Assembly (NCBI GenBank): GCA_913778765.1
Contig: CAJYXO010000116.1
Location: 124,001 to 188,000, forward strand
DNA length: 64,000 nucleotides
Reading direction: 5' to 3'
From: an uncultured Massilia sp.
GTDB taxonomy: Bacteria; Pseudomonadota; Gammaproteobacteria; Burkholderiales; Burkholderiaceae_D
This document shows, piece after piece, positions 1 through 64,000 of this stretch. The notes under the pieces were generated by a model that saw nothing but the letters and a program-made list of their open reading frames with translations, was not told the DNA's origin and did not search any database. Made by a program: the position numbers and the translations under genes. Position 1 is the stretch's first letter. Each line of letters begins with the position of its first letter.

Positions 1-29
1 ACGCCTTCCTCGCGCAGACCCTGCGCTGA
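1..29 (+). CDS. 3' end of an unidentified gene
   Basis: A reading frame open from the window edge ends in TGA at 27-29, reading AFLAQTLR before the stop. The first minus-strand gene begins its 3' end at 225 and only repeats lie between, so this is plausibly the C-terminus of a plus-strand gene lying mostly outside the window. Eight residues are too few to name it. Confidence 0.35.
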
Positions 30-61
30 GCGTCCACGGAAAGCGCCTGTCCCGCGACCGA

Positions 62-127
62 AAACGTCGTCCCCGCTGCCTTGAAACGGCGTCTCCGCTG
101 CCTTGAAACGTCGTCCCCGCTGCCTTG
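62..127. repeat. 22-bp tandem repeat, three copies, derived from the REP element
   Basis: Three consecutive 22-bp units run 62-83, 84-105 and 106-127. Each starts AAACGTCGTCCCCGCTGCC apart from two substitutions in the middle unit. The array runs straight into the full palindromic element at 131, whose first 15 bases match the start of the unit, so it looks like tandem amplification of the left edge of the REP element. Confidence 0.8.
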
Positions 128-130
128 AAA

Positions 131-216
131 CGTCGTCCCCGCGCAGGCGGGGATCCAAGTTGCGCGCTTTACGGTAACGCACGCAGAACTTGGGCCCCCG
201 CCTGCGCGGGGGCGAC
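131..216. repeat. REP-like bipartite palindrome, copy 1
   Basis: Two inverted arms, each with its own hairpin (CCCCGCGCAGGCGGGG and CCCCCGCCTGCGCGGGGG), flank about 30 bp of spacer and together form a larger inverted repeat (CGTCGTCCCC...CAAGTT facing AACTTGGG...GGGGGCGACG). The same structure recurs at 15582, 23467 and 43028, with a half copy at 11845. All lie between genes. Confidence 0.85.
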
Positions 217-224
217 GGTAAGGC

Positions 225-989
225 TTACTTGCCTGCGGTCGTACCCGACTTCGCCGACGGCATCTGCTGCGCCGACTTCAGGTGCTGCGCCACCACCGGC
301 TCGGTCTTGTCGACCAGGGCCTTCACTTCCGGATCCTTGGCTTTCTTGGAGGCGGCCATCAGCTTCGAGTGCACGGTCTTGTGGTCCTGCACGCCGGCCT
401 GCTTCATGTAGGCCTTGTCGAAGTCGGCGCCGCTCATCTTCTCGAGCTTGGCGGCCATGGCCTTGTGCTTGGCGTCCGGCTCGGTCGGCAGGGTCACGCC
501 GCGGGCCTGGGCCAGGGCCTGCACTTCCTTCAGGTTGGCGGAGTGGTCGTCGATCATCTGCTGGCCGAAGGCTTTCACTTCGCTGCTGGTGCCCTTGCTC
601 TGGGCCATCTTGCCGCCTTCGACTTCGGCCATGTCGGCCATCGCCATGTCCTTCAGGATGCCTTCGTCACCCTTGCTCAGCTTGGCGCCCGAGGCGGTCG
701 CGCCGGCCGCGCCGCTGGCGCCGGTCTGGCCCATGCCCGAGGAGCTGGCGCCCATCGACTTGTTCATCTTGGTGGCCTGGTTGCCGCGGTTCTCCATGCC
801 GGTGCTGTTGCTGTTGTCCATCGTCCCGTCCTTGGTCGTCTTGCCGGCCTGGTTGGGATTGGTGCTGCTGGTGCCGGTCTGCGACGGGCTCGAACCGACC
901 GAAGTCTGGGCGTGGACGCCGACGGCGCCGAACATGGCGGCGACTGCCGAGATGGCCAGCAGCCCTTTCAAGGATTTATTGTTCTGCAT
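225..989 (-). CDS. secreted DUF4142 protein
   Basis: The 254-residue protein starts with a Sec signal peptide (residues 1-28, ending VHAQ). A Ser/Gly/Thr/Asn-rich low-complexity linker follows to about residue 100, then a helical domain with the DUF4142 pattern (EGKMAQSKGTSSEVKAFGQ..., IDDHSANLKEVQALA). DUF4142 proteins are ferritin-like four-helix bundles exported to the periplasm; their biochemical role is unproven and they are often linked to stress or envelope functions. It is transcribed towards the window edge with REP repeats immediately downstream. The family call is firm. The function is unknown. Confidence 0.85.
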   Translation of the reverse strand: MQNNKSLKGLLAISAVAAMFGAVGVHAQTSVGSSPSQTGTSSTNPNQAGKTTKDGTMDNSNSTGMENRGNQATKMNKSMGASSSGMGQTGASGAAGATASGAKLSKGDEGILKDMAMADMAEVEGGKMAQSKGTSSEVKAFGQQMIDDHSANLKEVQALAQARGVTLPTEPDAKHKAMAAKLEKMSGADFDKAYMKQAGVQDHKTVHSKLMAASKKAKDPEVKALVDKTEPVVAQHLKSAQQMPSAKSGTTAGK

Positions 990-1102
990 ATCGCTCTCCT
1001 GATCTTATATGTGAGGTCCCGTGTACAAATGACAACGGCGTTCGCCAGTGTATCGCCGGGCTTTGCCGCACAGCGCGCGTTAGCCAACAGGAAATTTTCA
1101 CG

Positions 1103-1129
1103 AAAAAAACGGCCCCGCGGGACCGTTTT
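1103..1129 (-). terminator. intrinsic terminator downstream of the acid phosphatase gene
   Basis: On the minus strand a hairpin ACGGTCCCGCGGGGCCGT is followed by seven T residues, about 43 bp past the phosphatase stop codon. The other side also has four T residues, so it may work in both directions. Confidence 0.75.
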
Positions 1130-1146
1130 CAGGAGAGCCGGGACTG

Positions 1147-1188
1147 CTCAGCGGAAACTGAGCGGCCGCGCTCAGCGGAAACTGAGCG
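1147..1188. repeat. 24-bp-period tandem duplication across a stop codon
   Basis: CTCAGCGGAAACTGAGCG occurs at 1147-1164 and again at 1171-1188. Each copy carries a CTCAG/CTGAG palindrome. The second copy encodes the last residues and stop of the phosphatase gene. The first repeats the same tail and stop in frame, 24 bp downstream. Confidence 0.8.
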
Positions 1189-2845
1189 CGGCGGTCAGGT
1201 CGCCCGGCGGACGCGCGCCGCGCGCCTCGAAGGCGGCGTTGCGGGCGGCCAGGCCTTCCAGCAGCGGCAGGCCGTGCAGGCGGCTGATGAAGCGCAGGAT
1301 CGAGGTGGTGTCGTAGAAGTTGTGGTCGACCGCGCCCTTCTTCGCGAACGGCGAGACGACGATCGCCGGAATGCGCGAACCCGGGCCCCAGCGGTCGCCC
1401 TTGGGCGGCGCCACGTGGTCCCACCAGCCGCCGTTCTCGTCGAAGGTGACGACCACGACCATGTTGTTCCACTGCGGCGATTTCTTCAGGTGCTCGATGA
1501 CGTTGGCGACGTGGGCATCGCCCGATTCGATGTCCGAGTAACCGGCGTGCAGGTTCAGGTTGCCCTGCGGCTTGTAGAAGCTGACGGCCGGCAGGCGGCC
1601 GGCCACCACGTCGGCGATGAACTTGTTCGAGATCGGGCTGTCGCCCAGGCCGCCGTCGCGGATGTGCCGTTCACGCGCTGTCGTGCCCGGTGCGAACTGC
1701 TTGAAGTAATTGAAGGGCTGGTGGTGGTGCTGGAAGTTCGGGCGCGCGCCCTCGCCGCGGCCATCCAGCGCCGCCTGCCAGGCGCCGCCATACCAGGCCC
1801 ATTGCACGCCGCGCGCGGACAGCAGGTCGCCGATGGTGTCGTAGCTTTGCGGCGGCAGCACCGACGGGTCCATCGGATCGGCCATGTTCGCATCGCCGCC
1901 CGGCGCCGGGCGCACCCAGCTCGGCTGGTAAGGCGGGGCCATGGTGTTGACCGCATAGCCGTCCGGCGTGATGGCGCCGTGGTTGACGAACTTCGGCTTG
2001 CCCTCCAGCGCCGACCTCGGCGAGTCCGGCGCCACCGCCAGGCGCACGCCCTGCGGTCCGTCTTCCGTGACGGCGATCTTCTTCTTGGCCGGCGTATCGA
2101 AGGCGTTGAAGAATTCCGGCGTGCGGCCGCTGATCAGGAACTGGTGGTTCAGGTAGGAGCCGCCGAAAGCCGCCATGAAGAAGTTGTCGCACAGCGTGAA
2201 CTCGCGCGCGATCTGGTACAGGCCCAGGTTCTTTGGCGTCTCGCCGTAATGCCCCATCACCAGCGCGCCGCTGTCGCCCCAGGCGACGAAGCCGTCGTTC
2301 CTGCCGCCGTTGATCTGCATCTGGTTATGGTAGAAGTTGTGCACCAGGTCGCGCGTGACGAGGCCTTCCGGCAGCGGCTTGCCCTGCGCATCGGCCAGCG
2401 CGAACGGGGCGTTCGGCAGGTGCTGGATGTCGTCTTCCTTGATGATGTAATCCTTGCCGCCCAGGTTCTGGCGCGCCGGCACCATGCCGCCCCAGATCTT
2501 CGGCAGTTCGGGCAGCACGCTGCCGTCGCGGTCCTTTTGCGCGGCGGCCTGCGCCGGCACGCCCGAGAGCGGCTGGGCCAGGCCCGGGAAATCCGCGAAC
2601 AGGTTGTTGAAGCTGCGGTTCTCGAGATAGATCACGACCACGTTCTTGACGTGCTCCCTGAGCTTGGCGTCGAGCGAGCCTTTGACGACCTTCGCCGCCT
2701 TCGGATGCGCCGTGGCCGCTTCGCTTGCGGCCGGCAGCGTGGTCGACAGGCCGACCGCGGCAGCGGCCTGGAAGATCTTGCGGCGCGAAGGATTGGCGGG
2801 CTGGCCGGATTCCGGCAGCGCGTGGTCGGGTTGCTGGTCTTGCAC
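1172..2845 (-). CDS. Tat-exported acid phosphatase / phospholipase C family phosphoesterase
   Basis: 557 residues beginning at a GTG with GGAGA six bases upstream. A twin-arginine signal (SRRKIFQAAAAVG, residues about 20-32) marks folded export. The phosphoesterase domain opens with VVVIYLENRSFNNLF (metal-binding Asn/Glu region), contains SYLNHQFLISG and ends with the family signature VVTFDENGGWWDHV. This matches the AcpA/PLC superfamily (metal-dependent hydrolysis of phosphomonoesters or phospholipids outside the cytoplasm). The substrate cannot be told from sequence. Its last five codons lie in a 24-bp tandem duplication. Confidence 0.85.
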   Translation of the reverse strand: MQDQQPDHALPESGQPANPSRRKIFQAAAAVGLSTTLPAASEAATAHPKAAKVVKGSLDAKLREHVKNVVVIYLENRSFNNLFADFPGLAQPLSGVPAQAAAQKDRDGSVLPELPKIWGGMVPARQNLGGKDYIIKEDDIQHLPNAPFALADAQGKPLPEGLVTRDLVHNFYHNQMQINGGRNDGFVAWGDSGALVMGHYGETPKNLGLYQIAREFTLCDNFFMAAFGGSYLNHQFLISGRTPEFFNAFDTPAKKKIAVTEDGPQGVRLAVAPDSPRSALEGKPKFVNHGAITPDGYAVNTMAPPYQPSWVRPAPGGDANMADPMDPSVLPPQSYDTIGDLLSARGVQWAWYGGAWQAALDGRGEGARPNFQHHHQPFNYFKQFAPGTTARERHIRDGGLGDSPISNKFIADVVAGRLPAVSFYKPQGNLNLHAGYSDIESGDAHVANVIEHLKKSPQWNNMVVVVTFDENGGWWDHVAPPKGDRWGPGSRIPAIVVSPFAKKGAVDHNFYDTTSILRFISRLHGLPLLEGLAARNAAFEARGARPPGDLTAALSFR

Positions 2846-2883
2846 GGGATTCTCCTGGACGGACGCGGCGGACGGGACCGCGA

Positions 2884-2908
2884 AAACACCGATTATCGGT
2901 GTTTTTTT
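2884..2908. terminator. hairpin with T-tracts between the phosphatase and CYTH-CHAD genes
   Basis: AACACCGATTATCGGTGTT forms an 8-bp stem followed by T residues on the plus strand and by TTTT on the minus strand. It lies 143 bp after the CYTH-CHAD stop and 39 bp before the phosphatase start, so it most likely ends minus-strand transcription from the CYTH-CHAD gene. Confidence 0.5.
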
Positions 2909-3050
2909 CCAGGTGGAAAAGTATTGACGCGATGACGGTCAAACGCCTGTCACAATCGGACGCCAAACTACGCTCGCTCCTAGGGAAAAGAGCAAGGCGG
3001 CTCGGCCGCCCTACCGGCGCCGGCGGTCGGGAAATATACCGGCACCAAAT

Positions 3051-4571
3051 TCAGAACCCAGCACGTCCGCGCAGCCTGCGCCGCACATGCCTGCCCGCAC
3101 GCGGCAGGACATCAAGCGCGCGCACCGCCAGCACTCCCTCGATGAAACCGAGCAGCGCCAGTTCCTGCGGCACGCGTTCGCGCAACTGGGCGACCAGTTC
3201 GCGCGCGACGATGCTGTCGTTCAGCAGGCCCAGTTCGTCCTGCATGCCGGTCAGCAGGTCGTGGCGGCGCGCTTCCTTCTTGCCGTGGCTGAGGGCCTCG
3301 AAGAATTCGCGCGCATAGCGCTCCTTCTTGGCGGCGATGCGCACCTTGTGCAGGCTGGCGGGCTGCTTCAGGTCGTAGCCGCGGGCGCGCTTGCGCACAC
3401 GCGCGGCGGCGTGCTGCACCAGGCGCGGCGCGGTCTTGCCCACCTTCTGCTCCAGCGCGGCGGGCGGCGGCCCTTCCTCGCGCCAGCCCTGGCCGGTAAT
3501 CCAGGCGCCCAGGCCCAGCATCAGGCCCGTGTAGCGCGGGCTGCCGACGGCCGCGCGCACGCGGGCGCGGTGGCGCTCCGCTTCCTCGCGCGCCGCCACC
3601 TGCACGCGCGCCAGCGCCGGCTTGTGCTCGTCCGGCACCGGCAGGCCGGGCAGCAGCGATTCGATGAACACGTCCCAGTTGCGGGCGTCCCCGAGTTCGC
3701 CGGCCAGCCATTCGACTTCGTCCGCCAGCGGCGCCGGCAACTGCGCCAGGTCCTTCACCATCGCCAGCGCCGCGCGCAGGCGCCGCAGGCCGACCCGCAT
3801 CTGGTGCAGGCTTTCGACCTCGCCCGCCAGCACGCCCGGTTCGTTGGCCTGCATCTGCGTCAGGCAGTTGCGCAAAATGCCGGCCAGGGCCTCGCCCATG
3901 CTGGCCTTGCGCTTCAGCTTGACGGGCGTCGCCTTCACGGCGCGCGGGGCGACGGCGCCGGCCAGCGCATAGCCGCGCTCGGCCTTGCTGACGTTCTCGA
4001 TCCGCACCGGCACCGTCTCGTGCACCTGGCGCGCCAGCGCGTACAGGCCGGCCGGATCGCCGTCCTTCATCTCGAGCTCCAGCTCGCGCACGGCCGCCGT
4101 GCGGTCGCCGCATTGCAGTTCGCCCGTATCGAGCGCGCACTCGACCTGCATGCCGCCGTCCAGACCGAGCATCCAGCTAGCCCGCTTGACCTTGTTGGTG
4201 AATATGGGCTGCAGCGCCACCTCGTGCTTGCCGAACTGCCTGGCCAGCGCCGGCAAGGCGTCGCGCAACTGGCGTGCGAACAGCGCGCGATCCGGCTCGT
4301 CCGACGCTACCTCTGCTTCCAGCTCGACCCGCTGGTGCAGGCCGGCGACGACCGTGCCGCCGCCCTTCAGGGTCTGCACGTGGCGCGTGCCCTCGCTGCG
4401 CACGCGCAGGGCGAAGCCATGCTGCCACAGGGTGAAGTCGGCGGTGTCGAAATAGCGGTCGACGTGGTCGCGCTCGTCCGGCTTGCCGGTGCCGGCCGGG
4501 CGCAGGAGCGGAAGTTTCTTGATCTGGTTGACGCTGGCGGCATCGAGGGCCAGCTTGATTTCGCATTCCAT
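3051..4571 (-). CDS. CYTH and CHAD domain protein (inorganic triphosphatase-like)
   Basis: About 506 residues. The N-terminal CYTH domain carries the ExExK signature (ECEIK at residues 2-6) and alternating charged strands (DRYFDTADF, FALRVRSEG, QTLKGGG) that bind triphosphate and divalent metal. A His-rich helical CHAD domain follows from about residue 225 (LHQMRVGLRRLRAAL, LHKVRIAAKKERYAREF). CYTH-CHAD proteins such as E. coli YgiF hydrolyse inorganic triphosphate, and CHAD binds polyphosphate. An in-frame ATG lies at 4577, but AAGGAG directly abuts it and sits six bases from the ATG at 4571, so the latter is preferred. Confidence 0.9.
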   Translation of the reverse strand: MECEIKLALDAASVNQIKKLPLLRPAGTGKPDERDHVDRYFDTADFTLWQHGFALRVRSEGTRHVQTLKGGGTVVAGLHQRVELEAEVASDEPDRALFARQLRDALPALARQFGKHEVALQPIFTNKVKRASWMLGLDGGMQVECALDTGELQCGDRTAAVRELELEMKDGDPAGLYALARQVHETVPVRIENVSKAERGYALAGAVAPRAVKATPVKLKRKASMGEALAGILRNCLTQMQANEPGVLAGEVESLHQMRVGLRRLRAALAMVKDLAQLPAPLADEVEWLAGELGDARNWDVFIESLLPGLPVPDEHKPALARVQVAAREEAERHRARVRAAVGSPRYTGLMLGLGAWITGQGWREEGPPPAALEQKVGKTAPRLVQHAAARVRKRARGYDLKQPASLHKVRIAAKKERYAREFFEALSHGKKEARRHDLLTGMQDELGLLNDSIVARELVAQLRERVPQELALLGFIEGVLAVRALDVLPRAGRHVRRRLRGRAGF

Positions 4572-4652
4572 TGCCATCTCCTTTGGACAGCGCCACTGTA
4601 GCGCTTCCCGCGCAAAGCGGGCACACGGGTCGGCGAACGATGCTCGCCGCGC

Positions 4653-5453
4653 TCAGGCCGGAACGCCCACGATGACGCTGGACGCCTTGAAGATGGCCGC
4701 CGCCTGCCCGCCCACGGCCAGGCCCATGGACTCGCTGCTCTCGCGGGTGACGATGGCGGCGATGGAGCCGCCGCCCGCCAGGTCGATCACGACTTCGGTG
4801 TTGACCGCGCCCGGCTCGACGCGGGCGATGGCGCCGGCCAGGCGGTTGCGGGCCGAATAGCGCGCGCCGTCCTCGCCGGTCACCAGGATGATCGACGAGG
4901 ATTTCACCAGCGCGAAGGCTTCGGCGCCCACCTGCAGGCCGAGATTGTCCACGCTTTCGTGGGTGACGATGGCGACGATGGTGTGGCCGCCGGCCACTTC
5001 CAGGGCAATCTCGTCGTTGACGGCGCCGCGCCTGAGCTGGGTGACGGTGCCGGAAAACTGGTTGCGTGCGCTGGTTCTCATGCTCATCTTCCTCACCAAA
5101 AGATAATCGTCGGCGATGCCGTCCGCGTGTTCGCTCAAGCGTTGGACGAAATTCCGGTGCTCGCGTTCGATCAGGCGGAAATTCGCCACCAGCTGTTCGC
5201 CGCGCGCGGTCAGGCGCGTGCCGCCGCCGCCCTTGCCGCCGGCCAGGCGCTCGACCAGCGGCTCGCCGGCCAGGTTGTTCATCGCGTCGATGGCGTCCCA
5301 GGCGGCCTTGTAGCTCATCCGGATCGCCTTGGCGGCCTGGGTGATCGAGCCGCACTCGGCGATTTTCGCCAGCAGCGCGATCCGCCCCGGCCCGCCGAGG
5401 CTGGCCCCGCCGACCGTCATCCAGATTTCGCCGTCCAGTCCGAATCCGCTCAT
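4653..5453 (-). CDS. modE: molybdate-responsive transcriptional regulator ModE
   Basis: 266 residues. The N-terminal LysR-like winged helix (about residues 20-115: GRIALLAKIAECGSITQAAKAIRMSYKAAWDAID) is followed by two tandem Mop molybdate-binding domains (about 124-190 and 196-262: SARNQFSGTVTQL, SARNRLAGAIARV). ModE binds molybdate and represses molybdate transport genes. The start overlaps the modC stop as ATGA, so it is translationally coupled as the last gene of modABC-modE. A matching operator lies upstream of modA, indicating autoregulation. Confidence 0.95.
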   Translation of the reverse strand: MSGFGLDGEIWMTVGGASLGGPGRIALLAKIAECGSITQAAKAIRMSYKAAWDAIDAMNNLAGEPLVERLAGGKGGGGTRLTARGEQLVANFRLIEREHRNFVQRLSEHADGIADDYLLVRKMSMRTSARNQFSGTVTQLRRGAVNDEIALEVAGGHTIVAIVTHESVDNLGLQVGAEAFALVKSSSIILVTGEDGARYSARNRLAGAIARVEPGAVNTEVVIDLAGGGSIAAIVTRESSESMGLAVGGQAAAIFKASSVIVGVPA

Positions 5454-6136
5454 GCTCTTTTCCAGTCGGGCGCGGCCTCGATGCGGCCCTCGCGCAAATC
5501 GACCACGTGGTCGCCGAACACGGCGGCATCCTCGGGGTCGTGGGTGATCAATACCATCGGCACCTGCAGGCGGTGCTGCAGCGCCTTCAGCTCGGTGCGC
5601 ATGAGGGCGCGCAGGGCCGGGTCCAGTGCGGCGAAGGGTTCGTCCAGCAGCAGCGCGCGCGGCTGCGTGACGAGGGCCCGCGCCAGTGCGGTGCGCTGCT
5701 TCTGCCCGCCCGACAGTTCGTGCGGATACTGGTCCGCCACCTGGCCCAGTTGAAACGCCTCGCACCAGTGCTCGGCCTGTGCCCGGCGCTGGTGGCGGCG
5801 CGGATTGAACCAGCCTTTCGACAGCGGGAAGGCGATGTTCTGGCGCACGGTCAGGTGCGGGAACAGCGCGTAGTCCTGGAACACGTAGGCGAGTTCGCGC
5901 CGCTGCGGCGGCAGGTCGATGCCCTCGGCCGCATCGAACAGCGTGTGGCCGTCGATGCGGACATGGCCGGCGTCCGGACGCAGCAGGCCGGCAATGGCCT
6001 TCAGGGTCAGGCTCTTGCCCGATCCGGAGGGGCCGAGAATGACGATGCGCTGGCTGTCCGTCTTCAGGCGCACGTCGAGGCTGAAGCTCTGCTTGCCGGC
6101 GATGAGGGTCTTGCGGATGTCGAGATCGAGCAGCAT
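5450..6136 (-). CDS. modC: molybdate ABC transporter ATPase ModC, lacking the Mop domain
   Basis: 228 residues containing a complete ABC ATPase: Walker A (GPSGSGKS), Q-loop (YVFQDYALFPHLTV), signature (LSGGQKQRTALARAL), Walker B (ALLLDEPFAALD) and H-switch (LITHDPEDA). ModC energises molybdate import through ModB. E. coli ModC is about 352 residues with a C-terminal Mop-type regulatory domain; that domain is absent here, as the protein ends 40 residues after the H-switch. Molybdate sensing in this operon may therefore fall to ModE alone. An AAGGA site precedes the ATG. Confidence 0.93.
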   Translation of the reverse strand: MLLDLDIRKTLIAGKQSFSLDVRLKTDSQRIVILGPSGSGKSLTLKAIAGLLRPDAGHVRIDGHTLFDAAEGIDLPPQRRELAYVFQDYALFPHLTVRQNIAFPLSKGWFNPRRHQRRAQAEHWCEAFQLGQVADQYPHELSGGQKQRTALARALVTQPRALLLDEPFAALDPALRALMRTELKALQHRLQVPMVLITHDPEDAAVFGDHVVDLREGRIEAAPDWKRA

Positions 6137-6145
6137 GACTGTCCT

Positions 6146-6814
6146 TCAGCGTCCGGCCAGGCGCCCCGGCGCCAGCCGGCCCGCGGTCAGCAGCACGGCC
6201 ACGCACACGAAGGAGGTCAGCAGCACCATCAGGTTGGCGGTGTCGTCCTGCCCGGCCTGCACGGCTTCGTAGACGGCGATCGACAGGGTCTGGGTGCGGC
6301 CGGGGATGCTGCCGGCCACCATCAGGGTCGCGCCGAACTCGCCCAATGCGCGCGCGAAGCCGAGCAGCACGCCGGCCAGGATGCCGCGCCAGGCCAGCGG
6401 CAGGGTCACGCGGAAGAACAGCGCCGCCTCGGACACGCCCAGCACGCGCGCGGCCTGTTCCAGCTGGCCGTCGACGGCCTCGAAGGCGGCGCGCGCCGGC
6501 TTGAACACCAGTGGGAAGATGACGATGGCGGCGGCGATCACGGCGCCCTGCCAGGTGAAGATCAGGTTGATGCCGAAACGGTCGTGCAGCCAGGCGCCCA
6601 GCCAGCCATGGCGGCCGATCAGCACCAGCAGGTAGTAGCCCAGCACCGTCGGCGGCATCACCATCGGCAGGGTCAGCAGGGTATCCAGCAGTTCACGGCC
6701 CGGAAAGCGCCGGCGCGCCAGCAGGAAGCCGACCGCGACCCCGAGCACCAGGTCGATCAGCGTGGCGCAGCCCGCGACCTTCAAGGAGAGCGCCAGCGCC
6801 GACCATGCGTTCAT
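6146..6814 (-). CDS. modB: molybdate ABC transporter permease ModB
   Basis: 222 residues with about five membrane segments. It carries the permease EAA-loop motif (EQAARVLGVSEAALFFRVTLPLAWRGILAG) that docks the ATPase, and the ModB-type sequence ARALGEFGATLMVAGSIPGRTQTL. It forms the inner-membrane channel for molybdate. The ATG overlaps the modA stop as ATGA, and modC begins 9 bp after its own stop, so the genes form one operon. Confidence 0.95.
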   Translation of the reverse strand: MNAWSALALSLKVAGCATLIDLVLGVAVGFLLARRRFPGRELLDTLLTLPMVMPPTVLGYYLLVLIGRHGWLGAWLHDRFGINLIFTWQGAVIAAAIVIFPLVFKPARAAFEAVDGQLEQAARVLGVSEAALFFRVTLPLAWRGILAGVLLGFARALGEFGATLMVAGSIPGRTQTLSIAVYEAVQAGQDDTANLMVLLTSFVCVAVLLTAGRLAPGRLAGR

Positions 6815-7554
6815 GGTGTCTGGAAGCCGTATTTCGCCAGGATCGCCTTCCCCGCCGGCGACAGCAGGTAATCGACGAAGGCCTTGGCCTCGGCCGGATT
6901 GGCGGCGGCGGCGGTGCGCGCGACCGGGTAGCCGATGGCGACATCCAGCGGCACGTCGAAGGCGACCTTGACCTTGTCTTGCATGACGGCGGCGTCGGTG
7001 CCATACACGAAGCCGCCGTCGACCTCGCCGCGCGCCACGTAATCGAGCGACTGGCGCACGTTCTGGGTGTTGATCGCCTTGGCGGAGATACCGGGCCACA
7101 GTTTCGCCGCTTCGAGCGCATGCCGGGTGTAGCGGCCGACCGGCACGCTGGCCGGATTGCCGATCGCGACCTTCTGCACGGCCGGCTGGCCCAGGTCCTG
7201 CAGGCTACCGAGCGCCAGTCTGCCGTCGCGCGGGACGATCACGACCAGGCTGTTGCGCGCGAAGTCGCGGCGCTCGCCCTTGGCCACCAGTCCCGCTTTT
7301 TCGGCCTGGTCCATGGTTTCCATGTCGGCGGAGGCGAACACGTCGACCGGCGCGCCCTTGGCCATCTGCTGCAGCAGGGCGCCGGACGCGCCGAAGTTCA
7401 GCAGCACCTTGGCGCCGGCATGCCGGGCCTCGTAGCCGGCGGCGATGTCGCGGAAGGCGTTGGTCAGGCTGGCCGCGGCGGAGACGTGCAGGTCGGCGGC
7501 TTGCGCAAGGCTGACGGCCAGGCTGATGGCAATCGCTGCGGCAACTTTTTGCAT
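6811..7554 (-). CDS. modA: molybdate ABC transporter periplasmic binding protein ModA
   Basis: About 247 residues from the ATG at 7554, chosen because it opens a Sec signal peptide (MQKVAAAIAISLAVSLAQA) and has GAGGGA upstream; a longer frame exists but starts within the promoter region. The mature part has the type II binding-protein signature of ModA: LHVSAAASLTNAFRDIAAGYE, LLNFGASGALLQQMAKGAPVDVFASAD, and a C-terminal FVDYLLSPAGKAILAKYGF. It captures molybdate or tungstate in the periplasm for ModBC. Confidence 0.95.
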   Translation of the reverse strand: MQKVAAAIAISLAVSLAQAADLHVSAAASLTNAFRDIAAGYEARHAGAKVLLNFGASGALLQQMAKGAPVDVFASADMETMDQAEKAGLVAKGERRDFARNSLVVIVPRDGRLALGSLQDLGQPAVQKVAIGNPASVPVGRYTRHALEAAKLWPGISAKAINTQNVRQSLDYVARGEVDGGFVYGTDAAVMQDKVKVAFDVPLDVAIGYPVARTAAAANPAEAKAFVDYLLSPAGKAILAKYGFQTP

Positions 7555-7585
7555 GACGAAAATCCCTCGGCAATGTGGATAAAAC

Positions 7586-7609
7586 CGCAATATACACGAA
7601 TATATAGCG
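7586..7609 (-). promoter_or_regulatory. ModE operator upstream of modA
   Basis: Read on the minus strand, the palindrome CGCTATATA-N6-TATATTGCG lies 32 bp upstream of the modA start. It closely matches the known E. coli ModE box (inverted CGCTATATA half-sites separated by 6-7 bp), with one mismatch in the second half. Confidence 0.85.
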
Positions 7610-7705
7610 CTGCGTGATCCGGTCCTGACGCAGAGCAGACTCATCCAGCCGGCATGGCGCTACCTTACGCATTGCGCATTGCGCATTCATGCAAAGGAGA
7701 CAACC

Positions 7706-8455
7706 ATGGCACGTTTCGGTGTCGAGGCGATCCGCTACTTCAACCACGCGCGGGCGGCAAACGTGGACACGGCGGGCGACCTCACCTACACCTTCAACCG
7801 GAGTAACGGCCTCGACGCCAAACTGCGCGCGGCCGGCCACACGCGCGCCTTCTACTGGGCGAACACCAACGTCTTCGAAACCGATTTGCGCGACAGCGAC
7901 CAGGGCGGCGACGACCGCCGCTGGGCGGACGACGTCGACCTGTTCTGGATCGAGACCCACGGCAACCACGACGCGGCCGGCCATGCCACGTTGCTGTACG
8001 ACACGCCGGCCACCGAGTGGTTCGGCAACTCCTCGCGCTGGCAGCTGGGCGAGGACTGGAACAACGAATGGGTGATGGCCTATTCCTGCGACACCGCGGC
8101 GCTGGCCACCATCGCCGGCCTGTGGAACATCTTCGCGCGCATGCACATCTTCTGCGGCGCCTGGGACTTGATGTGGGACGGCATCACCACCGACGAATGC
8201 GGCGAGGACGTGGGCGACAACCTGGTCCACGGCGATACCGTGTCGCGCGCCTGGCACGACGGCGTCTCCGACTGGTACGTCGACAACCACCCGGTCACGG
8301 TGTGCGTGGGCGATGCCGCCACCTGGAACGGCGGGAACATCCGCTGGGAGCGCAGCGCGATCAACCGCGATCATCTGTGGGGCCACGGCAGCGTGGACCC
8401 GGACCTGGCGCCTGCCCGGCAGGCCTGCCTGCTGTGGTACTGGACGGAGGGCTGA
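7706..8455 (+). CDS. DUF6345 protein with a caspase-like His-Cys pair
   Basis: 249 residues, ATG preceded by AAGGAGA. No signal peptide or membrane segment, so presumably cytoplasmic. The pattern fits DUF6345: FGVEAIRYFNHA at the N-terminus, FYWANTNVFETDL, then VDLFWIETHGNHD (His85-Gly86 after a hydrophobic strand), WVMAYSCDT (Cys128 after a hydrophobic strand), and HIFCGAWDLMWDG. A hydrophobic strand ending in His-Gly plus a second ending in Ser/Ala-Cys is the hallmark of clan CD peptidases (caspases, gingipains, legumains), so a cysteine-protease-like fold is inferred. Activity is unproven. The next gene starts 4 bp after its stop. It is divergent from modA, with a 7-bp triple repeat (7668-7687) upstream. 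Confidence 0.6.
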   Translation: MARFGVEAIRYFNHARAANVDTAGDLTYTFNRSNGLDAKLRAAGHTRAFYWANTNVFETDLRDSDQGGDDRRWADDVDLFWIETHGNHDAAGHATLLYDTPATEWFGNSSRWQLGEDWNNEWVMAYSCDTAALATIAGLWNIFARMHIFCGAWDLMWDGITTDECGEDVGDNLVHGDTVSRAWHDGVSDWYVDNHPVTVCVGDAATWNGGNIRWERSAINRDHLWGHGSVDPDLAPARQACLLWYWTEG

Positions 8456-8459
8456 CATC

Positions 8460-9395
8460 ATGGACATCCACACCCTGGCCGCATCGCTGCACGACGCGGG
8501 CGCCGGCAAACCGCCGAGCCACGCCGACGTGCTGCTGCTGCAGCCGCTCTCGCGCGAACAGCTGCTGGCCAGAGCGCGCCGCTTCATCGGCCTGCTGCGC
8601 GAACAGGACGGCTGCCCGAACAGGGATGCCGGCAGCTGGAAGCAGACCGACGCCCACACCGTGATCCACCTGCCCGGCGGCGCGCGCGCCGTGCTGTACC
8701 ACGCCTCGGGCGCGCTGCGCTACGTGTCCGGCCTGGCGCCGGCCGCGGCGCCGTTTTCGCGCGGCACGGAGCAGGACACCCTGCTGCGCCTGGTGCAGGA
8801 ACGCGCCCTCAAGCTGCAGCTGGCCGACTGGGCCGGCCATGGGACGCATGCCGGCGCCGAGCTGCGCTTCGAGCACCTGTTCCGCACCCTGGGACGCGGC
8901 ACCGACCGCGCCGGCAAGCAGTCGGACGCGACGCTGTTCCGGGCGATCGGCGCCTACCGCCAGTTCATCGACGGCATTCCGGTGCTGGGCGCGGCTTCTT
9001 GCGCGGTGCAGGTGGCCGGCGAGGGCCAGCTCGACACGCTGGCCATCCTGACCCGTCCCGGCGACGGCGAAGTGCTGGAGCGCGCCGCCGTGATCGCGCC
9101 GGAAGCGGGCGCGCGCCAGATCCTGGCCCAGCTCGCGGCCCTGCTGGGCCAGCGCGACCTGCCGCGCGGCGCGGTCGAGTCGAGCGTCCTGCAGTTCGGC
9201 TACCTGGACCTCGGCAAGCGCAAGCCGCAGCGTGTGCTGGCGCCGGCCTATGTGGCGAAAATCGTGCTGCGCCACCGCCACGTGCGCCAGGCCTATGTGC
9301 TGGCCACGGCGGCAACCGAGCGGCCCTACCTGGACATCCCGGTGTACGGCAGCGCGGCGCCGGTGACGCGCGGCAGGACCGATGTGGGGAGGTGA
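8460..9395 (+). CDS. unknown protein, partner of the DUF6345 gene
   Basis: 311 residues, ATG 4 bp after the DUF6345 stop, with GGAGG inside the upstream gene. The two are almost certainly co-translated. I do not recognise the protein as a whole. Residues about 159-200 (FRAIGAYRQFIDGIPVLG...AVQVAGEGQLDTLAILTRP) resemble the core of FTP/PepSY-type propeptide domains, in which a Tyr-x-x-x-hydrophobic-Asp-Gly-Ile-Pro-Val strand precedes a short Gly-containing hairpin. The N-terminal half has a hydrophilic helix (REQLLARARRFIGLL) and two beta-rich stretches. There is no signal peptide. A regulatory or inhibitory role towards the DUF6345 protein is inference only. Confidence 0.55.
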   Translation: MDIHTLAASLHDAGAGKPPSHADVLLLQPLSREQLLARARRFIGLLREQDGCPNRDAGSWKQTDAHTVIHLPGGARAVLYHASGALRYVSGLAPAAAPFSRGTEQDTLLRLVQERALKLQLADWAGHGTHAGAELRFEHLFRTLGRGTDRAGKQSDATLFRAIGAYRQFIDGIPVLGAASCAVQVAGEGQLDTLAILTRPGDGEVLERAAVIAPEAGARQILAQLAALLGQRDLPRGAVESSVLQFGYLDLGKRKPQRVLAPAYVAKIVLRHRHVRQAYVLATAATERPYLDIPVYGSAAPVTRGRTDVGR

Positions 9396-9425
9396 ATCGG
9401 GCTTGGCCGCGCTTCTCATGATGAT

Positions 9426-9452
9426 GCAGGCCGGCGCGTGGAACCGGCCTGC
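9426..9452 (+). terminator. strong hairpin after the DUF6345 module
   Basis: A perfect 9-bp stem (GCAGGCCGG / CCGGCCTGC) with a 9-base loop starts 31 bp after the stop of the second gene. The downstream sequence ATTCTGT is only weakly T-rich, so this may be a 3'-end stabilising hairpin or a poor intrinsic terminator. Confidence 0.5.
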
Positions 9453-9593
9453 ATTCTGTCGAAAAGCTTTACATGCCAGCTTAAAAAAAACGACTCGGTT
9501 CGCTATCTCATTGATTTCCCAGTACAAAAATATCAGGCATGATAATTGCTTATATTCAAGCATTATAAATATCGGGTCAATATGGGGATCATA

Positions 9594-10361
9594 ATGAAGA
9601 GCGCAATCAAACTGGCAGCAGCCATCCTGTCCATCACCGCAGCCACCGCCGCACATGCCGGCGTCATCACGGTCACGCCGTCGTCGGGGCTGTGGGTGAA
9701 CCCGCCGAGCGAGAACAGCAACGGCGGCAGCAGCACCATCACCAATACCAAGGCGCGCTCGGGTAACGGCTCGCTCGAAATGACCGGCGACCGCACCCGC
9801 ATGTTCGGCCTCGGCAACCCCTACTCGGCGGCCAGCAATCTCGGCCTGCTGGACCAGCTGAGCCAGCTGACCTTCGACTGGGCGCTCGCCAATGCCGGCA
9901 CCGCATACAGCCCCGACTACACCCCGGCGCTGCGCGTGACGGTGTTCGACAAAGGCGTGCGTAGCGAACTGATCTGGGAAGGCGCCTACAACGGCACCTA
10001 CGGCAACACCACCCTCGGCCAGTGGTACACCAGCGGCGTCAACGACATGTTCTACCGTAACGTGTCCGGCCAGGGCGTCACGCTCAACAACGGCAGCCAG
10101 GTGAACATGTCGCTCGCAGGCTGGGAAGGCAGCAGCTACTACAGCGATGCCGCCTACATTTCCGGCTTCAGCGTCGGCGTCGGCAGCGGCGCCAGCCCGG
10201 CCTACCTCGCCTTTGCCGACAATGTCACCATCGGCCTGAACGGCGTGTCGACCACCTACAACTTCGAAACCGCCAACGTGCCGGAACCCGGTTCGGTCGC
10301 CCTGCTGGGCCTGGGCCTGCTCGGCGCCGCGGCGGCACGCCGCAAGCGCGCCAAGCAATAA
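9594..10361 (+). CDS. PEP-CTERM sorting-domain protein
   Basis: 255 residues. A Sec signal peptide (MKSAIKLAAAILSITAATAAHA) is followed by a Ser/Asn/Gly-rich beta-sandwich-like body with no recognised enzymatic motif. The C-terminus is a textbook PEP-CTERM sorting signal: NVPEPGSVALLGLGLLGAAAA then RRKRAKQ. Such proteins are recognised by an exosortase (EpsH/XrtA family) and released to the surface or exopolysaccharide matrix. No exosortase is in this window. The ATG at 9594 is preferred over one at 9582 because it opens the signal peptide. The 140 bp upstream are AT-rich. Confidence 0.9.
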   Translation: MKSAIKLAAAILSITAATAAHAGVITVTPSSGLWVNPPSENSNGGSSTITNTKARSGNGSLEMTGDRTRMFGLGNPYSAASNLGLLDQLSQLTFDWALANAGTAYSPDYTPALRVTVFDKGVRSELIWEGAYNGTYGNTTLGQWYTSGVNDMFYRNVSGQGVTLNNGSQVNMSLAGWEGSSYYSDAAYISGFSVGVGSGASPAYLAFADNVTIGLNGVSTTYNFETANVPEPGSVALLGLGLLGAAAARRKRAKQ

Positions 10362-10421
10362 GTACCTTTGCCGGCCGGCCGCCGATGCAGCGCCGGCCAG
10401 GCTTGACGAGCGGCTTCATGG

Positions 10422-10454
10422 GCCACAGCGAGCACCGTCTCCTGTGGCTTTTTT
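10422..10454 (+). terminator. intrinsic terminator after the PEP-CTERM gene
   Basis: GCCACAG and CTGTGGC form a 7-bp stem around a 13-base loop, followed by six T residues, 60 bp after the PEP-CTERM stop. Confidence 0.85.
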
Positions 10455-10566
10455 CATGTCGGGTGCATGCGCGCCGAGTCACCGTGCTCGAGCATTGTAC
10501 GTACACGCACAGAACCATTCCGGGCGGCGCGCTAGCATGAACCGTCAATCGAAATGGGAGGAACAC

Positions 10567-10992
10567 ATGAAGAACGCACACCGACACATCGCCCGCATCG
10601 CCGCGGTGCTGGCCCTGACCGCCGTGTCCACCGGCGCATTCGCCCAGAGCGCCGAATACCGCCGCGGCTACGAAGAAGGCTACGCCGCCGGCCAGCGCGA
10701 CGCCCGCGATGGCCGCGGCGGACCAGGCCCGGACGGCCCCGTGGCCTGGGGCCGCGTGCACATCGAAGAAGCCGAGTACGGCGTGCGCGGCGCGACCTGC
10801 AATGCGCGCCGCGGCGTGCGCGACCAGCTCGAACACAATCGCGGCAACATCGAAGTCAACAACCAGCTGTGCGGCGATCCGGCGCCTGGTGAACAGAAGC
10901 GCCTGCGCCTCGTCTATCGTTGCGGCGACAGCGCACCGGCGCGGGTCATGGCCCGCGAAGGCGAAAGGCTGCGCCTGAACTGCCGCCGCTGA
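10567..10992 (+). CDS. small secreted protein with a SUEL/Gal-lectin-like domain
   Basis: 141 residues; GGGAGGA precedes the ATG. Signal peptide to about residue 22 (GAFAQ), then a charged RRGYEEGYAAGQRDARDGRGG stretch as in many small envelope proteins. Residues about 58-125 read VHIEEAEYG...TCNA...NNQLCGDPAPGEQKRLRLVYRCG. Spacing and residues resemble the SUEL (rhamnose/galactose-binding lectin) domain: I-x-x-A-x-YG, TC, and a GDP-x-x-G-x-x-K-x-L-x-V-x-Y-x-C block. This is a by-eye match and is tentative. No close functional neighbours; it stands alone between a terminator and the convergent enoyl-CoA hydratase gene. Confidence 0.6.
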   Translation: MKNAHRHIARIAAVLALTAVSTGAFAQSAEYRRGYEEGYAAGQRDARDGRGGPGPDGPVAWGRVHIEEAEYGVRGATCNARRGVRDQLEHNRGNIEVNNQLCGDPAPGEQKRLRLVYRCGDSAPARVMAREGERLRLNCRR

Positions 10993-11011
10993 TGCCGTGG
11001 CCGGCCGGACT

Positions 11012-11785
11012 TCAGTCGAACCTGCTGAAATCCGGCTTGCGCTTCTCGAAGAAGGCCGTGAACGCCTCTTTCGCCTCGCCTCCAACCAGCATCGCGCTGA
11101 AACGCTCGTTTTCGAACGCGATGGTGTCCTTCACCAGCGCCGCGCGCGAGCGCTTCATCAGCATCTTGGTGGTGCGGATCGAGGCTGCCGGCAGCTTGAC
11201 CAGCTTGGCCGCCTGGCCTTGCGCGAAGGCCAGCAGTTCGGCGGCCGGCAGCACCTTGGCGACGATGCCCATCTCGAAGGCTTCCTGGGCCGGGAAGGCT
11301 TCGCCCAGCATCAGCTTTTCGGCGGCGCGGGTGTAGCCGGCGGCTTGCGCGACCAGCAGCGACGAGGCGAATTCCGGGCACAGTCCCAGCTGGCTGAAGG
11401 GCATCGAGAACTTGGCAGTGTCGGCGGCGTAGACCAGGTCGCAGTGCATCAGCATGGTGGTGCCGATGCCGACCGCGGCGCCGGCGACGGCGGCGATGAC
11501 GGGCTTGGTGCAGCCTTCAAGCGCCTGCATGAACTGGAATACCGGGCGGTCTTCCGTCATCGCGCCTTCGCCGACGTTGTTGAGGAAGTCGTCGAGGTCG
11601 TTACCGGCGGTGAAGATCTCGGGCTTGCCGGTGATGAGGATGGCGCGCACGGCGCTGTCCTGGTCCGCTGCGCGCAGGGCGTCGGCCATGGCGGTGTACA
11701 TGGCGCCGGTGATGGCGTTCTTGCGCTCGGGGCGGTTGAATTCGATGGTGAGTACGCCGTTGGCGGTGGTGGTCTGGATGTCCAT
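11012..11785 (-). CDS. enoyl-CoA hydratase/isomerase family protein
   Basis: 257 residues from the ATG at 11785; upstream in-frame codons run into the REP element and are rejected. The crotonase fold is shown by FNRPERKNAIT, ILITGKPEIFTAGNDLDDF, the oxyanion-hole segment KPVIAAVAGAAVGIGTTMLMHCD and SMPFSQLGLCPEFASSLL. It hydrates or isomerises 2-enoyl-CoA esters. It is the last gene of a minus-strand fatty-acid degradation cluster, separated from the thiolase by a terminator and a REP half-element, so it may have its own promoter. Chain-length preference cannot be assigned. Confidence 0.9.
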   Translation of the reverse strand: MDIQTTTANGVLTIEFNRPERKNAITGAMYTAMADALRAADQDSAVRAILITGKPEIFTAGNDLDDFLNNVGEGAMTEDRPVFQFMQALEGCTKPVIAAVAGAAVGIGTTMLMHCDLVYAADTAKFSMPFSQLGLCPEFASSLLVAQAAGYTRAAEKLMLGEAFPAQEAFEMGIVAKVLPAAELLAFAQGQAAKLVKLPAASIRTTKMLMKRSRAALVKDTIAFENERFSAMLVGGEAKEAFTAFFEKRKPDFSRFD

Positions 11786-11844
11786 TGGGTTGGTGCTCCG
11801 GTGATTCGTTCTTATTGCCGAGGTCATGACTTCGGATGCTCGGC

Positions 11845-11874
11845 CTGGATTCCCGCCTGCGCGGGAATCACGAG
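11845..11874. repeat. REP-like element, half copy
   Basis: Only one hairpin arm (ATTCCCGCCTGCGCGGGAAT) of the bipartite element seen at 131, 15582, 23467 and 43028 is present, between the enoyl-CoA hydratase start and the thiolase stop. Confidence 0.75.
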
Positions 11875-11882
11875 TTGGTGGT

Positions 11883-11918
11883 AAAAAGGGCGCTGCAGGT
11901 ATTCCCACAGCGCCCTTC
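11883..11918 (-). terminator. intrinsic terminator after the thiolase gene
   Basis: On the minus strand GGGCGCTG and CAGCGCCC form an 8-bp stem with a 12-base loop followed by TTTTT, 21 bp past the thiolase stop. Confidence 0.85.
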
Positions 11919-11938
11919 TTCAGCGTGCTACGCGAGGA

Positions 11939-13135
11939 TTACACGCGCTCGATGATGCCCGCGGCGCCCATGCCGGCGCCGACGCACATGGTGACCATGC
12001 CGTACTTCAGGTTGTTGCGGCGCAGGGCGTGCACCACGGTCGCGGCGCGGATCGCGCCGGTCGCGCCCAGCGGGTGGCCGAGGGCGATCGCGCCGCCCAT
12101 CGGGTTGACCTTGGCTGTATCCAGGTTCAGGTCGCGGATCACGGCCAGCGCCTGCGCGGCGAAGGCTTCGTTCAGCTCGATCCAGTCCAGCTGGTCCTGG
12201 GTGATGCCTGCCGCGGCCAGGGCGGCCGGGATGGCGACCTTCGGGCCGATGCCCATGATCTCCGGCGGCACGCCGCGCACGGCGAAGGAGGAGAACTTGG
12301 CCAGCGGGGTCAGGTTGTGTGCCTTGAGGATCTTCTCGCTCACGACGATCAGCGCGCCGGCGCCGTCCGACATCTGCGACGAGGTCGCGGCGGTCACCGA
12401 GCCCTTGGCCGCGAACACCGGCTTCAGCTTGGCCATGCCTTCCATGCTGGCGTCGGCGCGCGGGCCTTCGTCCAGGTCGACGGTACGGCGCTTGATGTCG
12501 ATTTCGCCGGTCGCCAGGTTCGGCGTGCGGGTCACGACTTCGACCGGGGTGATCTCGTCCTTGAAGTAGCCTGCCTGCTGGGCGGCGATGGCGCGGCGGT
12601 GCGATTCCAGGCCGAAGGCGTCCTGGTCTTCGCGGCTCACCTTCCACTGCGCGGCGACCTTCTCGGCGGTCAGGCCCATGCCGTAGGCCAGGCCGACGTT
12701 CTCGTCGTCGAAGACGCGCATGTTGATCGACGGGTGATGGCCCATCATCGGCACCATCGACATCGATTCGACGCCGCCGGCGATCATCACGTCGGCTTCA
12801 CCCACGCGGATGCGGTCCGCGGCCATCGCCAGGGCGGTGATGCCCGAGGCGCAGTAGCGGTTGACGGTCACGCCGCCGACGGTGTTCGGCAGGCCTGCCA
12901 TGACGACGGCCTGGCGCGCCACGTTGAAGCCCTGCTCCGCTTCCGGGAACGAGCAGCCGACGATGGCGTCGACGATCAGCTTCGGGTCCAGGTTCGGCAC
13001 GGCCGCCATGGCGCCCTTGATCGCGGCGATCAGCAGGTCGTCCGGACGGGTCTTGTTGAAGAAGCCGCGCGGCGCCTTGCCGATCGGGGTGCGGGTCGCT
13101 GCGACGATGTATGCGTCTTGAAGTTGTTTGCTCAT
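11939..13135 (-). CDS. acetyl-CoA C-acyltransferase (beta-ketothiolase)
   Basis: 398 residues, a full-length thiolase. The acyl-accepting cysteine is Cys95 in VNRYCASGIT. NEAFAAQ, GGAIALGHPLGATGA (catalytic His) and MCVGAGMGAAG (second catalytic Cys) complete the active site. It cleaves 3-ketoacyl-CoA with CoA to acetyl-CoA in beta-oxidation. It sits 29 bp downstream of the FadB-like gene on the same strand, so the pair likely forms the multienzyme of the cycle. A fadA-type role is inferred from context. Confidence 0.93.
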   Translation of the reverse strand: MSKQLQDAYIVAATRTPIGKAPRGFFNKTRPDDLLIAAIKGAMAAVPNLDPKLIVDAIVGCSFPEAEQGFNVARQAVVMAGLPNTVGGVTVNRYCASGITALAMAADRIRVGEADVMIAGGVESMSMVPMMGHHPSINMRVFDDENVGLAYGMGLTAEKVAAQWKVSREDQDAFGLESHRRAIAAQQAGYFKDEITPVEVVTRTPNLATGEIDIKRRTVDLDEGPRADASMEGMAKLKPVFAAKGSVTAATSSQMSDGAGALIVVSEKILKAHNLTPLAKFSSFAVRGVPPEIMGIGPKVAIPAALAAAGITQDQLDWIELNEAFAAQALAVIRDLNLDTAKVNPMGGAIALGHPLGATGAIRAATVVHALRRNNLKYGMVTMCVGAGMGAAGIIERV

Positions 13136-13164
13136 GTCAGTAGTCCTTAATGTCCGCGACGCGA

Positions 13165-15561
13165 TCAGTTACGCACCGGCTTACCGGTCTGCATCATGCC
13201 CATGATCCGTTCCTGGGTCTTCGGATTGTTCAGCAGCGAGATGAAGGCCTTGCGCTCCATGTCCAGCAGCCACTGCTCGGAGACGAAGCTGCCCTGGTCG
13301 ATGTCGCCGCCGGTGACGATTTCGGCGATGGTGTCGCCCAGGTGGTAGTCATAGGCCGAGATGAAGCCGCCGTCGCGCATGTTGACCAGCTGGCCGCGGA
13401 TGGTCGCCCAGCCGTAGCGGCCGGTGACCGGGACCGGGCGGCGCGCCGGGGCGCGGTAGCCGGCGTCGAACATGGCGCGCGCGGTCACCTTCGCCACGTG
13501 CAGCAGCTCGTAGGGGTTGAACACGATGACGTCGTCTTCCTTCAGGTAGCCCATCGCCTTCGCTTCGAGCGCCGACTTCGACACCTGCGCGGTGGCCGCG
13601 TTGGTGAAGCCGGTCTTCAGGAATTGCAGGATGTCGTTGCCCTTGGCTTCGTTGGCGGCGCGCACGGCCGCTTCCTTCAGGCCGCCGCCGGCCGGCACCA
13701 GGCCGACGCCGACTTCGACCAGGCCGATATAGGACTCGATCGAGGCCACGCGCTTCGATGCGTGCAGGGCCATCTCGCAGCCGCCGCCCAGGGCCAGGCC
13801 GGCCACCGCCGCGACCACCGGGATGTTCGAGTACTTCATGGCCATGAAGGTGTCCTGCAGCTCGCGCACGATCGGCTCCATCGCCTTCGCGCCGCCGGTC
13901 ATGAAGGCCGGCAGGGCCGATTGCAGGTCGGCGCCGGCCGAGAAGGCGCCGCCTTCGGCTGCGTCGGTATTCCAGATGACCAGGCCCTTGTAGCCCTTTT
14001 CCGCTTCTTCCAGGCCGCGCTTGATGCCCTTGATGACGCCGTCGCCGATCACGTGCATCTTGGTCTTCAGCGAGATGACCAGGACTTCATCGTCCGAGTG
14101 CCACAGGCGCACCGAGTCGTCCTCGAATACGGTGGTGCCGGCAGTCTTCGGATCGGCGCCGCCCAGGCCAACGACCGGCGCGCGGAACTGCTGTCGCTGG
14201 TAGACCGGCAGGTCGGACAGCGGCACGTACGCGTTCTTGCTGACCGAGTACGAACCTTCCGGCGTGTGCACGCCTTTCTCGGCGACCGGTGCGCTGAACA
14301 CCCAGGCCGGGAGCGGTGCGGTCGACAGCGCCTTGCCGGCCTCGATGTCTTCCTTCACCCACTCGGCGATCTGGGTCCAGCCGGCGGCCTGCCAGGTTTC
14401 GAACGGGCCGACGCTCCAGCCGAAGCCCCAGCGCATCGCGAAGTCGATGTCGCGCGCATTGTCGGCGATGCTGTCGAGGTGGACGGCGATGTAATGGAAG
14501 GCGTCGCGGTAGATCGCCCACAGGAACTGCGCCTGCGGGTTGGTCGATTCGCGCATGGCCTTGAACTTCTTGACCGGGTCCTTTTCCTTCAAGATGCGCC
14601 CGACGATGTCGGCGGCCTTCGCGCCGCTCGGCACGTATTCGCCGGTGGCGAAGTCGAGGCGCTGGATGTCCTTGCCGACCTTTTTGTAGAAGCCGGCGCC
14701 GGCCTTCTGGCCCAGCGCGCCCTTCTCGACCAGCTTCGACAGTACCTCGGGGGTCTTGTAGACGCTGAAGAAGGGGTCGTCCTGCAGGTTGTCCTGCATG
14801 GTCTTGATCACGTGGCCCATGGTGTCCAGGCCGACCACGTCCGCGGTGCGGAAGGTGCCCGACTTGGCGCGGCCCAGCTTGGCGCCGGTGAGGTCGTCGA
14901 CCACGTCCACCGACAGGCCGAACTTCTCGGCTTCGACGATGGTCGCCAGCATGCCGAAGATGCCGACGCGGTTGGCGATGAAGTTCGGGGTGTCCTTCGC
15001 GCGCACCACGCCTTTACCGAGGGTCGAGGTCAGGAAGGTCTCGAGCTGGTCGAGGATTTCCGGACGGGTGGCCGCGGTCGGGATCAGCTCGACCAGGTGC
15101 ATGTAGCGCGGCGGGTTGAAGAAGTGGACGCCGCAGAAGCGCGCCTTCAGTTCGCTGTCGAAACCTTCGGCCAGCTTCTCGATCGACAGGCCCGAGGTGT
15201 TCGAGGCGAAGATGGCGTTAGCGCCGATGTGAGGGGCGACCTTCTTGTACAGGTCGTGCTTCCAGTCCATGCGCTCGGCGATGGCTTCGATGATCAGGTC
15301 GCAGCCGGCCAGCACGTCGAGGTTGTCCTCGTAGTTGGCGACTTCGATCAGGGCGGCGTCGTCCTTGTTGCCCAGCGGGGCCGGCGACAGCTTTTTCAGG
15401 TTCTCGATGGCCTTCAGGACGATGCCGTTCTTGTTGCCCTCTTTCGCGGGCAAATCGAACAGCACGACCGGGACCTTGGCGTTGACGCAGTGCGCGGCAA
15501 TCTGCGCGCCCATCACGCCGGCGCCCAGCACGGCGACTTTCTTGACGATGAAGTTGGACAT
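13165..15561 (-). CDS. 3-hydroxyacyl-CoA dehydrogenase / enoyl-CoA hydratase fusion
   Basis: 798 residues. The NAD-binding 3-hydroxyacyl-CoA dehydrogenase is N-terminal (VAVLGAGVMGAQIAAHC, then FCGVHFFNPPRYMHLVELIP and the C-terminal HAD repeats). A crotonase domain lies at the C-terminal end (GGAFSAGADLQ, VVAAVAGLALGGGCEMALH, EVGVGLVPAGGGLKE). This order is the reverse of E. coli FadB and matches the FadN-type family of Bacillus and betaproteobacteria. The ATG at 15561 opens directly on the dehydrogenase domain; the longer frame extends into a REP element. It catalyses the two middle steps of beta-oxidation. Confidence 0.93.
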   Translation of the reverse strand: MSNFIVKKVAVLGAGVMGAQIAAHCVNAKVPVVLFDLPAKEGNKNGIVLKAIENLKKLSPAPLGNKDDAALIEVANYEDNLDVLAGCDLIIEAIAERMDWKHDLYKKVAPHIGANAIFASNTSGLSIEKLAEGFDSELKARFCGVHFFNPPRYMHLVELIPTAATRPEILDQLETFLTSTLGKGVVRAKDTPNFIANRVGIFGMLATIVEAEKFGLSVDVVDDLTGAKLGRAKSGTFRTADVVGLDTMGHVIKTMQDNLQDDPFFSVYKTPEVLSKLVEKGALGQKAGAGFYKKVGKDIQRLDFATGEYVPSGAKAADIVGRILKEKDPVKKFKAMRESTNPQAQFLWAIYRDAFHYIAVHLDSIADNARDIDFAMRWGFGWSVGPFETWQAAGWTQIAEWVKEDIEAGKALSTAPLPAWVFSAPVAEKGVHTPEGSYSVSKNAYVPLSDLPVYQRQQFRAPVVGLGGADPKTAGTTVFEDDSVRLWHSDDEVLVISLKTKMHVIGDGVIKGIKRGLEEAEKGYKGLVIWNTDAAEGGAFSAGADLQSALPAFMTGGAKAMEPIVRELQDTFMAMKYSNIPVVAAVAGLALGGGCEMALHASKRVASIESYIGLVEVGVGLVPAGGGLKEAAVRAANEAKGNDILQFLKTGFTNAATAQVSKSALEAKAMGYLKEDDVIVFNPYELLHVAKVTARAMFDAGYRAPARRPVPVTGRYGWATIRGQLVNMRDGGFISAYDYHLGDTIAEIVTGGDIDQGSFVSEQWLLDMERKAFISLLNNPKTQERIMGMMQTGKPVRN

Positions 15562-15581
15562 TCTCGTTATCCTTTGATTAG

Positions 15582-15659
15582 CGTCGCTCCCGCGTAGGCG
15601 GGAACCCAAGTTGTGCGATCTGCCGACAAACTTGGGTCCCCGCCTACGCGGGGACGACG
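15582..15659. repeat. REP-like bipartite palindrome, copy 2
   Basis: Arms CGTCGCTCCCGCGTAGGCGG and CCCCGCCTACGCGGGGACG face each other around about 27 bp. It occupies the short gap between the acyl-CoA dehydrogenase stop and the FadB-like start. Confidence 0.85.
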
Positions 15660-15702
15660 AGTCGATGTAGCGGGTGTACGCGTTAGTACGTGATGGTGTT
15701 AC

Positions 15703-17493
15703 TTAGAACAGGTCTGCATCCAGCGCCAGCAGGTTCGCCGAACCCGAGCGCGCCTGGCGGATCAGCATCGCGGTTTCCGGGTACAGGCGGGCGAAGTAGA
15801 AGCGTGTGGTGGCCAGCTTGGCTTCGTAGAACTTGTCGCCGGAATCCTGCTTGGACAGCGCGATCTTCGCCATCTGCGCGAAGAAGTAGCTGAACACCAG
15901 GTGGCCGACCACGCGCAGGTAAGGCACGGCGGCGGCGCCGACTTCGTCCTGGTTCTGGAAGGCCTTCATGCCGATTTCCATGGTCAGCTTGGTGACCTTC
16001 TCGCCCAGTTCGCCCAGCGGGGTCACGAACTCGGACAGGTTCTCGTCCAGGCCGTTCTCTTCGACGAACGCCTAGATCTTCTCGCCGAAGGCGCGCAGCT
16101 TGGCACCGTTGTCCATCAGGATCTTACGGCCCAGCAGGTCCAGCGACTGCACGGTGTTCGTGCCTTCGTAGATCATGTTGATGCGGGCGTCGCGCACGTA
16201 CTGCTCCATGCCCCACTCGCTGATGTAGCCGTGGCCGCCGTACACCTGCATCGCTTCCGAGGTGGCGATCCAGCCGTTGTCGGTGATGAAGGCCTTGACG
16301 ATCGGGGTCAGCAGCGCGACTTCGCCGGCGGCTTCCTTGCGCACTTCTTCGTCCGGGTGGTTCAGTTCGCGGTCGATCTGCAGCGCCACGTAGGAAGTCA
16401 GGGCGCGCGCGCCTTCGGCATAGGCCTTGGCGGTCAGCAGCATCCGGCGCACGTCCGGGTGCACGATGATCGGATCGGCCGGCTTGCTCGGGTCCTTCGG
16501 GCCCGACAGGCTGCGCATCTGGATGCGGTCCTTCGCATACACCAGCGCGTTCTGGTAGGCGACTTCGGTCAGGCCCAGCGACTGCATGCCGACGCCCAGG
16601 CGAGCGGCGTTCATGAACACGAACATCGCGTTCAGGCCCTTGTGCGGCTGGCCGATCAGGGTGCCGACCGCGCCGTCCAGGTTCATCTGGCAGGTGGCGT
16701 TGCCGTGAATGCCCATCTTTTCTTCGATGGCGCCGCAGAAGATCGGGTTGCGCTCGCCGATCGAACCGTCGGCGTTCGGCAGGAACTTCGGCACCAGGAA
16801 CAGCGAGATGCCCTTCGAGCCTTCCGGTGCGTCCGGCAGGCGTGCCAGCACCAGGTGGACGATGTTTTCGGCCATGTCGTGCTCGCCGGCCGAAATGAAG
16901 ATCTTCGAGCCGGTGATCTTGTACGTGCCGTCGGCTTGCGGCTCGGCCTTCGAGCGCAGCAGGCCCAGGTCGGTGCCGCAGTGGGCTTCGGTCAGGCACA
17001 TGGTGCCGGTCCATTCGCCGGTCGCCAGCTTCGGCAGGTAGAACTTCTTCTGGTCGTCGGTGCCGTGCTCCTTCAGGCACTCGTAGGCGCCGTGCGACAG
17101 GCCCGGGTACATCGACCAGGCCTGGTTCGACGAATTCAGCATCTCGTAGAAGGAGTTGTTCAGCGCCACCGGCAGGCCCTGGCCGCCGTATTCCGGATCG
17201 CAGGCGAGTGCGGCCCAGCCGCCTTCGACATACTGTTTATACGCTTCCTTGAAACCCTTCGGCGTGGTCACGGTCTTGCTGGCGGCGTCGAAGCGGCAGC
17301 CTTCGCGGTCGCCGGAGTGGTTCAGCGGGAACAGCACTTCCTGCGTGAATTTCGCGCCTTCCTCGAGCACCTGGTTGATGATGTCGGCGTCGATTTCCTG
17401 GTACGCCGGCAGGTTCTTGAACTCCTCGGTGACGTTCAGGAATTCATGCAGAACGAACTGCATATCCCGGATTGGCGCGACGTACTGACCCAT
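15703..17493 (-). pseudogene. acyl-CoA dehydrogenase gene interrupted by an in-frame TAG
   Basis: The frame spans 597 codons, right for FadE-type dehydrogenases of about 596 residues, but codon 474 is TAG (16074-16072). Before it lie the complete catalytic region: MCLTEAHCGTDLGLL, ITGSKIFISAGEHD, the helical YGGHGYISEWGMEQYVRDARI and IYEGTNTVQSLDLLGRKIL. Immediately after it the same frame resumes as AFVEENGLDENLSEF and 107 further recognisable residues (VGHLVFSYFFAQMAKIAL). A single C-to-T change turning CAG (Gln) into TAG explains it. It could be a true nonsense mutation, suppressed, or a sequencing error. The truncated product would lack the C-terminal helical domain. Confidence 0.85.
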
Positions 17494-17525
17494 GTTGTTC
17501 TCCTACGAAGGTGGATGTGTGATGT

Positions 17526-18128
17526 TTATTTAGCGGGATTGCGGTAATTCTCGATCAGGCGCGCGAAGCCGCGGTGCGCGCGGTCGACGGCGCCGGGGAT
17601 GCGCAGGAAGCGCGCATCGTGGTGCACTGCGAGCACCAGGCCGTACATCTCGTAGACCAGCTGCTGCGGATCGGTGTCTAGCTTCAGGTCGCCGCAGTCG
17701 ACGGCCTGCTGGGCGCAGCGCACCAGGGCGCTCTGCCAGATCTGCACCATGCCGACCAGCTCGTCGCGGATCGGGCCCGGACGGTCGTCGTATTCGACGG
17801 CGCCGCTGATATAGATGCAGCCGGAGGCGATTTCGACCGACACGCGCTTGAGCCAGAGGTTGAACATCGCCTCCAGGCGCGGCAGGCCGCGCGGCTCGCG
17901 CACGCTGGGCACGAACACTTCCTGTTCGAAGCGGCGGTGGTAGAGCTTCAGCACTTCGATCTGCAGGTCTTCGCGCGAGCCGAAGTGGGCGAACACGCCC
18001 GACTTGCTCATGTTCATGCGGTCGGCCAGCAGGCCGATCGTGAGTCCCTCGAGGCCGTCGCGGCTGGCGAGTTCGAGCGCAACGTCGAGAATCGCTGCAC
18101 GCGTCATCTCGCCCTTGCGCATGACCAT
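17526..18128 (-). CDS. TetR family regulator of the beta-oxidation cluster
   Basis: 200 residues. The N-terminal helix-turn-helix is clear (TRAAILDVALELASRDGLEGLTIGLLADRMNMSKSGVFAHFGSREDL). The C-terminal part is an all-helical ligand domain resembling TetR_C-type effector domains. It is the first gene of the minus-strand run that continues, 32 bp on, into the acyl-CoA dehydrogenase, so a role as acyl-CoA-responsive repressor of this cluster is inferred. Two in-frame ATG codons (18128, 18122) are possible starts; neither has a convincing ribosome binding site. A strong promoter and inverted repeat lie upstream. Confidence 0.88.
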   Translation of the reverse strand: MVMRKGEMTRAAILDVALELASRDGLEGLTIGLLADRMNMSKSGVFAHFGSREDLQIEVLKLYHRRFEQEVFVPSVREPRGLPRLEAMFNLWLKRVSVEIASGCIYISGAVEYDDRPGPIRDELVGMVQIWQSALVRCAQQAVDCGDLKLDTDPQQLVYEMYGLVLAVHHDARFLRIPGAVDRAHRGFARLIENYRNPAK

Positions 18129-18142
18129 GGATTTGGCTGAAG

Positions 18143-18199
18143 TAGTAATACGAGACCCCCGCTTGAATCGAGAAAAAAATCCGAACGCTCGTACTATTA
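18143..18199. promoter_or_regulatory. candidate TetR operator pair (inverted repeat)
   Basis: TAGTAATACGAG at 18143-18154 and CTCGTACTATTA at 18188-18199 are inverted copies matching at 10 of 12 positions. The distal arm overlaps the -10 box of the TetR gene promoter and the proximal arm lies in its untranslated leader, the layout expected for autoregulation. Confidence 0.5.
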
Positions 18200-18221
18200 T
18201 CTACCAGCCTCGAAATGTCAA
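18194..18221 (-). promoter_or_regulatory. sigma-70 promoter of the TetR-acyl-CoA dehydrogenase unit
   Basis: Minus strand: TTGACA (18221-18216), 16-bp spacer, TAATAG (18199-18194), 66 bp upstream of the TetR start. Confidence 0.65.
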
Positions 18222-18244
18222 ACGGGAAGTTTAGAGTTGGCGTT

Positions 18245-18630
<386 letters not shown>

Positions 18631-18634
<4 letters not shown>

Positions 18635-19791
18635 GCATAGCCTATCGTAAAAATCCGCATCGTCAGTTTATACAAAAGATAGGCCGCTTCGTGTCCGGTG
18701 CGGCGCACCCAACTGAGTTGCTTCAAATCATCCAGGCCGACCGGGACGCCGTCGGCGATGCCGCCCTCGATCTGGGCCGCCATGCTGGAAGCGAAGCGGG
18801 CATCGCGCACCACCACGTTCGCCTCCTGGTTCACAAACAGGGACAGGCCGTCGCAATTGCTGGAGCCGACCGTGGCCCAATCGTCGTCGACCACCGCCAC
18901 CTTGGCATGCAGCTGGGTCTTGCGGTACTCGACGATGCGCACGCCGGCCGCCAGCAGCTGCGGATAGAAGGAGTTCGCCACCGCGTCCTGCATGCGGAAT
19001 TCGCCGACGCCGATCAGCAGGCAGACGTCGACCCCGCGCTGCGCCGCCTGCGCCAGCGCCTGGCGGAACTTGCGCCCCGGCGCGAAGTACGGCGTGGCCA
19101 TCAGCACCCGCTTGCGCGCGCGGCCGATCGCCTGCAGGTAGGTGCGCTGGATGGTACGGCGGTTCCGCAGGTTGTCGCGCACCACGAAGCCGGCGCGCAT
19201 CGGACGCTCGCCCAGCCCCGGCGCCTGCTTGCGGGTTTCGCGGAACAGGTGGTAGCGGTGCTTGATGTTCAGGTGGCCGGCGCGCGTCCACTGGGCCTGC
19301 GATTCGCGGTGGATGCGCTCGACCAGCGGCCCGCGCACGCGCACCGCGAAGTCCCAGCGCGGCGCCGGCAGCTTCGCATACGGCGCATAGTCGTGGTGCC
19401 AGTCGTCGTTGGTATTGATGCCGCCGACGAAGGCGGTCTCGCCATCGACCACGCAGATCTTGCGGTGGCTGCGCGCGGCGCCGCGCTTGAACCAGGGGTT
19501 GAACATGCGGTAGTGCACGCAATGCTGGGCGAACTCCTCGCCCAGCCGGCAGCAGTCGTGGCGGCCGGTACCGAACCAGTCGACCAGCACGCGCACCTTG
19601 ACGTCGCGCTTGGCGGCGCGGATCAAAGCGTCGGTGACGGCGCGCGCGGTGTCGTCATTGGCGTAGATATAGGTTTCGTACAGGATCTCCTGCTTGGCCG
19701 AATCGATCGCGGCCAGCAGTTCCTTGAAATAGCCGCCGCCGCTTTCCAGCAGCTTGACGTCGTTGTTGGCGACGTAGGGAACCGTACGCAT
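18631..19791 (-). CDS. clsB: cardiolipin synthase B-type phospholipase D family protein
   Basis: 386 residues with two HxKx4D motifs, at His109 (SHRKICVVD) and His295 (LHAKVAVVD), each followed by the usual GG/GS-N. This two-HKD layout without an N-terminal membrane anchor fits ClsB, which makes cardiolipin from phosphatidylglycerol and phosphatidylethanolamine. It follows the EEP-family gene after 6 bp, as clsB follows ybhP in enterobacteria, and overlaps hslR by 4 bp. Confidence 0.9.
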
Positions 19792-19797
19792 GGCAGG

Positions 19798-20616
19798 TCA
19801 GGACAACTGCAGGTTGGCGACGATCGGCGCGTGGTCCGACAGTTTGGCCCATTGCGGCCCGTGCATGACTTCCGCGTGCTCGACCTTGAAGCCGCGCACG
19901 TAGATGCGGTCCAGGCGGAACCACGGCATGGCGGCCGGGAAGGTCCGCGCCGGCACCAGGCGCCGTTCGCGGCCAGCCACGCTGCGCACCATCTGGCCGA
20001 TCTTCGAGGCGCCCCGCTCCAGTTCGTCGAACACCTCGACCACCCCGAGCTTGACACGCAGGCAATCGCTCAGGGTATTGCGCCAGTCGTTGAAGTCGCC
20101 GGCGATGATGACCGGCTCGCCGTTCGGCGCCGAGTCGTGCACGGCATTGATGAGGGCATCGGTCTGGCGCCGGCGGCTGCCTTCGAACAGGCCCAGGTGC
20201 ACCACGTAGCAGTGCACGTTCCCGACCGGCGTTTCCAGCACGCAGTGCAGGATGCCGCGCTGTTCATAGGCATGGTCCGAGACGTCGTGGTTGTGCTGGT
20301 TGGCGATCGGGTAGCAGGACAGCAGCGCATTGCCATGATGGCCATGGTCGTACACCGCGTTCATGCCGTAGGCGGCATGCAGCGACTCGCCCGCGAAGAA
20401 CTCGTGCTGGGCGGTGTCCGGCCAGTGGTGATGCGGACTGCGCACTTTCTCGCCATAGCGCGCCTGGTAGCGGTCATGCCGGCCCTGCACTTCCTGCAGG
20501 AACACGACATTCGCATCGAACATGCCGATGGCCTTCTTCAAGGCCAGCACACGCGGCGTACTGCGAAAGGACGAGACGCCTTTATGGATGTTGTAGGTCG
20601 CAACACGAATTTTCAT
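19798..20616 (-). CDS. endonuclease/exonuclease/phosphatase family protein (YbhP-like)
   Basis: 272 residues of the EEP superfamily. Motifs in order: VATYNIHKG (Asn), VVFLQEVQGR (metal-binding Glu), CYVVHLGLFEGSRRRQ, PVIIAGDFNDWRNT (catalytic Asp/Asn), FRLDRIYVRG and LSDHAPIVANL (catalytic Asp-His). Together they define a metal-dependent phosphodiesterase. Its position directly upstream of clsB parallels E. coli ybhP-clsB, hinting at lipid or phosphoinositide-like substrates, but this is context only. Confidence 0.88.
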   Translation of the reverse strand: MKIRVATYNIHKGVSSFRSTPRVLALKKAIGMFDANVVFLQEVQGRHDRYQARYGEKVRSPHHHWPDTAQHEFFAGESLHAAYGMNAVYDHGHHGNALLSCYPIANQHNHDVSDHAYEQRGILHCVLETPVGNVHCYVVHLGLFEGSRRRQTDALINAVHDSAPNGEPVIIAGDFNDWRNTLSDCLRVKLGVVEVFDELERGASKIGQMVRSVAGRERRLVPARTFPAAMPWFRLDRIYVRGFKVEHAEVMHGPQWAKLSDHAPIVANLQLS

Positions 20617-20684
20617 GGGAACATTTTAACCCCATCATTCCGTGTTCTTCCGTCAAGCGCGCCAATCGTGCGGCGCGCCAAAGC

Positions 20685-20873
20685 TCAAATACTCATCGCG
20701 GGCAGGGAGCTTCCAGCGGGGGTGCGGTTTTCCGCCGGCACCGGGTCGCGGTAGACGGGGTTGGTGCGCAGCGGACCGGTCAGACGCAGACCGTTCAGCA
20801 ATTCAATGCACAGATAATCTTCGTCGACGACGCTGACGTCTTTTACTTTCTGCTCGTGCACGCGTTCGCTCAT
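20685..20873 (-). CDS. 62-residue hypothetical protein
   Basis: The ATG at 20873 is preceded by GGAGG at the right distance, and a TTGACA promoter lies 62 bp further upstream, which argues that this small frame is real. The protein is charged at the N-terminus (MSERVHEQKVKDVSVVDEDY), has a short beta-like YLCIELLNGLRLTG segment and ends Pro/Ala-rich. No domain is recognised. It is monocistronic, between the EEP gene and the diguanylate cyclase. Confidence 0.6.
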   Translation of the reverse strand: MSERVHEQKVKDVSVVDEDYLCIELLNGLRLTGPLRTNPVYRDPVPAENRTPAGSSLPAMSI

Positions 20874-20934
20874 AGTTCCTCCAGTAGCCTCGTTGGACAT
20901 TGCAAAACGAAAATTCGCCTTAGGCGACTCGTTG

Positions 20935-20963
20935 ACCTTAATCAAATCGTTTCCCAGTGTCAA
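20935..20963 (-). promoter_or_regulatory. promoter of the 62-residue protein gene
   Basis: Minus strand: TTGACA (20963-20958), 17-bp spacer, TAAGGT (20940-20935). The leader contains the 11-bp palindrome CGCCTTAGGCG. The rest of the gap to 21154 is AT-rich with no other clear signal. Confidence 0.5.
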
Positions 20964-21154
20964 ACAAACGAATCTATTGTGCTTACATATTTTTACAAAA
21001 CTTAATTCCGTTGATACATGGCGTTTGTAGATGCCAGCTGACATCGCGCCAGGAATCTGCCTAAGCAAATTTTTGATGAAAGAAGCTGCTTGTCATGCAT
21101 ATGCAACAAATTGTCGAGAATTTGTAGGATATTTATTTCTCGATGGCTACAAAA

Positions 21155-22843
21155 TCAGGTGTTAGCCGCCGCCACTACGCGGTTCCGCCCTTCCCGCTTG
21201 GCCTTGTACAAGGCCTTGTCGGCGGCCCAGAACAGGCTCTCGGCATCCGGACCGTGTTTTGGATATTCGGCAACGCCGAACGAGGCCGTGATGACGTCGG
21301 CGCCGGCGCCGTCATGCATCGGCGGGGCGCCGGCGATATCGGCGCGCAGCGCTTCCGCGCGCCGGGCCGCGTCTTCCTGCATGCAGTCCGGCATCAGGAT
21401 CACCAGCTCTTCGCCGCCGTAGCGGCAGGCGACGTCGCAGTCGCGGATCGATTGCCGCACCAGCTGGGCAATGGCGCGCAGGACGGCGTCGCCGGCGGCA
21501 TGGCCGAAACCGTCGTTGACGCGCTTGAAGTGGTCGACGTCGAGCACCACCAGCGACAGCGGCGCCGCCATGCGCCGCGAGCGCGCCAGCTCGCGCTTGA
21601 GGGTCTCGTCGAAATAGCGGCGGTTGAACAGGCCGGTGAGCGGGTCCAGCACCGACTGGCGGCGCAGCGATTCGCGCAGCCGGGCGTTGCCGAGCGCCAG
21701 CGCGAGCTGCTCGCCCACCGTGACGGCCAGCCGCTCCTGCTCCTCGCGCACGCTGCGCTCGTGCGCCAGGCCTTCCAGATGGATCATGCCGACCAGTTCT
21801 TCGTGCGTGACCAGTGGGATGCACAGGCGCGCGGCATGGTCTTCATCGCCGGCGCGGTTGCGGTAATGGCCGCAGCCGGGTTCGTCGTAGCCGGTGGTCC
21901 GGTAGCGGGCGCCGTGGCGCAGGGCCCAACAATCGTCCAGGCCGACTTTCTCCGGCTGGCTCGAGGTATCGCCCCATTGCGCCAGCCGGCACAGCGTTGT
22001 TTCTCCATTGCACAGTGCAAAGAAGGTACCGCCAACGCCGGGCAGCAGCCTGGTGAACCCGCGCGCCACGGCGGGGCCGGTATCCTGGCTGGATGGCAGC
22101 GCTTCGATCGCGCGCAGCATCCCGGCGACGGTGCGGAGTTCGCGGTTGTGGCGGCCGCTCAGCTCGACCGCTTCGGCCAGCTGCCCCGCCTTCTGTTCGA
22201 GCTGGCGGGCGGTCTGCTTGCGTTCGCGCAGCATGCGCGCCAGGACGATCAGCAAGGCCCCCAGCGCGCAGATATTGATGAGAGTGGCGCCGAGGCTGAA
22301 GGCGAACGAGCGGCTGGCGCCCGCCAGCATCTCGGTACGCAGGCGGTCGCGCCGCGCCTCGGTGCGCGCCTGCTGGATGCCGATCAGGCGGCGCAGCTCG
22401 TCCATGTAGGCCTTGCCGCGCATCGAACTGACCACCTTCTCGGTGCTGGCGAAGCCGGCGGTGCGCCGCATGGCGACGGTTTCGTCGAGCTCGGCAAGCT
22501 TGAGCTCGGCAACGCGGGCGATGCGCCAGATATCGGCCCGTTCGGCATCGCTGCGTGCATTCCCCTTCGCTACCCGGATGGCCGCCGGCAGTCGCTGCTC
22601 GGCCTCATAGTACGGATGGAGAAAGTTTTCGTTCCCCGTGATAATGAAGCCGCGCTGGCCGGTTTCGGCATCGCGCAGTGCATTGAGGATATTGTCCAGA
22701 CGCTGCTGCTGCTCCAGTTCCGAGCGCAGTACCTGCATGCTGGCCGTGGTCGATCGGTGCAGCCAGAAAGGCACGGCGGCCACCAGCGTCATCACGAGGA
22801 AGACGGTCAGGGCGACAAACTGGATGTGCTTTTGACTGCGCAT
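21155..22843 (-). CDS. membrane diguanylate cyclase, CHASE3-GAF-GGDEF
   Basis: 562 residues. A membrane segment at about 9-28, a CHASE3 periplasmic sensor with its hallmark [18 protein letters not shown], a second membrane segment near 190-215, a GAF-like domain (about 240-395) and a C-terminal GGDEF domain ([50 protein letters not shown]). The active-site GGEEL is intact, and RDCD five residues upstream is a product-inhibition I-site, so it should make c-di-GMP and be feedback regulated. The signals sensed are unknown. Confidence 0.92.
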
Positions 22844-22980
22844 GCGACGTTCGGAAGAATTCCTTTACTCAAAAGGCAAGCGAACATAGCATAGATTTTG
22901 AACAGCACGATTGCGGTCGCAATTTTCGGAAGATTCCCACCGCAAATTTACGAATAATCCGATGCCAAAAAGCTGGAAAC

Positions 22981-23442
22981 TCACACTTTGTTACATGGGA
23001 AGTGACGCGGCAACTGCAGGATCGCCTCCGCGTTCGAGCTCGAGAAGCAGCGGTCGGCCGCCTCCAGCAGCGGCAGCCAGGCGTATTGCAGGTGCTCGCG
23101 TGGCGCCAGTGTGATGGGAATGTCGCGCGGCACGCAGACGGAAAACACGTGCTCGGTATTGTGGGTGATGCCGGGCGCATAGCGATGGCGCCAGGTTGCA
23201 TAGATCTCGTAGACGTTCGACAGGCGCCAGTCCTGCAGGCGGATGGTCTCGCCATCGGCGGCGATGCCGGTTTCCTCGAACAGCTCGCGGGCCGCGGTTT
23301 CCAACAAGGGCTCGTCGACGCGGTCGAGCGAGCCGGTGACGGATTGCCAGAAGCCGGGCCGGTCGGCACGCTCGATCAGCAGCACGTCGAGGTCGGCGGT
23401 GTGGATGACGACGAGGACGGATTCGGGGATTTTGTGGGGCAT
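22981..23442 (-). CDS. nudB: dihydroneopterin triphosphate diphosphatase (Nudix)
   Basis: 153 residues from the ATG at 23442; the upstream in-frame extension runs towards a REP element. The Nudix box lies at residues 37-60 (GSLDRVDEPLLETAARELFE onwards), with one more residue than the classic spacing between Gly and the first Glu. WQSVTGS and the EHLQYAWLPLLEA tail resemble NudB/FolQ, which removes pyrophosphate from dihydroneopterin triphosphate in folate synthesis. The aspS-nudB order is common in betaproteobacteria. Confidence 0.85.
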   Translation of the reverse strand: MPHKIPESVLVVIHTADLDVLLIERADRPGFWQSVTGSLDRVDEPLLETAARELFEETGIAADGETIRLQDWRLSNVYEIYATWRHRYAPGITHNTEHVFSVCVPRDIPITLAPREHLQYAWLPLLEAADRCFSSSNAEAILQLPRHFPCNKV

Positions 23443-23466
23443 GGCGCTTATTGTAGCGCCCAAAAA

Positions 23467-23554
23467 CGTCGTCCCCGCGAAGGCGGGGACCCAAGTTTGC
23501 CAGCGTTTCGTTATCGCACGCAGAACTTGGGTCCCCGCCTACGCGGGGACGACG
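23467..23554. repeat. REP-like bipartite palindrome, copy 3
   Basis: Arms CGTCGTCCCCGCGAAGGCGG and CCCCGCCTACGCGGGGACG flank a spacer that shares GCACGCAGAACTTGGG with the copy at 131. It fills the gap between the aspS stop and nudB start. Confidence 0.85.
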
Positions 23555-23571
23555 TGCTACTGCTGACTTCC

Positions 23572-25377
23572 TTACGCCACCTTCGGCTGCTCGTTACGCA
23601 GACGGATATGCAGTTCCTTCAACTGCTTCTCGTCGACTTCCGACGGCGCATTGGTCAACAGGTCCTGCGCGCGCTGGGTCTTCGGGAAGGCGATCACGTC
23701 GCGGATCGACTCGGAGCCGGTCATCAGCGTGATCAGGCGGTCCAGGCCGAAGGCCAGGCCACCGTGCGGCGGCGCGCCGTACTGCAGGGCGTCCAGCAGG
23801 AAGCCGAACTTCAGCTGGGCTTCTTCGGCATCGATCTTCAGGGCGCGGAACACCTTGCTCTGGACTTCTTCGCGGTGGATACGGATCGAGCCGCCGCCCA
23901 GTTCCCAGCCGTTCAGGACCATGTCGTAGGCCTTGGCGACGCAGGCGCCCGGGTTGGTCTCGAGCATGTCTTCGTGGCCGTCCTTCGGTGCGGTGAACGG
24001 GTGGTGGGTGGCGTTCCAGCGGTCGCCTTCCTCGTCGTACTCGAACATCGGGAAGTCGATGACCCACAGCGGCGCCCAGCGGTCGTCGAACAGGCCGGCC
24101 TTCTTGCCGAATTCCGAGTGGCCGATCTTCACGCGCAGCGCGCCGATCGCATCGTTCACGACCTTGGCCTTGTCGGCGCCGAAGAAGATCAGGTCGCCGT
24201 CTTCGGCGCCGGTCAATTCCAGCACCTTGGACAGGACTTCATCCGAGATGTTCTTCACGATCGGCGACTGCAGACCGTCGCGGCCCTTGGCCTTCTCGTT
24301 GACCTTGATATAGGCCAGGCCCTTGGCGCCGTAGATGGCGACGAACTGGGTGTACGCGTCGATTTCCGAACGCGGCATCGAACCGCCCTGCGGCACGCGC
24401 ATGCCGACCACGCGGCCGCCGGCCATGTTGGCGGCGCTGTTGAAGACCTTGAATTCGACGGTCTTCATCAGTTCGGTCAGGTCGGTGAACTCCAGCTTGA
24501 CGCGCATGTCCGGCTTGTCCGAGCCGTAGGAGCCCATCGCGGTGGCGAAGTCCATCACCGGGAACGGGTTCGGCAGGTCGATGCCGGCGGCGTTCTTGAA
24601 GACGACGCGCATCATGTCTTCGAACAGGTCACGGATTTCCTGCTCGGTCAGGAACGAGGTCTCGCAGTCGATCTGGGTGAATTCCGGCTGGCGGTCGGCG
24701 CGCAGGTCTTCGTCGCGGAAGCACTTGGTGATCTGGTAGTAGCGGTCGAAGTTCGACACCATCAGCAGCTGCTTGAACAGCTGCGGCGACTGCGGCAGCG
24801 CGAAGAAGTTGCCCGGGTTGACGCGCGACGGCACCAGGTAGTCGCGCGCGCCTTCCGGGGTCGACTTGGTCAGCATCGGGGTTTCGATGTCGATGAAGCC
24901 CAGGTTGTCCAGGTACTTGCGGACTTCCATCGAGACTTTATAACGCAGGCGCAGGTTGTGCTGCATCTGCTGGCGGCGCAGGTCGAGCACGCGGTGCGTC
25001 AGGCGGGTGGTTTCCGACAGGTTGTCGTCGTCCAGCTGGAAAGGCACCGGCACCGACGGGTTCAGCACTTCCAGGCTGGTGGTGTTGATCTCGATCTTGC
25101 CCGACTTCAGGTTGGCGTTGGCGGTGCCCTCCAGGCGGTTCACGACGGTGCCGGTGACGCGCAGGCAGTACTCGTTGCGCACGTGCTCGGCGGCCTTGAA
25201 GACGTCCGCATTGTCGGGGTGGCAGACGACCTGCACCAGGCCTTCACGGTCGCGCAGGTCGATGAAGATGACCCCGCCGTGGTCGCGGCGGCGGTGCACC
25301 CAGCCGCACAGGCTGACGGTTTGGCCTAGCAGCTCTTCGGTCACGAGGCCGCAGTAGTTGGTACGCATGGAGGACAT
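23572..25377 (-). CDS. aspS: aspartyl-tRNA synthetase
   Basis: 601 residues, the usual size of bacterial AspRS. The N-terminal OB-fold anticodon-binding domain ([35 protein letters not shown]) is followed by the class II catalytic core (motif 2 [21 protein letters not shown]), a GAD insertion domain and motif 3 ([15 protein letters not shown]). It charges tRNA-Asp in the cytoplasm. Two ATG codons (25377, 25368) could start it. It lies in the conserved run fmdB-DUF502-aspS-nudB on the minus strand. Confidence 0.97.
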
Positions 25378-25440
25378 AGTTTTTCGATCCAGGTTGGTTA
25401 TTCGGTGCCTGCTGCCAGGCGTTCGATTCTTGCTATCTTT

Positions 25441-26061
25441 TTATTCCGCGGCGACGGGGCGCTTCGCAGCTTCCGCCTCGAGCGTTTCCGCGGGCGCGAC
25501 GACGCCCATCGACACGATGTACTTCAGGGCCGCGTCGACCGTCATGTCCAGTTCGACGACCCGGCTGCGTTCCATCATCAGGAAGAAGCCGGAGGTCGGA
25601 TTCGGGGTGGTCGGCACGTACACGCTCACGTAGTCGCCCACCAGGTGGTTCTTCACGTCGCCGCCCGGCACGCCGGTCAGGAAGGCGATCGTGTACGAGT
25701 TCTCGTGCGGGTAAGGGATCAGGACCGCTTTGCGGAACGCATTGCCCGAGGACGAGAACAGGGTGTCGGACACCTGCTTGACGCTGCCGTAGATCGAATT
25801 CACGACCGGGATGCGGTTCAGCAGGCGTTCCCACAGGCGCACGAACCACTTGCCGACCAGGTTATTGGTCAGCACGCCGGTCAGGAACACGATCGCCAGC
25901 GTGATGATCGCGCCCAGCCCGGGGATGTAGGTGCGCGGCTGCCATTCGCTCGGCACCAGCACCAGCGACTGGTCCAGCGTGCCGATCACGAAGTTGAGCA
26001 CCCAGGCGGTGATCGCCAGGGGCACCAGGACCAGCGCGCCGGTGATGAAATATTTACGCAT
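25441..26061 (-). CDS. DUF502 inner-membrane protein
   Basis: 206 residues from the ATG at 26061, which overlaps the fmdB-type gene by 8 bp. Two membrane helices (ITGALVLVPLAITAWVLNFVIG and YIPGLGAIITLAIVFLTGVL) precede a conserved cytoplasmic domain with the DUF502 features NRIPVVNSIYGSVKQVSDTL, VLIPYPHENSYTIAFLTG and YVPTTPNPTSGFFLMM. Function is unknown. Its position before aspS is conserved in related genomes. Confidence 0.88.
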   Translation of the reverse strand: MRKYFITGALVLVPLAITAWVLNFVIGTLDQSLVLVPSEWQPRTYIPGLGAIITLAIVFLTGVLTNNLVGKWFVRLWERLLNRIPVVNSIYGSVKQVSDTLFSSSGNAFRKAVLIPYPHENSYTIAFLTGVPGGDVKNHLVGDYVSVYVPTTPNPTSGFFLMMERSRVVELDMTVDAALKYIVSMGVVAPAETLEAEAAKRPVAAE

Positions 26062-26410
26062 CGCTCTTGCCTGGGGTTGCAGCCGGGGCCGGCGCCGCGG
26101 CCGGCGCCGCCTTGCTGCCCGCACTGTCGCTCGCGCCGGCGCTGCCGCCGTTCGCATCGCCGCTGCCGATGCTGCCGGCATTGCCGCCGCCATCGCCGGC
26201 CGGCGCGGTGCCGGTCGCCGGCGCCTTGCCACCGCGGAAGTCGGTCACGTACCAGCCGGTGCCCTTGAGCTGGAAACCGGCGGCCGTCACCTGCTTCTTG
26301 TACGATGACTTGCCGCAGGACGGGCACACGGTCAGCACCGGATCCGAAATCTTTTGCAGTACATCCTTGGCAAAACCGCATTCATCGCAGCGGTAGGCGT
26401 AAATCGGCAT
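26054..26410 (-). CDS. FmdB family zinc-ribbon protein
   Basis: 118 residues. The N-terminus MPIYAYRCDECG...CPSCG places four cysteines (8, 11, 29, 32) as a zinc ribbon, the FmdB putative regulatory domain. The C-terminal half is low-complexity Gly/Ala/Ser/Pro, about 50 residues. Such proteins are proposed regulators or assembly factors, but no function is proven. It is the first gene of the fmdB-DUF502-aspS run. Confidence 0.88.
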   Translation of the reverse strand: MPIYAYRCDECGFAKDVLQKISDPVLTVCPSCGKSSYKKQVTAAGFQLKGTGWYVTDFRGGKAPATGTAPAGDGGGNAGSIGSGDANGGSAGASDSAGSKAAPAAAPAPAATPGKSDA

Positions 26411-26567
26411 CTGAATACTCCGCAAAAATCATCAAAACCCTGAATTATAAAGCTTTTGCGGGAGCTTTTGCCGGTCGGTGGGGTCGATAGGCAGGATGGA
26501 AGGCCTTGCAACTTACTGCTATTCAGCAACAGTGTTGTTTTTACTCAGCACAATAGATGAGTTACGT

Positions 26568-26596
26568 TTGCCGAACATCAACATACCTGTTTAAAT
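26568..26596 (+). promoter_or_regulatory. promoter of the candidate sRNA
   Basis: TTGCCG (26568-26573), 17-bp spacer and TTAAAT (26591-26596), in an AT-rich island between minus-strand genes. No plus-strand protein gene follows. Confidence 0.45.
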
Positions 26597-26602
26597 AGCA
26601 CT

Positions 26603-26708
26603 CCTTAGTTGCTAAGAAACAGAAGTTTGCGCGACCGGCTTCGAGCCGTCGCCGCGAAGCCATACAAGAACGACTTCAAATCAGGGCCCGTCACGGGCCC
26701 TTTTCTTT
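26603..26708 (+). ncRNA. candidate small RNA of about 105 nt
   Basis: The 308-bp gap between the SDR stop and the fmdB-type start carries a plus-strand promoter and, about 80 bp on, a hairpin GGGCCCG-TCA-CGGGCCC followed by TTTTCTTT. The inferred transcript can also fold TTAG-TTG-CTAA and CGGCT-TCG-AGCCG stems. No protein gene upstream on the plus strand needs this terminator, so an independent sRNA is the simplest reading. No known RNA family is recognised. Confidence 0.45.
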
Positions 26709-26718
26709 GGCGCGCCGC

Positions 26719-27459
26719 CTACAGCGTCAGACCGCCCGACACCTCCAGCGTGGCGCCGTTCACGTAGCTGGCCTCGCCGGACAGCAGGAAGGCCACGCAG
26801 GCGGCCACCTCGTCCGGCCTGCCCATGCGGCCCTGCGGCACGGCGCCGACCATGTCGTCGATCAGATGCTGCGGGATGTCCTTGACGATGGACGTTTCCA
26901 CGAAGCCCGGGCATACCGCATTGCAGCGCACGCCCTTGCGGCCCAGTTCGCGCGCCCAGGTCTTGGTCATGGCCAGCACGCCGGCCTTGGCGGCCGCGTA
27001 GTTGGTCTGGCCGAAATTGCCGCTCAGGCCGACGATGGACGAGATGTTCACGATTGCACCGCTGCTTGCGATCAGTGCCTCCACCGCCACCCGGCTGCAA
27101 TTGAACACGCCCTTGAGGTTGACGTCGATGACGCGGTCCCACTGCGCCTCGCTCATCTTGCGCAACTGGGCGTCGGCCACGATGCCCGCATTGTTGACCA
27201 GGCCGTCGATGCGGCTGAAGTGCGCCAGCGTCGCATCGAAGGCCGCCTGCACGCTGGCCATGTCGGACACGTCGACGACGCAACCCAGCACATCGGTGCC
27301 CGCGGACGCACGCAGTCCGGCAACCGCCGCGTCGACGGCCTCGGCGCGCAAATCCCATACCGCGACGCGGGCGCCCATCGCCACGCAACGTCCTGCGATC
27401 GCCAGGCCGATGCCCTGCGCGCCGCCGGTCACCACCACTACCTTGCCGTTCAAATCCAT
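26719..27459 (-). CDS. SDR family 3-oxoacyl reductase (FabG-like)
   Basis: 246 residues, a classical short-chain dehydrogenase: cofactor motif VVVVTGGAQGIGLAIAGR, NNAG (LVNNAGIVAD), catalytic Ser in NISSIVGLSGNFGQ with YAAAKAG (Tyr-x-x-x-Lys), and the C-terminal VNGATLEVSGGL. It most likely reduces a 3-oxoacyl or 3-hydroxyacyl thioester or a small ketone. It follows the acyl-CoA ligase gene after 16 bp, so it probably acts on the CoA ester that ligase produces. Substrate unknown. Confidence 0.88.
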   Translation of the reverse strand: MDLNGKVVVVTGGAQGIGLAIAGRCVAMGARVAVWDLRAEAVDAAVAGLRASAGTDVLGCVVDVSDMASVQAAFDATLAHFSRIDGLVNNAGIVADAQLRKMSEAQWDRVIDVNLKGVFNCSRVAVEALIASSGAIVNISSIVGLSGNFGQTNYAAAKAGVLAMTKTWARELGRKGVRCNAVCPGFVETSIVKDIPQHLIDDMVGAVPQGRMGRPDEVAACVAFLLSGEASYVNGATLEVSGGLTL

Positions 27460-27475
27460 GTCGCTTCCTTCGCTG

Positions 27476-29134
27476 TCAATTGGTTCCGCCATCCTGTCCG
27501 GCAATCGCCTCGCGGATGCCTTTCTTGTTGATCTTGCCGACGCTGGTGCGCGGGATCGCTTCGACGAAACGCACCTCGTCCGGGACCGCATACTTCGAGA
27601 TCCGCCCCTGCTCCGCGTGCGCACGCACCTGCGCGCGCAGGTCCTCGGCGACAGCCTGCGCGCCGGGCTTGAGCACCACCAGCGCCAGCGGGCGCTCGCC
27701 CCATTTTGCATCCTTCACGCCGACCACCGCCACCTCGGCCACCGCGGGATGCTCGGACAGGATACTCTCCAGGTCGAGCGACGACACCCACTCGCCGCCG
27801 GTCTTGATCACGTCCTTCAGCCGGTCGCTCACCTGCAGCGTGCCCGACGCGGCAATCGTGCCGAGGTCGCCGGTGTGCATGTAGCCGCCCGCCCACAAGG
27901 CATCCGACGCCACCGGGTTGCCGAGGTAGCCCTGGGTCAGCCATGGCGCACGCACGGCCACCTCGCCGACGCTGGCGCCGTCGTGCGGCAGAGGCCGCAT
28001 GTCGTCGTCGATCACCCGCAAGTCGACCAATGGAATCGGCGCACCGGTCCGCACCCGCTGCGCCGCCTCGTCCTGGGCGTCGCCGTCGAAGTCCGCACGG
28101 AGGTGGGCGACGGTCAGGATCGGCCCGGTTTCGGACAGACCGTAACCGGTGAACACGTCCAGTCCGCGCGCCATCGCGGCCAGCGCCAGCCCCTTCGGCA
28201 GGGCCGAGCCGCCGATCAGCATCTTGCCGCGCGACAGGTCGACGCCCGGCGAGGCCTCGGCCGAGAGCAGCATGTGCAGGATGGTCGGCACCCCATGCAT
28301 GAAGGTCACGCCCTCCCTTGCGATCGTGCGCAGCAGGTCGTCCGCCACATAGCGGCCCGGATACACCTGCTTCAGCCCCAGCATCGTCGCGATATAGGGG
28401 AAACCCCAGGCGTGCGCGTGGAACATCGGCGTGATCGGCATGTAGACGTCGCCGCGCCGCAGGCTGCCCTGGTGCGGCGCCGCGCCGAACGCCGTCGCCA
28501 CCGCCAGCGTGTGCAGGACCAGCTGGCGATGGCTGAAGAATACGCCTTTCGGCAGGCCCGTGGTGCCGGTCGTGTAGAACGTGGTGGCGCGCGTGTTCTC
28601 GTCGAAATCGGGGAAGTCGAAGTGCGCCGGCGCATCCGCCAGCAGCGCTTCGTACTCGCCGTCGAACGCCGGCATGCAGCCTGGCGCCGGCTCGCCGTCG
28701 CCGATCAGCACGATGCGCCTGACCGACGTCAGCTGCCCGGCGATCCCGGCCAGGACAGGCGCGAAGTCGGCGTGGACCAGCACGACCTCGGCGCCGGCAT
28801 GGTTCAGCGTGTAGAGAATCTGTTCGGGCGCGAGCCGGATATTGACGGTCTGGAGCACCGCACCCATCATCGGCACGCCGAAGAAGGCTTCCAGGTAGCG
28901 GTGGCTGTCCCAGTCCATCACGGCGACCGTGCTGCCCTCGCCGACGCCGAGCCCGCGGAGGGCGTTGGCCAGCCGGCCCAGGCGCCCGATGAAGTCGGCG
29001 TAGGTGTAGCGATGGGTGTCGCGGTAGACGATTTCCTGGGTGCTTGCGGTGGCCGCGGCGGCGTGCAGCAGCTGCTTGATCAGCAGCGGGTAGGCATAGG
29101 CGGCCGGGCTCGGAGCGGCGAATGGGGTGGACAT
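27476..29134 (-). CDS. long-chain-fatty-acid/aromatic acyl-CoA ligase (AMP-binding)
   Basis: 552 residues of the ANL superfamily. The P-loop reads TTFYTTGTTGLPKGVFFSHR; GYGLSETGPI and the later YMHTGDLGTI and SDRLKDVIKTGGEWVSS motifs complete the adenylation site; the C-terminal lysine motif is TSVGKINKKGIRE. Closest in feel to medium/long-chain fatty-acyl-CoA synthetases (AlkK type). It would activate an imported carboxylic acid. It forms a pair with the SDR gene and lies behind the binding-protein gene, separated from it by a terminator. Confidence 0.9.
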   Translation of the reverse strand: MSTPFAAPSPAAYAYPLLIKQLLHAAAATASTQEIVYRDTHRYTYADFIGRLGRLANALRGLGVGEGSTVAVMDWDSHRYLEAFFGVPMMGAVLQTVNIRLAPEQILYTLNHAGAEVVLVHADFAPVLAGIAGQLTSVRRIVLIGDGEPAPGCMPAFDGEYEALLADAPAHFDFPDFDENTRATTFYTTGTTGLPKGVFFSHRQLVLHTLAVATAFGAAPHQGSLRRGDVYMPITPMFHAHAWGFPYIATMLGLKQVYPGRYVADDLLRTIAREGVTFMHGVPTILHMLLSAEASPGVDLSRGKMLIGGSALPKGLALAAMARGLDVFTGYGLSETGPILTVAHLRADFDGDAQDEAAQRVRTGAPIPLVDLRVIDDDMRPLPHDGASVGEVAVRAPWLTQGYLGNPVASDALWAGGYMHTGDLGTIAASGTLQVSDRLKDVIKTGGEWVSSLDLESILSEHPAVAEVAVVGVKDAKWGERPLALVVLKPGAQAVAEDLRAQVRAHAEQGRISKYAVPDEVRFVEAIPRTSVGKINKKGIREAIAGQDGGTN

Positions 29135-29151
29135 GGCTTGGTATCCTGCCG

Positions 29152-29176
29152 AAAAAAAGCGCCCCGGGAGGGGCGC
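29152..29176 (-). terminator. intrinsic terminator after the substrate-binding protein gene
   Basis: On the minus strand GCGCCCCTCCCGGGGCGC folds into a tight stem followed by seven T residues, 22 bp after the binding-protein stop and ahead of the ligase start. Confidence 0.9.
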
Positions 29177-29197
29177 GGGTCGGAACGGCTCAGCGGC

Positions 29198-30403
29198 TCA
29201 TTTCCAGAGCGGGCACTTGGATTCCGCCTTGGTCATGTAGGCGCTCTCGCCCGGAATGACGGCGGCGACCTTCAGGTAGTCCCATGGGTATTTCGATTCC
29301 GCCGGCTTCTTCACCTGCAGCAGGTACATGTCGTGCACCATGCGGCCGTCCGGACGGATCGTGCCGTTGGCCGTGAACATGTCCTTGATCGGCGTCTTTT
29401 TCAAGTTGGCCATGACCTTGTCGCTGTCGTCGGTGCCGGCGGCCTTGACGGCCTTCAGGTAGGTCAGCGCGGCCGAGTAGTCGCCGGCCTGGGCCAGCGA
29501 CGCCTCCTTCTTCATCTTCGCGAAATAGCGCTTGGACCAGGCGCGCGTTTCCGGATTCAGGTCCCAGTACCAGGCATCGGTCAGGTACATGTCCTGGGTC
29601 AGCTTGAGGCCGAGCGCATGCACGTCGGTGATGGTCATCAGGAGGCCGGCCAGCTTCATGTTCTTGTTGATGCCGAACTCGTTGGCGGCCTTGATCGCGT
29701 TGATGGTGTCGCCGCCGGCGTTCGCCAGGCCCAGCACCTGCGCCTTCGAGCCCTGCGCCTGCAGCAGGAAGGAGGAAAAGTCGGAGGCCGCCAGCGGATG
29801 CTTGACGCTGCCCAGCACCTTGCCGCCGCCGGCCTTGACGATGTCGGCGGTGTCCTTCTCCAGCGACTGGCCGAAGGCGTAGTCGGCCGTCAGGAAGAAC
29901 CAGTTCTTCTCGCCCTGCTTGAGGAGCGTGCCGCCGGTGCCGCGCGCCAGCGCCGTCGTGTCGTAGGCGTAGTGGACCGTGTAGGGCGAGCAGTCCTCGT
30001 TGGTCAAACGGGTCGAGCCGGCGCCGACGGAAATGAACACTTTCTTCTTCTCGGCCGCCACCTTCGCCATCGCCAGGTTGGCGCCTGAATTGGTACCGCC
30101 GATCAGCATGTCGACGCCCTGCTGGTCGAACCATTCACGGGCCTTGCTGGCGGCGATGTCGGCCTTGTTCTGGTGGTCGGCTACGACCAGTTCGATCTTC
30201 TTGCCGTTGATCGCACCGCCCATGTCCGCGATCGCGAGGCGGATCGCCTCGGCGCCGCCCGGGCCGTCGAGGTCCGCATAGGTGCCCGACATGTCCGTGA
30301 TGAAGCCGATTTTGATGGTGTCGCCGGACACCTGGGCCAGCGTTGCGCCGGAACCGGCAAGGCATGCGGCGCCGAAGGCCAGCGCCGTGATTTTGTGTTT
30401 CAT
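29198..30403 (-). CDS. branched-chain-type ABC transporter substrate-binding protein
   Basis: 401 residues with a signal peptide (to about residue 23, GATLAQ). The mature protein is a periplasmic type I binding protein of the LivJ/HAAT group: IKIGFITDMSGTYADLDGPGGAEAIRLAI, VVADHQNKADIAASKAREW, MLIGGTNSGANLAMAKVA and FLTADYAFGQSLEKDTADIV. Members bind amino acids, amides or small aromatic and aliphatic acids. The companion permease and ATPase genes are 2.4 kb away beyond the porin. It shares its promoter design and operator with the porin and livG, so it is assigned to that importer. Confidence 0.9.
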   Translation of the reverse strand: MKHKITALAFGAACLAGSGATLAQVSGDTIKIGFITDMSGTYADLDGPGGAEAIRLAIADMGGAINGKKIELVVADHQNKADIAASKAREWFDQQGVDMLIGGTNSGANLAMAKVAAEKKKVFISVGAGSTRLTNEDCSPYTVHYAYDTTALARGTGGTLLKQGEKNWFFLTADYAFGQSLEKDTADIVKAGGGKVLGSVKHPLAASDFSSFLLQAQGSKAQVLGLANAGGDTINAIKAANEFGINKNMKLAGLLMTITDVHALGLKLTQDMYLTDAWYWDLNPETRAWSKRYFAKMKKEASLAQAGDYSAALTYLKAVKAAGTDDSDKVMANLKKTPIKDMFTANGTIRPDGRMVHDMYLLQVKKPAESKYPWDYLKVAAVIPGESAYMTKAESKCPLWK

Positions 30404-30475
30404 GTTGTCTCCGTTTTTGGATTTTATGTCTGACGAAACAGCGCAGCGCGGGGTCCGCCATGACCGGACAATTAA

Positions 30476-30491
30476 TTCATTGATCGGTGAA
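30476..30491. promoter_or_regulatory. operator site 1 (binding-protein promoter)
   Basis: TTCATTGATCGGTGAA, an imperfect 16-bp palindrome of the form TTCA-N8-TGAA. It starts 3 bp downstream of the -10 box of the minus-strand promoter, where a bound repressor would block initiation. Related sites lie at 30611 and 36202. Confidence 0.65.
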
Positions 30492-30494
30492 TAA

Positions 30495-30524
30495 ACTATA
30501 GAACGGTCTAGGCGCTTCCTGCAA
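30495..30524 (-). promoter_or_regulatory. promoter of the substrate-binding protein gene
   Basis: Minus strand: TTGCAG (30524-30519), 18-bp spacer, TATAGT (30500-30495), followed by TTA and operator site 1. Confidence 0.7.
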
Positions 30525-30577
30525 GAAGATTCTGCAAGGCTACTGCGTCACTATTTCCACAAAGCGAATTTTTGCGC

Positions 30578-30607
30578 TTGCTTCGCGATTTCGACCGCTG
30601 CTATAGT
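30578..30607 (+). promoter_or_regulatory. promoter of the porin gene
   Basis: Plus strand: TTGCTT (30578-30583), 18-bp spacer, TATAGT (30602-30607), followed by TTA and operator site 2. It mirrors the divergent promoter at 30495. Confidence 0.7.
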
Positions 30608-30610
30608 TTA

Positions 30611-30626
30611 TTCATCGGTTAATTAA
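30611..30626. promoter_or_regulatory. operator site 2 (porin promoter)
   Basis: TTCATCGGTTAATTAA, whose left half TTCATC equals the half-site of the perfect palindrome at 36202. It sits 3 bp after the -10 box. The flanks (TATAGTTTA, AATTAATT) are shared, inverted, with site 1. Confidence 0.6.
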
Positions 30627-30659
30627 TTTTCCGAGAACCATAATAATCCTGGAGACACC

Positions 30660-30719
30660 ATGCACACCTCGCGCCAGCGCCGCCAAGCCTGCCCGGCCGG
30701 CCCCCCTTCCCGGTCCTGA
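30660..30719 (+). CDS. 19-residue leader peptide upstream of the porin
   Basis: ATG preceded by GGAGA at 5 bp, reading an Arg/Pro-rich peptide that begins MHTSRQRRQACPAG and stops at TGA 30717. It lies inside the 200-nt leader of the porin transcript, 113 bp before the porin ATG. The rest of the leader (30720-30832) shows only a repeated CCTGCCGTC and the porin ribosome binding site AAAGGAA. Whether it is translated is unknown. Confidence 0.4.
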   Translation: MHTSRQRRQACPAGPPSRS

Positions 30720-30832
30720 AGCTTTCCCTGCCGTCATCGTCAGTCCGGTACGCCCTGCCGTCGCCGTGGCCCACGCACGTCCGTCGACATCGTCCGCTCC
30801 CTGTTTTTCGCTCTCATCGAAAAGGAAACAAC

Positions 30833-32059
30833 ATGCAAAAGAAAATCCTCCCCTTGGCGCTGGCGCTTGCCTGCGGCATGCCGCTCGCTTCCCACGCCGT
30901 CGACTTCAAGGTCGGCGCCTCCACCAACCTGAGCATCAGCGGCCTGGTCGCGGTCGGCCTCAAATCCGGCGAAGTCACCGACACCACCCGCGCCGTCCAG
31001 CAGGAAACGCGCGTGGACGACAACACGTCGCGCCTGATTTTCTCGGGCAATACCGACCTGGGTAACGGGCTGAAGGCAATCTTCCGCATCGAAAACCGCT
31101 ATACCAACGACACGCGTCCCTCGACCCCGCTGACCCCGGGTTCGGCAACGACCGTCGGCGCCGGCACCGGCTGGGCCGACGGCGATACTTGGGGCGGCAT
31201 TTCCAGCCCCTGGGGCAACCTGGTGTTCGGCAAGTCGGTCCTGTACTACACGGATACGATCCAGGCCACCGCGGTTGGCCTGAAGGGCGCCGGCGAGAGC
31301 TACCGGATCTGGGACGCGAATGGCTTGGCCATCTACAATATCCTGAGCGAAGTCGGCACCAAGGGCGGCAATTTCACGACTCTGGGCCTGACCCGCGCGC
31401 AGAACGTGATCCGCTGGGACTCACCGGCTGTCAATGGCCTGGACGCGAGCGTGGCCTACTCGAAAAACCCGAGCGGCGACGAAAACCACTTCGGCTGCGC
31501 CGGCTGCGCGGTCGACTACGAGTCGGGCGGCACCTGGTATGGCCGCGTGCGGTACAACAACGGCCCGCTGAGCGCCTCGTTCAGCGTGTTGAACAGCAAA
31601 GTGCAGGGTGACGTGGTGGCCGCGCCGTATGTCGGTCCGCTGGACAAGACCGCCTACCGCATCGGCGCCGCCTACACCTTCGACAGCGGCTTCCGGATCG
31701 GCGCCGTGTACGACAACACCAAGGTCAGGAACGGCATCCCGGGCGCGGCCGCGGACGCGCGGCGTGGCGCCTACTCGCTGCCGGTCAGCTACAACTGGGG
31801 CCCGCATGCGGTCTACCTGACCTACAGCCGCGCCAACGATACCTCCGGCCTGGCCGACAGCGGCGCCAAGCAGCTGAACGCCGGCTACGACTACATGTTC
31901 GCGAAGAACACCTACGTCGGCGTGTACTACACGAAATTCAAGAACGACGCCAACGGCGGCTACTCGCCCTATCTGACCGGTTCGGCGCTCGGCGCGACCT
32001 CGCCGCGTCCGGGCGAAGGCTTCCGCCAGTTGTCGCTCGACCTGAACTACTGGTTCTGA
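30833..32059 (+). CDS. outer-membrane general porin
   Basis: 408 residues. A 22-residue signal peptide (ending ASHA) precedes a Gram-negative porin barrel: GLVAVGLKSGEV, SRLIFSGNTDLGNGLKAIFRIENRY, WGGISSPWGNLVFGKSVLYY (the usual loop-3 neighbourhood), alternating aromatic strands, and the terminal LSLDLNYWF ending in Phe for BAM recognition. It has one CxxC (CAGC) in a loop, unusual for a porin. Co-regulated promoter architecture with the ABC binding protein suggests it is the dedicated outer-membrane entry for that substrate. Confidence 0.9.
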   Translation: MQKKILPLALALACGMPLASHAVDFKVGASTNLSISGLVAVGLKSGEVTDTTRAVQQETRVDDNTSRLIFSGNTDLGNGLKAIFRIENRYTNDTRPSTPLTPGSATTVGAGTGWADGDTWGGISSPWGNLVFGKSVLYYTDTIQATAVGLKGAGESYRIWDANGLAIYNILSEVGTKGGNFTTLGLTRAQNVIRWDSPAVNGLDASVAYSKNPSGDENHFGCAGCAVDYESGGTWYGRVRYNNGPLSASFSVLNSKVQGDVVAAPYVGPLDKTAYRIGAAYTFDSGFRIGAVYDNTKVRNGIPGAAADARRGAYSLPVSYNWGPHAVYLTYSRANDTSGLADSGAKQLNAGYDYMFAKNTYVGVYYTKFKNDANGGYSPYLTGSALGATSPRPGEGFRQLSLDLNYWF

Positions 32060-32071
32060 CCAGGGGGCGTC

Positions 32072-32121
32072 GGGGCCGTTCGTACGCTGTTGTAGAATAC
32101 GGCGTCCAACCGAACGGCCCC
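32072..32121. repeat. 11-bp inverted repeat between porin and TetR genes
   Basis: GGGGCCGTTCG (32072-32082) and CGAACGGCCCC (32111-32121) are perfect inverted copies 28 bp apart, enclosing a TAGAAT -10-like box. It may be the porin transcript terminator (no T-tract) or an operator for the TetR gene 6 bp downstream. Confidence 0.6.
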
Positions 32122-32127
32122 ACATCC

Positions 32128-32844
32128 ATGACGCGCACCCCAGATTCTAAGTCCCTTGCTCCCGCAGCGCGCAAGCCGCGTGCGGTTGGCCGCCGCCCCA
32201 AGGGCGCGGACAACAAGGAAACCGCCACCGTCATTCTGGACGCCGCGGAAAAACTGTTTTCGGCGAACGGCTTCTATGGTGTCACGGTACGCGCCGTGGC
32301 CGACGAATGCGGGGTCGACTCGGCCCTTGTCCACTACTACTTCGGCACCAAGCAGGCGCTGTTCGACGCGGTGTTTGCGCGCAGGACCGAGCTGGTGAAC
32401 CAGGACCGCATGGATGCGATGACGCGCTACGAGGAGGAATACGGCGACGGCATGACGGTCGAAGGCGTTGCAACGGCTTTCCTGATGCCGCTTCTCGACC
32501 GGGTGCGCCACAGCGATCCGGGCTGGAAGAATTATTTCGCCCTGGTCGGGCTGGTCAACAACTCGCGCGACTGGGGCGCCAAGACCATGACCGCCCACTT
32601 CGATCCGGTGGTGCGGCGCTTCATCGCGCTGCTGCAGCGCGCGCTGCCGGACGCCGGCACCGAGGACCTCTTCTTCAGTTACCACTTCCTGACCGGCGCC
32701 CTGACGCTGACGCTGAGCGACACCGGCCGTCTCGACCGGCTGTCGGACGGCCGCTGCAGCTCTTCCGACATCGAAGCGATCGCGCCGCGCATGATCGAAT
32801 ACGCGGCGGCCGGCTTCCGCGCAGTCTGCAAGCCCAGGACTTAG
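32128..32844 (+). CDS. TetR family regulator, probable regulator of the porin/ABC unit
   Basis: 238 residues with a basic N-terminal extension (RKPRAVGRRPKG), then a TetR helix-turn-helix (ATVILDAAEKLFSANGFYGVTVRAVADECGVDSALVHYYFGTKQALF) and a C-terminal helical domain (AFLMPLLDR...FFSYHFLTGAL). It lies between the porin and the convergent livM, with which it overlaps by 4 bp (TTAG). It is the only regulator in the block, and three promoters around it share a palindromic site, so it is the likely binder. Effector unknown. Confidence 0.87.
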   Translation: MTRTPDSKSLAPAARKPRAVGRRPKGADNKETATVILDAAEKLFSANGFYGVTVRAVADECGVDSALVHYYFGTKQALFDAVFARRTELVNQDRMDAMTRYEEEYGDGMTVEGVATAFLMPLLDRVRHSDPGWKNYFALVGLVNNSRDWGAKTMTAHFDPVVRRFIALLQRALPDAGTEDLFFSYHFLTGALTLTLSDTGRLDRLSDGRCSSSDIEAIAPRMIEYAAAGFRAVCKPRT

Positions 32845-33815
32845 GCCGAAGCGCGCCTGCGTCCCTGCACCAGCGCCCCGATCTCCCCCACCACGCCACG
32901 CCGGAACAGCAGTACGCAGGCGACGAACACCAGGCCGGTCACCACGCCCACCGATTCGCCGAGGGTCGAGAACCACTCGACGCCGGTGACGCCGCTCAGC
33001 CAGGCGCCGAGGTCGCCGAGGCGGTTTTCGAGCGAGACGATCAGGAAGGCGCCGACGATCGGGCCGACCAGGGTGCCCATGCCGCCAACGAGGGTCATCA
33101 GGATGACGAGGCCGGACATGGTCCAGTGCACGTCGGTGAGGGTCTCGAAGCCCAGCACCAGGGCCTTGGTGGCGCCCGCCAGGCCGGCCAGCGCGCTCGA
33201 TAACACGAAGGCCAGCAGCTTGTAGCGGTCGACGTCGTAACCCAGCGAGATCGCGCGCGGCTCGTTTTCCTTGATCGCCTTGAGCACCTGGCCGAAGGGC
33301 GAATGCACGGTGCGCACGATCAGCGCGAAGCCGGCGATGCAGATCGCCAGCACCACGTAGTACAGCACCAGGTCGTTCGACAGGTCGAGCCCGAACAGGC
33401 TGCCGCGCGGAATGCCCTGCAAGCCATCCTCGCCGTGCGTGAAAGGCGCGCGCAGCGCCGCGAAGTACACCATCTGCGCCAGCGCCAGCGTGATCATCGC
33501 AAAATAGATGCCCTGGCGGCGGATCGCCAGGGCTCCCATCACCAGGCCCAGCACGCCGGAGGCCAGCACGCCCAGCAGGATCCCGACCGGGACCGGCAGG
33601 CCGGCCGTGCTCAAGCAATAGCCCATCACGTAGCCGCCGGCGCCGAGGAAGGCGGCGTGGCCGAAGGACAGCAGGCCGGTATAGCCGATCAGCAGGTTGA
33701 AGGCGCAGGCGAACAGGCCGAAGCACAGCAGCTTCATCAGGAACACCGGGTAGGCGACGAAGGGCGCGCCCAGGGCCAGGACCAGTGCCGCCATGCATAA
33801 GATTTTCTTGTTCAT
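32841..33815 (-). CDS. livM: branched-chain-type ABC transporter permease (LivM)
   Basis: 324 residues, polytopic. LivM signatures: LIGYTGLLSFGHAAFLGAGGYV, RAPFTHGEDGLQGIPRG, FGQVLKAIKENEPRAISLGYDVDRYKLLAFVLSSALAGLAGA and VGGMGTLVGPIVGAFLIV. It pairs with LivH to form the inner-membrane pore for hydrophobic amino acids or small carboxylates. Last gene of livGFHM, starting 1 bp before the livH stop region. Confidence 0.92.
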   Translation of the reverse strand: MNKKILCMAALVLALGAPFVAYPVFLMKLLCFGLFACAFNLLIGYTGLLSFGHAAFLGAGGYVMGYCLSTAGLPVPVGILLGVLASGVLGLVMGALAIRRQGIYFAMITLALAQMVYFAALRAPFTHGEDGLQGIPRGSLFGLDLSNDLVLYYVVLAICIAGFALIVRTVHSPFGQVLKAIKENEPRAISLGYDVDRYKLLAFVLSSALAGLAGATKALVLGFETLTDVHWTMSGLVILMTLVGGMGTLVGPIVGAFLIVSLENRLGDLGAWLSGVTGVEWFSTLGESVGVVTGLVFVACVLLFRRGVVGEIGALVQGRRRASA

Positions 33816-33816
33816 C

Positions 33817-34701
33817 TCACTTTTCCTTGCCGAACAGGCCCGCCGGGCGCAGCAGCAGCACGATCACCATCACCACGAACACCACCACTTCCGAGCCCTC
33901 CGGATAGAACACCCGGGTCAGGCCCTCGATCACGCCCAGCCCCAGGCCGGTGACGATGGAGCCCAGGATCGAGCCCATCCCGCCGATCACCACCACCGCG
34001 AACACGACGATGATCAGGTTGGAGCCCATCAGCGGCGTGACGTTGATGACCGGCGCCGCCAGCACGCCGGCCAGGCCGGCCAGCGCGACGCCGAAGCCGT
34101 AAGTCAGCATCACCATCATCGGCACGTTGACGCCGAAGGCTTCGACCAGCTTCGGATTCTCGGTGCCGGCGCGCAGGTAGGCGCCGAGGCGGGTCTTCTC
34201 GATCACGAACCAGGTCGCCAGGCAGACGCTCAGGGACGCGGCCACCACCCAGCCGCGGTAGTTCGGCAGGATCATGAAGCCGAGATCGGTGGCGCCGGCC
34301 AGCGCCTCGGGCACGTCCAGGGTCTGGCCCGACACGCCGTAGAACGAGCGGAACACGCCTTCCAGCAGCAGGGTCAGGCCGAAGGTGAGCAGCAGCCCGT
34401 ACAAATGATCGAGTTGATAGAGCCAGCGCAGCATGCTGCGCTCGATGACGATGCCCAGCAGCCCCACCGCCAGCGGCGCCAGCACCAGCATCATCCAGTA
34501 GTTCAGGCCGAACTGGGTCACGCCGATGTAGGCCAGGAAGGCGCCCACCATGTACAGGGCGCCGTGCGAAAAGTTGATCACGTTGAGCAGGCCGAAGATC
34601 ACGGCCAGGCCGAGCGACAGCATCGCGTAGAAGGATCCGTTCACCAGCCCGAGCAGCAACTGGCTCATCAGGGCCTGCAGAGGAACGCCGAAGATCTCCA
34701 T
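33817..34701 (-). CDS. livH: branched-chain-type ABC transporter permease (LivH)
   Basis: 294 residues from the ATG at 34701, which overlaps the livF stop as TGATG; a GTG one codon upstream is possible. LivH motifs: LLLGLVNGSFYAMLSLGLAVIFGLLNVINFSHGALYMVGA, RAGTENPKLVEAFGVN (EAA-like loop) and VVVIGGMGSILGSIVTGLGLGVIEG. About eight membrane segments. Works with LivM, LivF, LivG and the binding protein encoded at 29198. Confidence 0.92.
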   Translation of the reverse strand: MEIFGVPLQALMSQLLLGLVNGSFYAMLSLGLAVIFGLLNVINFSHGALYMVGAFLAYIGVTQFGLNYWMMLVLAPLAVGLLGIVIERSMLRWLYQLDHLYGLLLTFGLTLLLEGVFRSFYGVSGQTLDVPEALAGATDLGFMILPNYRGWVVAASLSVCLATWFVIEKTRLGAYLRAGTENPKLVEAFGVNVPMMVMLTYGFGVALAGLAGVLAAPVINVTPLMGSNLIIVVFAVVVIGGMGSILGSIVTGLGLGVIEGLTRVFYPEGSEVVVFVVMVIVLLLRPAGLFGKEK

Positions 34702-35417
34702 CACACCCCCAACAGTTCGGTCAGCACCGGCATGCGGGCGTTCAGGTCGGCGGACGCGATGGTCTCGACGATCTGCCCGTGCTCGATCACATAGAAGCGG
34801 TCCGCCAGCGGCGCCGCGAAACGGAAGTTCTGCTCGACCATCACGATGGTATAGCCCTTTTCCTTCAGCGTGACGATCATGCGCGCCAGCGCCTGCACGA
34901 TCACGGGCGCCAGGCCTTCGGAGATTTCGTCCAGCAGCAGCAGGCGCGCGCCGGTGCGCAGGATGCGCGCCACCGCCAGCATCTGCTGCTCGCCGCCGGA
35001 CAGGCGCGTGCCCTGGCTGTTCCGGCGCTCCAGCAGGTTCGGGAACATCGCGTAGATCTCGTCGATCGACATGCCTGCCGCCGCGCCTTTCGACGCCGCC
35101 AGCACCGGCGGCAGCATCAGGTTCTCCTCGGTCGACAGCGAGGCGAAGATGCCGCGCTCCTCCGGGCAGTAGCCGACCCCGAGGTGGGCGATGCGGTGGG
35201 TCGGCAGGCCGATGGCTTCGCTGCCGTTGATCCTGATCGAGCCGGATCGCTTGCCGGTCAGGCCCATGATGGCGCGTAGCGTGGTGGTGCGGCCGGCGCC
35301 GTTGCGGCCCAGCAGGGCCACGACTTCGCCCGGCTGCACGCTCAGGCCGATGCCGTGCAGGACGTGCGATTCGCCGTACCAGGCCTGCAGGTCCTTGATC
35401 TCGAGTGCGGCGGTCAT
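34701..35417 (-). CDS. livF: branched-chain-type ABC transporter ATPase (LivF), Arg in Walker A
   Basis: 238 residues, ABC ATPase: Walker A region LLGRNGAGRTTT, Q-loop GYCPEERGIFASLS, signature LSGGEQQMLAVAR, Walker B LLLLDEISEGLAP, H-switch replaced by VMVEQNF as usual for LivF. The Walker A lysine is Arg43 (codon CGC) where GKT/S is canonical. LivG carries the normal lysine. Some LivF-like proteins are known to tolerate GR[ST], so the transporter may still work. The gene touches livG by 1 bp. Confidence 0.9.
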   Translation of the reverse strand: MTAALEIKDLQAWYGESHVLHGIGLSVQPGEVVALLGRNGAGRTTTLRAIMGLTGKRSGSIRINGSEAIGLPTHRIAHLGVGYCPEERGIFASLSTEENLMLPPVLAASKGAAAGMSIDEIYAMFPNLLERRNSQGTRLSGGEQQMLAVARILRTGARLLLLDEISEGLAPVIVQALARMIVTLKEKGYTIVMVEQNFRFAAPLADRFYVIEHGQIVETIASADLNARMPVLTELLGV

Positions 35418-36187
35418 CAGTGCGCTCCCTGTAATTCGACTGCCGAGGAGCCCATGTAGGCTTCCATCACCTGCGGGTTGCCGGACACCTCGTCATAGGT
35501 CCCTTCGGCCAGCAGCGCGCCGCGCTGCAGCACCGAGATGCGGTCGCAGATGCCGGCCACCACGCTCATGTTGTGCTCCACCATCAGGATCGTGCGGCCG
35601 GCGGAAACCTTGGCGATCAGTTCCGTCACGCGGTGCACGTCCTCGTGGCCCATGCCCTGGGTCGGTTCGTCCAGCAGCATCAGCTCCGGCTCCATCGCCA
35701 GCGTGGCCGCGATCTCCAGCGCGCGCTTGCGGCCATACGGCAGGCTGGCGGTGACGTGGTCGGCAAAGCCGGCCAGGCCGACTTCGTCGAGCAGCTGCAT
35801 CGCGCGGCCGTTCAGCGCATCCAGCGAACGTTCGCTGCGCCAGAAGTGGAAGCTGCTGCCAAGCGCCCGCTGCAGGCCGATGCGCACGTTCTGCAGCACG
35901 GTCAGGTGCGGGAACACCGCCGAAATCTGGAAGGAACGGATGATGCCCATGCGCGCGATCTGCGCCGGCGCCGCCGCCGTGATGTCGCGGCCGTTGAACA
36001 GGATCTGCCCCGACGTCGGGGCCAGGAATTTGGTGAGGAGGTTGAAGCAGGTGGTCTTCCCTGCCCCGTTCGGTCCGATCAGCGCGTGGATATGCCCGCG
36101 CGCGATCTGCAGGTCGACGCCGCTGACCGCGGTGAAGCCCTTGAAGCTCTTGGTGAGCTTGCGTGTTTCGAGTATGACGTCCGTCAC
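35417..36187 (-). CDS. livG: branched-chain-type ABC transporter ATPase (LivG)
   Basis: 256 residues starting at GTG, with CGGAGA at a good distance and the whole promoter/operator just upstream. Walker A GPNGAGKTTCFNLLTKF, the LivG RSFQISAVFPHLTVLQNV Q-loop, signature LPYGRKRALEIAATLA, Walker B LMLLDEPTQGMGHEDV and VEHNMSVV. First gene of livG-livF-livH-livM. Confidence 0.92.
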   Translation of the reverse strand: MTDVILETRKLTKSFKGFTAVSGVDLQIARGHIHALIGPNGAGKTTCFNLLTKFLAPTSGQILFNGRDITAAAPAQIARMGIIRSFQISAVFPHLTVLQNVRIGLQRALGSSFHFWRSERSLDALNGRAMQLLDEVGLAGFADHVTASLPYGRKRALEIAATLAMEPELMLLDEPTQGMGHEDVHRVTELIAKVSAGRTILMVEHNMSVVAGICDRISVLQRGALLAEGTYDEVSGNPQVMEAYMGSSAVELQGAH

Positions 36188-36201
36188 TCGCGTCTCCGTT
36201 T

Positions 36202-36217
36202 TTCATCCGTTGATGAA
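36202..36217. promoter_or_regulatory. operator site 3 (livG promoter), perfect palindrome
   Basis: TTCATCCGTTGATGAA is a perfect TTCATC-N4-GATGAA palindrome located between the -10 box and the livG start. It is the best copy of the 16-bp element also found at 30476 and 30611. Confidence 0.7.
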
Positions 36218-36227
36218 TTTTTTTTCG

Positions 36228-36257
36228 ATCATACACCGGAACGATACAACTAAACAA
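36228..36257 (-). promoter_or_regulatory. promoter of livGFHM
   Basis: Minus strand: TTGTTT (36257-36252), 18-bp spacer, TATGAT (36233-36228), then an A-tract and operator site 3. The same 18-bp spacing is used at the binding-protein and porin promoters. Confidence 0.65.
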
Positions 36258-36285
36258 GATGAGGCGGAGGTCCCTGGATTCTGAA

Positions 36286-36882
36286 TTATCTCCTGCTCCA
36301 CAGCATCCAGCGCTCCTTGCCCGCAAAGACCGGGATCGAGTCGGCGACGTCCTGGTCGGCGACGCAGTCGAAGTGCGGCGACAGCAGCGCTTCCAGCTGC
36401 GCGCGGGCGATGCCGAAGGGCGGCCCCTTCGCGTGATCGTCGAAGAAGAAGTAACCGGCCAGCAGGCCGCCCGGCGCCAGCAGCCGCGCCCAGCGTGCGG
36501 CGACGTCAGGCCAGCGCGCCCGCGGCAGCGCGCACAGGAAGGCCTGTTCGTAGACCAGGTCGAGCGGCTTGGGCGGCGTGTAGCCGAAGAAGTCGGCCTG
36601 CACGATGCGATCGGCGTGCGGCCCGGCCAGCGACTTCGCGCGCGCGACGGCGCTCGGCGAAAAGTCGATGGCGGTGGCGTCCCAGCCGGCGTCCAGCATC
36701 AGCGCCAGTTCGTGGGCCGCGCCGCAGCCGGGGATCAGCACCGTGCGCGCGGCCGGCATGCCAGCCACGAAAGCCCGCAGCGCGGCCGGCGCCCCGCCGC
36801 GGTCCCAGGGCGTGAACTGCTTGTCGAAGCGCTCGTCCCAGAAGGCCGGCGCGAGCGGATCGCGGATGGCGAATTCCGGCAT
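36286..36882 (-). CDS. TPMT-like SAM-dependent methyltransferase
   Basis: 198 residues from the ATG at 36882; a TTG nine codons upstream overlaps ubiB and is less likely. Thiopurine S-methyltransferase family features: FWDERFDKQFTPWDRGGAP, the SAM loop VLIPGCGAAHELALMLDAGWDATAIDFSP and FDLVYEQAFLCAL-type segment, with YFFFDDHAKGPPFGI near the end. Members methylate sulphur, selenium or halides. It lies 16 bp after ubiB on the same strand and may be co-transcribed with it. Confidence 0.85.
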   Translation of the reverse strand: MPEFAIRDPLAPAFWDERFDKQFTPWDRGGAPAALRAFVAGMPAARTVLIPGCGAAHELALMLDAGWDATAIDFSPSAVARAKSLAGPHADRIVQADFFGYTPPKPLDLVYEQAFLCALPRARWPDVAARWARLLAPGGLLAGYFFFDDHAKGPPFGIARAQLEALLSPHFDCVADQDVADSIPVFAGKERWMLWSRR

Positions 36883-36898
36883 GGTCCTCGGTGGCCGC

Positions 36899-38452
36899 TT
36901 AGTGGCCAAGCAGGAACAGGGCCGCCATGCCGACCACCGCGACCGCCGTCACGCCGGCCAGCAAGGCCAGCAGACGGTTGGTGCGGCGCTGGTTCTCCAC
37001 CAGCTTGTACATCAGGTCGCCCATGTCGAGGGCGCTGTGGGCGCGCTTGTGCAGCACCTGGTGCACCAGGCGCGGGATCTGCGGGAAGATCTGGGCGAAG
37101 CGCGGCGCTTCGTCGCGCAGGCGCTCGGCAAAGCCGCGCCAGCCGACCTGCTCGGCCATCCAGCGCTCCAGGTAGGGTTTCGCCGTCTTCCACAGGTCGA
37201 GGTCCGGATCGAGCTGGCGCCCCAGGCCCTCGATGTTCAGCATGGTCTTCTGCAGCAGCACCAGCTGCGGCTGGACTTCGACGTTGAAGCGGCGCGAAGT
37301 CTGGAACAGGCGCAGCAGCACCTGGCCGAACGAGATGTCCTTCAGCGGGCGGTCGAAGATCGGTTCGCAGGTGGCGCGCACGGCGGCTTCGAGCTCGTCG
37401 ACGCGGGTTTCGGGCGGCGCCCAGCCGGATTCGATGTGGGCCTCGGCCACGCGCTTGTAGTCGCGGCGGAAGAAGGCCAGGAAGTTCTGCGACAGGTAGT
37501 CCTTGTCGAAGTCGTTCAGGGTGCCGACGATGCCGAAGTCCAGCGCGATGTAGCGCCCGAAGGTCGCCTCTTCCACCGACACCAGGATGTTCCCGGGGTG
37601 CATATCGGCGTGGAAGAAACCGTCGCGGAACACCTGGGTGAAGAAGATCTCGACGCCGTCGCGCGACAGCTTTTTCAAATCGACGCCGGCCGCGACCAGG
37701 CGGTCGGTCTGCGAGATCGGGATGCCGTTCATGCGCTCCATCACGATCACGCTGCTGGAGCAGTAATCCCAGTACATCTCCGGGACCATCAGCAGGGTCG
37801 AGTTGGCGAAGTTGCGGCGCAGCTGGGCGGCCTGGGCGGCTTCGCGCATCAGGTCCAGCTCGTCGTGCAGGTACTTGTCGAATTCGGCCACCACTTCGCG
37901 CGGCTTCAGGCGGCGGCTGTCCGGCCACACCTTTTCGATCAGGCCGGCAGCCATCTGCATCAGGGCCAGGTCTTCGTCGATGGTCGACTTCATCCCGGGA
38001 CGCAGCACCTTGACCGCGACTTCCTTGCCGTCCTTCAGGGTCGCGAAGTGGACCTGGGCGATCGAGGCCGAGGCCACCGGGGTGCGTTCGAAGGTGGCGA
38101 ACAGTTCGCTGGGCGGGGCGCCGAGGGCGCGCGTGATCTGGGCGATGGCGAGGTCGGAATCGAAAGGCGGCACGCGGTCCTGCAGCAGCGACAGCTCGGC
38201 CACGATATCCGGCGGCATCAGGTCGGGACGGGTCGACAGCACCTGGCCGAACTTCACGAAGATCGGGCCCAGCTCTTCCAGCGCCAGGCGCAGGCGGATC
38301 GCGCGCGGCGAGGTGATGCGGCGCCAGAAGAACAGCGTGTTGATGAAGCGGGCGGTGCGCGGCACGTCGAGGCCGGACATCGCGATTTCGTCGAGACCGT
38401 ATTTCGTGAAAACCGTGAAGATCTTCAGCAGGCGCAGGAATTTCAGAATCAT
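36899..38452 (-). CDS. ubiB: ubiquinone biosynthesis kinase-like protein UbiB
   Basis: 517 residues. The ABC1/ADCK atypical kinase fold shows KxGQ (FVKFGQ, residues 65-70), the Ala-rich loop ([10 protein letters not shown]), [16 protein letters not shown] and DFG ([10 protein letters not shown]). Two C-terminal hydrophobic segments ([24 protein letters not shown]) anchor it to the membrane. UbiB assists ubiquinone synthesis, probably by ATP-driven extraction or delivery of quinone intermediates. It starts within the last base of ubiJ. Confidence 0.95.
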
Positions 38453-39084
38453 CAGCTATCCGTGTCGGGGCTGCGCTGGGCGCGCGCCTGTTCCAGTGTT
38501 TGTTGCAGTTTTTGCTCCAGCCTGGCGATGCGCTTGGCGGTGCGCTCGACGTCGTCGCGCACGCGGTTCACGTCGTCCGCAAAGGCGTCGACGCTGTCCG
38601 GGCGGACCAGCACGCGGCGCTCTTCGAGCAGGAATTCGGCGACGTTCTCGGCCAGGCGGCGACCGGCCCCGCTCGCATGCGCCACGGCTGCGCGCGCGCC
38701 GCCGGCCAGGCGGTTGGCCGCGATCGGGCCGAGAAAGCGTTCCAGGTCGTGTTCGGCGTCCCAGCGCAGGCCTTTCGAGAGCTGGGAGATGGTGTTGGCG
38801 AATTCGGCGTCGCCGTCGATGCGCACGTAGGAAAAGGCGCGGTCGCGGTTCTGCAGGATCAGCGGCAGGTCGCTCATCTTGACGTGGATGGTCACGTCCG
38901 GCGTGTCGTCGCTGTCCGCCGCCTCGAGCATGCCGTCCTTCGCCACGCGCATGCACAGGCGCACGTGGCCCATGTCGATGCAGGCGACCTTGCCGGCCTT
39001 GCGCATGAGGGTGTCGCGGGCCCAGGCTTCCTGGGCCAGCAGGTGATTGATGGTGGCGACGGCGATAGAAGAAGTCGGTGACAT
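38452..39084 (-). CDS. ubiJ: ubiquinone biosynthesis accessory factor UbiJ
   Basis: 210 residues. An N-terminal SCP2-like lipid-binding domain ([63 protein letters not shown]) and a C-terminal coiled coil ([24 protein letters not shown]) fit UbiJ, which with UbiK forms the soluble Ubi complex handling hydrophobic intermediates. Translationally coupled to ubiB. Confidence 0.88.
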
Positions 39085-39097
39085 GGGGGGCTGCGCT

Positions 39098-39130
39098 CAA
39101 AAAAAAACCGCCCTGTGTTGGGCGGTTTCG
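39098..39130 (-). terminator. intrinsic terminator after the Tim44-domain gene
   Basis: Minus strand: AACCGCCC-AACACA-GGGCGGTT followed by eight T residues, 72 bp after the Tim44-domain stop and just ahead of ubiJ. Confidence 0.9.
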
Positions 39131-39201
39131 ATCTTACCAGTTCGCCGGGGCACAAACCCGGCGGCACGGATCGTTCTCGCAAATTTATTGCAAAAATGAC
39201 T

Positions 39202-40164
39202 TTACGTGATCTGTTGAATACCGGCCAACACCCAGCCACCGTTACCGTTCAAGGGCTTCGCCAGGTTCCACACCTCGACGTAAGGCTCCGCCTGGGCGCC
39301 CGGGGCGTTGCGGATCATGCCGTTGAACTGCACGCTGGCCAGGTAGTCGCGCTCGGTGGTTTCGATGCCCAGCAGCTGGGCGTCGATCGAGACGACTTCG
39401 GTGTAGTCCTGGTTGCCGCCGCGCTCCTGGATCTGCAGCTGCAGCTCGGCGAACACCTCCGGCGAGGTGAATTCGCGCAGGTCCATCAGGTCGCCGCGGT
39501 CCCAGGCGGCCTGCATGCGGATGAAGGACGCTTTCGCATGGCGCAGGAAGGCTTCGGTATCGAAACCGGCCGGCACGCCCCACTGCTCGTGGCCCGCCTG
39601 CTTGTTCAGCGACACGTTCGAGGTCGGCTGGTTGTAACCGCCCGAATAGCTGCTCGACGTGTTCGGCTGCCAGCCCTGGTTCAGGCCGGAACCGATTTCG
39701 GGCGTGGCCGTGGCCGGCATCGGGCTCTGGTTGAAGCCCGAGAACTGCGGATTGCTCGGCGTGGCCTTGCGGCGGAACATCCGCACGATGAACATCACGG
39801 CGAACACCAGCAGCAGGAGCATCAGGATCGACGACAGGGCGCTGGCCATGGCGCCGCCGATGCCGAGGTGCGAGAAAAGCGCGCCCAGGCCGAGGCCCAG
39901 CAGCGCACCGCCCAGCACACCCTTCCACATGCTCGGACGGCGTTGCGGGATCGGCTGCGGCGCCATCGGGGCCGGCGCCGGACGTTGATAACCGGGCTGC
40001 TGGTAAGGCGCCGGTGCGGGCGCCGGGGCCGGCGCGCGCATGCGGCTCACCGACGACGACTGGCGGCCGAAGGAACGGCCGCCGCCGACCGGACGGGCGA
40101 ACGCGTCGGCGATGAAGGACAGCGCCGTTACCGCGATCATCGTACTGGCCAAGAATTTTTTCAT
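39202..40164 (-). CDS. Tim44-like domain protein
   Basis: 320 residues from the ATG at 40164, which opens a signal peptide (MKKFLASTMIAVTALSFIADAFA). A Pro/Ala/Gln-rich segment (APAPAPAPAPYQQPG), a Gly-rich hydrophobic stretch (GVLGGALLGLGLGALFSHLGIGG) and a membrane helix (SSILMLLLLVFAVMFIVRMF) precede a C-terminal Tim44/Lol-like domain (FLRHAKASFIRMQAAWDRGDLMDLREFTSPEVFAEL). Bacterial members are membrane proteins of unknown role. It is 10 bp after ubiE and ends at a strong terminator, so it is co-transcribed with ubiE rather than ubiJ. Confidence 0.87.
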   Translation of the reverse strand: MKKFLASTMIAVTALSFIADAFARPVGGGRSFGRQSSSVSRMRAPAPAPAPAPYQQPGYQRPAPAPMAPQPIPQRRPSMWKGVLGGALLGLGLGALFSHLGIGGAMASALSSILMLLLLVFAVMFIVRMFRRKATPSNPQFSGFNQSPMPATATPEIGSGLNQGWQPNTSSSYSGGYNQPTSNVSLNKQAGHEQWGVPAGFDTEAFLRHAKASFIRMQAAWDRGDLMDLREFTSPEVFAELQLQIQERGGNQDYTEVVSIDAQLLGIETTERDYLASVQFNGMIRNAPGAQAEPYVEVWNLAKPLNGNGGWVLAGIQQIT

Positions 40165-40174
40165 CGTCGTCACC

Positions 40175-40909
40175 TCAAAGTTTGATGCCGGTGTGCAGTG
40201 CAGCCACACCAGCCGTCAGGTTGTAGTACTGCACGCGGTCCAGGCCTGCCGTTTCCATCATCGACTTCAGGGTCTCCTGGTCTGGATGCATGCGGATCGA
40301 TTCCGCCAGATAGCGGTAGCTCTCGGCATCGCCCGCGATGCGCTGGCCCAGCCACGGCAGCACCGAGAACGAATAGACGTCGTAGGGCTTCTGCAGCGGC
40401 GCGGCCACCTTCGAGAACTCCAGCACCAGCAGCTTGCCGCCCGGCTTCAGCACGCGGCGCATTTCCGCCAGCGCCGCGTCCTTGTGCGTCATGTTGCGCA
40501 GGCCAAAGGCCACGCTGACCCGGTCGAAATAATTGTCCGGGAACGGCAGCTTTTCCGCATCACACAGCAAGGTGGGGGTCACCAGGCCCTTGTTCAATAG
40601 TCGGTCCCGGCCGACGCGCAGCATCGACTCGTTGATGTCGGTGAGCCAGACCTCGCCGCTGGGGCCGGCCTGCTTGGCGAAGGCCTTGGCCAGGTCGCCG
40701 GTGCCGCCGGCGATGTCGAGCACCTTGAAACCCGGGCGGATGCCGGCCTGGGCGATCGTGAAGGTCTTCCAGATGCGGTGCAGGCCGCCGGACATCAGGT
40801 CGTTCATCACGTCGTACTTCGACGCGACCGAGTGGAATACCTTGGCAACCTCGTGGACCTTCTCGTCTTCGGAGACGGTCTTGTAGCCGAAATGGGTGGT
40901 GTTGGTCAT
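40175..40909 (-). CDS. ubiE: ubiquinone/menaquinone C-methyltransferase UbiE
   Basis: 244 residues. UbiE signatures are complete: [27 protein letters not shown]-binding [42 protein letters not shown] and the C-terminal [14 protein letters not shown]. It methylates the quinone ring carbon in ubiquinone synthesis. A TATAAT -10 element lies upstream on the minus strand (40941-40936). Confidence 0.96.
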
Positions 40910-40961
40910 AAGTTGTGCCAGTTTGATCTTGCTACATTATACAAGGCTCGTTCCTGGCTCA

Positions 40962-40998
40962 GGCGCCGGGCTCGCCCGGCTGCCGGCGGCCCGGCGCC
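40962..40998. repeat. GC-rich palindrome between ubiE and the cold-shock gene
   Basis: GGCGCCGGG (40962-40970) and CCCGGCGCC (40990-40998) are a perfect 9-bp inverted repeat with a GC-rich 19-base centre. It lies about 20 bp upstream of the ubiE -10 box. No T-tract on either side. Confidence 0.6.
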
Positions 40999-41180
40999 AC
41001 CCTTTCATCATACTGCTGAGCTGTTGTCGTGGAAATAACAACACTGTTAAAAACTTTATTTCAATCGTGCAGCACTTTCTTGAAATTTTGCTTATAGTGA
41101 ATGGGCTTTGTTCAGTCCGTCACGGCGAAGACCTCGGATGAGGCAAAGTTTGAAAAATTACTTATTAAGAGAGAAAAGAC

Positions 41181-41387
41181 ATGGCGACTGGCACTGTGAA
41201 ATGGTTCAACGATTCCAAGGGTTTTGGCTTCATCAAGCCGGATGATGGCGGCGACGACCTGTTCGCGCACTTCTCGGCAATTAACACGGCCGGCTTCAAA
41301 TCCCTGGCGGAGAACCAGCGCGTCAGCTTCGAAATCACCACCGGCCCGAAGGGCAAGCAGGCTGCCAACATCCAGCCGCAGGCTTAA
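41181..41387 (+). CDS. cold-shock domain protein (CspA family)
   Basis: 68 residues, one cold-shock domain with RNP1 KGFGFIKP and RNP2 LFAHFSAI. It binds single-stranded RNA/DNA as an RNA chaperone. AAGAGAGAAAAG precedes the ATG. The upstream 140 bp are AT-rich with a TATAGT -10 candidate near 41094 and a leader of roughly 80 nt, and an intrinsic terminator follows, so it is monocistronic. Whether it is cold-induced cannot be judged. Confidence 0.95.
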
Positions 41388-41421
41388 TTGCCGATTCGCC
41401 GGTTTCCACCGGCATCCAGAG

Positions 41422-41451
41422 AAGCGCCGTGCGATGAGCCGGCGCTTTTTT
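41422..41451 (+). terminator. intrinsic terminator after the cold-shock gene
   Basis: AAGCGCCG and CGGCGCTT form an 8-bp stem around a 10-base loop, ending in a run of T residues, 35 bp after the stop. Confidence 0.9.
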
Positions 41452-41510
41452 CATTGAAAAATCGGCGTCGAGCGCGCCAATTCCCCAATTTTCTGCCGAG
41501 CTTCTCTTTC

Positions 41511-42023
41511 ATGTTCGTGCGCTCTCTCAACCGCAAGTGGCTTTTACTGGCAGGCATTGCCATGTTGGCAGCGTTCGTAGCGATCGTGGCTTTGAGCTGG
41601 CTTTCGATCGCGGTGAATAGCTACCCATCCTGTTTGAGCTACCAATCGAATGAGAACGCCCGACTCGATGGCTTGTTGAAGGCATCCTTCGATGACTATC
41701 TTATAGCGCACGGCTTTGAGACGGCTTCCTCGGAAAATGGCGTCATCAATTGGGATTCTCGCTCGACATTTGTTCAATGGAGCGGCGGGTGGCTGAATGT
41801 GTGCACCAGAAACGAGGCATCCACGCACTGGCTCACTGTTGCGCACGACCTGCAGGCGCTCAGCTTGCGTGCGCATTGGTCTCCGCAGGCGTACTTGCAT
41901 GTGAACCCCGATCTAACCGCATGCAAGACTGGAAATGGCATGCCGCTTGATTTTCCCGTTGATTTCGAGAACATAGGGGCGTCTATCAAACGCGTGAAGG
42001 CCACCTGCACTGGCGTCCGATGA
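41511..42023 (+). CDS. orphan single-pass membrane protein
   Basis: 170 residues from the ATG at 41511. One N-terminal membrane helix (WLLLAGIAMLAAFVAIVALSWLSIAV) and a periplasmic remainder with four cysteines (SCLSY, VCTRN, ACKTG, TCTGV). No domain recognised. Base composition is visibly less GC-rich than its neighbours, and codons such as ATA and TTA-like choices appear, suggesting later acquisition. No convincing ribosome binding site is seen, so expression is uncertain. Confidence 0.5.
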   Translation: MFVRSLNRKWLLLAGIAMLAAFVAIVALSWLSIAVNSYPSCLSYQSNENARLDGLLKASFDDYLIAHGFETASSENGVINWDSRSTFVQWSGGWLNVCTRNEASTHWLTVAHDLQALSLRAHWSPQAYLHVNPDLTACKTGNGMPLDFPVDFENIGASIKRVKATCTGVR

Positions 42024-42049
42024 CTGCAAACCTGATGTGATGCGCAGGA

Positions 42050-42508
42050 TCAGTCCGCCTGCCGCTCCAGGCGCTCGGCGGCCAGCGCAGTAACGACGGC
42101 CTGCAGGACATGCACGGCCCAGCGCTCGCCTGCCTTGCGCGGACCAGCCGCCACTTCACCCTCGGTAATCCCGAGAACTGGCGCAATGCCGGCGATATTC
42201 ACGGCGTACAGCGCGGTGCCATACAGCGTACCCAGTGTCACCGGCGACAGGTTCGGCGCCCATTCACGTAACGTCGGCAAGACGGCGCCGAAGGCCGCTG
42301 ACGCCCCGAGGTGGTTGACGAATTCAACGGCGCTGGTGCCGGCGTCGCCGATGACGGCGCGTGAACCGGTCGTGCGGTCGATCCAGTCGACCGCATCGCG
42401 GTCCAGCGTCTTGGTCAACAGTCCGGTCTTGCGACCCGCGACCATGAAGGCTGTCGTGACGACGCCGGCGATCAAGCCGCCCAGTATTGCTGCTTTGTGC
42501 TTTTCCAT
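42050..42508 (-). CDS. small hydrophobic membrane protein, unknown
   Basis: 152 residues with three to four membrane-spanning stretches (AAILGGLIAGVVTTAFMVAG, ASAAFGAVLPTL, LGTLYGTALYAVNIAGIAPVLGI, AVHVLQAVVTALAAERL). GGLIAGVV near the start recalls small DUF1440-type inner-membrane proteins, but I cannot assign it. Convergent with the preceding orphan gene and facing DUF971. Confidence 0.6.
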   Translation of the reverse strand: MEKHKAAILGGLIAGVVTTAFMVAGRKTGLLTKTLDRDAVDWIDRTTGSRAVIGDAGTSAVEFVNHLGASAAFGAVLPTLREWAPNLSPVTLGTLYGTALYAVNIAGIAPVLGITEGEVAAGPRKAGERWAVHVLQAVVTALAAERLERQAD

Positions 42509-42587
42509 GCGCCCACCTTACACCGGCGAATGGACGGCATCGGTGCGGTGCTGCACCGATGCCGCATTGCGGCTTTGCTGGACATAC

Positions 42588-43007
42588 TCAGTGATGATGG
42601 CCGCACGCATGCGGCTTGGCCGCCGCACCCGGCAGCACCGTGCCCGGCGCGCGTCCGCTGTCGCCTTCGAAGCCGGCGGCGTGCAGGCGCTGCAGGTAGT
42701 CCTGCCACAGCGCCTGCTGCTCGTTGCCCAGCTTGTACAGGTAGTCCCAGGTAAAGATGCCGGAATCGTGGCCGTCCGTGAACAGCGGTTTCACGGCGTA
42801 GTTGCCGACCGGCTCGACGCCCTGGATGCCGACCTCGCGCTTGCCAACCTGCAGGACTTCCTGGCCCGGGCCGTGGCCCTTCACTTCGGCCGACGGCGAG
42901 TAGACGCGCATCAGCTCGAAGGGGATGGTGAAGGCGGCGCCGTCGTCGAAGGCGATTTCGAGGATTCTGGATTGCTGGCGGATGGTGAGGCTGATGGGGG
43001 TGGGCAT
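42588..43007 (-). CDS. DUF971 (gamma-butyrobetaine hydroxylase N-terminal-like) protein
   Basis: 139 residues from the ATG at 43007; upstream in-frame codons lie in a REP element. DUF971 features: LEIAFDDGAAFTIPFELMRVYSPSAEV, VGIQGVEPVGNYAVKPLFTDGHDSGIFTWDYLYKLG. The domain may bind iron or act in Fe-S or quinone metabolism, and in related genomes it is often directly upstream of ubiE. Here about 1.7 kb separates them. The C-terminal tail ends HACGHHH, a possible metal-binding sequence. Confidence 0.85.
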   Translation of the reverse strand: MPTPISLTIRQQSRILEIAFDDGAAFTIPFELMRVYSPSAEVKGHGPGQEVLQVGKREVGIQGVEPVGNYAVKPLFTDGHDSGIFTWDYLYKLGNEQQALWQDYLQRLHAAGFEGDSGRAPGTVLPGAAAKPHACGHHH

Positions 43008-43027
43008 GGGGATTCTCTGTGTTAGCC

Positions 43028-43114
43028 CGTCGTTCCCGCGCAGGCGGGAACCCAGGTTGCACGCGGCTCGACTGCCCATGCAGAGCTTGGATCCCCGCCT
43101 ACGCGGGGATGACG
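43028..43114. repeat. REP-like bipartite palindrome, copy 4
   Basis: Arms CGTCGTTCCCGCGCAGGCGG and ATCCCCGCCTACGCGGGGAT face each other around about 35 bp, between the DUF971 start and the HIT stop. Confidence 0.85.
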
Positions 43115-43140
43115 GTGCGTAGGGTGACGATGATGCTATT

Positions 43141-43575
43141 TTATCGGTTCGCGAACGTCCGCTCGATCGCCCGCTTCAATTCCGGCAGCAGCGCCCGTCT
43201 CTGCGCCAGCACCGCCTCCTCCGTAGAACGCACCGCCTGCGCCCACACCGGCGCCGGGAAGTGCGCATCGTCCGCGTAGCGCGGAATCACGTGCCAGTGC
43301 AGGTGCGGCACCACGTTGCCCAGGCTGGCCACGTTCACCTTCAGCGGCTGCATGACCTCGCGCACCGCCTGCTCCAGCTTGAACACGGCCTCGTTCAGCA
43401 GCAGGCGGTCGTCGTCCGCCAGGTCGCTCACTTCGCGCACATGCTCGTTCCAGATCACGCGAGCGAAGCCAGGGTAATTGGCTTCGTCAGCCAGGATCAC
43501 CGCGAACTTGTCCTTGGCGACCACCTTGGCGGCAGCCGCCAGTTCGCACAGCTCGCAACCACTCGCACGCGTCAT
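43141..43575 (-). CDS. HIT family nucleotide-binding protein
   Basis: 144 residues. The histidine triad HLHWHV (His91, 93, 95) and the upstream [15 protein letters not shown] context define the fold; Cys7/Cys10 and later His residues resemble the HIT zinc site. It likely hydrolyses nucleotide phosphoramidates or dinucleoside polyphosphates. Its ATG overlaps the stop of the large dehydrogenase gene by 4 bp. Confidence 0.9.
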
Positions 43576-46500
43576 ACCAGCACCCTTTCGATCCCGCCGT
43601 TGTTCGCGTTCGCCACGTAGTTCGGCAGCCAGTTCTCGCCCAGCAGATGCCGCGCCATCTCGACCACGATGTAGTCGGCGGTCGTGCCGGAATCCTCGTT
43701 GTAGCGCGACAGGCCCTGCAGGCAGGACGGGCAGCTGGTCAGGATCTTTACCTTGCCGTCGAAGCCGTCGGCGCGCAGCTTGTCGGCGCCCGTCTCCATT
43801 TCCTCTTCCTTCCTGAAGCGGACCTGGGTCGCGATGTCCGGACGCGACACGGCAAACGTGCCCGACTCCCCGCAGCAGCGGTCGTTCTTCTCGATCTTGA
43901 CCTTGTCCGCGGTCTGCACCAGCGCATTCACCGTCTTGGTCGCATCCTGCAGCTTCATCGGCGTGTGGCAGGGGTCGTGGTACATGTAGCGGGTACCGGT
44001 CACGCCTTCCAGCTTGACACCCTTCTCCAGCAGGTATTCGTGGATGTCCATGATGCGGCAGCCGGGGAAGATCTTCTCGAACTCGTAGGTCGCCAGTTGA
44101 TCGTAGCAGGTGCCGCAGGAGACCAGCACCGTCTTGATGTCGAGGTAGTTCAGGGTGTTCGCCATGCGGTGGAACAGCACGCGGTTATCCGTCATCATCT
44201 TGTCGGCCTTGTCGTACTGGCCGGCGCCGCGCTGTGGATAGCCGCAGCACAGGTAACCCGGCGGCAGCACGGTCTGCACGCCGACGTCCCACAGCATCGC
44301 CTGGGTCGCCAGGCCCACCTGCGAGAACAGGCGCTCGGAGCCGCAGCCCGGGAAGTAGAACACGGCCTCCGTATCGGCGTTGGTGACCTTCGGATTGCGG
44401 ATGATGGGGATGACCTTGTCATCCTCGATGTCGAGCAGGGCGCGCGCGGTCTTCTTCGGCAGGTTGCCCGGCATCTTCTTGTTCACGAAGTGGATCACCT
44501 GCTCGCGGATCGGCGCTTTACCGGTGGTCGGCGGCGGCGCCTTGGTCTGCTCCCTGGCCACCGCCTTCAGCACGCTGGCGCCCAGACGCTGGGCCTTGTA
44601 GCCCAGGTCGACCATGGCCTTGCGGGTGGCGTTGATGGTGGTCGGGTCGGTCGCATTCAGGAAGAACATGGCAGCGCGGTTGGCCGGCTTGAAGCTGCGC
44701 TTGTCCATCTTGCGCAGCAGGTTCCGCATGTTCATCGAGACGTCGCCGAAGTCGATGTTGACCGGGCACGGCGTCACGCACTTGTGGCACACGGTGCAGT
44801 GGTCGGACACGTCCTCGAATTCTTCCCAGTGCCGGATCGAGACGCCGCGGCGGGTCTGCTCTTCGTAGAGGAAGGCTTCGATCAGCGCGGAGGTCGCGAG
44901 GATCTTGTCGCGCGGCGAGTACAGCAGGTTCGACTGCGGCACGTGCGTGGTGCAGACCGGCTTGCACTTCCCGCAGCGCAGGCAGTCCTTGATGCTGTTG
45001 GCGATCGCGCCGATATCGCTCTGCTGCATGATCAGCGATTCGTGCCCCATCAGGCCAAAGGACGGCGTGTAGGCGTTGGTCAGGTCGGCCGCCACCGCGC
45101 TCGTGTTCAGCAGCTTGCCCTTGTTGAAGCGGCCTTCCGGATCGACCCGGTTCTTGTAGTCGCGGAAGTCGGCGATCTCTTCGTCGGTCAGGAACTCCAG
45201 CTTGGTGATGCCGATGCCGTGTTCGCCCGAGATCACGCCGTCCAGCGAGCGCGCCAGCTTCATGATGCGCTCGACCGCTTTATGGGCGTCCTGCAGCATC
45301 GCGTAGTCGTCCGAGTTCACCGGCAGGTTGGTGTGGACGTTGCCGTCGCCGGCGTGCATGTGCAGGGCGACGAACACGCGCGAACGCAGCACGCGCTGGT
45401 GGATGGCGGTGGCTTCGTCGAGGATCGGTTTATAAGCCGCGCCGTTGAAGATCTGGCGCAGCGGCGCGCGGATGTCCTGCTTCCACGAGACGCGCACGGT
45501 GTGGTCCTGCACCACGTCGAACAGGGTCGCCTGCGGCTGGCCCGCCATGCGGCGCTCGAAGCTTGCATGGAAGCCGTCGAGGCCGAATTCGGCCAGCTTC
45601 GGCAAGACGTCCTTCAGCGGATGGTCGAGGTTCGCCAGCAGCCAGCCCCAGCGCGCGGCCACCTTGGCCAGCAGCTCGTCGGCCTGCTGCGGACGGTCGC
45701 CGAGGATCTCTTCCTTCGACACGCCCTCGCCGGTGGCATCGTCGGCCTTCATCACTTCCAGCTGGCCCGACTCGATCAGCGCATGCAGCTCGCCGGCCAG
45801 CTGCAGCTTGTTCTTGATCGACAGCTCGATGTTGATGCGCTCGATGCCGTCGGTGTACTCGCCCATGCGGTTCAGGGGGATCACCACGTCTTCGTTGATC
45901 TTGAAGGCGTTGGTGTGGCGCGCGATGGCCGCGGTACGGGCGCGGTCGAGCCAGAATTTCTTGCGCGCCTCGGGCGAGACGGCGATGAAGCCCTCGCCCA
46001 CGCGGGTGTTCGCCAGACGCACCACTTCCGATGCGGCCTGCGCGACGGCGTTCTCGTCGTCGCCGACGATGTCGCCGAACAGCGCCATCTTCGGCAGCGT
46101 GCCGCGCTTGGATTTCGTCGCGTAACCGACCGCGCGCAGGTAACGCTCGTCCAGGTGCTCGAGACCGGCCAGGCGCAGCGACGCGAATTCCGGCTTGCCG
46201 CTTTTCGGCAGACTGTCGAGATAGTCCTTGATCTCGACGATCGACGGAATCGCATCGCGCGCCTGGCCGAAGAATTCCAGCGCCACGGTGCGCGTGAACT
46301 TCGGCATCTTGTGCAGGATCCAGCGGCCGGAGGTGATCAGGCCATCGGTCCCCTCCTTCTGGATGCCCGGCAGGCCGGCCAGGAATTTGTCGGTGACGTC
46401 CTTGCCCAGGCCCTCCTTGCGGAAGCGGTGGCCTTCGATCGACAAGGTCTCGGTGCGGAACGGCGCGCCCTTGGGGGCGCCCTTTTCCGACGGATGCGTC

Positions 46501-47582
46501 CATTCGAGCTGGAAGCTCGCGACCGGCGCATCGTGGATCTTGCCGAGGTTGTGGTCGACGCGGGTCACGTCCAGCCAGTCGCCGTTCGGATCGACCATGC
46601 GCCAGGATGCCAGATTATCCAGCGCCGTCCCCCACAGCACGGCCTTCTTGCCGCCCGCGTTCATGGCGATGTTTCCGCCGATGCAGGAGGCGTGGGCCGA
46701 GGTCGGGTCGACCGCGAACACGAAGCCGGCCTTCTCGGCGGCCTGCGAGACGCGCTGGGTCACCACGCCGGCGCCGGTGAAGATGGTCGCGTATTCGCGA
46801 TCGACGCCCGGCAGGCGGCGCATCTCGACCTCGCCGAGCTGGATCAGCTTTTCGGTGTTGATCACGGCCGACATCGGCGTGAGCGGAATCGCGCCGCCGG
46901 TGTAGCCGGTGCCGCCGCCGCGCGGGATGATGGTCAGGCCAAGCTCGATGCAGCCTTTCACCAGGCCGGCCATCTCGTCTTCGCTGTCCGGCAGCAGCAC
47001 CAGGAAGGGATATTCGACGCGCCAGTCGGTGGCGTCGGTGACGTGCGAGGTGCGGTGCATGCCGTCGAAGCGGATGTTGCGCTTGTCGGTGTAGCGGCCC
47101 AGCACGGCCTTCGCGCGCTTGCGCAGGTCGTACATGGCGCGGAACTCGTTACCGAAATCGTCGACCGCCCTGCGCGCCGCTTCCAGCAGTTGCTCGACTG
47201 CCGTGCTGCGCGCCGCGGCGGTGGCCGGGTCGGCGTTGTCGTTCGTATCCACCGTCAGGCGGCGCTTGTCGACTTCCGCCAGGCGGTGATGCAGGGCCTC
47301 GATCAGCTTGGCGCGCCGCTTCGGGTTGTCCAGCATGTCGTCCTGCAGGTAGGGATTGCGGCGCACCACCCAGATATCGCCCAGCACCTCGTACAGCATG
47401 CGCGCCGACCGCCCGGTCTGGCGCGCGCCGCGCAGTTCGTCCAGCAGCCGCCACGAGGATTCGCCCAGCAAGCGGATCACGATCTCGCGATCGGAAAACG
47501 AGGTGTAGTTATACGGGATCTCGCGCAGGCGGGCGGGCGCGTTCTCTTCGAGGAGGGCGTGGATGTTGGCTGGTGCGTTCAT
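43572..47582 (-). CDS. D-lactate dehydrogenase-like FAD / Fe-S fusion protein
   Basis: 1336 residues. An N-terminal extension (DUF3683-like, to about residue 170) precedes a GlcD-type FAD domain ([39 protein letters not shown]), the FAD-linked oxidase C-terminal domain ([26 protein letters not shown]), two 4Fe-4S clusters ([11 protein letters not shown] and [11 protein letters not shown]) and two CCG heterodisulfide-reductase-like domains ([18 protein letters not shown] with CCGESGTF). It thus joins GlcD- and GlcF-like functions and should oxidise a 2-hydroxy acid such as D-lactate, passing electrons to the quinone pool. Substrate is inferred. Confidence 0.9.
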
Positions 47583-47802
47583 GGGCTATCGGAGGCTGAC
47601 GAACTGGCGCGTAGGGGGCTTCATTCTAGCTTATTGCGACGCACCATGCTGGGCTCTGGACGTTTTTTACACAGCTTGTTTAGCACAAACATCGGCAAAA
47701 ACGCCTTCCGTGCAAATTTTTGGTGCACCTGAGGACCTTTTTGCAGAGAAAACTCGGCATCGTGATCAGGATGGCATCTTATCCATGCCGGGTGGGCAGC
47801 GC

Positions 47803-48306
47803 TCAGCCAAACCAGCGGCTGGTCGTATCCCCAAGCCACTTCCACCACCCATCCGGCACATACAGCAGGGTCGCGGTCATGAAGATATAGCGCCCGAACT
47901 TGCCGATCGCCATGTACATCACGCTGGACCAGAACGGCAGGTGCAGCCAGCCGGCCAGGGTGCACAGCGGATCGCCGATGCCCGGCACCCAGGACAGCAG
48001 CATGGTCTTCGAGCCGTAGCGCGCCAGCCAGTGGAACCAGCGCGACTTGCGCTCCTTGGCAAAGGCGACCTTGGCGCGGTAGCCGATCCAGTAATCGACG
48101 ATGCCGCCCAGGGTGTTGCCGAGGGTTGCGACCAGCACCGCCGGCCAGAACATCGCCGGATTCGCCTTCACGACCGCGAACACGGCCGGCTCCGAGCCCA
48201 GCGGCAGCAGCGTGGCCGACACGAAGGCGATCAGAAAGACGGACGTGAGCCCGACCGCCGGGGCAGCGAGGATTTTCAGCAGCCAGAGGACGGCGGATTC
48301 GATCAT
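47803..48306 (-). CDS. YqaA family DedA-like inner-membrane protein
   Basis: 167 residues with four membrane segments. SATLLPLGSEPAVFAV and ATLGNTLGGIVDYWIGY, then LLSWVPGIGDPLCTLAGWLHLPF, match the VTT/SNARE-associated (DedA) domain of the YqaA subgroup. Members are linked to membrane lipid homeostasis. The 220 bp before the large dehydrogenase start (47583-47802) show no gene or clear signal. Confidence 0.88.
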   Translation of the reverse strand: MIESAVLWLLKILAAPAVGLTSVFLIAFVSATLLPLGSEPAVFAVVKANPAMFWPAVLVATLGNTLGGIVDYWIGYRAKVAFAKERKSRWFHWLARYGSKTMLLSWVPGIGDPLCTLAGWLHLPFWSSVMYMAIGKFGRYIFMTATLLYVPDGWWKWLGDTTSRWFG

Positions 48307-48453
48307 GTGTCCATTATAATGAGGAAAAACCCCGCATCACGACACGGTAGGCTTCGCTCCACCCGGCACCGCCTGCCACACTGCACGCCTCATCGGCTAC
48401 CGCCACAGCAGGACAGTCCAGCGTCGCCCGGAAAACAGCCATTTGGATCCGCC

Positions 48454-49986
48454 ATGACTACCGACTACCTCAAGAAAATCCTGACCGCGCGCGTTTATGA
48501 CGTGGCCGAGGAAACCCCGCTCGAATTCGCCCCGACCCTGTCCCAGCGCTTCGCCAACCGCATGTATTTCAAGCGCGAAGACATGCAGAGCGTGTTCAGC
48601 TTCAAGCTGCGTGGCGCCTACAACAAGATGGCGCACCTGTCGCCCGAACAGCTGAAGCGCGGCGTGATCTGCGCCTCGGCCGGCAACCATGCGCAGGGCG
48701 TGGCCCTCTCGGCCAGCCGTCTCGGCTGCCGTGCGCTGGTCGTGATGCCGACCACGACGCCGCCGGTGAAGATCAATGCGGTCAAGGCGCGCGGCGGCGC
48801 CAACGTCGAAGTCGTGCTGCACGGCGATTCCTATACCGACGCCTACAATCACGCCCTGCTGCTCGAGCGCGAGCAGAAGCTGACCTTCGTGCATCCCTTC
48901 GACGATCCGGACGTGATCGCCGGCCAGGGCACGATCGGCATGGAGATCCTGCGCCAGCATTCCGGTCCGATCCACGCGATCTTCGTCGCGATCGGCGGCG
49001 GCGGTTTGATTTCCGGCGTCGGCGCCTACGTGAAGGCGGTGCGCCCGGACATCAAGATCATCGGCGTGCAGACCGTCGATTCCGATGCGATGGCGAAGAG
49101 CCTGAAGGCGGGCGAACGCGTCACCCTGCCCGACGTCGGCCTGTTCTCGGACGGCACCGCGGTGCGCCTGGTGGGCGAGGAAACCTTCCGCATCGCCAAG
49201 GAGGTCGTCGACGAGATCGTGATCGTCGATACCGACGCCATCTGCGCGGCGATCCAGGACGTGTTCCAGGACACCCGCAGCATCCTCGAGCCGGCCGGCG
49301 CCCTGGCCGTGGCCGGCGCCAAGGCCTATGTGGAACGTTCGCAGCTCACCCGCAATCCGGTCAGGAACGAGACCCTGGTGGCGGTGGCCTGCGGCGCCAA
49401 CATGAACTTCGACCGCCTGCGTTTCGTGGCCGAACGCGCCGAGGTCGGCGAGGATCGCGAAGCCGTGTTCGCCGTCACCATTCCCGAACAGCGCGGCAGC
49501 TTCAAGCGCTTTTGCGAGCTGGTCGGTCCGCGCAACGTCACCGAATTCAACTACCGCATCAGCGACGAACGCGAGGCCCACATCTTCGTCGGCGTGCAGA
49601 TCGGCAGTCGCAGCGAATCCGGCATGCTGGCGCGCACCTTCGAAGAGCACGGCTTCCGCACCCTCGACCTCACCCACGACGAGCTGGCCAAGCTGCACAT
49701 CCGCCACCTGGTGGGCGGCAAGAGCGCGCTGGCGCACGACGAGCTGCTGTACCGCTTCGAATTCCCGGAACGCCCGGGCGCGCTGATGCGCTTCCTGTCC
49801 AGCCTCGCGCCGAACTGGAATATCTCGCTGTTCCACTACCGCAACCAGGGCGGCGACGTCGGGCGCATTCTGGTTGGCTTGCAGGTCCCGGCTGGGGAGA
49901 TGGATGAGTTCCGGGAGTTTTTGGCGACGCTGGGGTACAGGCATTGGGATGAGACCAATAATCCTGTCTACAAGCTGTTTCTTTGA
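48454..49986 (+). CDS. ilvA: biosynthetic threonine ammonia-lyase
   Basis: 510 residues. The PLP-dependent domain has the Schiff-base lysine at Lys51 (SFKLRGAYNK), ASAGNHAQGVALSA and the glycine loop IGGGGLISGVG. Two ACT-like regulatory domains follow (about 325-410 and 420-505: FAVTIPEQRGSFKRFCELVG, YRFEFPERPGALMRFLSSL), typical of isoleucine-inhibited IlvA. It deaminates threonine to 2-oxobutanoate for isoleucine synthesis. A TATAAT element lies at 48314-48319. No strong ribosome binding site is seen. Confidence 0.96.
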   Translation: MTTDYLKKILTARVYDVAEETPLEFAPTLSQRFANRMYFKREDMQSVFSFKLRGAYNKMAHLSPEQLKRGVICASAGNHAQGVALSASRLGCRALVVMPTTTPPVKINAVKARGGANVEVVLHGDSYTDAYNHALLLEREQKLTFVHPFDDPDVIAGQGTIGMEILRQHSGPIHAIFVAIGGGGLISGVGAYVKAVRPDIKIIGVQTVDSDAMAKSLKAGERVTLPDVGLFSDGTAVRLVGEETFRIAKEVVDEIVIVDTDAICAAIQDVFQDTRSILEPAGALAVAGAKAYVERSQLTRNPVRNETLVAVACGANMNFDRLRFVAERAEVGEDREAVFAVTIPEQRGSFKRFCELVGPRNVTEFNYRISDEREAHIFVGVQIGSRSESGMLARTFEEHGFRTLDLTHDELAKLHIRHLVGGKSALAHDELLYRFEFPERPGALMRFLSSLAPNWNISLFHYRNQGGDVGRILVGLQVPAGEMDEFREFLATLGYRHWDETNNPVYKLFL

Positions 49987-50169
49987 TCGGGTTTTAATAG
50001 TTAGCGGAGAACTTATTCAATCCTCCACAATATTATGGAGCAAGCTGGGTCTCATCAACGATACCACCAAAGCACTTGGCGTCGCCCCTTGACGCTGTGG
50101 CGTTGGAAAGTCGCCAGCTAGCTCACCTCCACACGGACCCGGCCGCGCAAAGTGCGGTCAGGAAGCATT

Positions 50170-51378
50170 ATGCTGATCGCCCATCGCATCCGGCTCGATC
50201 CGAACGATGTCCAGTCCACTTACCTGGCCCGCGCTGCCGGCACTGCCCGCTTTGCCTATAATTGGGCCCTGACCGAATGGCGGCGGCAATACGCGGCGCA
50301 TCGGGCCGATCCAGCGTTGCCACGCCCGTCGCATCTGTCGCTGCAGCGCCAACTGAACGCCATCAAGCGTCAACAATTCCCTTGGATGCTGGAGGTGACG
50401 AAAAACGCTCCACAGATGGCAATCATTCACCTCGGCAAGGCATTCGAGAATTTCTTTGCGCACCGGGCGCGCTATCCACAGTCCCGAAAAAAAGGAGCGC
50501 ACGACCGCTTCAGCATGACTAACGACCAGTTCCGTGTCGAGGAAAGACGCATCCGTATTCCGAAGCTGGGCTGGGTACGAATGCGGGAGGCCCTGCGCTT
50601 TTCAGGACGCGTTGTATCTGCTACTGTGTCGCGCCGTGCAGGCCAGTGGGACGTCAGCATCACTGTCAACACGCTGGAGCCACCTCTGCCGCCTGCCGAA
50701 AACCAAGGCGTGGTAGGAGTCGATCTCGGGGTGGCGGCACTGGCAACGCTCTCGACCGGCGAGGTGTTCACTGGCCCCAAGGCGCTGGCTACCCTCCTGC
50801 CGCGCCTACGCCGGCTGTCGCGCTCCCTGTCACGAAAGCTTAAGGGCTCAAGCAACCGCAGCAAGGCCAAACTGAAACTGGCTCGATTACATGCCAGGAT
50901 CGCAAACTTGCGCCGCGCGAGCCTGCATCAGCTCACCACATGCATCACTCGGCGCTTTCACACGGTCGGGATCGAGGACCTGAACGTCAATGGTATGCTG
51001 GGGAACCGTCCCCTGTCCCGCGCGATCGCCGATATGGGATTTTATGAAATACGGCGCCAGCTCACATATAAACTGGCCTGGCGCGGTGGCCAAGTCGTCG
51101 TGGTCGACCGCTGGTACCCCAGCAGCAAAACGTGCTCGTGCTGCGGCCACCGACTCGATCACCTAGCGCTGGGCATAAGACAATGGGTGTGCGCGGGCTG
51201 CGGCGCACACCACGACCGAGACCTGAACGCGGCTATCAATCTGGAAAATATGGCGGTGAGTTCCACCGTGTCAGCCTGTGGAGGGGAAGGCACTGGCCCC
51301 GTGCGGATGCGCGAGACGAAACCGGCCCCGGCGAAGCAGGAATCCAACGGCAGGGCTGCTTCGAACAACAAGGGCTAG
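50170..51378 (+). CDS. tnpB: IS200/IS605 family TnpB RNA-guided nuclease, solitary
   Basis: 402 residues from the ATG at 50170 (AGGAAG upstream; a GTG six codons earlier is possible). N-terminal RNA-binding helices (TARFAYNWALTEWRRQYAAH), then a RuvC nuclease with all three acids: Asp185 (VVGVDLGVAA), Glu269 (VGIEDLNVNGM) and Asp351 (HDRDLNAAINL), split by a CxxC...CxxC zinc knuckle (C322/C325, C341/C344). The tail SACGGEGTGPVR...ETKPAPAKQE is typical of IS1341-type TnpB. No TnpA is present, so it cannot transpose alone. TnpB proteins cut DNA guided by an omega-RNA from the element's right end. The nuclease appears intact. Confidence 0.93.
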   Translation: MLIAHRIRLDPNDVQSTYLARAAGTARFAYNWALTEWRRQYAAHRADPALPRPSHLSLQRQLNAIKRQQFPWMLEVTKNAPQMAIIHLGKAFENFFAHRARYPQSRKKGAHDRFSMTNDQFRVEERRIRIPKLGWVRMREALRFSGRVVSATVSRRAGQWDVSITVNTLEPPLPPAENQGVVGVDLGVAALATLSTGEVFTGPKALATLLPRLRRLSRSLSRKLKGSSNRSKAKLKLARLHARIANLRRASLHQLTTCITRRFHTVGIEDLNVNGMLGNRPLSRAIADMGFYEIRRQLTYKLAWRGGQVVVVDRWYPSSKTCSCCGHRLDHLALGIRQWVCAGCGAHHDRDLNAAINLENMAVSSTVSACGGEGTGPVRMRETKPAPAKQESNGRAASNNKG

Positions 51379-51400
51379 CTTTGCGTAAGTTTGGAAGAAC
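51235..51400 (+). ncRNA. predicted omega-RNA (reRNA) scaffold at the TnpB right end
   Basis: In IS200/IS605 elements the guide scaffold overlaps the 3' end of tnpB and ends at the element's right boundary. Here the coding tail is GC-rich and hairpin-forming (GGCCCC near 51295 and 51327), followed by AGCTTTGCGTAAGTTTGG, resembling the repeated TAAGTTTGG right ends of IS1341-type elements. Boundaries are approximate; the guide would be the bases directly after the right end, near 51397-51420. Confidence 0.4.
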
Positions 51401-51409
51401 GGGTACGAT
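51381..51409 (+). promoter_or_regulatory. candidate queF promoter formed at the TnpB element end
   Basis: TTGCGT (51381-51386), 17-bp spacer, TACGAT (51404-51409), 57 bp upstream of queF. The -35 box begins 2 bp after the tnpB stop and so lies in the element's right end. Confidence 0.45.
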
Positions 51410-51466
51410 ACGCCGCTTTGCCGCGGCGATCCCGTGTGCAGATTTCGGTTCCATCGAGACTGACAT

Positions 51467-52297
51467 ATGACCAATACCCCTGATCAATCGCCGCTCGGTA
51501 AGACTTCGGCCTACCAGACCCAGTACGCGCCCGAGCTGCTGTTTCCCATCCCGCGCCAGCAGAAGCGCGACGAGCTCGGCTTGACCGGCACCCTGCCCTT
51601 TTTCGGCGTCGACATCTGGAATGCCTACGAGCTGTCGTGGCTGAACATGCACGGCAAGCCGCAGGTGGCGATCGCGACCGTCACGGCGCCCTCCGATTCG
51701 CCGAACATCGTCGAATCGAAGTCGTTCAAGCTCTACCTGAACTCCTTCAACCAGACCCGCCTGGCCAACACGGACGCGCTGCTGTCCCTGCTCCGCGAAG
51801 ACCTGTCGAACGCCTTCGGCGCGCCGGTGCACGTGGTCCTGACGCTGCCAGAAGACTTCGGCAAGCTCAAGATGGGCGAGCTGGACGGCCTGCTGCTGGA
51901 CCGCCTCGACATCGAAGTCGACAGCTATGCGCCGGCGCCGGAGCTGCTGAAGGCGAACCACGACGAGGCCACGGTCGAGGAGACCCTGGTGTCGCACCTG
52001 CTGAAGTCGAACTGCCTGGTGACCGGCCAGCCGGACTGGGCCAGCGTGCAGATCCATTATGTCGGCCCGCAGATCGACCAGGAAAGCCTGCTGCGCTACC
52101 TGATCGGTTTCCGCGAGCACAATGAGTTCCATGAGCAATGTGTCGAGCGCATCTTCACCGACATCCTGCGTCAATGCAAGCCGGCCAAGCTGGCCGTCTA
52201 CGCCCGCTATACCCGGCGCGGCGGACTCGACATCAACCCCTGGCGCGCGAATTTCAGCACCGGCAAACCGCCGAATCTGCGTACCGCCCGTCAGTAA
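51467..52297 (+). CDS. queF: NADPH-dependent 7-cyano-7-deazaguanine reductase
   Basis: 276 residues of the long, bidomain QueF type. The QueF substrate-binding motif [16 protein letters not shown] (residues 83 on) and the catalytic cysteine Cys183 with Asp190 ([11 protein letters not shown]) are present. It reduces preQ0 to preQ1 in queuosine tRNA modification. It lies immediately downstream of the TnpB element, which separates it from ilvA. Confidence 0.96.
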
Positions 52298-52555
52298 GAG
52301 CCAGGGGCGATGCAGCCGGCCCGGCGCACCGGGCTGGCGTGAAAATCCACGATTCGCCTTTATATAGTGTCCGTTTCCAGCGACAACGCCGTCTCTTTGA
52401 TGCGACGACAATCGCGCTGCCTCGCTCTGCCCCAAAGTAGGAAGATTGGCAAGATTCGGCTACAAAATAGGAAAAATGCGTGCGAAATTGTTCTTTCCGT
52501 GCGTAAAATTTGGAATTTCGTAGCGGAAATTGCGCGCGAACTTGCCACGATTATC
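52298..52555. other. AT-rich intergenic stretch after queF
   Basis: First part of the 392-bp gap before ptsN. It is visibly AT-richer than the genome average, has a TATAGT box near 52364 with no good -35, and ends at an intrinsic terminator (52556). No open frame with a ribosome binding site was found. It could be the 3' untranslated region of queF or a small transcript. Confidence 0.4.
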
Positions 52556-52577
52556 AACGGCAAATCCACCGTTTTTT
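52556..52577 (+). terminator. intrinsic terminator upstream of ptsN
   Basis: AACGG and CCGTT form a 5-bp stem with an 8-base loop and a tail of T residues. It would end queF transcription or a short RNA starting in the AT-rich gap. Confidence 0.6.
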
Positions 52578-52624
52578 AAAGGTCTCCAGGCACAGTGCAA
52601 TACAGACGCGAAATCGAATGTCAT

Positions 52625-52646
52625 GGCCTGGAAACAGGCCTATAAT
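52625..52646 (+). promoter_or_regulatory. ptsN promoter region with a palindromic spacer
   Basis: GGCCTG-GAAA-CAGGCC (52625-52640) abuts a perfect TATAAT (52641-52646), 44 bp upstream of the ptsN ATG. The palindrome occupies the -35/-10 spacer, where a regulator could act. The -35 match (ATGTCA) is poor. Confidence 0.5.
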
Positions 52647-52689
52647 TCCGGCTCGCAAGTCCCGGTGCACTGCAATATCGAAGCGTGTT

Positions 52690-53172
52690 ATGACTAATTT
52701 AAGCAAAATCCTCTCGCTCGAAAACGTCCAACTCGATCTGGAAGTGTCGAGCAAGAAGCGCGCCTTTGAACAGGCCGGCCTGATTTTCGAGAACAACTGC
52801 GGCATCGCCCGCTCGACCGTCTCGGACAACCTGTTCGCGCGCGAACGCCTCGGTTCGACCGGTCTTGGCCACGGCGTGGCCGTGCCGCACGGCCGCATCA
52901 AGGGCAGCAAGAGTTTGAAGTCGCCGCTGGCCGCCTTCGTGCGCCTGCTTGAGCCGATTCCCTTCGAATCGCCGGACGGCCTGCCGGTCAGCCTGCTGTT
53001 CTTCCTCCTGATTCCGGACCACGTGACCCAGCAGCACCTGGAGATCCTGTCCGAGATCGCCGAACTGTTCTCCGACGAAGCCGTGCGCACCGCGCTGGCC
53101 ACCGACCAGGATCCCCGTTCGGTCCACGAGCGCATCATCAACTGGCAACCAAGCCTGCAGGCACTGGGTTAA
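52690..53172 (+). CDS. ptsN: nitrogen PTS EIIA protein
   Basis: 160 residues of the PTS EIIA type 2 (mannitol/fructose/Ntr) family. The phosphorylated histidine is His67 (HGVAVPHGRIKG). It accepts phosphate from the NPr branch and regulates potassium transport and nitrogen/carbon balance. It is followed by hprK after 9 bp. In relatives it is usually preceded by rpoN-hpf; here these lie about 5 kb away on the other strand. Confidence 0.93.
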   Translation: MTNLSKILSLENVQLDLEVSSKKRAFEQAGLIFENNCGIARSTVSDNLFARERLGSTGLGHGVAVPHGRIKGSKSLKSPLAAFVRLLEPIPFESPDGLPVSLLFFLLIPDHVTQQHLEILSEIAELFSDEAVRTALATDQDPRSVHERIINWQPSLQALG

Positions 53173-53181
53173 AATCAAGCC

Positions 53182-54117
53182 ATGCTCCAGACTCCGCTGA
53201 CCATCCAAAGGCTGTACGACGACAATCGAGACAGCCTGCAATTGGGCTGGTTTGCAGGTTTCCCCGGCGGCGAGCGCCTGATCTCGGGCGACGCCGTCTC
53301 CGCCGCCGACCAGGTCGGCCACCTGAACCTGATCCACCCGGGCCGCATCCAGGTGTTCGGGCACCAGGAACTGAATTACTACCAGCGCCTCAAGACCGGT
53401 TCGCGCAGCCACATGATCAGCGAAATGATCTCGGGCGGCCCGCCGGCCCTGATCATCGCCCAGGGCCTGGACACCCCGCCGGACATCCTCGCCATCTGCG
53501 ACGAGCAGAACATCCCGCTGTTCTCGACCCCACTGCCGGCGGCGCAGGTGATCGACTTCCTGCGCGTCTATCTGTCCAAGAAACTGGCGCAGCGCGTCAT
53601 CATGCACGGCGTGTTCATGGACGTGCTGGGCGTGGGCGTCCTGATCACCGGCGACTCCGGCCTCGGCAAGAGCGAGCTGGGCCTGGAACTGATCTCGCGT
53701 TCGCACGGCCTGGTGGCCGACGACGCCGTCGAATTCTCGCGCATCGCCCCGAACATGATCGAAGGCCGCTGCCCGCCGCTGCTGCAGAACCTGCTCGAAG
53801 TGCGCGGCCTGGGCCTGCTGGACATCAAGGCGATCTTCGGCGAGACCGCCGTACGCCGCAAGATGCGGCTGAAGCTGATCGTCCACCTGGTCAAGCGCGG
53901 CGCGCTGGACGAAGAAGTCGAGCGCCTGCCCTTCCACTTCCCGACCGAAGACGTGCTCGGCCTGCCGATCCGCAAGGTCGTGATCCCGGTCGCCGCCGGC
54001 CGCAACATCGCGGTGCTGCTGGAGGCCGCGGTGCGCAACACGATCCTGCAGCTGCGCGGGATCGACACGCTGCAGGAGTTCATGGAGCGTCAACGTCAGG
54101 CAATGAGCGGCGATTGA
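53182..54117 (+). CDS. hprK: HPr kinase/phosphorylase
   Basis: 311 residues. The N-terminal DRTGG-like domain is followed by the kinase core with Walker [15 protein letters not shown], the HprK signature [16 protein letters not shown] and the lysine/arginine-rich loop after it. It phosphorylates or dephosphorylates HPr on serine. Co-transcribed with ptsN and probably with rapZ 57 bp downstream. Confidence 0.96.
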
Positions 54118-54174
54118 GCGAACTGGTCTGACCACCTGGCGACAAACCGCATACGGTTGCGGTATCATCGACGC

Positions 54175-55050
54175 ATGCGCATCGTTCTCATTACCGGCAT
54201 TTCCGGCTCCGGCAAATCGGTTGCCCTCAACGTCCTCGAAGACGCAGGCTATTACTGCGTCGACAATCTTCCACCTGCCCTGCTGCCCTCGCTGGTGGCG
54301 ACGGTCGACGGCGCCGACACCAAGTGCGTCGCGGTCGCGGTCGACGCCCGCAGCGCCGAGTCGCTGGTCGAGCTGCCGGCCACCGTGCGCGCGCTGCGCG
54401 AACAGGGACACCAGGTGCAAGTCATGTACCTGACCGCCAGCACCCATTCGCTGGTGGCGCGCTTCTCGGAAACCCGCCGCAGCCACCCGCTGTCGCACGA
54501 ACTGCGCCCCGGCGAAAATCCGGCTTCGCGCCGCACGCTGATCGAATGCATCCTGGAAGAGCGCGAGCGCCTGGGCCCGATCGAGAAGCTGGGCCACGTG
54601 ATCGACACGTCGGAGATGTCGGCCAATAAATTGCGCGCCTCGGTCAAGGAACTGGCCGAGATCGAATACGCGAAGCTAACCCTGTTCTTCGAATCCTTCG
54701 CCTTCAAGCACGGCGTCCCGCTGGACGCCGACTTCGTGTTCGACGTGCGCGCCATCCCGAACCCGTATTACGACCTGACCTTGCGCCCGCTCACCGGCAA
54801 GGACGCGCCCGTCATCGCCTTCCTCGACGCCCAGCCCCAGGCCACCGAAATGCTGGCCGACATCCGCGCCTTCGTGGCGAAGTGGCTGCCGTCGTTCAAG
54901 ACCGACAACCGCAGCTACCTGACGGTGGCGGTCGGCTGCACGGGTGGCCAGCACCGCTCCGTGTACATGGCGGAGCGGCTGGCGGCATACTTTGGCGATA
55001 CCGAGCGGGTCATCATTCGGCATCGCGAGCAGCACGACGGCTTACACTAA
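54175..55050 (+). CDS. rapZ: RNase adapter protein RapZ
   Basis: 291 residues from the ATG at 54175. Walker A GISGSGKS (residues 8-15) opens the N-terminal kinase-like domain; [11 protein letters not shown], the [11 protein letters not shown] region and the C-terminal [20 protein letters not shown] are diagnostic. RapZ binds GlmZ-type sRNA and RNase E in enterobacteria and responds to glucosamine-6-phosphate. Its last 9 bp overlap the convergent gntP-type gene. Confidence 0.95.
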
Positions 55051-56442
55051 GCCCGTCGCATAAAACACCCCGATCACGAAGAACACCGCCAGGGTCTTGA
55101 TGATCGTGATCGCAAAGATCTCGCGATAGGACTCGCGGTGCGTCAGCCCGGTCACCGCCAACAGGGTGATCACGGCGCCGTTGTGCGGCAAGGTGTCCAT
55201 GCCGCCGCTGGCCATCGCCACCACGCGGTGCAGGACCTCGAGCGGGATCTGCGCCGCCTGCGCGCCCTGGATGAACAGGTCGGACATGGCCGCCAGCGCG
55301 ATGCTCATGCCGCCCGAGGCAGAGCCGGTGATGCCGGCCAGCGAGCTCACCGACACCGCGGCGTTCACCAGCGGATTCGGAATCCCCTTCAAGGCATCGC
55401 TGACGACGATGAAGCCCGGCAGCGCGGCGATCACGCCGCCGAAGCCGTACTCGGACGCGGTGTTCATCGCCGCCAGCAGGGCGCCGGCGACGGCCTCTTT
55501 CGACCCCGCGGCAAAGCGCTGGCTGACGCGGCGGAAGGCGGTGGCGATCACCAGCAAAATACCAAGCAACAGCGCCGCTTCGACCGACCAGATCGCCAGC
55601 ACGGTCTTGACGGTGGCGGTCACCGGCGTGTGCACACCCGGCAGCACGTCGGCCGGCACGGTGTAGGCGTCGCCGCCGTACCAGACCGGGATCATCTTGG
55701 TGAACACGAAGTTGGCGATGCCCACCAGCACCAGCGGCAGCACGGCAACCAGCGGATGCGGCAGCGTCTGCGTCGCGGCGGTCTCGAGCGCTTCGGCGTG
55801 GTCGCCGTAGCCCTCGCCTTTCGCCATCGCCGCGCGGCGGCGCCATTCCAGATAACTCAGGCCGATCACGATGATGAACAGCGAGCCGATCGTGCCCAGC
55901 ACCGGCGCGGCCCAGCCGGTGGTCTTGAAGAAGGTGGTCGGGATGATGTTCTGGATCTGCGGCGTGCCCGGCAGCGAATCCATGGTGAAGGAGAAGGCGC
56001 CCAGCGCGATCGCGCCCGGCATCAGGCGCTTCGGAATATTGCTCTGGCGATAAAGCTCGGCCGCAAACGGGTACACCGCGAACACCACCACGAACAGCGA
56101 CACGCCGCCGTAGGTCAGCAAGGCGCACACGGCGACGATCACGGCGTTCGCGCGCGAGCGGCCGATGTAGCGGATCGCCGCCTGCACGATGGATCTGGAG
56201 AAGCCGGACATCTCGATCACCTTGCCGAACACGGCGCCGAGCATGAAGACCGGGAAGTAGAGCTTGACGAAGCCGACCATCTTTTCCATGAAGATGCCGG
56301 AAAAGACCGGGGCCACGGCGGAGGGATCGGTGAACAGGACCGCGCCCAGGGCGGCGATCGGTGCGAACAGGATGACGCTGTAGCCGCGGTAGGCGGCCAC
56401 CATCAGGAAGGCCAGTGCGGCCAGGACGATCAGAAACGACAA
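55042..56442 (-). CDS. GntP family gluconate/hydroxy-acid permease
   Basis: 466 residues, about twelve membrane segments. GntP family traits: [72 protein letters not shown] and [16 protein letters not shown] plus [17 protein letters not shown]. Members import gluconate, D-3-hydroxybutyrate or similar acids with protons. Next to a 3-hydroxyisobutyryl-CoA hydrolase gene 84 bp upstream, so a hydroxy-acid substrate is plausible but not shown. Confidence 0.9.
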
Positions 56443-56526
56443 GACGGACTCCTCTGTTGTTGTGCTTTTTTCGGCATTATTTCACTGCCCGATGAAATCA
56501 TCGCACAAAAACAGAGGAGCGGGAGT

Positions 56527-57612
56527 TCAGCCCAGGTGCCGCAGCGGGTGGGCCCAGTCCGGCCACACCGGCGCGAAGAAGCGCGCCACCATGTCCGGCG
56601 TCACGGCCTGGAGCGACGGCGGATTCCACTTCGGCGCATTGTCCTTGTCGATCACCAGCGCGCGCACGCCTTCCAGCACTTCGCCGTGCTCGAAGTTGCG
56701 GCGCACCAGCGAGCGCTCCATGCGCAGGCATTCGGCCACGTCCATGGAGGCGCCGCGCGCCAGCATCTCGCGCGTCACGCACATCATCAGCGGCGAGCGC
56801 TGGCGCATCGCAGCCAGGGCCTTCTGCGCGAACGGGTCCTGGTCAGCTTCCAGCGAGGACATCATGGCCTGCACGGATGCAGCGCCGAAGTGCCGGTCGA
56901 CGAGGGCACGCTGCGCCGCCAGCTCGCTGGCGCCGGCCTGCTGCGCGAACGGCACCGCGAACGAACGGATCGCCGACGCCAGCTGCTTGCCAGGCGTCGA
57001 TGCGATCAGCGCCTGCAGCGCCGGCAATTCCGCAACAGGAACGAACACGTCGGCGAGGCCCACATACAGCGCATCGGCCGCACCGATGGTGAGACCGGTG
57101 AGTCCCAGGTACATGCCGAGCGCGCCCGGCGCATGCGACAGGAAGTGGCTGCCGCCCACATCCGGGAACAGGCCGATGTTCACTTCCGGCATCGCCATCT
57201 TCGTGCGTTCGGTCACGATGCGCAGGCCGCAGTCCGGGCCGCCCTGGGCGATGCCCATGCCGCCGCCCATCACCACGCCGTCCATCAGCGCAATATACGG
57301 CTTCGGATAAAAGTGGATGAGGTGGTTCAGCGCGTATTCTTCGGTAAAGAAGTCTTCCAGCAGAGCACTGTCGCCGGTCGGGGTCGCATGGCCGGCCTGG
57401 TGGAAGAAACGGATGTCGCCGCCGGCGCACAGGGCTTTTTCGCTGGTGCTGGTGATGACGACGGCGTCGACACCGGCGTCGCCGCGCCAGGCCAGCAGGG
57501 TCTCGGTGAGTGCGCGGACCATCTCCAGCGACAGCGAGTTCAGGGCCTTGGGCCGGTCCAGGGTAATGATGCCGGTGCCGTTGGCAACCCGGGTCTGCAC
57601 GTATTCGCTCAT
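56527..57612 (-). CDS. 3-hydroxyisobutyryl-CoA hydrolase family protein
   Basis: 361 residues, longer than ordinary enoyl-CoA hydratases and matching HIBCH. Motifs: ITLDRPKALNSLSLEMV, KALCAGGDIRFFH, YIALMDGVVMGGGMGIAQGG and the HIBCH-type AMPEVNIGLFPDVGGSHFLS. It releases 3-hydroxyisobutyrate from its CoA ester in valine degradation. It sits between hpf and the gntP-type permease on the same strand, suggesting that the permease may handle a related acid. Confidence 0.88.
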   Translation of the reverse strand: MSEYVQTRVANGTGIITLDRPKALNSLSLEMVRALTETLLAWRGDAGVDAVVITSTSEKALCAGGDIRFFHQAGHATPTGDSALLEDFFTEEYALNHLIHFYPKPYIALMDGVVMGGGMGIAQGGPDCGLRIVTERTKMAMPEVNIGLFPDVGGSHFLSHAPGALGMYLGLTGLTIGAADALYVGLADVFVPVAELPALQALIASTPGKQLASAIRSFAVPFAQQAGASELAAQRALVDRHFGAASVQAMMSSLEADQDPFAQKALAAMRQRSPLMMCVTREMLARGASMDVAECLRMERSLVRRNFEHGEVLEGVRALVIDKDNAPKWNPPSLQAVTPDMVARFFAPVWPDWAHPLRHLG

Positions 57613-57664
57613 GTTCTTTTATTTATGAATTGGAAAGCGGCATTGTAGCGCGGCGCATGAAACG

Positions 57665-57687
57665 AAAAGGGCGCCAGATGCGCCCTT
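57665..57687 (-). terminator. intrinsic terminator after hpf
   Basis: Minus strand: GGGCGC-ATCTG-GCGCCC followed by TTTT, 33 bp after the hpf stop. It closes the kdsD-to-hpf transcription unit and isolates the hydrolase gene. Confidence 0.85.
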
Positions 57688-57717
57688 CGTCTTGCCTATG
57701 CTGTGCCGGCGGAATCG

Positions 57718-58086
57718 TCACGCTGCGGCGGCAGCTTCTCCTCCCTCGCTGGATTCGGTGGTCATGCGTTTGAGTGCCGTGTGACTGTGATCCTGCAGCA
57801 TCTGCTTGTACTTCTGGACTTGCCGGTCGAGGCGGTCCATCAGCATGTCGATCGCGGCGTACAGGTCGTGTGCGGCGCTGGCGACGTGAACGATCTTCCC
57901 TGCAACGCGCAAGTTGATCTCGGCCTTCTGGCGTTTTTCTTTCTCGGTGAGATTGTCGATGCAGAGGATGACGTGGGAGTCGATCACTTGATCGAAATGG
58001 CGGGTGATGCGTTCGAGCTTGTTCTGTACGTATTCACGGATTGCTGGGGTTACATCGAGATGATGTCCGCTGATAGTGAGATTCAT
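57718..58086 (-). CDS. hpf: ribosome hibernation promoting factor (short HPF)
   Basis: 122 residues from the ATG at 58086, chosen because AAGGAG sits 5 bp upstream. The HPF/YfiA fold: LTISGHHLDVTPAIREYVQNKLERITRHFDQVI, KAEINLRVAGKIVHVASAAHDLYAAIDMLMDRLDRQV. The tail ends in an Ala/Glu stretch without a long-HPF dimerisation domain. It stabilises 100S dimers or inactive 70S ribosomes in stationary phase. It follows rpoN as in most proteobacteria. Confidence 0.94.
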   Translation of the reverse strand: MNLTISGHHLDVTPAIREYVQNKLERITRHFDQVIDSHVILCIDNLTEKEKRQKAEINLRVAGKIVHVASAAHDLYAAIDMLMDRLDRQVQKYKQMLQDHSHTALKRMTTESSEGGEAAAAA

Positions 58087-58124
58087 ACACACTCCTTTGA
58101 AGATGCGCTGCTTGGCCAGCGTGA

Positions 58125-59615
58125 TTACAAGGATTTGCGGAGGCTGACGGGCGGGATTTTCAGCGCCTCACGGTATTTCGCAACCGTGCGGCGCGCGATC
58201 ACCATTCCCTGTTCCCCTAGCATCTCCGCGATCTTGCTGTCGGATAAAGGGTTCTTGGGGTCTTCTGCTCCTGTGAGTTGAACGATGAGAGCCCGGATCG
58301 CGGTCGAGGATGCTTCTCCTCCGGCCTCGGTCGCGACGTGACTCCCGAAAAAGTATTTCAGCTCGAACATGCCATGCGGCGTCAGCATATATTTCTGCGT
58401 TGTGACGCGAGAAATTGTGCTCTCATGTAGACCTAGTGTATCAGCAATCTCACGTAAAACAAGGGGCCGCATGGCAACCGCGCCATGCGAAAAAAAGTTC
58501 CGTTGGCGGTCGACGATGGCTTGCGCTACGCGCAGGATCGTGTCGAAGCGCTGGCGCATGTTCTTGATGAGCCACTTGGCTTCCTGCAACTGCGCGTTCA
58601 ATTGCGATTCCGATTTTCCCTGTTTCAGCAGCGAGGCGTACACGCTGTTCACGCGCAGGCGCGGCATCACTTCGGGATTCAGCTGCACGCTCCAGCCGTC
58701 CTTGGCGCGGCGCACGATCACGTCCGGCACGACGAAGTCCGACACGTCGGACGCGAATTCCGCGCCTGGATGCGGGTTGCACTGGCGGATGACGGCCTGC
58801 GCTTCGCGCAGGTCTTCGTCGTCGCAATCGAGGGCCTTCTTGAGCTTGTTGAATTCGCGCTGCGCGAACCAGGTCAGGTAGCGTTCGACGATGGTCAGGG
58901 CCATGCGGCGCGTCACCAGCGGCACGCCGGGCATGCGGCGGATCTGCAGCGCCAGGCATTCGGCGGCGCTGCGCGCACCGACGCCGGGCGGGTCCATGCT
59001 TTGCACCAGCGCCAGCGCCGTGCGCAGCTCGTCGAACTCGATCTCCAGTTCGGCCGGCATGCGCGCATGCAGCTCGTCCAGCGATTCTTCCAGGTAGCCG
59101 TTGTCGTCGAGGGCGTCGACCACGACTTCGACCAGCGCGCAATCGCGCGGCGAGACGCAGGTCATGCGCACCTGTTCCATCAGGTGTTCGCGCAGCGAAA
59201 TGGGGCTGGCCTCCAGCTGCGGGCGGCCGTCCTCTTCCTCGCCGCCCGAACCGCCGCGGCCCGGCTCGCCCCACTCCATGTCGTGTTCGGCGCCGTGCGC
59301 TTCGTCGCCGCCTTCATGCTGCGCTTCGCCTTCGCCGCCGCCATTGGCGCCGCCCTCCTCGCCGCCGTTCGACGGCGCCGGCGCTTCGCCCGCGTTCGAG
59401 GACGAGGCGCCGTTGTTGATGGCGCCGTCCGCCAGCAGGCGCACCGAGCGGTCGAGCGGATCGTCGAGGCGTTCGAGCAGCGGGTTCTCGCCCAGCACCT
59501 GTTCGATCTCCTGGTGCAGCTCGAGCGTGGACAACTGCAGCAGCCGGATCGACTGCTGCAATTGCGGCGTCAGCGCAAGGTGCTGAGATGTTTTGAGCTG
59601 CAGCGTCTGTTTCAT
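58125..59615 (-). CDS. rpoN: RNA polymerase sigma-54 factor
   Basis: 496 residues. Region I is Gln/Leu-rich ([25 protein letters not shown]). Region II (about 70-135) is expanded and unusually Gly/Glu/Asn-rich with Asp/His. The core-binding domain follows, then the helix-turn-helix ([24 protein letters not shown]) and the RpoN box [10 protein letters not shown] near the C-terminus. It directs transcription from -24/-12 promoters with AAA+ activators. lptB lies 3 bp upstream, hpf 38 bp downstream. Confidence 0.97.
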
Positions 59616-59618
59616 AAA

Positions 59619-60398
59619 CTACATCCGGAAATGTTCACCCAGGTAGACGCGGCGTACGGATTCGTTGGCAATGATATCGTCAGGACGGCCGGATGCCAGC
59701 ACGGCGCCCTGGTTGATGATGTAGGCGCGATCGCAGATGCCGAGCGTCTCGCGCACGTTGTGGTCGGTGATCAGCACGCCGATGCCGCGCTCCTTCAGGA
59801 AGCGGACGATGCGCTGGATCTCGATCACGGCGATCGGGTCGACGCCGGCAAAAGGTTCGTCGAGCAGCACGAAGCGCGGATCGGTGGCGAGCGCGCGCGC
59901 GATCTCCACGCGGCGCCGTTCGCCGCCCGACAGCGACAGCGCCGGGTTCTCGCGCAGCTTCTCGATCTGCAGTTCCGCCAGCAGCGCGTCGAGGCGTTCC
60001 TGGATGCGGTTCTTGGACAGCGGCTTGCCGTTCTCGTGCTGCAGTTCCAGCACGGCGCGGATGTTCTCTTCCACCGTCAGCTTGCGGAACACCGAGGCTT
60101 CCTGCGGCAGGTAGGACAGGCCGAGATTCGCGCGGCGGTGGATCGGCAGGCTCGTGATGTCGGTGCCGTTGATGACGATGGCGCCGGCATCGGCCGGCAC
60201 CAGGCCCACGATCATGTAGAACGAGGTCGTCTTGCCGGCGCCGTTCGGGCCGAGCAGGCCGACCACTTCGCCGCAGGCGACTTCCAGGGACACGTCGCGC
60301 ACGACAAGGCGCTTGCCGTAGCTCTTCTGCAGTCCCTTGGCGACCAGGGTGCTGCCGCAGCCGGCGATGGCGGCGGCGTCTGCGTGGACATCCATCAT
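59619..60398 (-). CDS. lptB: LPS export ABC transporter ATPase
   Basis: 259 residues from the ATG at 60398, which overlaps the lptA stop as ATGA. Walker A GPNGAGKTTSFYMIVGLV, LSYLPQEASVFRKLTVEENIRAVLE, signature LSLSGGERRRVEIARAL, Walker B FVLLDEPFAGVDP and H-loop ITDHNVRETL are all intact and LptB-like. It powers extraction of lipopolysaccharide by LptFG. Confidence 0.97.
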   Translation of the reverse strand: MMDVHADAAAIAGCGSTLVAKGLQKSYGKRLVVRDVSLEVACGEVVGLLGPNGAGKTTSFYMIVGLVPADAGAIVINGTDITSLPIHRRANLGLSYLPQEASVFRKLTVEENIRAVLELQHENGKPLSKNRIQERLDALLAELQIEKLRENPALSLSGGERRRVEIARALATDPRFVLLDEPFAGVDPIAVIEIQRIVRFLKERGIGVLITDHNVRETLGICDRAYIINQGAVLASGRPDDIIANESVRRVYLGEHFRM

Positions 60399-60964
60399 TG
60401 TTTCGCCGCCCCCGCCGATGGCGCTGCCGCCGGCGCAGTACGGCGCGGCGCGATGATGACGGTGCCGCGTCCGCCGCCCGGCTTGCTTTCGCCGCTGGCG
60501 TCGTTGTGCACGTTGGCCTGCTCCGTGCGGTTGTCGTAGGAGATGAAGGGGCCGTTCACTTCGCTGGTCACGCGCTTGCCCTCGATCTGCTTGACGATGG
60601 CGTTCGAGAACAGCTTGACCACTTCGGTACGCTCGTCGTATTCGATGCGCTGGGCCTGGCCTTCGGTCCACAGGTCCGGACCGCCGTCGCGTTTCTGGCG
60701 GAAGCTTGCGCTCTTGTTGGCGGCCGAAGTCAGGACCACGGTCATGTAGCCTTCCGGCGATTCCTTCAGCACGGCCTTGTCGGCCTTGATCAGCAGGGTG
60801 CCGCGCGTCAGCACGACATTGCCGGTGAAGATGCGGGTCTGGGTGACCTCGTCGATGTGGGCGTCGTCGAAATCGACCTTTGCCTGCTTGAGCGAATCGG
60901 CGCGCTCGGCCATTGCGGTCAGGCTTGCCAGCGAAAGGGCGAAGACTGCGAATATTTTTTTCAT
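60395..60964 (-). CDS. lptA: LPS transport periplasmic protein LptA
   Basis: 189 residues with a signal peptide (to about residue 19). OstA-like beta-jellyroll: ADSLKQAKVDFDDAHIDEVTQTRIFTGNVVLTRGTLLIKADKAVL, RIEYDERTEVVKLFSNAIVKQIEGKRVTSEVNGPFISYDNRTEQANV. It forms the periplasmic bridge for LPS. The C-terminus is an Ala/Pro-rich tail. Confidence 0.95.
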   Translation of the reverse strand: MKKIFAVFALSLASLTAMAERADSLKQAKVDFDDAHIDEVTQTRIFTGNVVLTRGTLLIKADKAVLKESPEGYMTVVLTSAANKSASFRQKRDGGPDLWTEGQAQRIEYDERTEVVKLFSNAIVKQIEGKRVTSEVNGPFISYDNRTEQANVHNDASGESKPGGGRGTVIIAPRRTAPAAAPSAGAAKQ

Positions 60965-61004
60965 TGGAAGCGAGTCCTTTCAGTTGTTCTGTCGGCGCCG
61001 CCGT

Positions 61005-61613
61005 TCAACGCGACGTGCGCGGCGGATAGATGAGCTGGCCGCGCCCGCCCATCGTCACCTGCTGCGTGGCGTTGTTGGCCACCATGCCGACGCCGTTGAC
61101 GGAAGCCGTGCCGAGCTTCATCTCGATCGGCTTGTCGGTCTTGGCGATGTCTTCGTCCGGCAGGAAGGTCAGCGCCTCGGTGCGGATGCGCAGCGGCTGC
61201 GTGGTCTTGCCGGCGGGGCGCACGATGTCGACGTTGCCGGCCAGGTCGATCTGGTTCTGGTCCTGGTTCACATGGGCGGTATTCGCCGTGATGGTCATGC
61301 GCGGACGGTCGGGGCTCATGCCCTGCACCACCGGCTTGTCGATCAGCGAGGTGTTGTCGGACGGGCGGTGGGTCAGGCGCTCGCCCGAGATCACGTATTT
61401 CGGCTGGCCGGTCTCCGACATCCGCACGAAGCTGAAGTTGTCGATGATGTAGTCGGGGTCGTTGCCGACGTCGACGCGGTGCCCGTCAGCTTCGCCGCGC
61501 ATCACCTGCACCAGCCAGAAGCTGCCGAAGGCGAAGAACACGGCCGCCAGCATCAGCGCCAGCAGGCGCCAGCGGTGCGCGGTACGCTTGTTGACGTAGG
61601 TGGTCGTGGCCAT
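61005..61613 (-). CDS. lptC: LPS export protein LptC
   Basis: 202 residues from the ATG at 61613; a TTG seven codons upstream overlaps kdsC and is less likely. An N-terminal membrane helix (WRLLALMLAAVFFAFGSFWLV) anchors a periplasmic jellyroll (DYIIDNFSFVRMSETGQPKYVISGERLTHRPSDNTSLIDKPVV). It passes LPS from LptBFG to LptA. 40 bp upstream of lptA on the same strand. Confidence 0.93.
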   Translation of the reverse strand: MATTTYVNKRTAHRWRLLALMLAAVFFAFGSFWLVQVMRGEADGHRVDVGNDPDYIIDNFSFVRMSETGQPKYVISGERLTHRPSDNTSLIDKPVVQGMSPDRPRMTITANTAHVNQDQNQIDLAGNVDIVRPAGKTTQPLRIRTEALTFLPDEDIAKTDKPIEMKLGTASVNGVGMVANNATQQVTMGGRGQLIYPPRTSR

Positions 61614-61626
61614 GGCTTGGGTCGGA

Positions 61627-62157
61627 TTATCCAAAGTAGGGCGCCAATGCCTGTTCGTAGCTGCCCTGGGCGCGCATCACCATGTCGCAGACTTCGCGCA
61701 CGGCGCCGCGGCCGCCCGGATTCCTGGTCACGTAGTGGGCGCGGTACTGCACTTCCGGATGGCCGCTCGGCACCGTGACGGCAAAGCCGACGCGGGTGAA
61801 CAGCGGCAGGTCGATCACGTCGTCGCCGATGTAGCCGCACTCCTCGGCCGTCACGCCGGTCTTTTCCAGCAGCTCGGCGAAGGCCAGGCGCTTGTCGTGC
61901 TGGCCCTGGAACACGTGGGTGATCCCGAGGTCGGCCGCGCGCTTGACGACGATCGGCGAATTCCTCGCGCTGATGATCGCGGTCTGCACGCCGGTGCGGT
62001 TCAGCAGCTGGATGCCGAGGCCGTCCAGCACATAGAAGGTCTTGGTGATCTCGCCGTTGGCATCGTAGGTCAGGCTGCCGTCGGTGAGCACGCCGTCGAC
62101 GTCGAAGATCATGACCTTCACGCGCGCCGCGCGCAGAGTATGTTCCAGCGGAGTCAT
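61627..62157 (-). CDS. kdsC: 3-deoxy-D-manno-octulosonate 8-phosphate phosphatase
   Basis: 176 residues, HAD superfamily. Motif I MIFDVDGVLTDGSL (Asp19/Asp21), motif II IISARNSP, and GYIGDDVIDLPLFTRVGFAVTVP with Asp pair give a Mg-dependent phosphatase of the tetrameric KdsC type. It dephosphorylates KDO 8-phosphate in lipid A-core synthesis. 1 bp separates it from kdsD. Confidence 0.95.
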   Translation of the reverse strand: MTPLEHTLRAARVKVMIFDVDGVLTDGSLTYDANGEITKTFYVLDGLGIQLLNRTGVQTAIISARNSPIVVKRAADLGITHVFQGQHDKRLAFAELLEKTGVTAEECGYIGDDVIDLPLFTRVGFAVTVPSGHPEVQYRAHYVTRNPGGRGAVREVCDMVMRAQGSYEQALAPYFG

Positions 62158-62158
62158 G

Positions 62159-63181
62159 TCAGATCACCTTGGCGCGGGTCAGGTCGTGGATGTGCAGGGC
62201 GCCCACCAATACATCGTCCTGGTCGGTCACCAGCATCTGGTTGATGCGGAATTCTTCCATCACGGCGACGGCGTCGACCGCCAGCTGCTCCGGATGGATG
62301 CGGCGCGGGTTCGCGTGCATGACGTCGCGAATGGTCAGGCTGCTGAAGTCGTGGGTCTTCTCGAACAGACGGCGCAGGTCGCCGTCGGTGAACACGCCGA
62401 CCGGGCGGCCGGCATCGTCGACGATGGCGGTCATGCCCATGCCCTTCTGCGAAATCTCCAGCAGGGCTTCGGTCAGCGGCGCATCCGGTTTGACTTGCGG
62501 GACGGCGTCGCCGCTGCGCATCACGTCGCGCACGTGGGTCAGCAGCTTGCGGCCCAGGGCGCCGCCCGGGTGCGACAGGGCGAAATCTTCCGACTTGAAG
62601 CCGCGCAGTTCCAGCAGCGCCACGGCGAGGGCGTCGCCCAGCGCCAGGGTGACGGTGGTGGAAGTGGTCGGCGCCAGGTTCAGCGGGCAGGCTTCCTTCT
62701 CCACCGAGACGTCGAGGTGGACGTCCGACACCTGGGCCAGGCGCGAGGACGGCTTGCCGGAGATGCCGATCACGGGCACGCCCATGCGCTTGACGGCCGG
62801 GATCACGACCGCCAGCTCGGCGCTTTCGCCGGAATACGAGATCGCGATCAGCACGTCCTGCGGGGTAACCATGCCGAGGTCGCCGTGCGCCGCTTCGGCC
62901 GGGTGCAGGAACAGGGCCGGGGTGCCGGTCGAGGCCAGGGTGGCGGCGATCTTGCGGCCGATGTGACCGGATTTGCCGATGCCCGACACCACCACGCGGC
63001 CCTCGCAGGCCAGCATCAGGGCGACCGCACGCGGCAGGCTGTCGTCCTGGCCGAGGCGCGCGCTGAGCTTGCGGATCGCTTCGCCCTCGATGTCCAGGGT
63101 CTGGCGGGCCAGCGCCAGAGCGCGTTGCGCCTGGGTCTCGTCAAAACTTGTCAGCATTATTTTTTCATCGGTTACACTCAT
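62159..63181 (-). CDS. kdsD: arabinose-5-phosphate isomerase
   Basis: 340 residues from the ATG at 63181 (another ATG at 63157 is possible). SIS sugar-isomerase domain (VVVSGIGKSGHIGRKIAATLASTG, AISYSGESAEL, APTTSTTVTLALGDALAV) followed by two CBS domains (VMRSGDAVPQVKPDAPLTEAL..., VFTDGDLRR, RDVMHANPRRIHPEQL). It converts ribulose-5-phosphate to arabinose-5-phosphate, the first committed step of KDO synthesis. First gene of the kdsD-kdsC-lptC-lptA-lptB-rpoN-hpf run and divergent from the antiporter gene. Confidence 0.95.
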   Translation of the reverse strand: MSVTDEKIMLTSFDETQAQRALALARQTLDIEGEAIRKLSARLGQDDSLPRAVALMLACEGRVVVSGIGKSGHIGRKIAATLASTGTPALFLHPAEAAHGDLGMVTPQDVLIAISYSGESAELAVVIPAVKRMGVPVIGISGKPSSRLAQVSDVHLDVSVEKEACPLNLAPTTSTTVTLALGDALAVALLELRGFKSEDFALSHPGGALGRKLLTHVRDVMRSGDAVPQVKPDAPLTEALLEISQKGMGMTAIVDDAGRPVGVFTDGDLRRLFEKTHDFSSLTIRDVMHANPRRIHPEQLAVDAVAVMEEFRINQMLVTDQDDVLVGALHIHDLTRAKVI

Positions 63182-63269
63182 GGTGGAAGTATAGCCGAAT
63201 TGGGAAAGCAAAAAACTTGCCAGATGTAACCGGATACACATATTTACAGGACACCGACGACCGCCCCGC

Positions 63270-64000
63270 ATGACATCAGGCCTTGAACTCACCCTCTTAT
63301 TGCTGGGCAGCGCAGTCCTCGGCGTGGTCGCGTTCCGGATGCTCCACCTGCCCCCGATGCTGGGTTACCTGGCCGTCGGCGTCCTGATCGGACCGCATGC
63401 CCTGAACCTGGCCGACAACGGCGCCTCCACCCACGCGCTGGCCGAATTCGGCGTGGTCTTCCTGATGTTCTCGATCGGCCTCGAATTCTCGCTGGCCCAG
63501 TTGCGCGCCATGCGCCGCATCGTGTTCGGGCTCGGACTGGCCCAGGTGACGCTGACCGTCCTGATTACCGTGCTGGCGGCGGTGCTGGCGCCGCGCCTGC
63601 CGGCGCCGCTGCACATCGGCTGGCAGGCCGCGCTGGCGCTGGGCGGCGCGCTGGCCATGTCGTCCACCGCGATCGTCTCCAAGCTGCTGACCGAGCGCCT
63701 CGAACTGGAAAGCGAGCATGGGCGCCGCATCATCGGGATCCTGCTGTTCCAGGACCTGGCGGTGGTGCCGCTGCTGATCCTGATTCCTTCGCTGGCGCGG
63801 CCGGCCGAGGAACTGGCGATGAACCTGGCCTGGGCCGGCGTGAAAGCCGCCGGCGTGCTGGCGCTGCTGCTGTTCTTCGGCCAGAAGTGGATGCGGCGCT
63901 GGTTCACCATCGTCGCCAAGCGCCGCTCGCAGGAGCTTTTCATGCTCAACCTGCTGCTGGTGACCCTGGGCGCGGCCTGGATCACGGAGCGCGCCGGCCT
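63270..64000 (+). CDS. KefB/KefC-type monovalent cation:proton antiporter, 5' part
   Basis: The frame opens at ATG 63270 and stays open to the window edge (243 codons seen). It reads a CPA2 antiporter: MLHLPPMLGYLAVGVLIGPHAL, FGVVFLMFSIGLEFSLAQL, ALAMSSTAIVSKLLTERLEL and RRIIGILLFQDLAVVPLLIL. Full-length members are 550-660 residues with a C-terminal NAD-binding TrkA-N domain, which would lie outside the window. Divergent from kdsD, a common arrangement in betaproteobacteria. Confidence 0.92.
   Translation, partial: MTSGLELTLLLLGSAVLGVVAFRMLHLPPMLGYLAVGVLIGPHALNLADNGASTHALAEFGVVFLMFSIGLEFSLAQLRAMRRIVFGLGLAQVTLTVLITVLAAVLAPRLPAPLHIGWQAALALGGALAMSSTAIVSKLLTERLELESEHGRRIIGILLFQDLAVVPLLILIPSLARPAEELAMNLAWAGVKAAGVLALLLFFGQKWMRRWFTIVAKRRSQELFMLNLLLVTLGAAWITERAG

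Follow-up and report, generated by a model that had tools for sequence, protein, structure and literature searches.

Cysteine peptidases of MEROPS clan CD (C14 caspases and orthocaspases, C11, C13, C25, C50, C80, C84 and C123), together with the CHAT proteins, are the closest described counterparts of a DUF6345 protein encoded in the window, the 64,000-nucleotide stretch of DNA from an uncultured Massilia sp. that was analysed here. Like them, DUF6345 has a predicted caspase-like core, with His-Gly after one strand and Ser-, Ala- or Thr-Cys after a later strand, in the same residue order. Unlike them, DUF6345 comes with a PepSY/YycI-like partner. The family is absent from the list of clan CD families in the accessible part of PMC12445089.

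The partner has its own parallels. As in the M4 metallopeptidases with their PepSY/FTP propeptides, a propeptide-like domain is found in cis in several DUF6345 proteins. The partner carries a GIPV-type motif that we take to resemble those propeptides. The DUF6345 partner would serve a protein of caspase fold, where an M4 propeptide serves a zinc peptidase, and the window encodes it as a protein of its own, free of a signal peptide and outside the Pfam FTP and PepSY models. The YycI and YycH regulators of the YycG kinase offer a second likeness, as YycI was the partner's best structural match after 5COZ and its only sequence match in the PDB. However, the window partner has no membrane anchor, no kinase gene was seen to adjoin the pair (both judged by eye), and its neighbour is a predicted caspase-fold protein. 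SleB–YpeB is likewise an enzyme with a partner that perhaps holds it inactive until the partner is degraded (available portion of PMC13393411), and YpeB has PepSY domains (available portion of PMC4282423), but SleB is a spore cortex-lytic enzyme and not caspase-fold. Finally, in the staphopain–staphostatin, SpeB–Spi and Bacteroides C10 operons a cysteine protease is co-transcribed with a separate inhibitor that is thought to be active in the cytoplasm (available portion of PMC3462683). SpeB and the staphopains are papain-fold, however, and the Bacteroides inhibitors are small, at 116-138 residues in B. thetaiotaomicron.

DUF6345 was named in no paper of the open-access literature searched, which is not proof of absence, and the portions of that literature available to the search described no PepSY–caspase-fold pair. 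The first-pass annotation likewise knew of no description of such a pair. The caspase fold and the propeptide idea are already known, while the family assignment, the pairing and the breadth of the pairing appear to be new.

The locus and its surroundings

The coordinates of the two genes agree with the 4-bp spacing given in the first-pass annotation (Table 1), and neither product has a signal peptide when the N-termini are judged by eye, as was also first read. The source genome assembly holds a single copy of gene 1. The strong hairpin reported after gene 2 stands as a perfect 11-bp stem but not as a statistical claim: the 80-nt stretch that contains it folds at -31 kcal/mol with a z of -1.82, and 9 of 200 shuffles were as stable or more so. 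A motif search for a T-run terminator or a promoter at the gene pair returned no match. Upstream, on the opposite strand, lies a gene set presumably for molybdate transport, and the gene downstream of the pair is one that we take to encode a PEP-CTERM-type protein, both by eye.

Table 1. Features of the DUF6345 locus in the window, with subtilisin-like genes near related modules in the last row
Feature	Coordinates	Strand	Remarks
Gene 1	7706..8455	+	249 aa, ATG start at 7706; DUF6345 protein, predicted caspase-like fold, candidate cysteine peptidase
Gene 2	8460..9395	+	311 aa, ATG start at 8460; predicted PepSY/YycI-like partner
AAAGGAG, likely ribosome-binding site of gene 1	7693..7699	+	Six bases 5' of the ATG; read from the sequence
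His85-Gly86, candidate catalytic His	7958..7963	+	Conserved in the DUF6345 survey; aligned with the C14/CHAT HG at low overall probability
Ser127-Cys128, candidate catalytic Cys	8084..8089	+	Conserved among DUF6345 survey genes
FTP-like segment YRQFIDGIPVLGAASCAVQVAGEGQL in gene 2	8955..9032	+	From the translation; similar motif in fused and secreted homologues
Perfect 11-bp hairpin 3' of gene 2, no T-run	9424..9454	+	Stem arms 9424-9434 / 9444-9454
Subtilisin-like neighbours	L087 frame 6194-7999; L079:4899-6218; L099:5345-6601; L130:5360-6565; L110:181-2016	minus (L087)	

Predicted fold of gene 1 and its His-Cys dyad

Gene 1 belongs to Pfam DUF6345 (PF19872), scoring 183.3 bits (E 5.9e-54) against a threshold of 26.9 bits. 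No other Pfam family matched at E 1 or better, and so there was no match to Peptidase_C14 (PF00656). An AlphaFold2 model built on 61 aligned sequences, from which six broken, partial or cut loci were left out (L100, L044, L097, L107, L063 and L129), had a pLDDT of 91.7 and a pTM of 0.92. Foldseek returned 964 matches to it in the PDB (E up to 10), and all of the 50 listed were caspase-fold, among them SAVED-CHAT (the best, E 1.9e-5), caspases including caspase-7, MALT1 and the C11 peptidase iotapain. Among those listed, 26 had E <= 0.001. TM-scores by query length were about 0.37-0.47 for the 50 listed; TM-scores were moderate for the gene 1 and gene 2 models alike (about 0.25-0.5). The caspase-like fold, for which the first-pass annotation had asked for a structure prediction, is thus borne out in the predicted model. 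The same model places H85-G86 after strand 79-83 and S127-C128 after strand 122-126, in agreement with the earlier reading that both motifs lie at strand ends.

When DUF6345 was aligned, profile against profile, with the C14 and the CHAT proteins that occur in this bacterial family, the probabilities were 17.9% (reversed control, 0.2) and 11.7% (reversed control, 1.3), respectively. At these low probabilities, H85 and C128 fell on the CHAT His and Cys, and the C14 alignment covered the His by default and the Cys solely after extension. Searched against PDB sequences, gene 1 alone gave only weak, unrelated matches (best E 0.37), and the 61-sequence DUF6345 profile matched no chain up to E 10.

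Scanning 84,980 species genomes with a DNA pattern yielded 99 loci, 64 of them with a DUF6345 frame. The pattern forces W-x-D-x-V-D and His-Gly and leaves Cys128 free. Conservation of these motifs in the pattern-derived alignments is therefore partly by construction, and the dyad counts were taken from HMM surveys instead. DUF6345 was present in 16 of 294 genomes of the window's family (17 genes) and in 3 of 398 genomes of its phylum, the source genome included (2 genes counted). Four more surveys covered the phyla, assigned by inference, of a Lentzea genome (11 of 246 genomes, 12 genes), a Thorarchaeota genome (9 of 119, 16 genes), an Ardenticatenales genome (11 of 201, 11 genes) and a Methanomethylicus genome (2 of 121, 3 genes). 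Together the surveys gave 61 DUF6345 genes, the window's own among them.

All 57 genes with a readable His column had His there, and of the 58 with a readable Cys column 57 had Cys, the remaining one being Arg in a decayed copy. The His column was unreadable in L037, L164, L192 and L193, and the Cys column in L037, L192 and L193. Five survey genes came from genomes reached via the DNA pattern (L143, L148, L149, L151 and L153); without them the counts were 52/52 for His and 52/53 for Cys. The other exceptions carry Ser. Three Paracoccus plasmid copies, of 7 matching records, have Ser for Cys and keep the His, and L037, which the profile could not align, has Ser for Cys by eye. Seven further DUF6345 genes from other genomes and the three Paracoccus copies were kept outside the 61. 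These Ser substitutions suggest that some DUF6345 members may be inactive. The Paracoccus copies (L038, L039 and L040) are plasmid fusions, and the L039 gene adjoins beta-hydroxyaspartate cycle genes.

The residue pattern was that of clan CD: the His comes first and is followed by Gly, and the Cys has a small residue ahead of it. His85 and Cys128 are kept across DUF6345 with few exceptions, which answers the conservation check set by the first-pass annotation. Judged from the predicted model, the gene 1 product is most likely a clan-CD-type cysteine peptidase, a candidate enzyme.

The partner and its pairing with DUF6345

Gene 2 matched no family in Pfam or NCBIfam. Its AlphaFold2 model, built on 26 aligned sequences, had a pLDDT of 86.5 and a pTM of 0.83, and Foldseek found nine matches in the PDB at E <= 0.001, namely the uncharacterised 5COZ (E 1e-7) and eight YycI 2O3O chains (from E 2.8e-6), with TM-scores by query length of 0.36-0.50. 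The sole match of the partner profile among all PDB sequences, up to E 10, was YycI at E 0.55, over the FGYL...LAP segment. Pfam YycI hit one of 29 distant partner homologues (E 0.031) and Pfam FTP (PF07504) one of 26 nearer ones (E 0.1), neither significantly, and at curated cut-offs the Pfam FTP, PepSY, YycI and C14 models matched no sequence. Gene 2 does not pass as a YycI regulator proper: its PDB sequence match to YycI is at E 0.55, and by eye no kinase gene adjoins the pair.

The predicted fold of the gene 2 product is thus PepSY/YycI-like. The proposal that it resembles a propeptide holds as far as this YycI/PepSY-type fold goes but fails against the Pfam FTP model. The YRQFIDGIPVLG...VAGEG segment on which that proposal was based is present, within a mostly beta region of the model. 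The available portion of PMC4282423 counts YycI among the PepSY proteins and reports that PepSY propeptides act as intramolecular inhibitors.

Profiles of the partner types were compared group by group. The Rubrivivax-type partner profile matched those from Massilia (96.2%), Cellulomonas (97.1%), Thiodiazotropha-type loci (94.7%), Lentzea (92.7%) and archaea (97.6%), with reversed controls <= 0.4%, and also those of G625 (80.6%) and the Paracoccus type (77.8%). Across all Rubrivivax-type comparisons, reversed profiles gave <= 0.5% and C14 and CHAT profiles 0.1%. The Massilia type matched the Paracoccus type directly (88.0%) and gave no direct match to the Lentzea, Thiodiazotropha-type and archaeal domains (0.1-1.8%); its apparent link to these three is indirect, running via the Rubrivivax type. 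The N-terminal regions of Chloroflexota, taken as a group profile, gave 2.9% to the Rubrivivax type, 55.5% to the common partner profile described below and 98.7% to the archaeal profile, the last similarity falling partly in Ig/PKD-like regions.

Within the window's family, gene 2 was found in 13 of 294 genomes, in all 13 directly behind DUF6345 by coordinates, and the spacing was 2-4 bp in the 11 family loci where both genes were read. This survey scored <= 7 candidates per genome and missed divergent or fused partners in the three remaining DUF6345 genomes, where the partner was a C-terminal fusion (G144) or a divergent next gene (G155 and G283).

For the 61 survey genes, a common partner profile was used whose members include sequences from Lentzea and 10 of the 17 partners found in the family survey. 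It assumes homology of its five groups, an assumption checked separately by the family survey and the group-by-group comparison. The neighbour or fused part matched it at >= 50% for 43 genes (42 plus L193), with reversed-sequence controls of 193 candidates at <= 2.6%. Group or wider profiles recovered seven more partners (L148, L169, L180, L181, L149, L153 and L194); reversed controls against the archaeal profile reached up to 17%. In total, 50 of the 61 survey genes have a homologous partner domain beside them or within the same protein. The partner was tentative for seven Chloroflexota genes (L185-L191), and four genes had none: L037 gave no match, L159 and L178 were cut by contig ends and L179 was broken. 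The pair therefore recurs in related and distant genomes more than chance would explain, and co-occurrence of the partner with DUF6345, on which the first-pass annotation had staked its reading, was found both within and beyond the family.

The arrangement varies between lineages. The partner profile located the domain in the gene that follows DUF6345 in records from Massilia, Cellulomonas, Isoptericola, Rubrivivax, Methylibium, Duganella and Roseateles, and in an N-terminal fusion in Lentzea, Thiodiazotropha and one gammaproteobacterial MAG. The window has a split pair free of signal peptides, whereas in G625 the two separate proteins each begin with a signal-like stretch. The Lentzea and Thiodiazotropha fusions resemble pre-pro-enzymes, in which a signal-like sequence is followed by the partner domain. 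Thorarchaeota forms also have it N-terminally, and the archaeal fusions additionally carry Ig-like domains and what look like membrane segments (N-termini and segments all by eye). In Paracoccus the partner domain is fused C-terminally. The two genes also decay together: the Cys128Arg copy has a partner with an internal deletion, and in another genome both genes are broken into several frames, although such broken copies could stem from sequencing errors. Fusion in both orders, kept adjacency and joint decay together make a functional bond between DUF6345 and the partner domain very likely.

Several single loci are recorded here in their own right. The two decaying pairs just described, each with damage to both genes, are L012:1483-2898 (= L063) and L016 (= L100). 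One genome carries two tandem DUF6345-partner pairs ~5 kb apart (L056:1385-3067 and L056:6699-8000; also G108:C351). A Xenococcaceae (cyanobacterial) MAG has a pair (L061:3828-5498) whose DUF6345 is 72% identical to the window's, reflecting either recent transfer or binning contamination. Beyond the pair, an all-against-all BLAST of open frames was dominated by shadow frames in this GC-rich DNA, and by eye just one real neighbour recurred, a gene that we take, from its motif, to be subtilisin-like (S8). It sits beside the DUF6345 module, or close to it, in Methylibium, several Lentzea and one Massilia (Table 1); as subtilisin-like genes are common, this proximity may be chance.

Proposed mechanism, alternatives and meaning

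Taken as a whole, the explanation that we favour, and hold to be on balance probable, is a cytoplasmic caspase-fold candidate peptidase with a dedicated propeptide-like partner acting in trans. Computation supports the pairing, a partner that is homologous from one architecture to the next, both predicted folds and the conserved dyad; the physical binding, the inhibition or chaperoning, the proteolysis and the trigger form the part that we infer. The gene 1 protein would be a cytoplasmic cysteine endopeptidase of caspase (clan CD) fold with a His85-Cys128 dyad. The gene 2 protein, translated right behind it, would bind the enzyme as a propeptide in trans, assisting its folding, holding it latent, or both, and latency would end once the partner was displaced, degraded or rearranged on some cue. 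In other lineages the partner domain shares one chain with the enzyme, or both appear to be separately secreted. The partner is most likely a dedicated propeptide-like inhibitor or chaperone of the gene 1 enzyme, in trans here and in cis elsewhere; SleB–YpeB and the co-transcribed cysteine protease-inhibitor pairs are analogues. A wider version is tentative and, we think, somewhat doubtful: an ancient and hitherto unrecognised protease-regulator system, shared by bacteria and Asgard archaea, that puts a cysteine peptidase of caspase fold under a PepSY-type sensor or inhibitor in cis or trans, and which in Massilia and its kin may have moved to the cytoplasm as a self-contained, stress-triggered switch.

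A partner acting in trans might just as well be a substrate or a sensor. Caspases and gasdermins follow the logic of a protease plus effector pair, and the gene 2 product may likewise be the enzyme's dedicated substrate or effector, activated or destroyed by cleavage, and not its inhibitor. Adjacency and fusions are also compatible with an enzyme-substrate pair, and within the window's family the mean column identity is 67% for the partner (10 sequences) against 89% for the enzyme (13, in partly different sets). However, inhibitor and regulator roles are reported for the partner's predicted PepSY/YycI-type fold (available portion of PMC4282423), and the fusions with an N-terminal partner behind a signal-like sequence look by eye like pre-pro-enzymes. 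We therefore rate a substrate or effector role as unlikely.

We regard it as improbable that DUF6345 has the caspase fold without proteolytic activity and serves as a pseudo-enzyme or binding module whose pair with gene 2 would form a regulatory or sensory complex. The three Paracoccus copies and L037, with Ser for Cys, would suit such a role, as would prokaryotic caspase homologues that have Tyr and Ser for His and Cys and are presumably inactive (available portion of PMC6426788). Against this, only one of the 58 readable survey genes, which span several phyla, has lost the Cys, and that one is a decaying copy; dyad conservation this strong is hard to account for without catalysis.

The toxin-antitoxin or defence role raised in the first-pass annotation found little support and is highly improbable: the pair is patchy (16/294 family genomes), its two genes are tightly spaced, tandem copies occur in one genome and fused relatives lie on Paracoccus plasmids, but PADLOC matched neither gene at E 1 (one homologue gave a stray E 0.028), gene 1 matched no record in phage or plasmid collections, the patterns tried found no relative in viral contigs (a profile search of 2 viral contigs found by DNA pattern gave no DUF6345 frame), and the secreted and membrane-anchored forms fit a cytoplasmic toxin-antitoxin pair poorly.

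With a candidate peptidase and a dedicated inhibitor or chaperone as the preferred reading, a family without known function gains a concrete identity that can be tested, as a candidate cysteine peptidase of caspase fold whose His-Cys dyad is specified and which has a partner of its own. If true, PepSY/YycI-type control would extend to a caspase-fold cysteine peptidase. One module that occurs both fused and split is a natural experiment on propeptides turning into separate inhibitors, and its Thorarchaeota members bear on the history of caspase-like enzymes.
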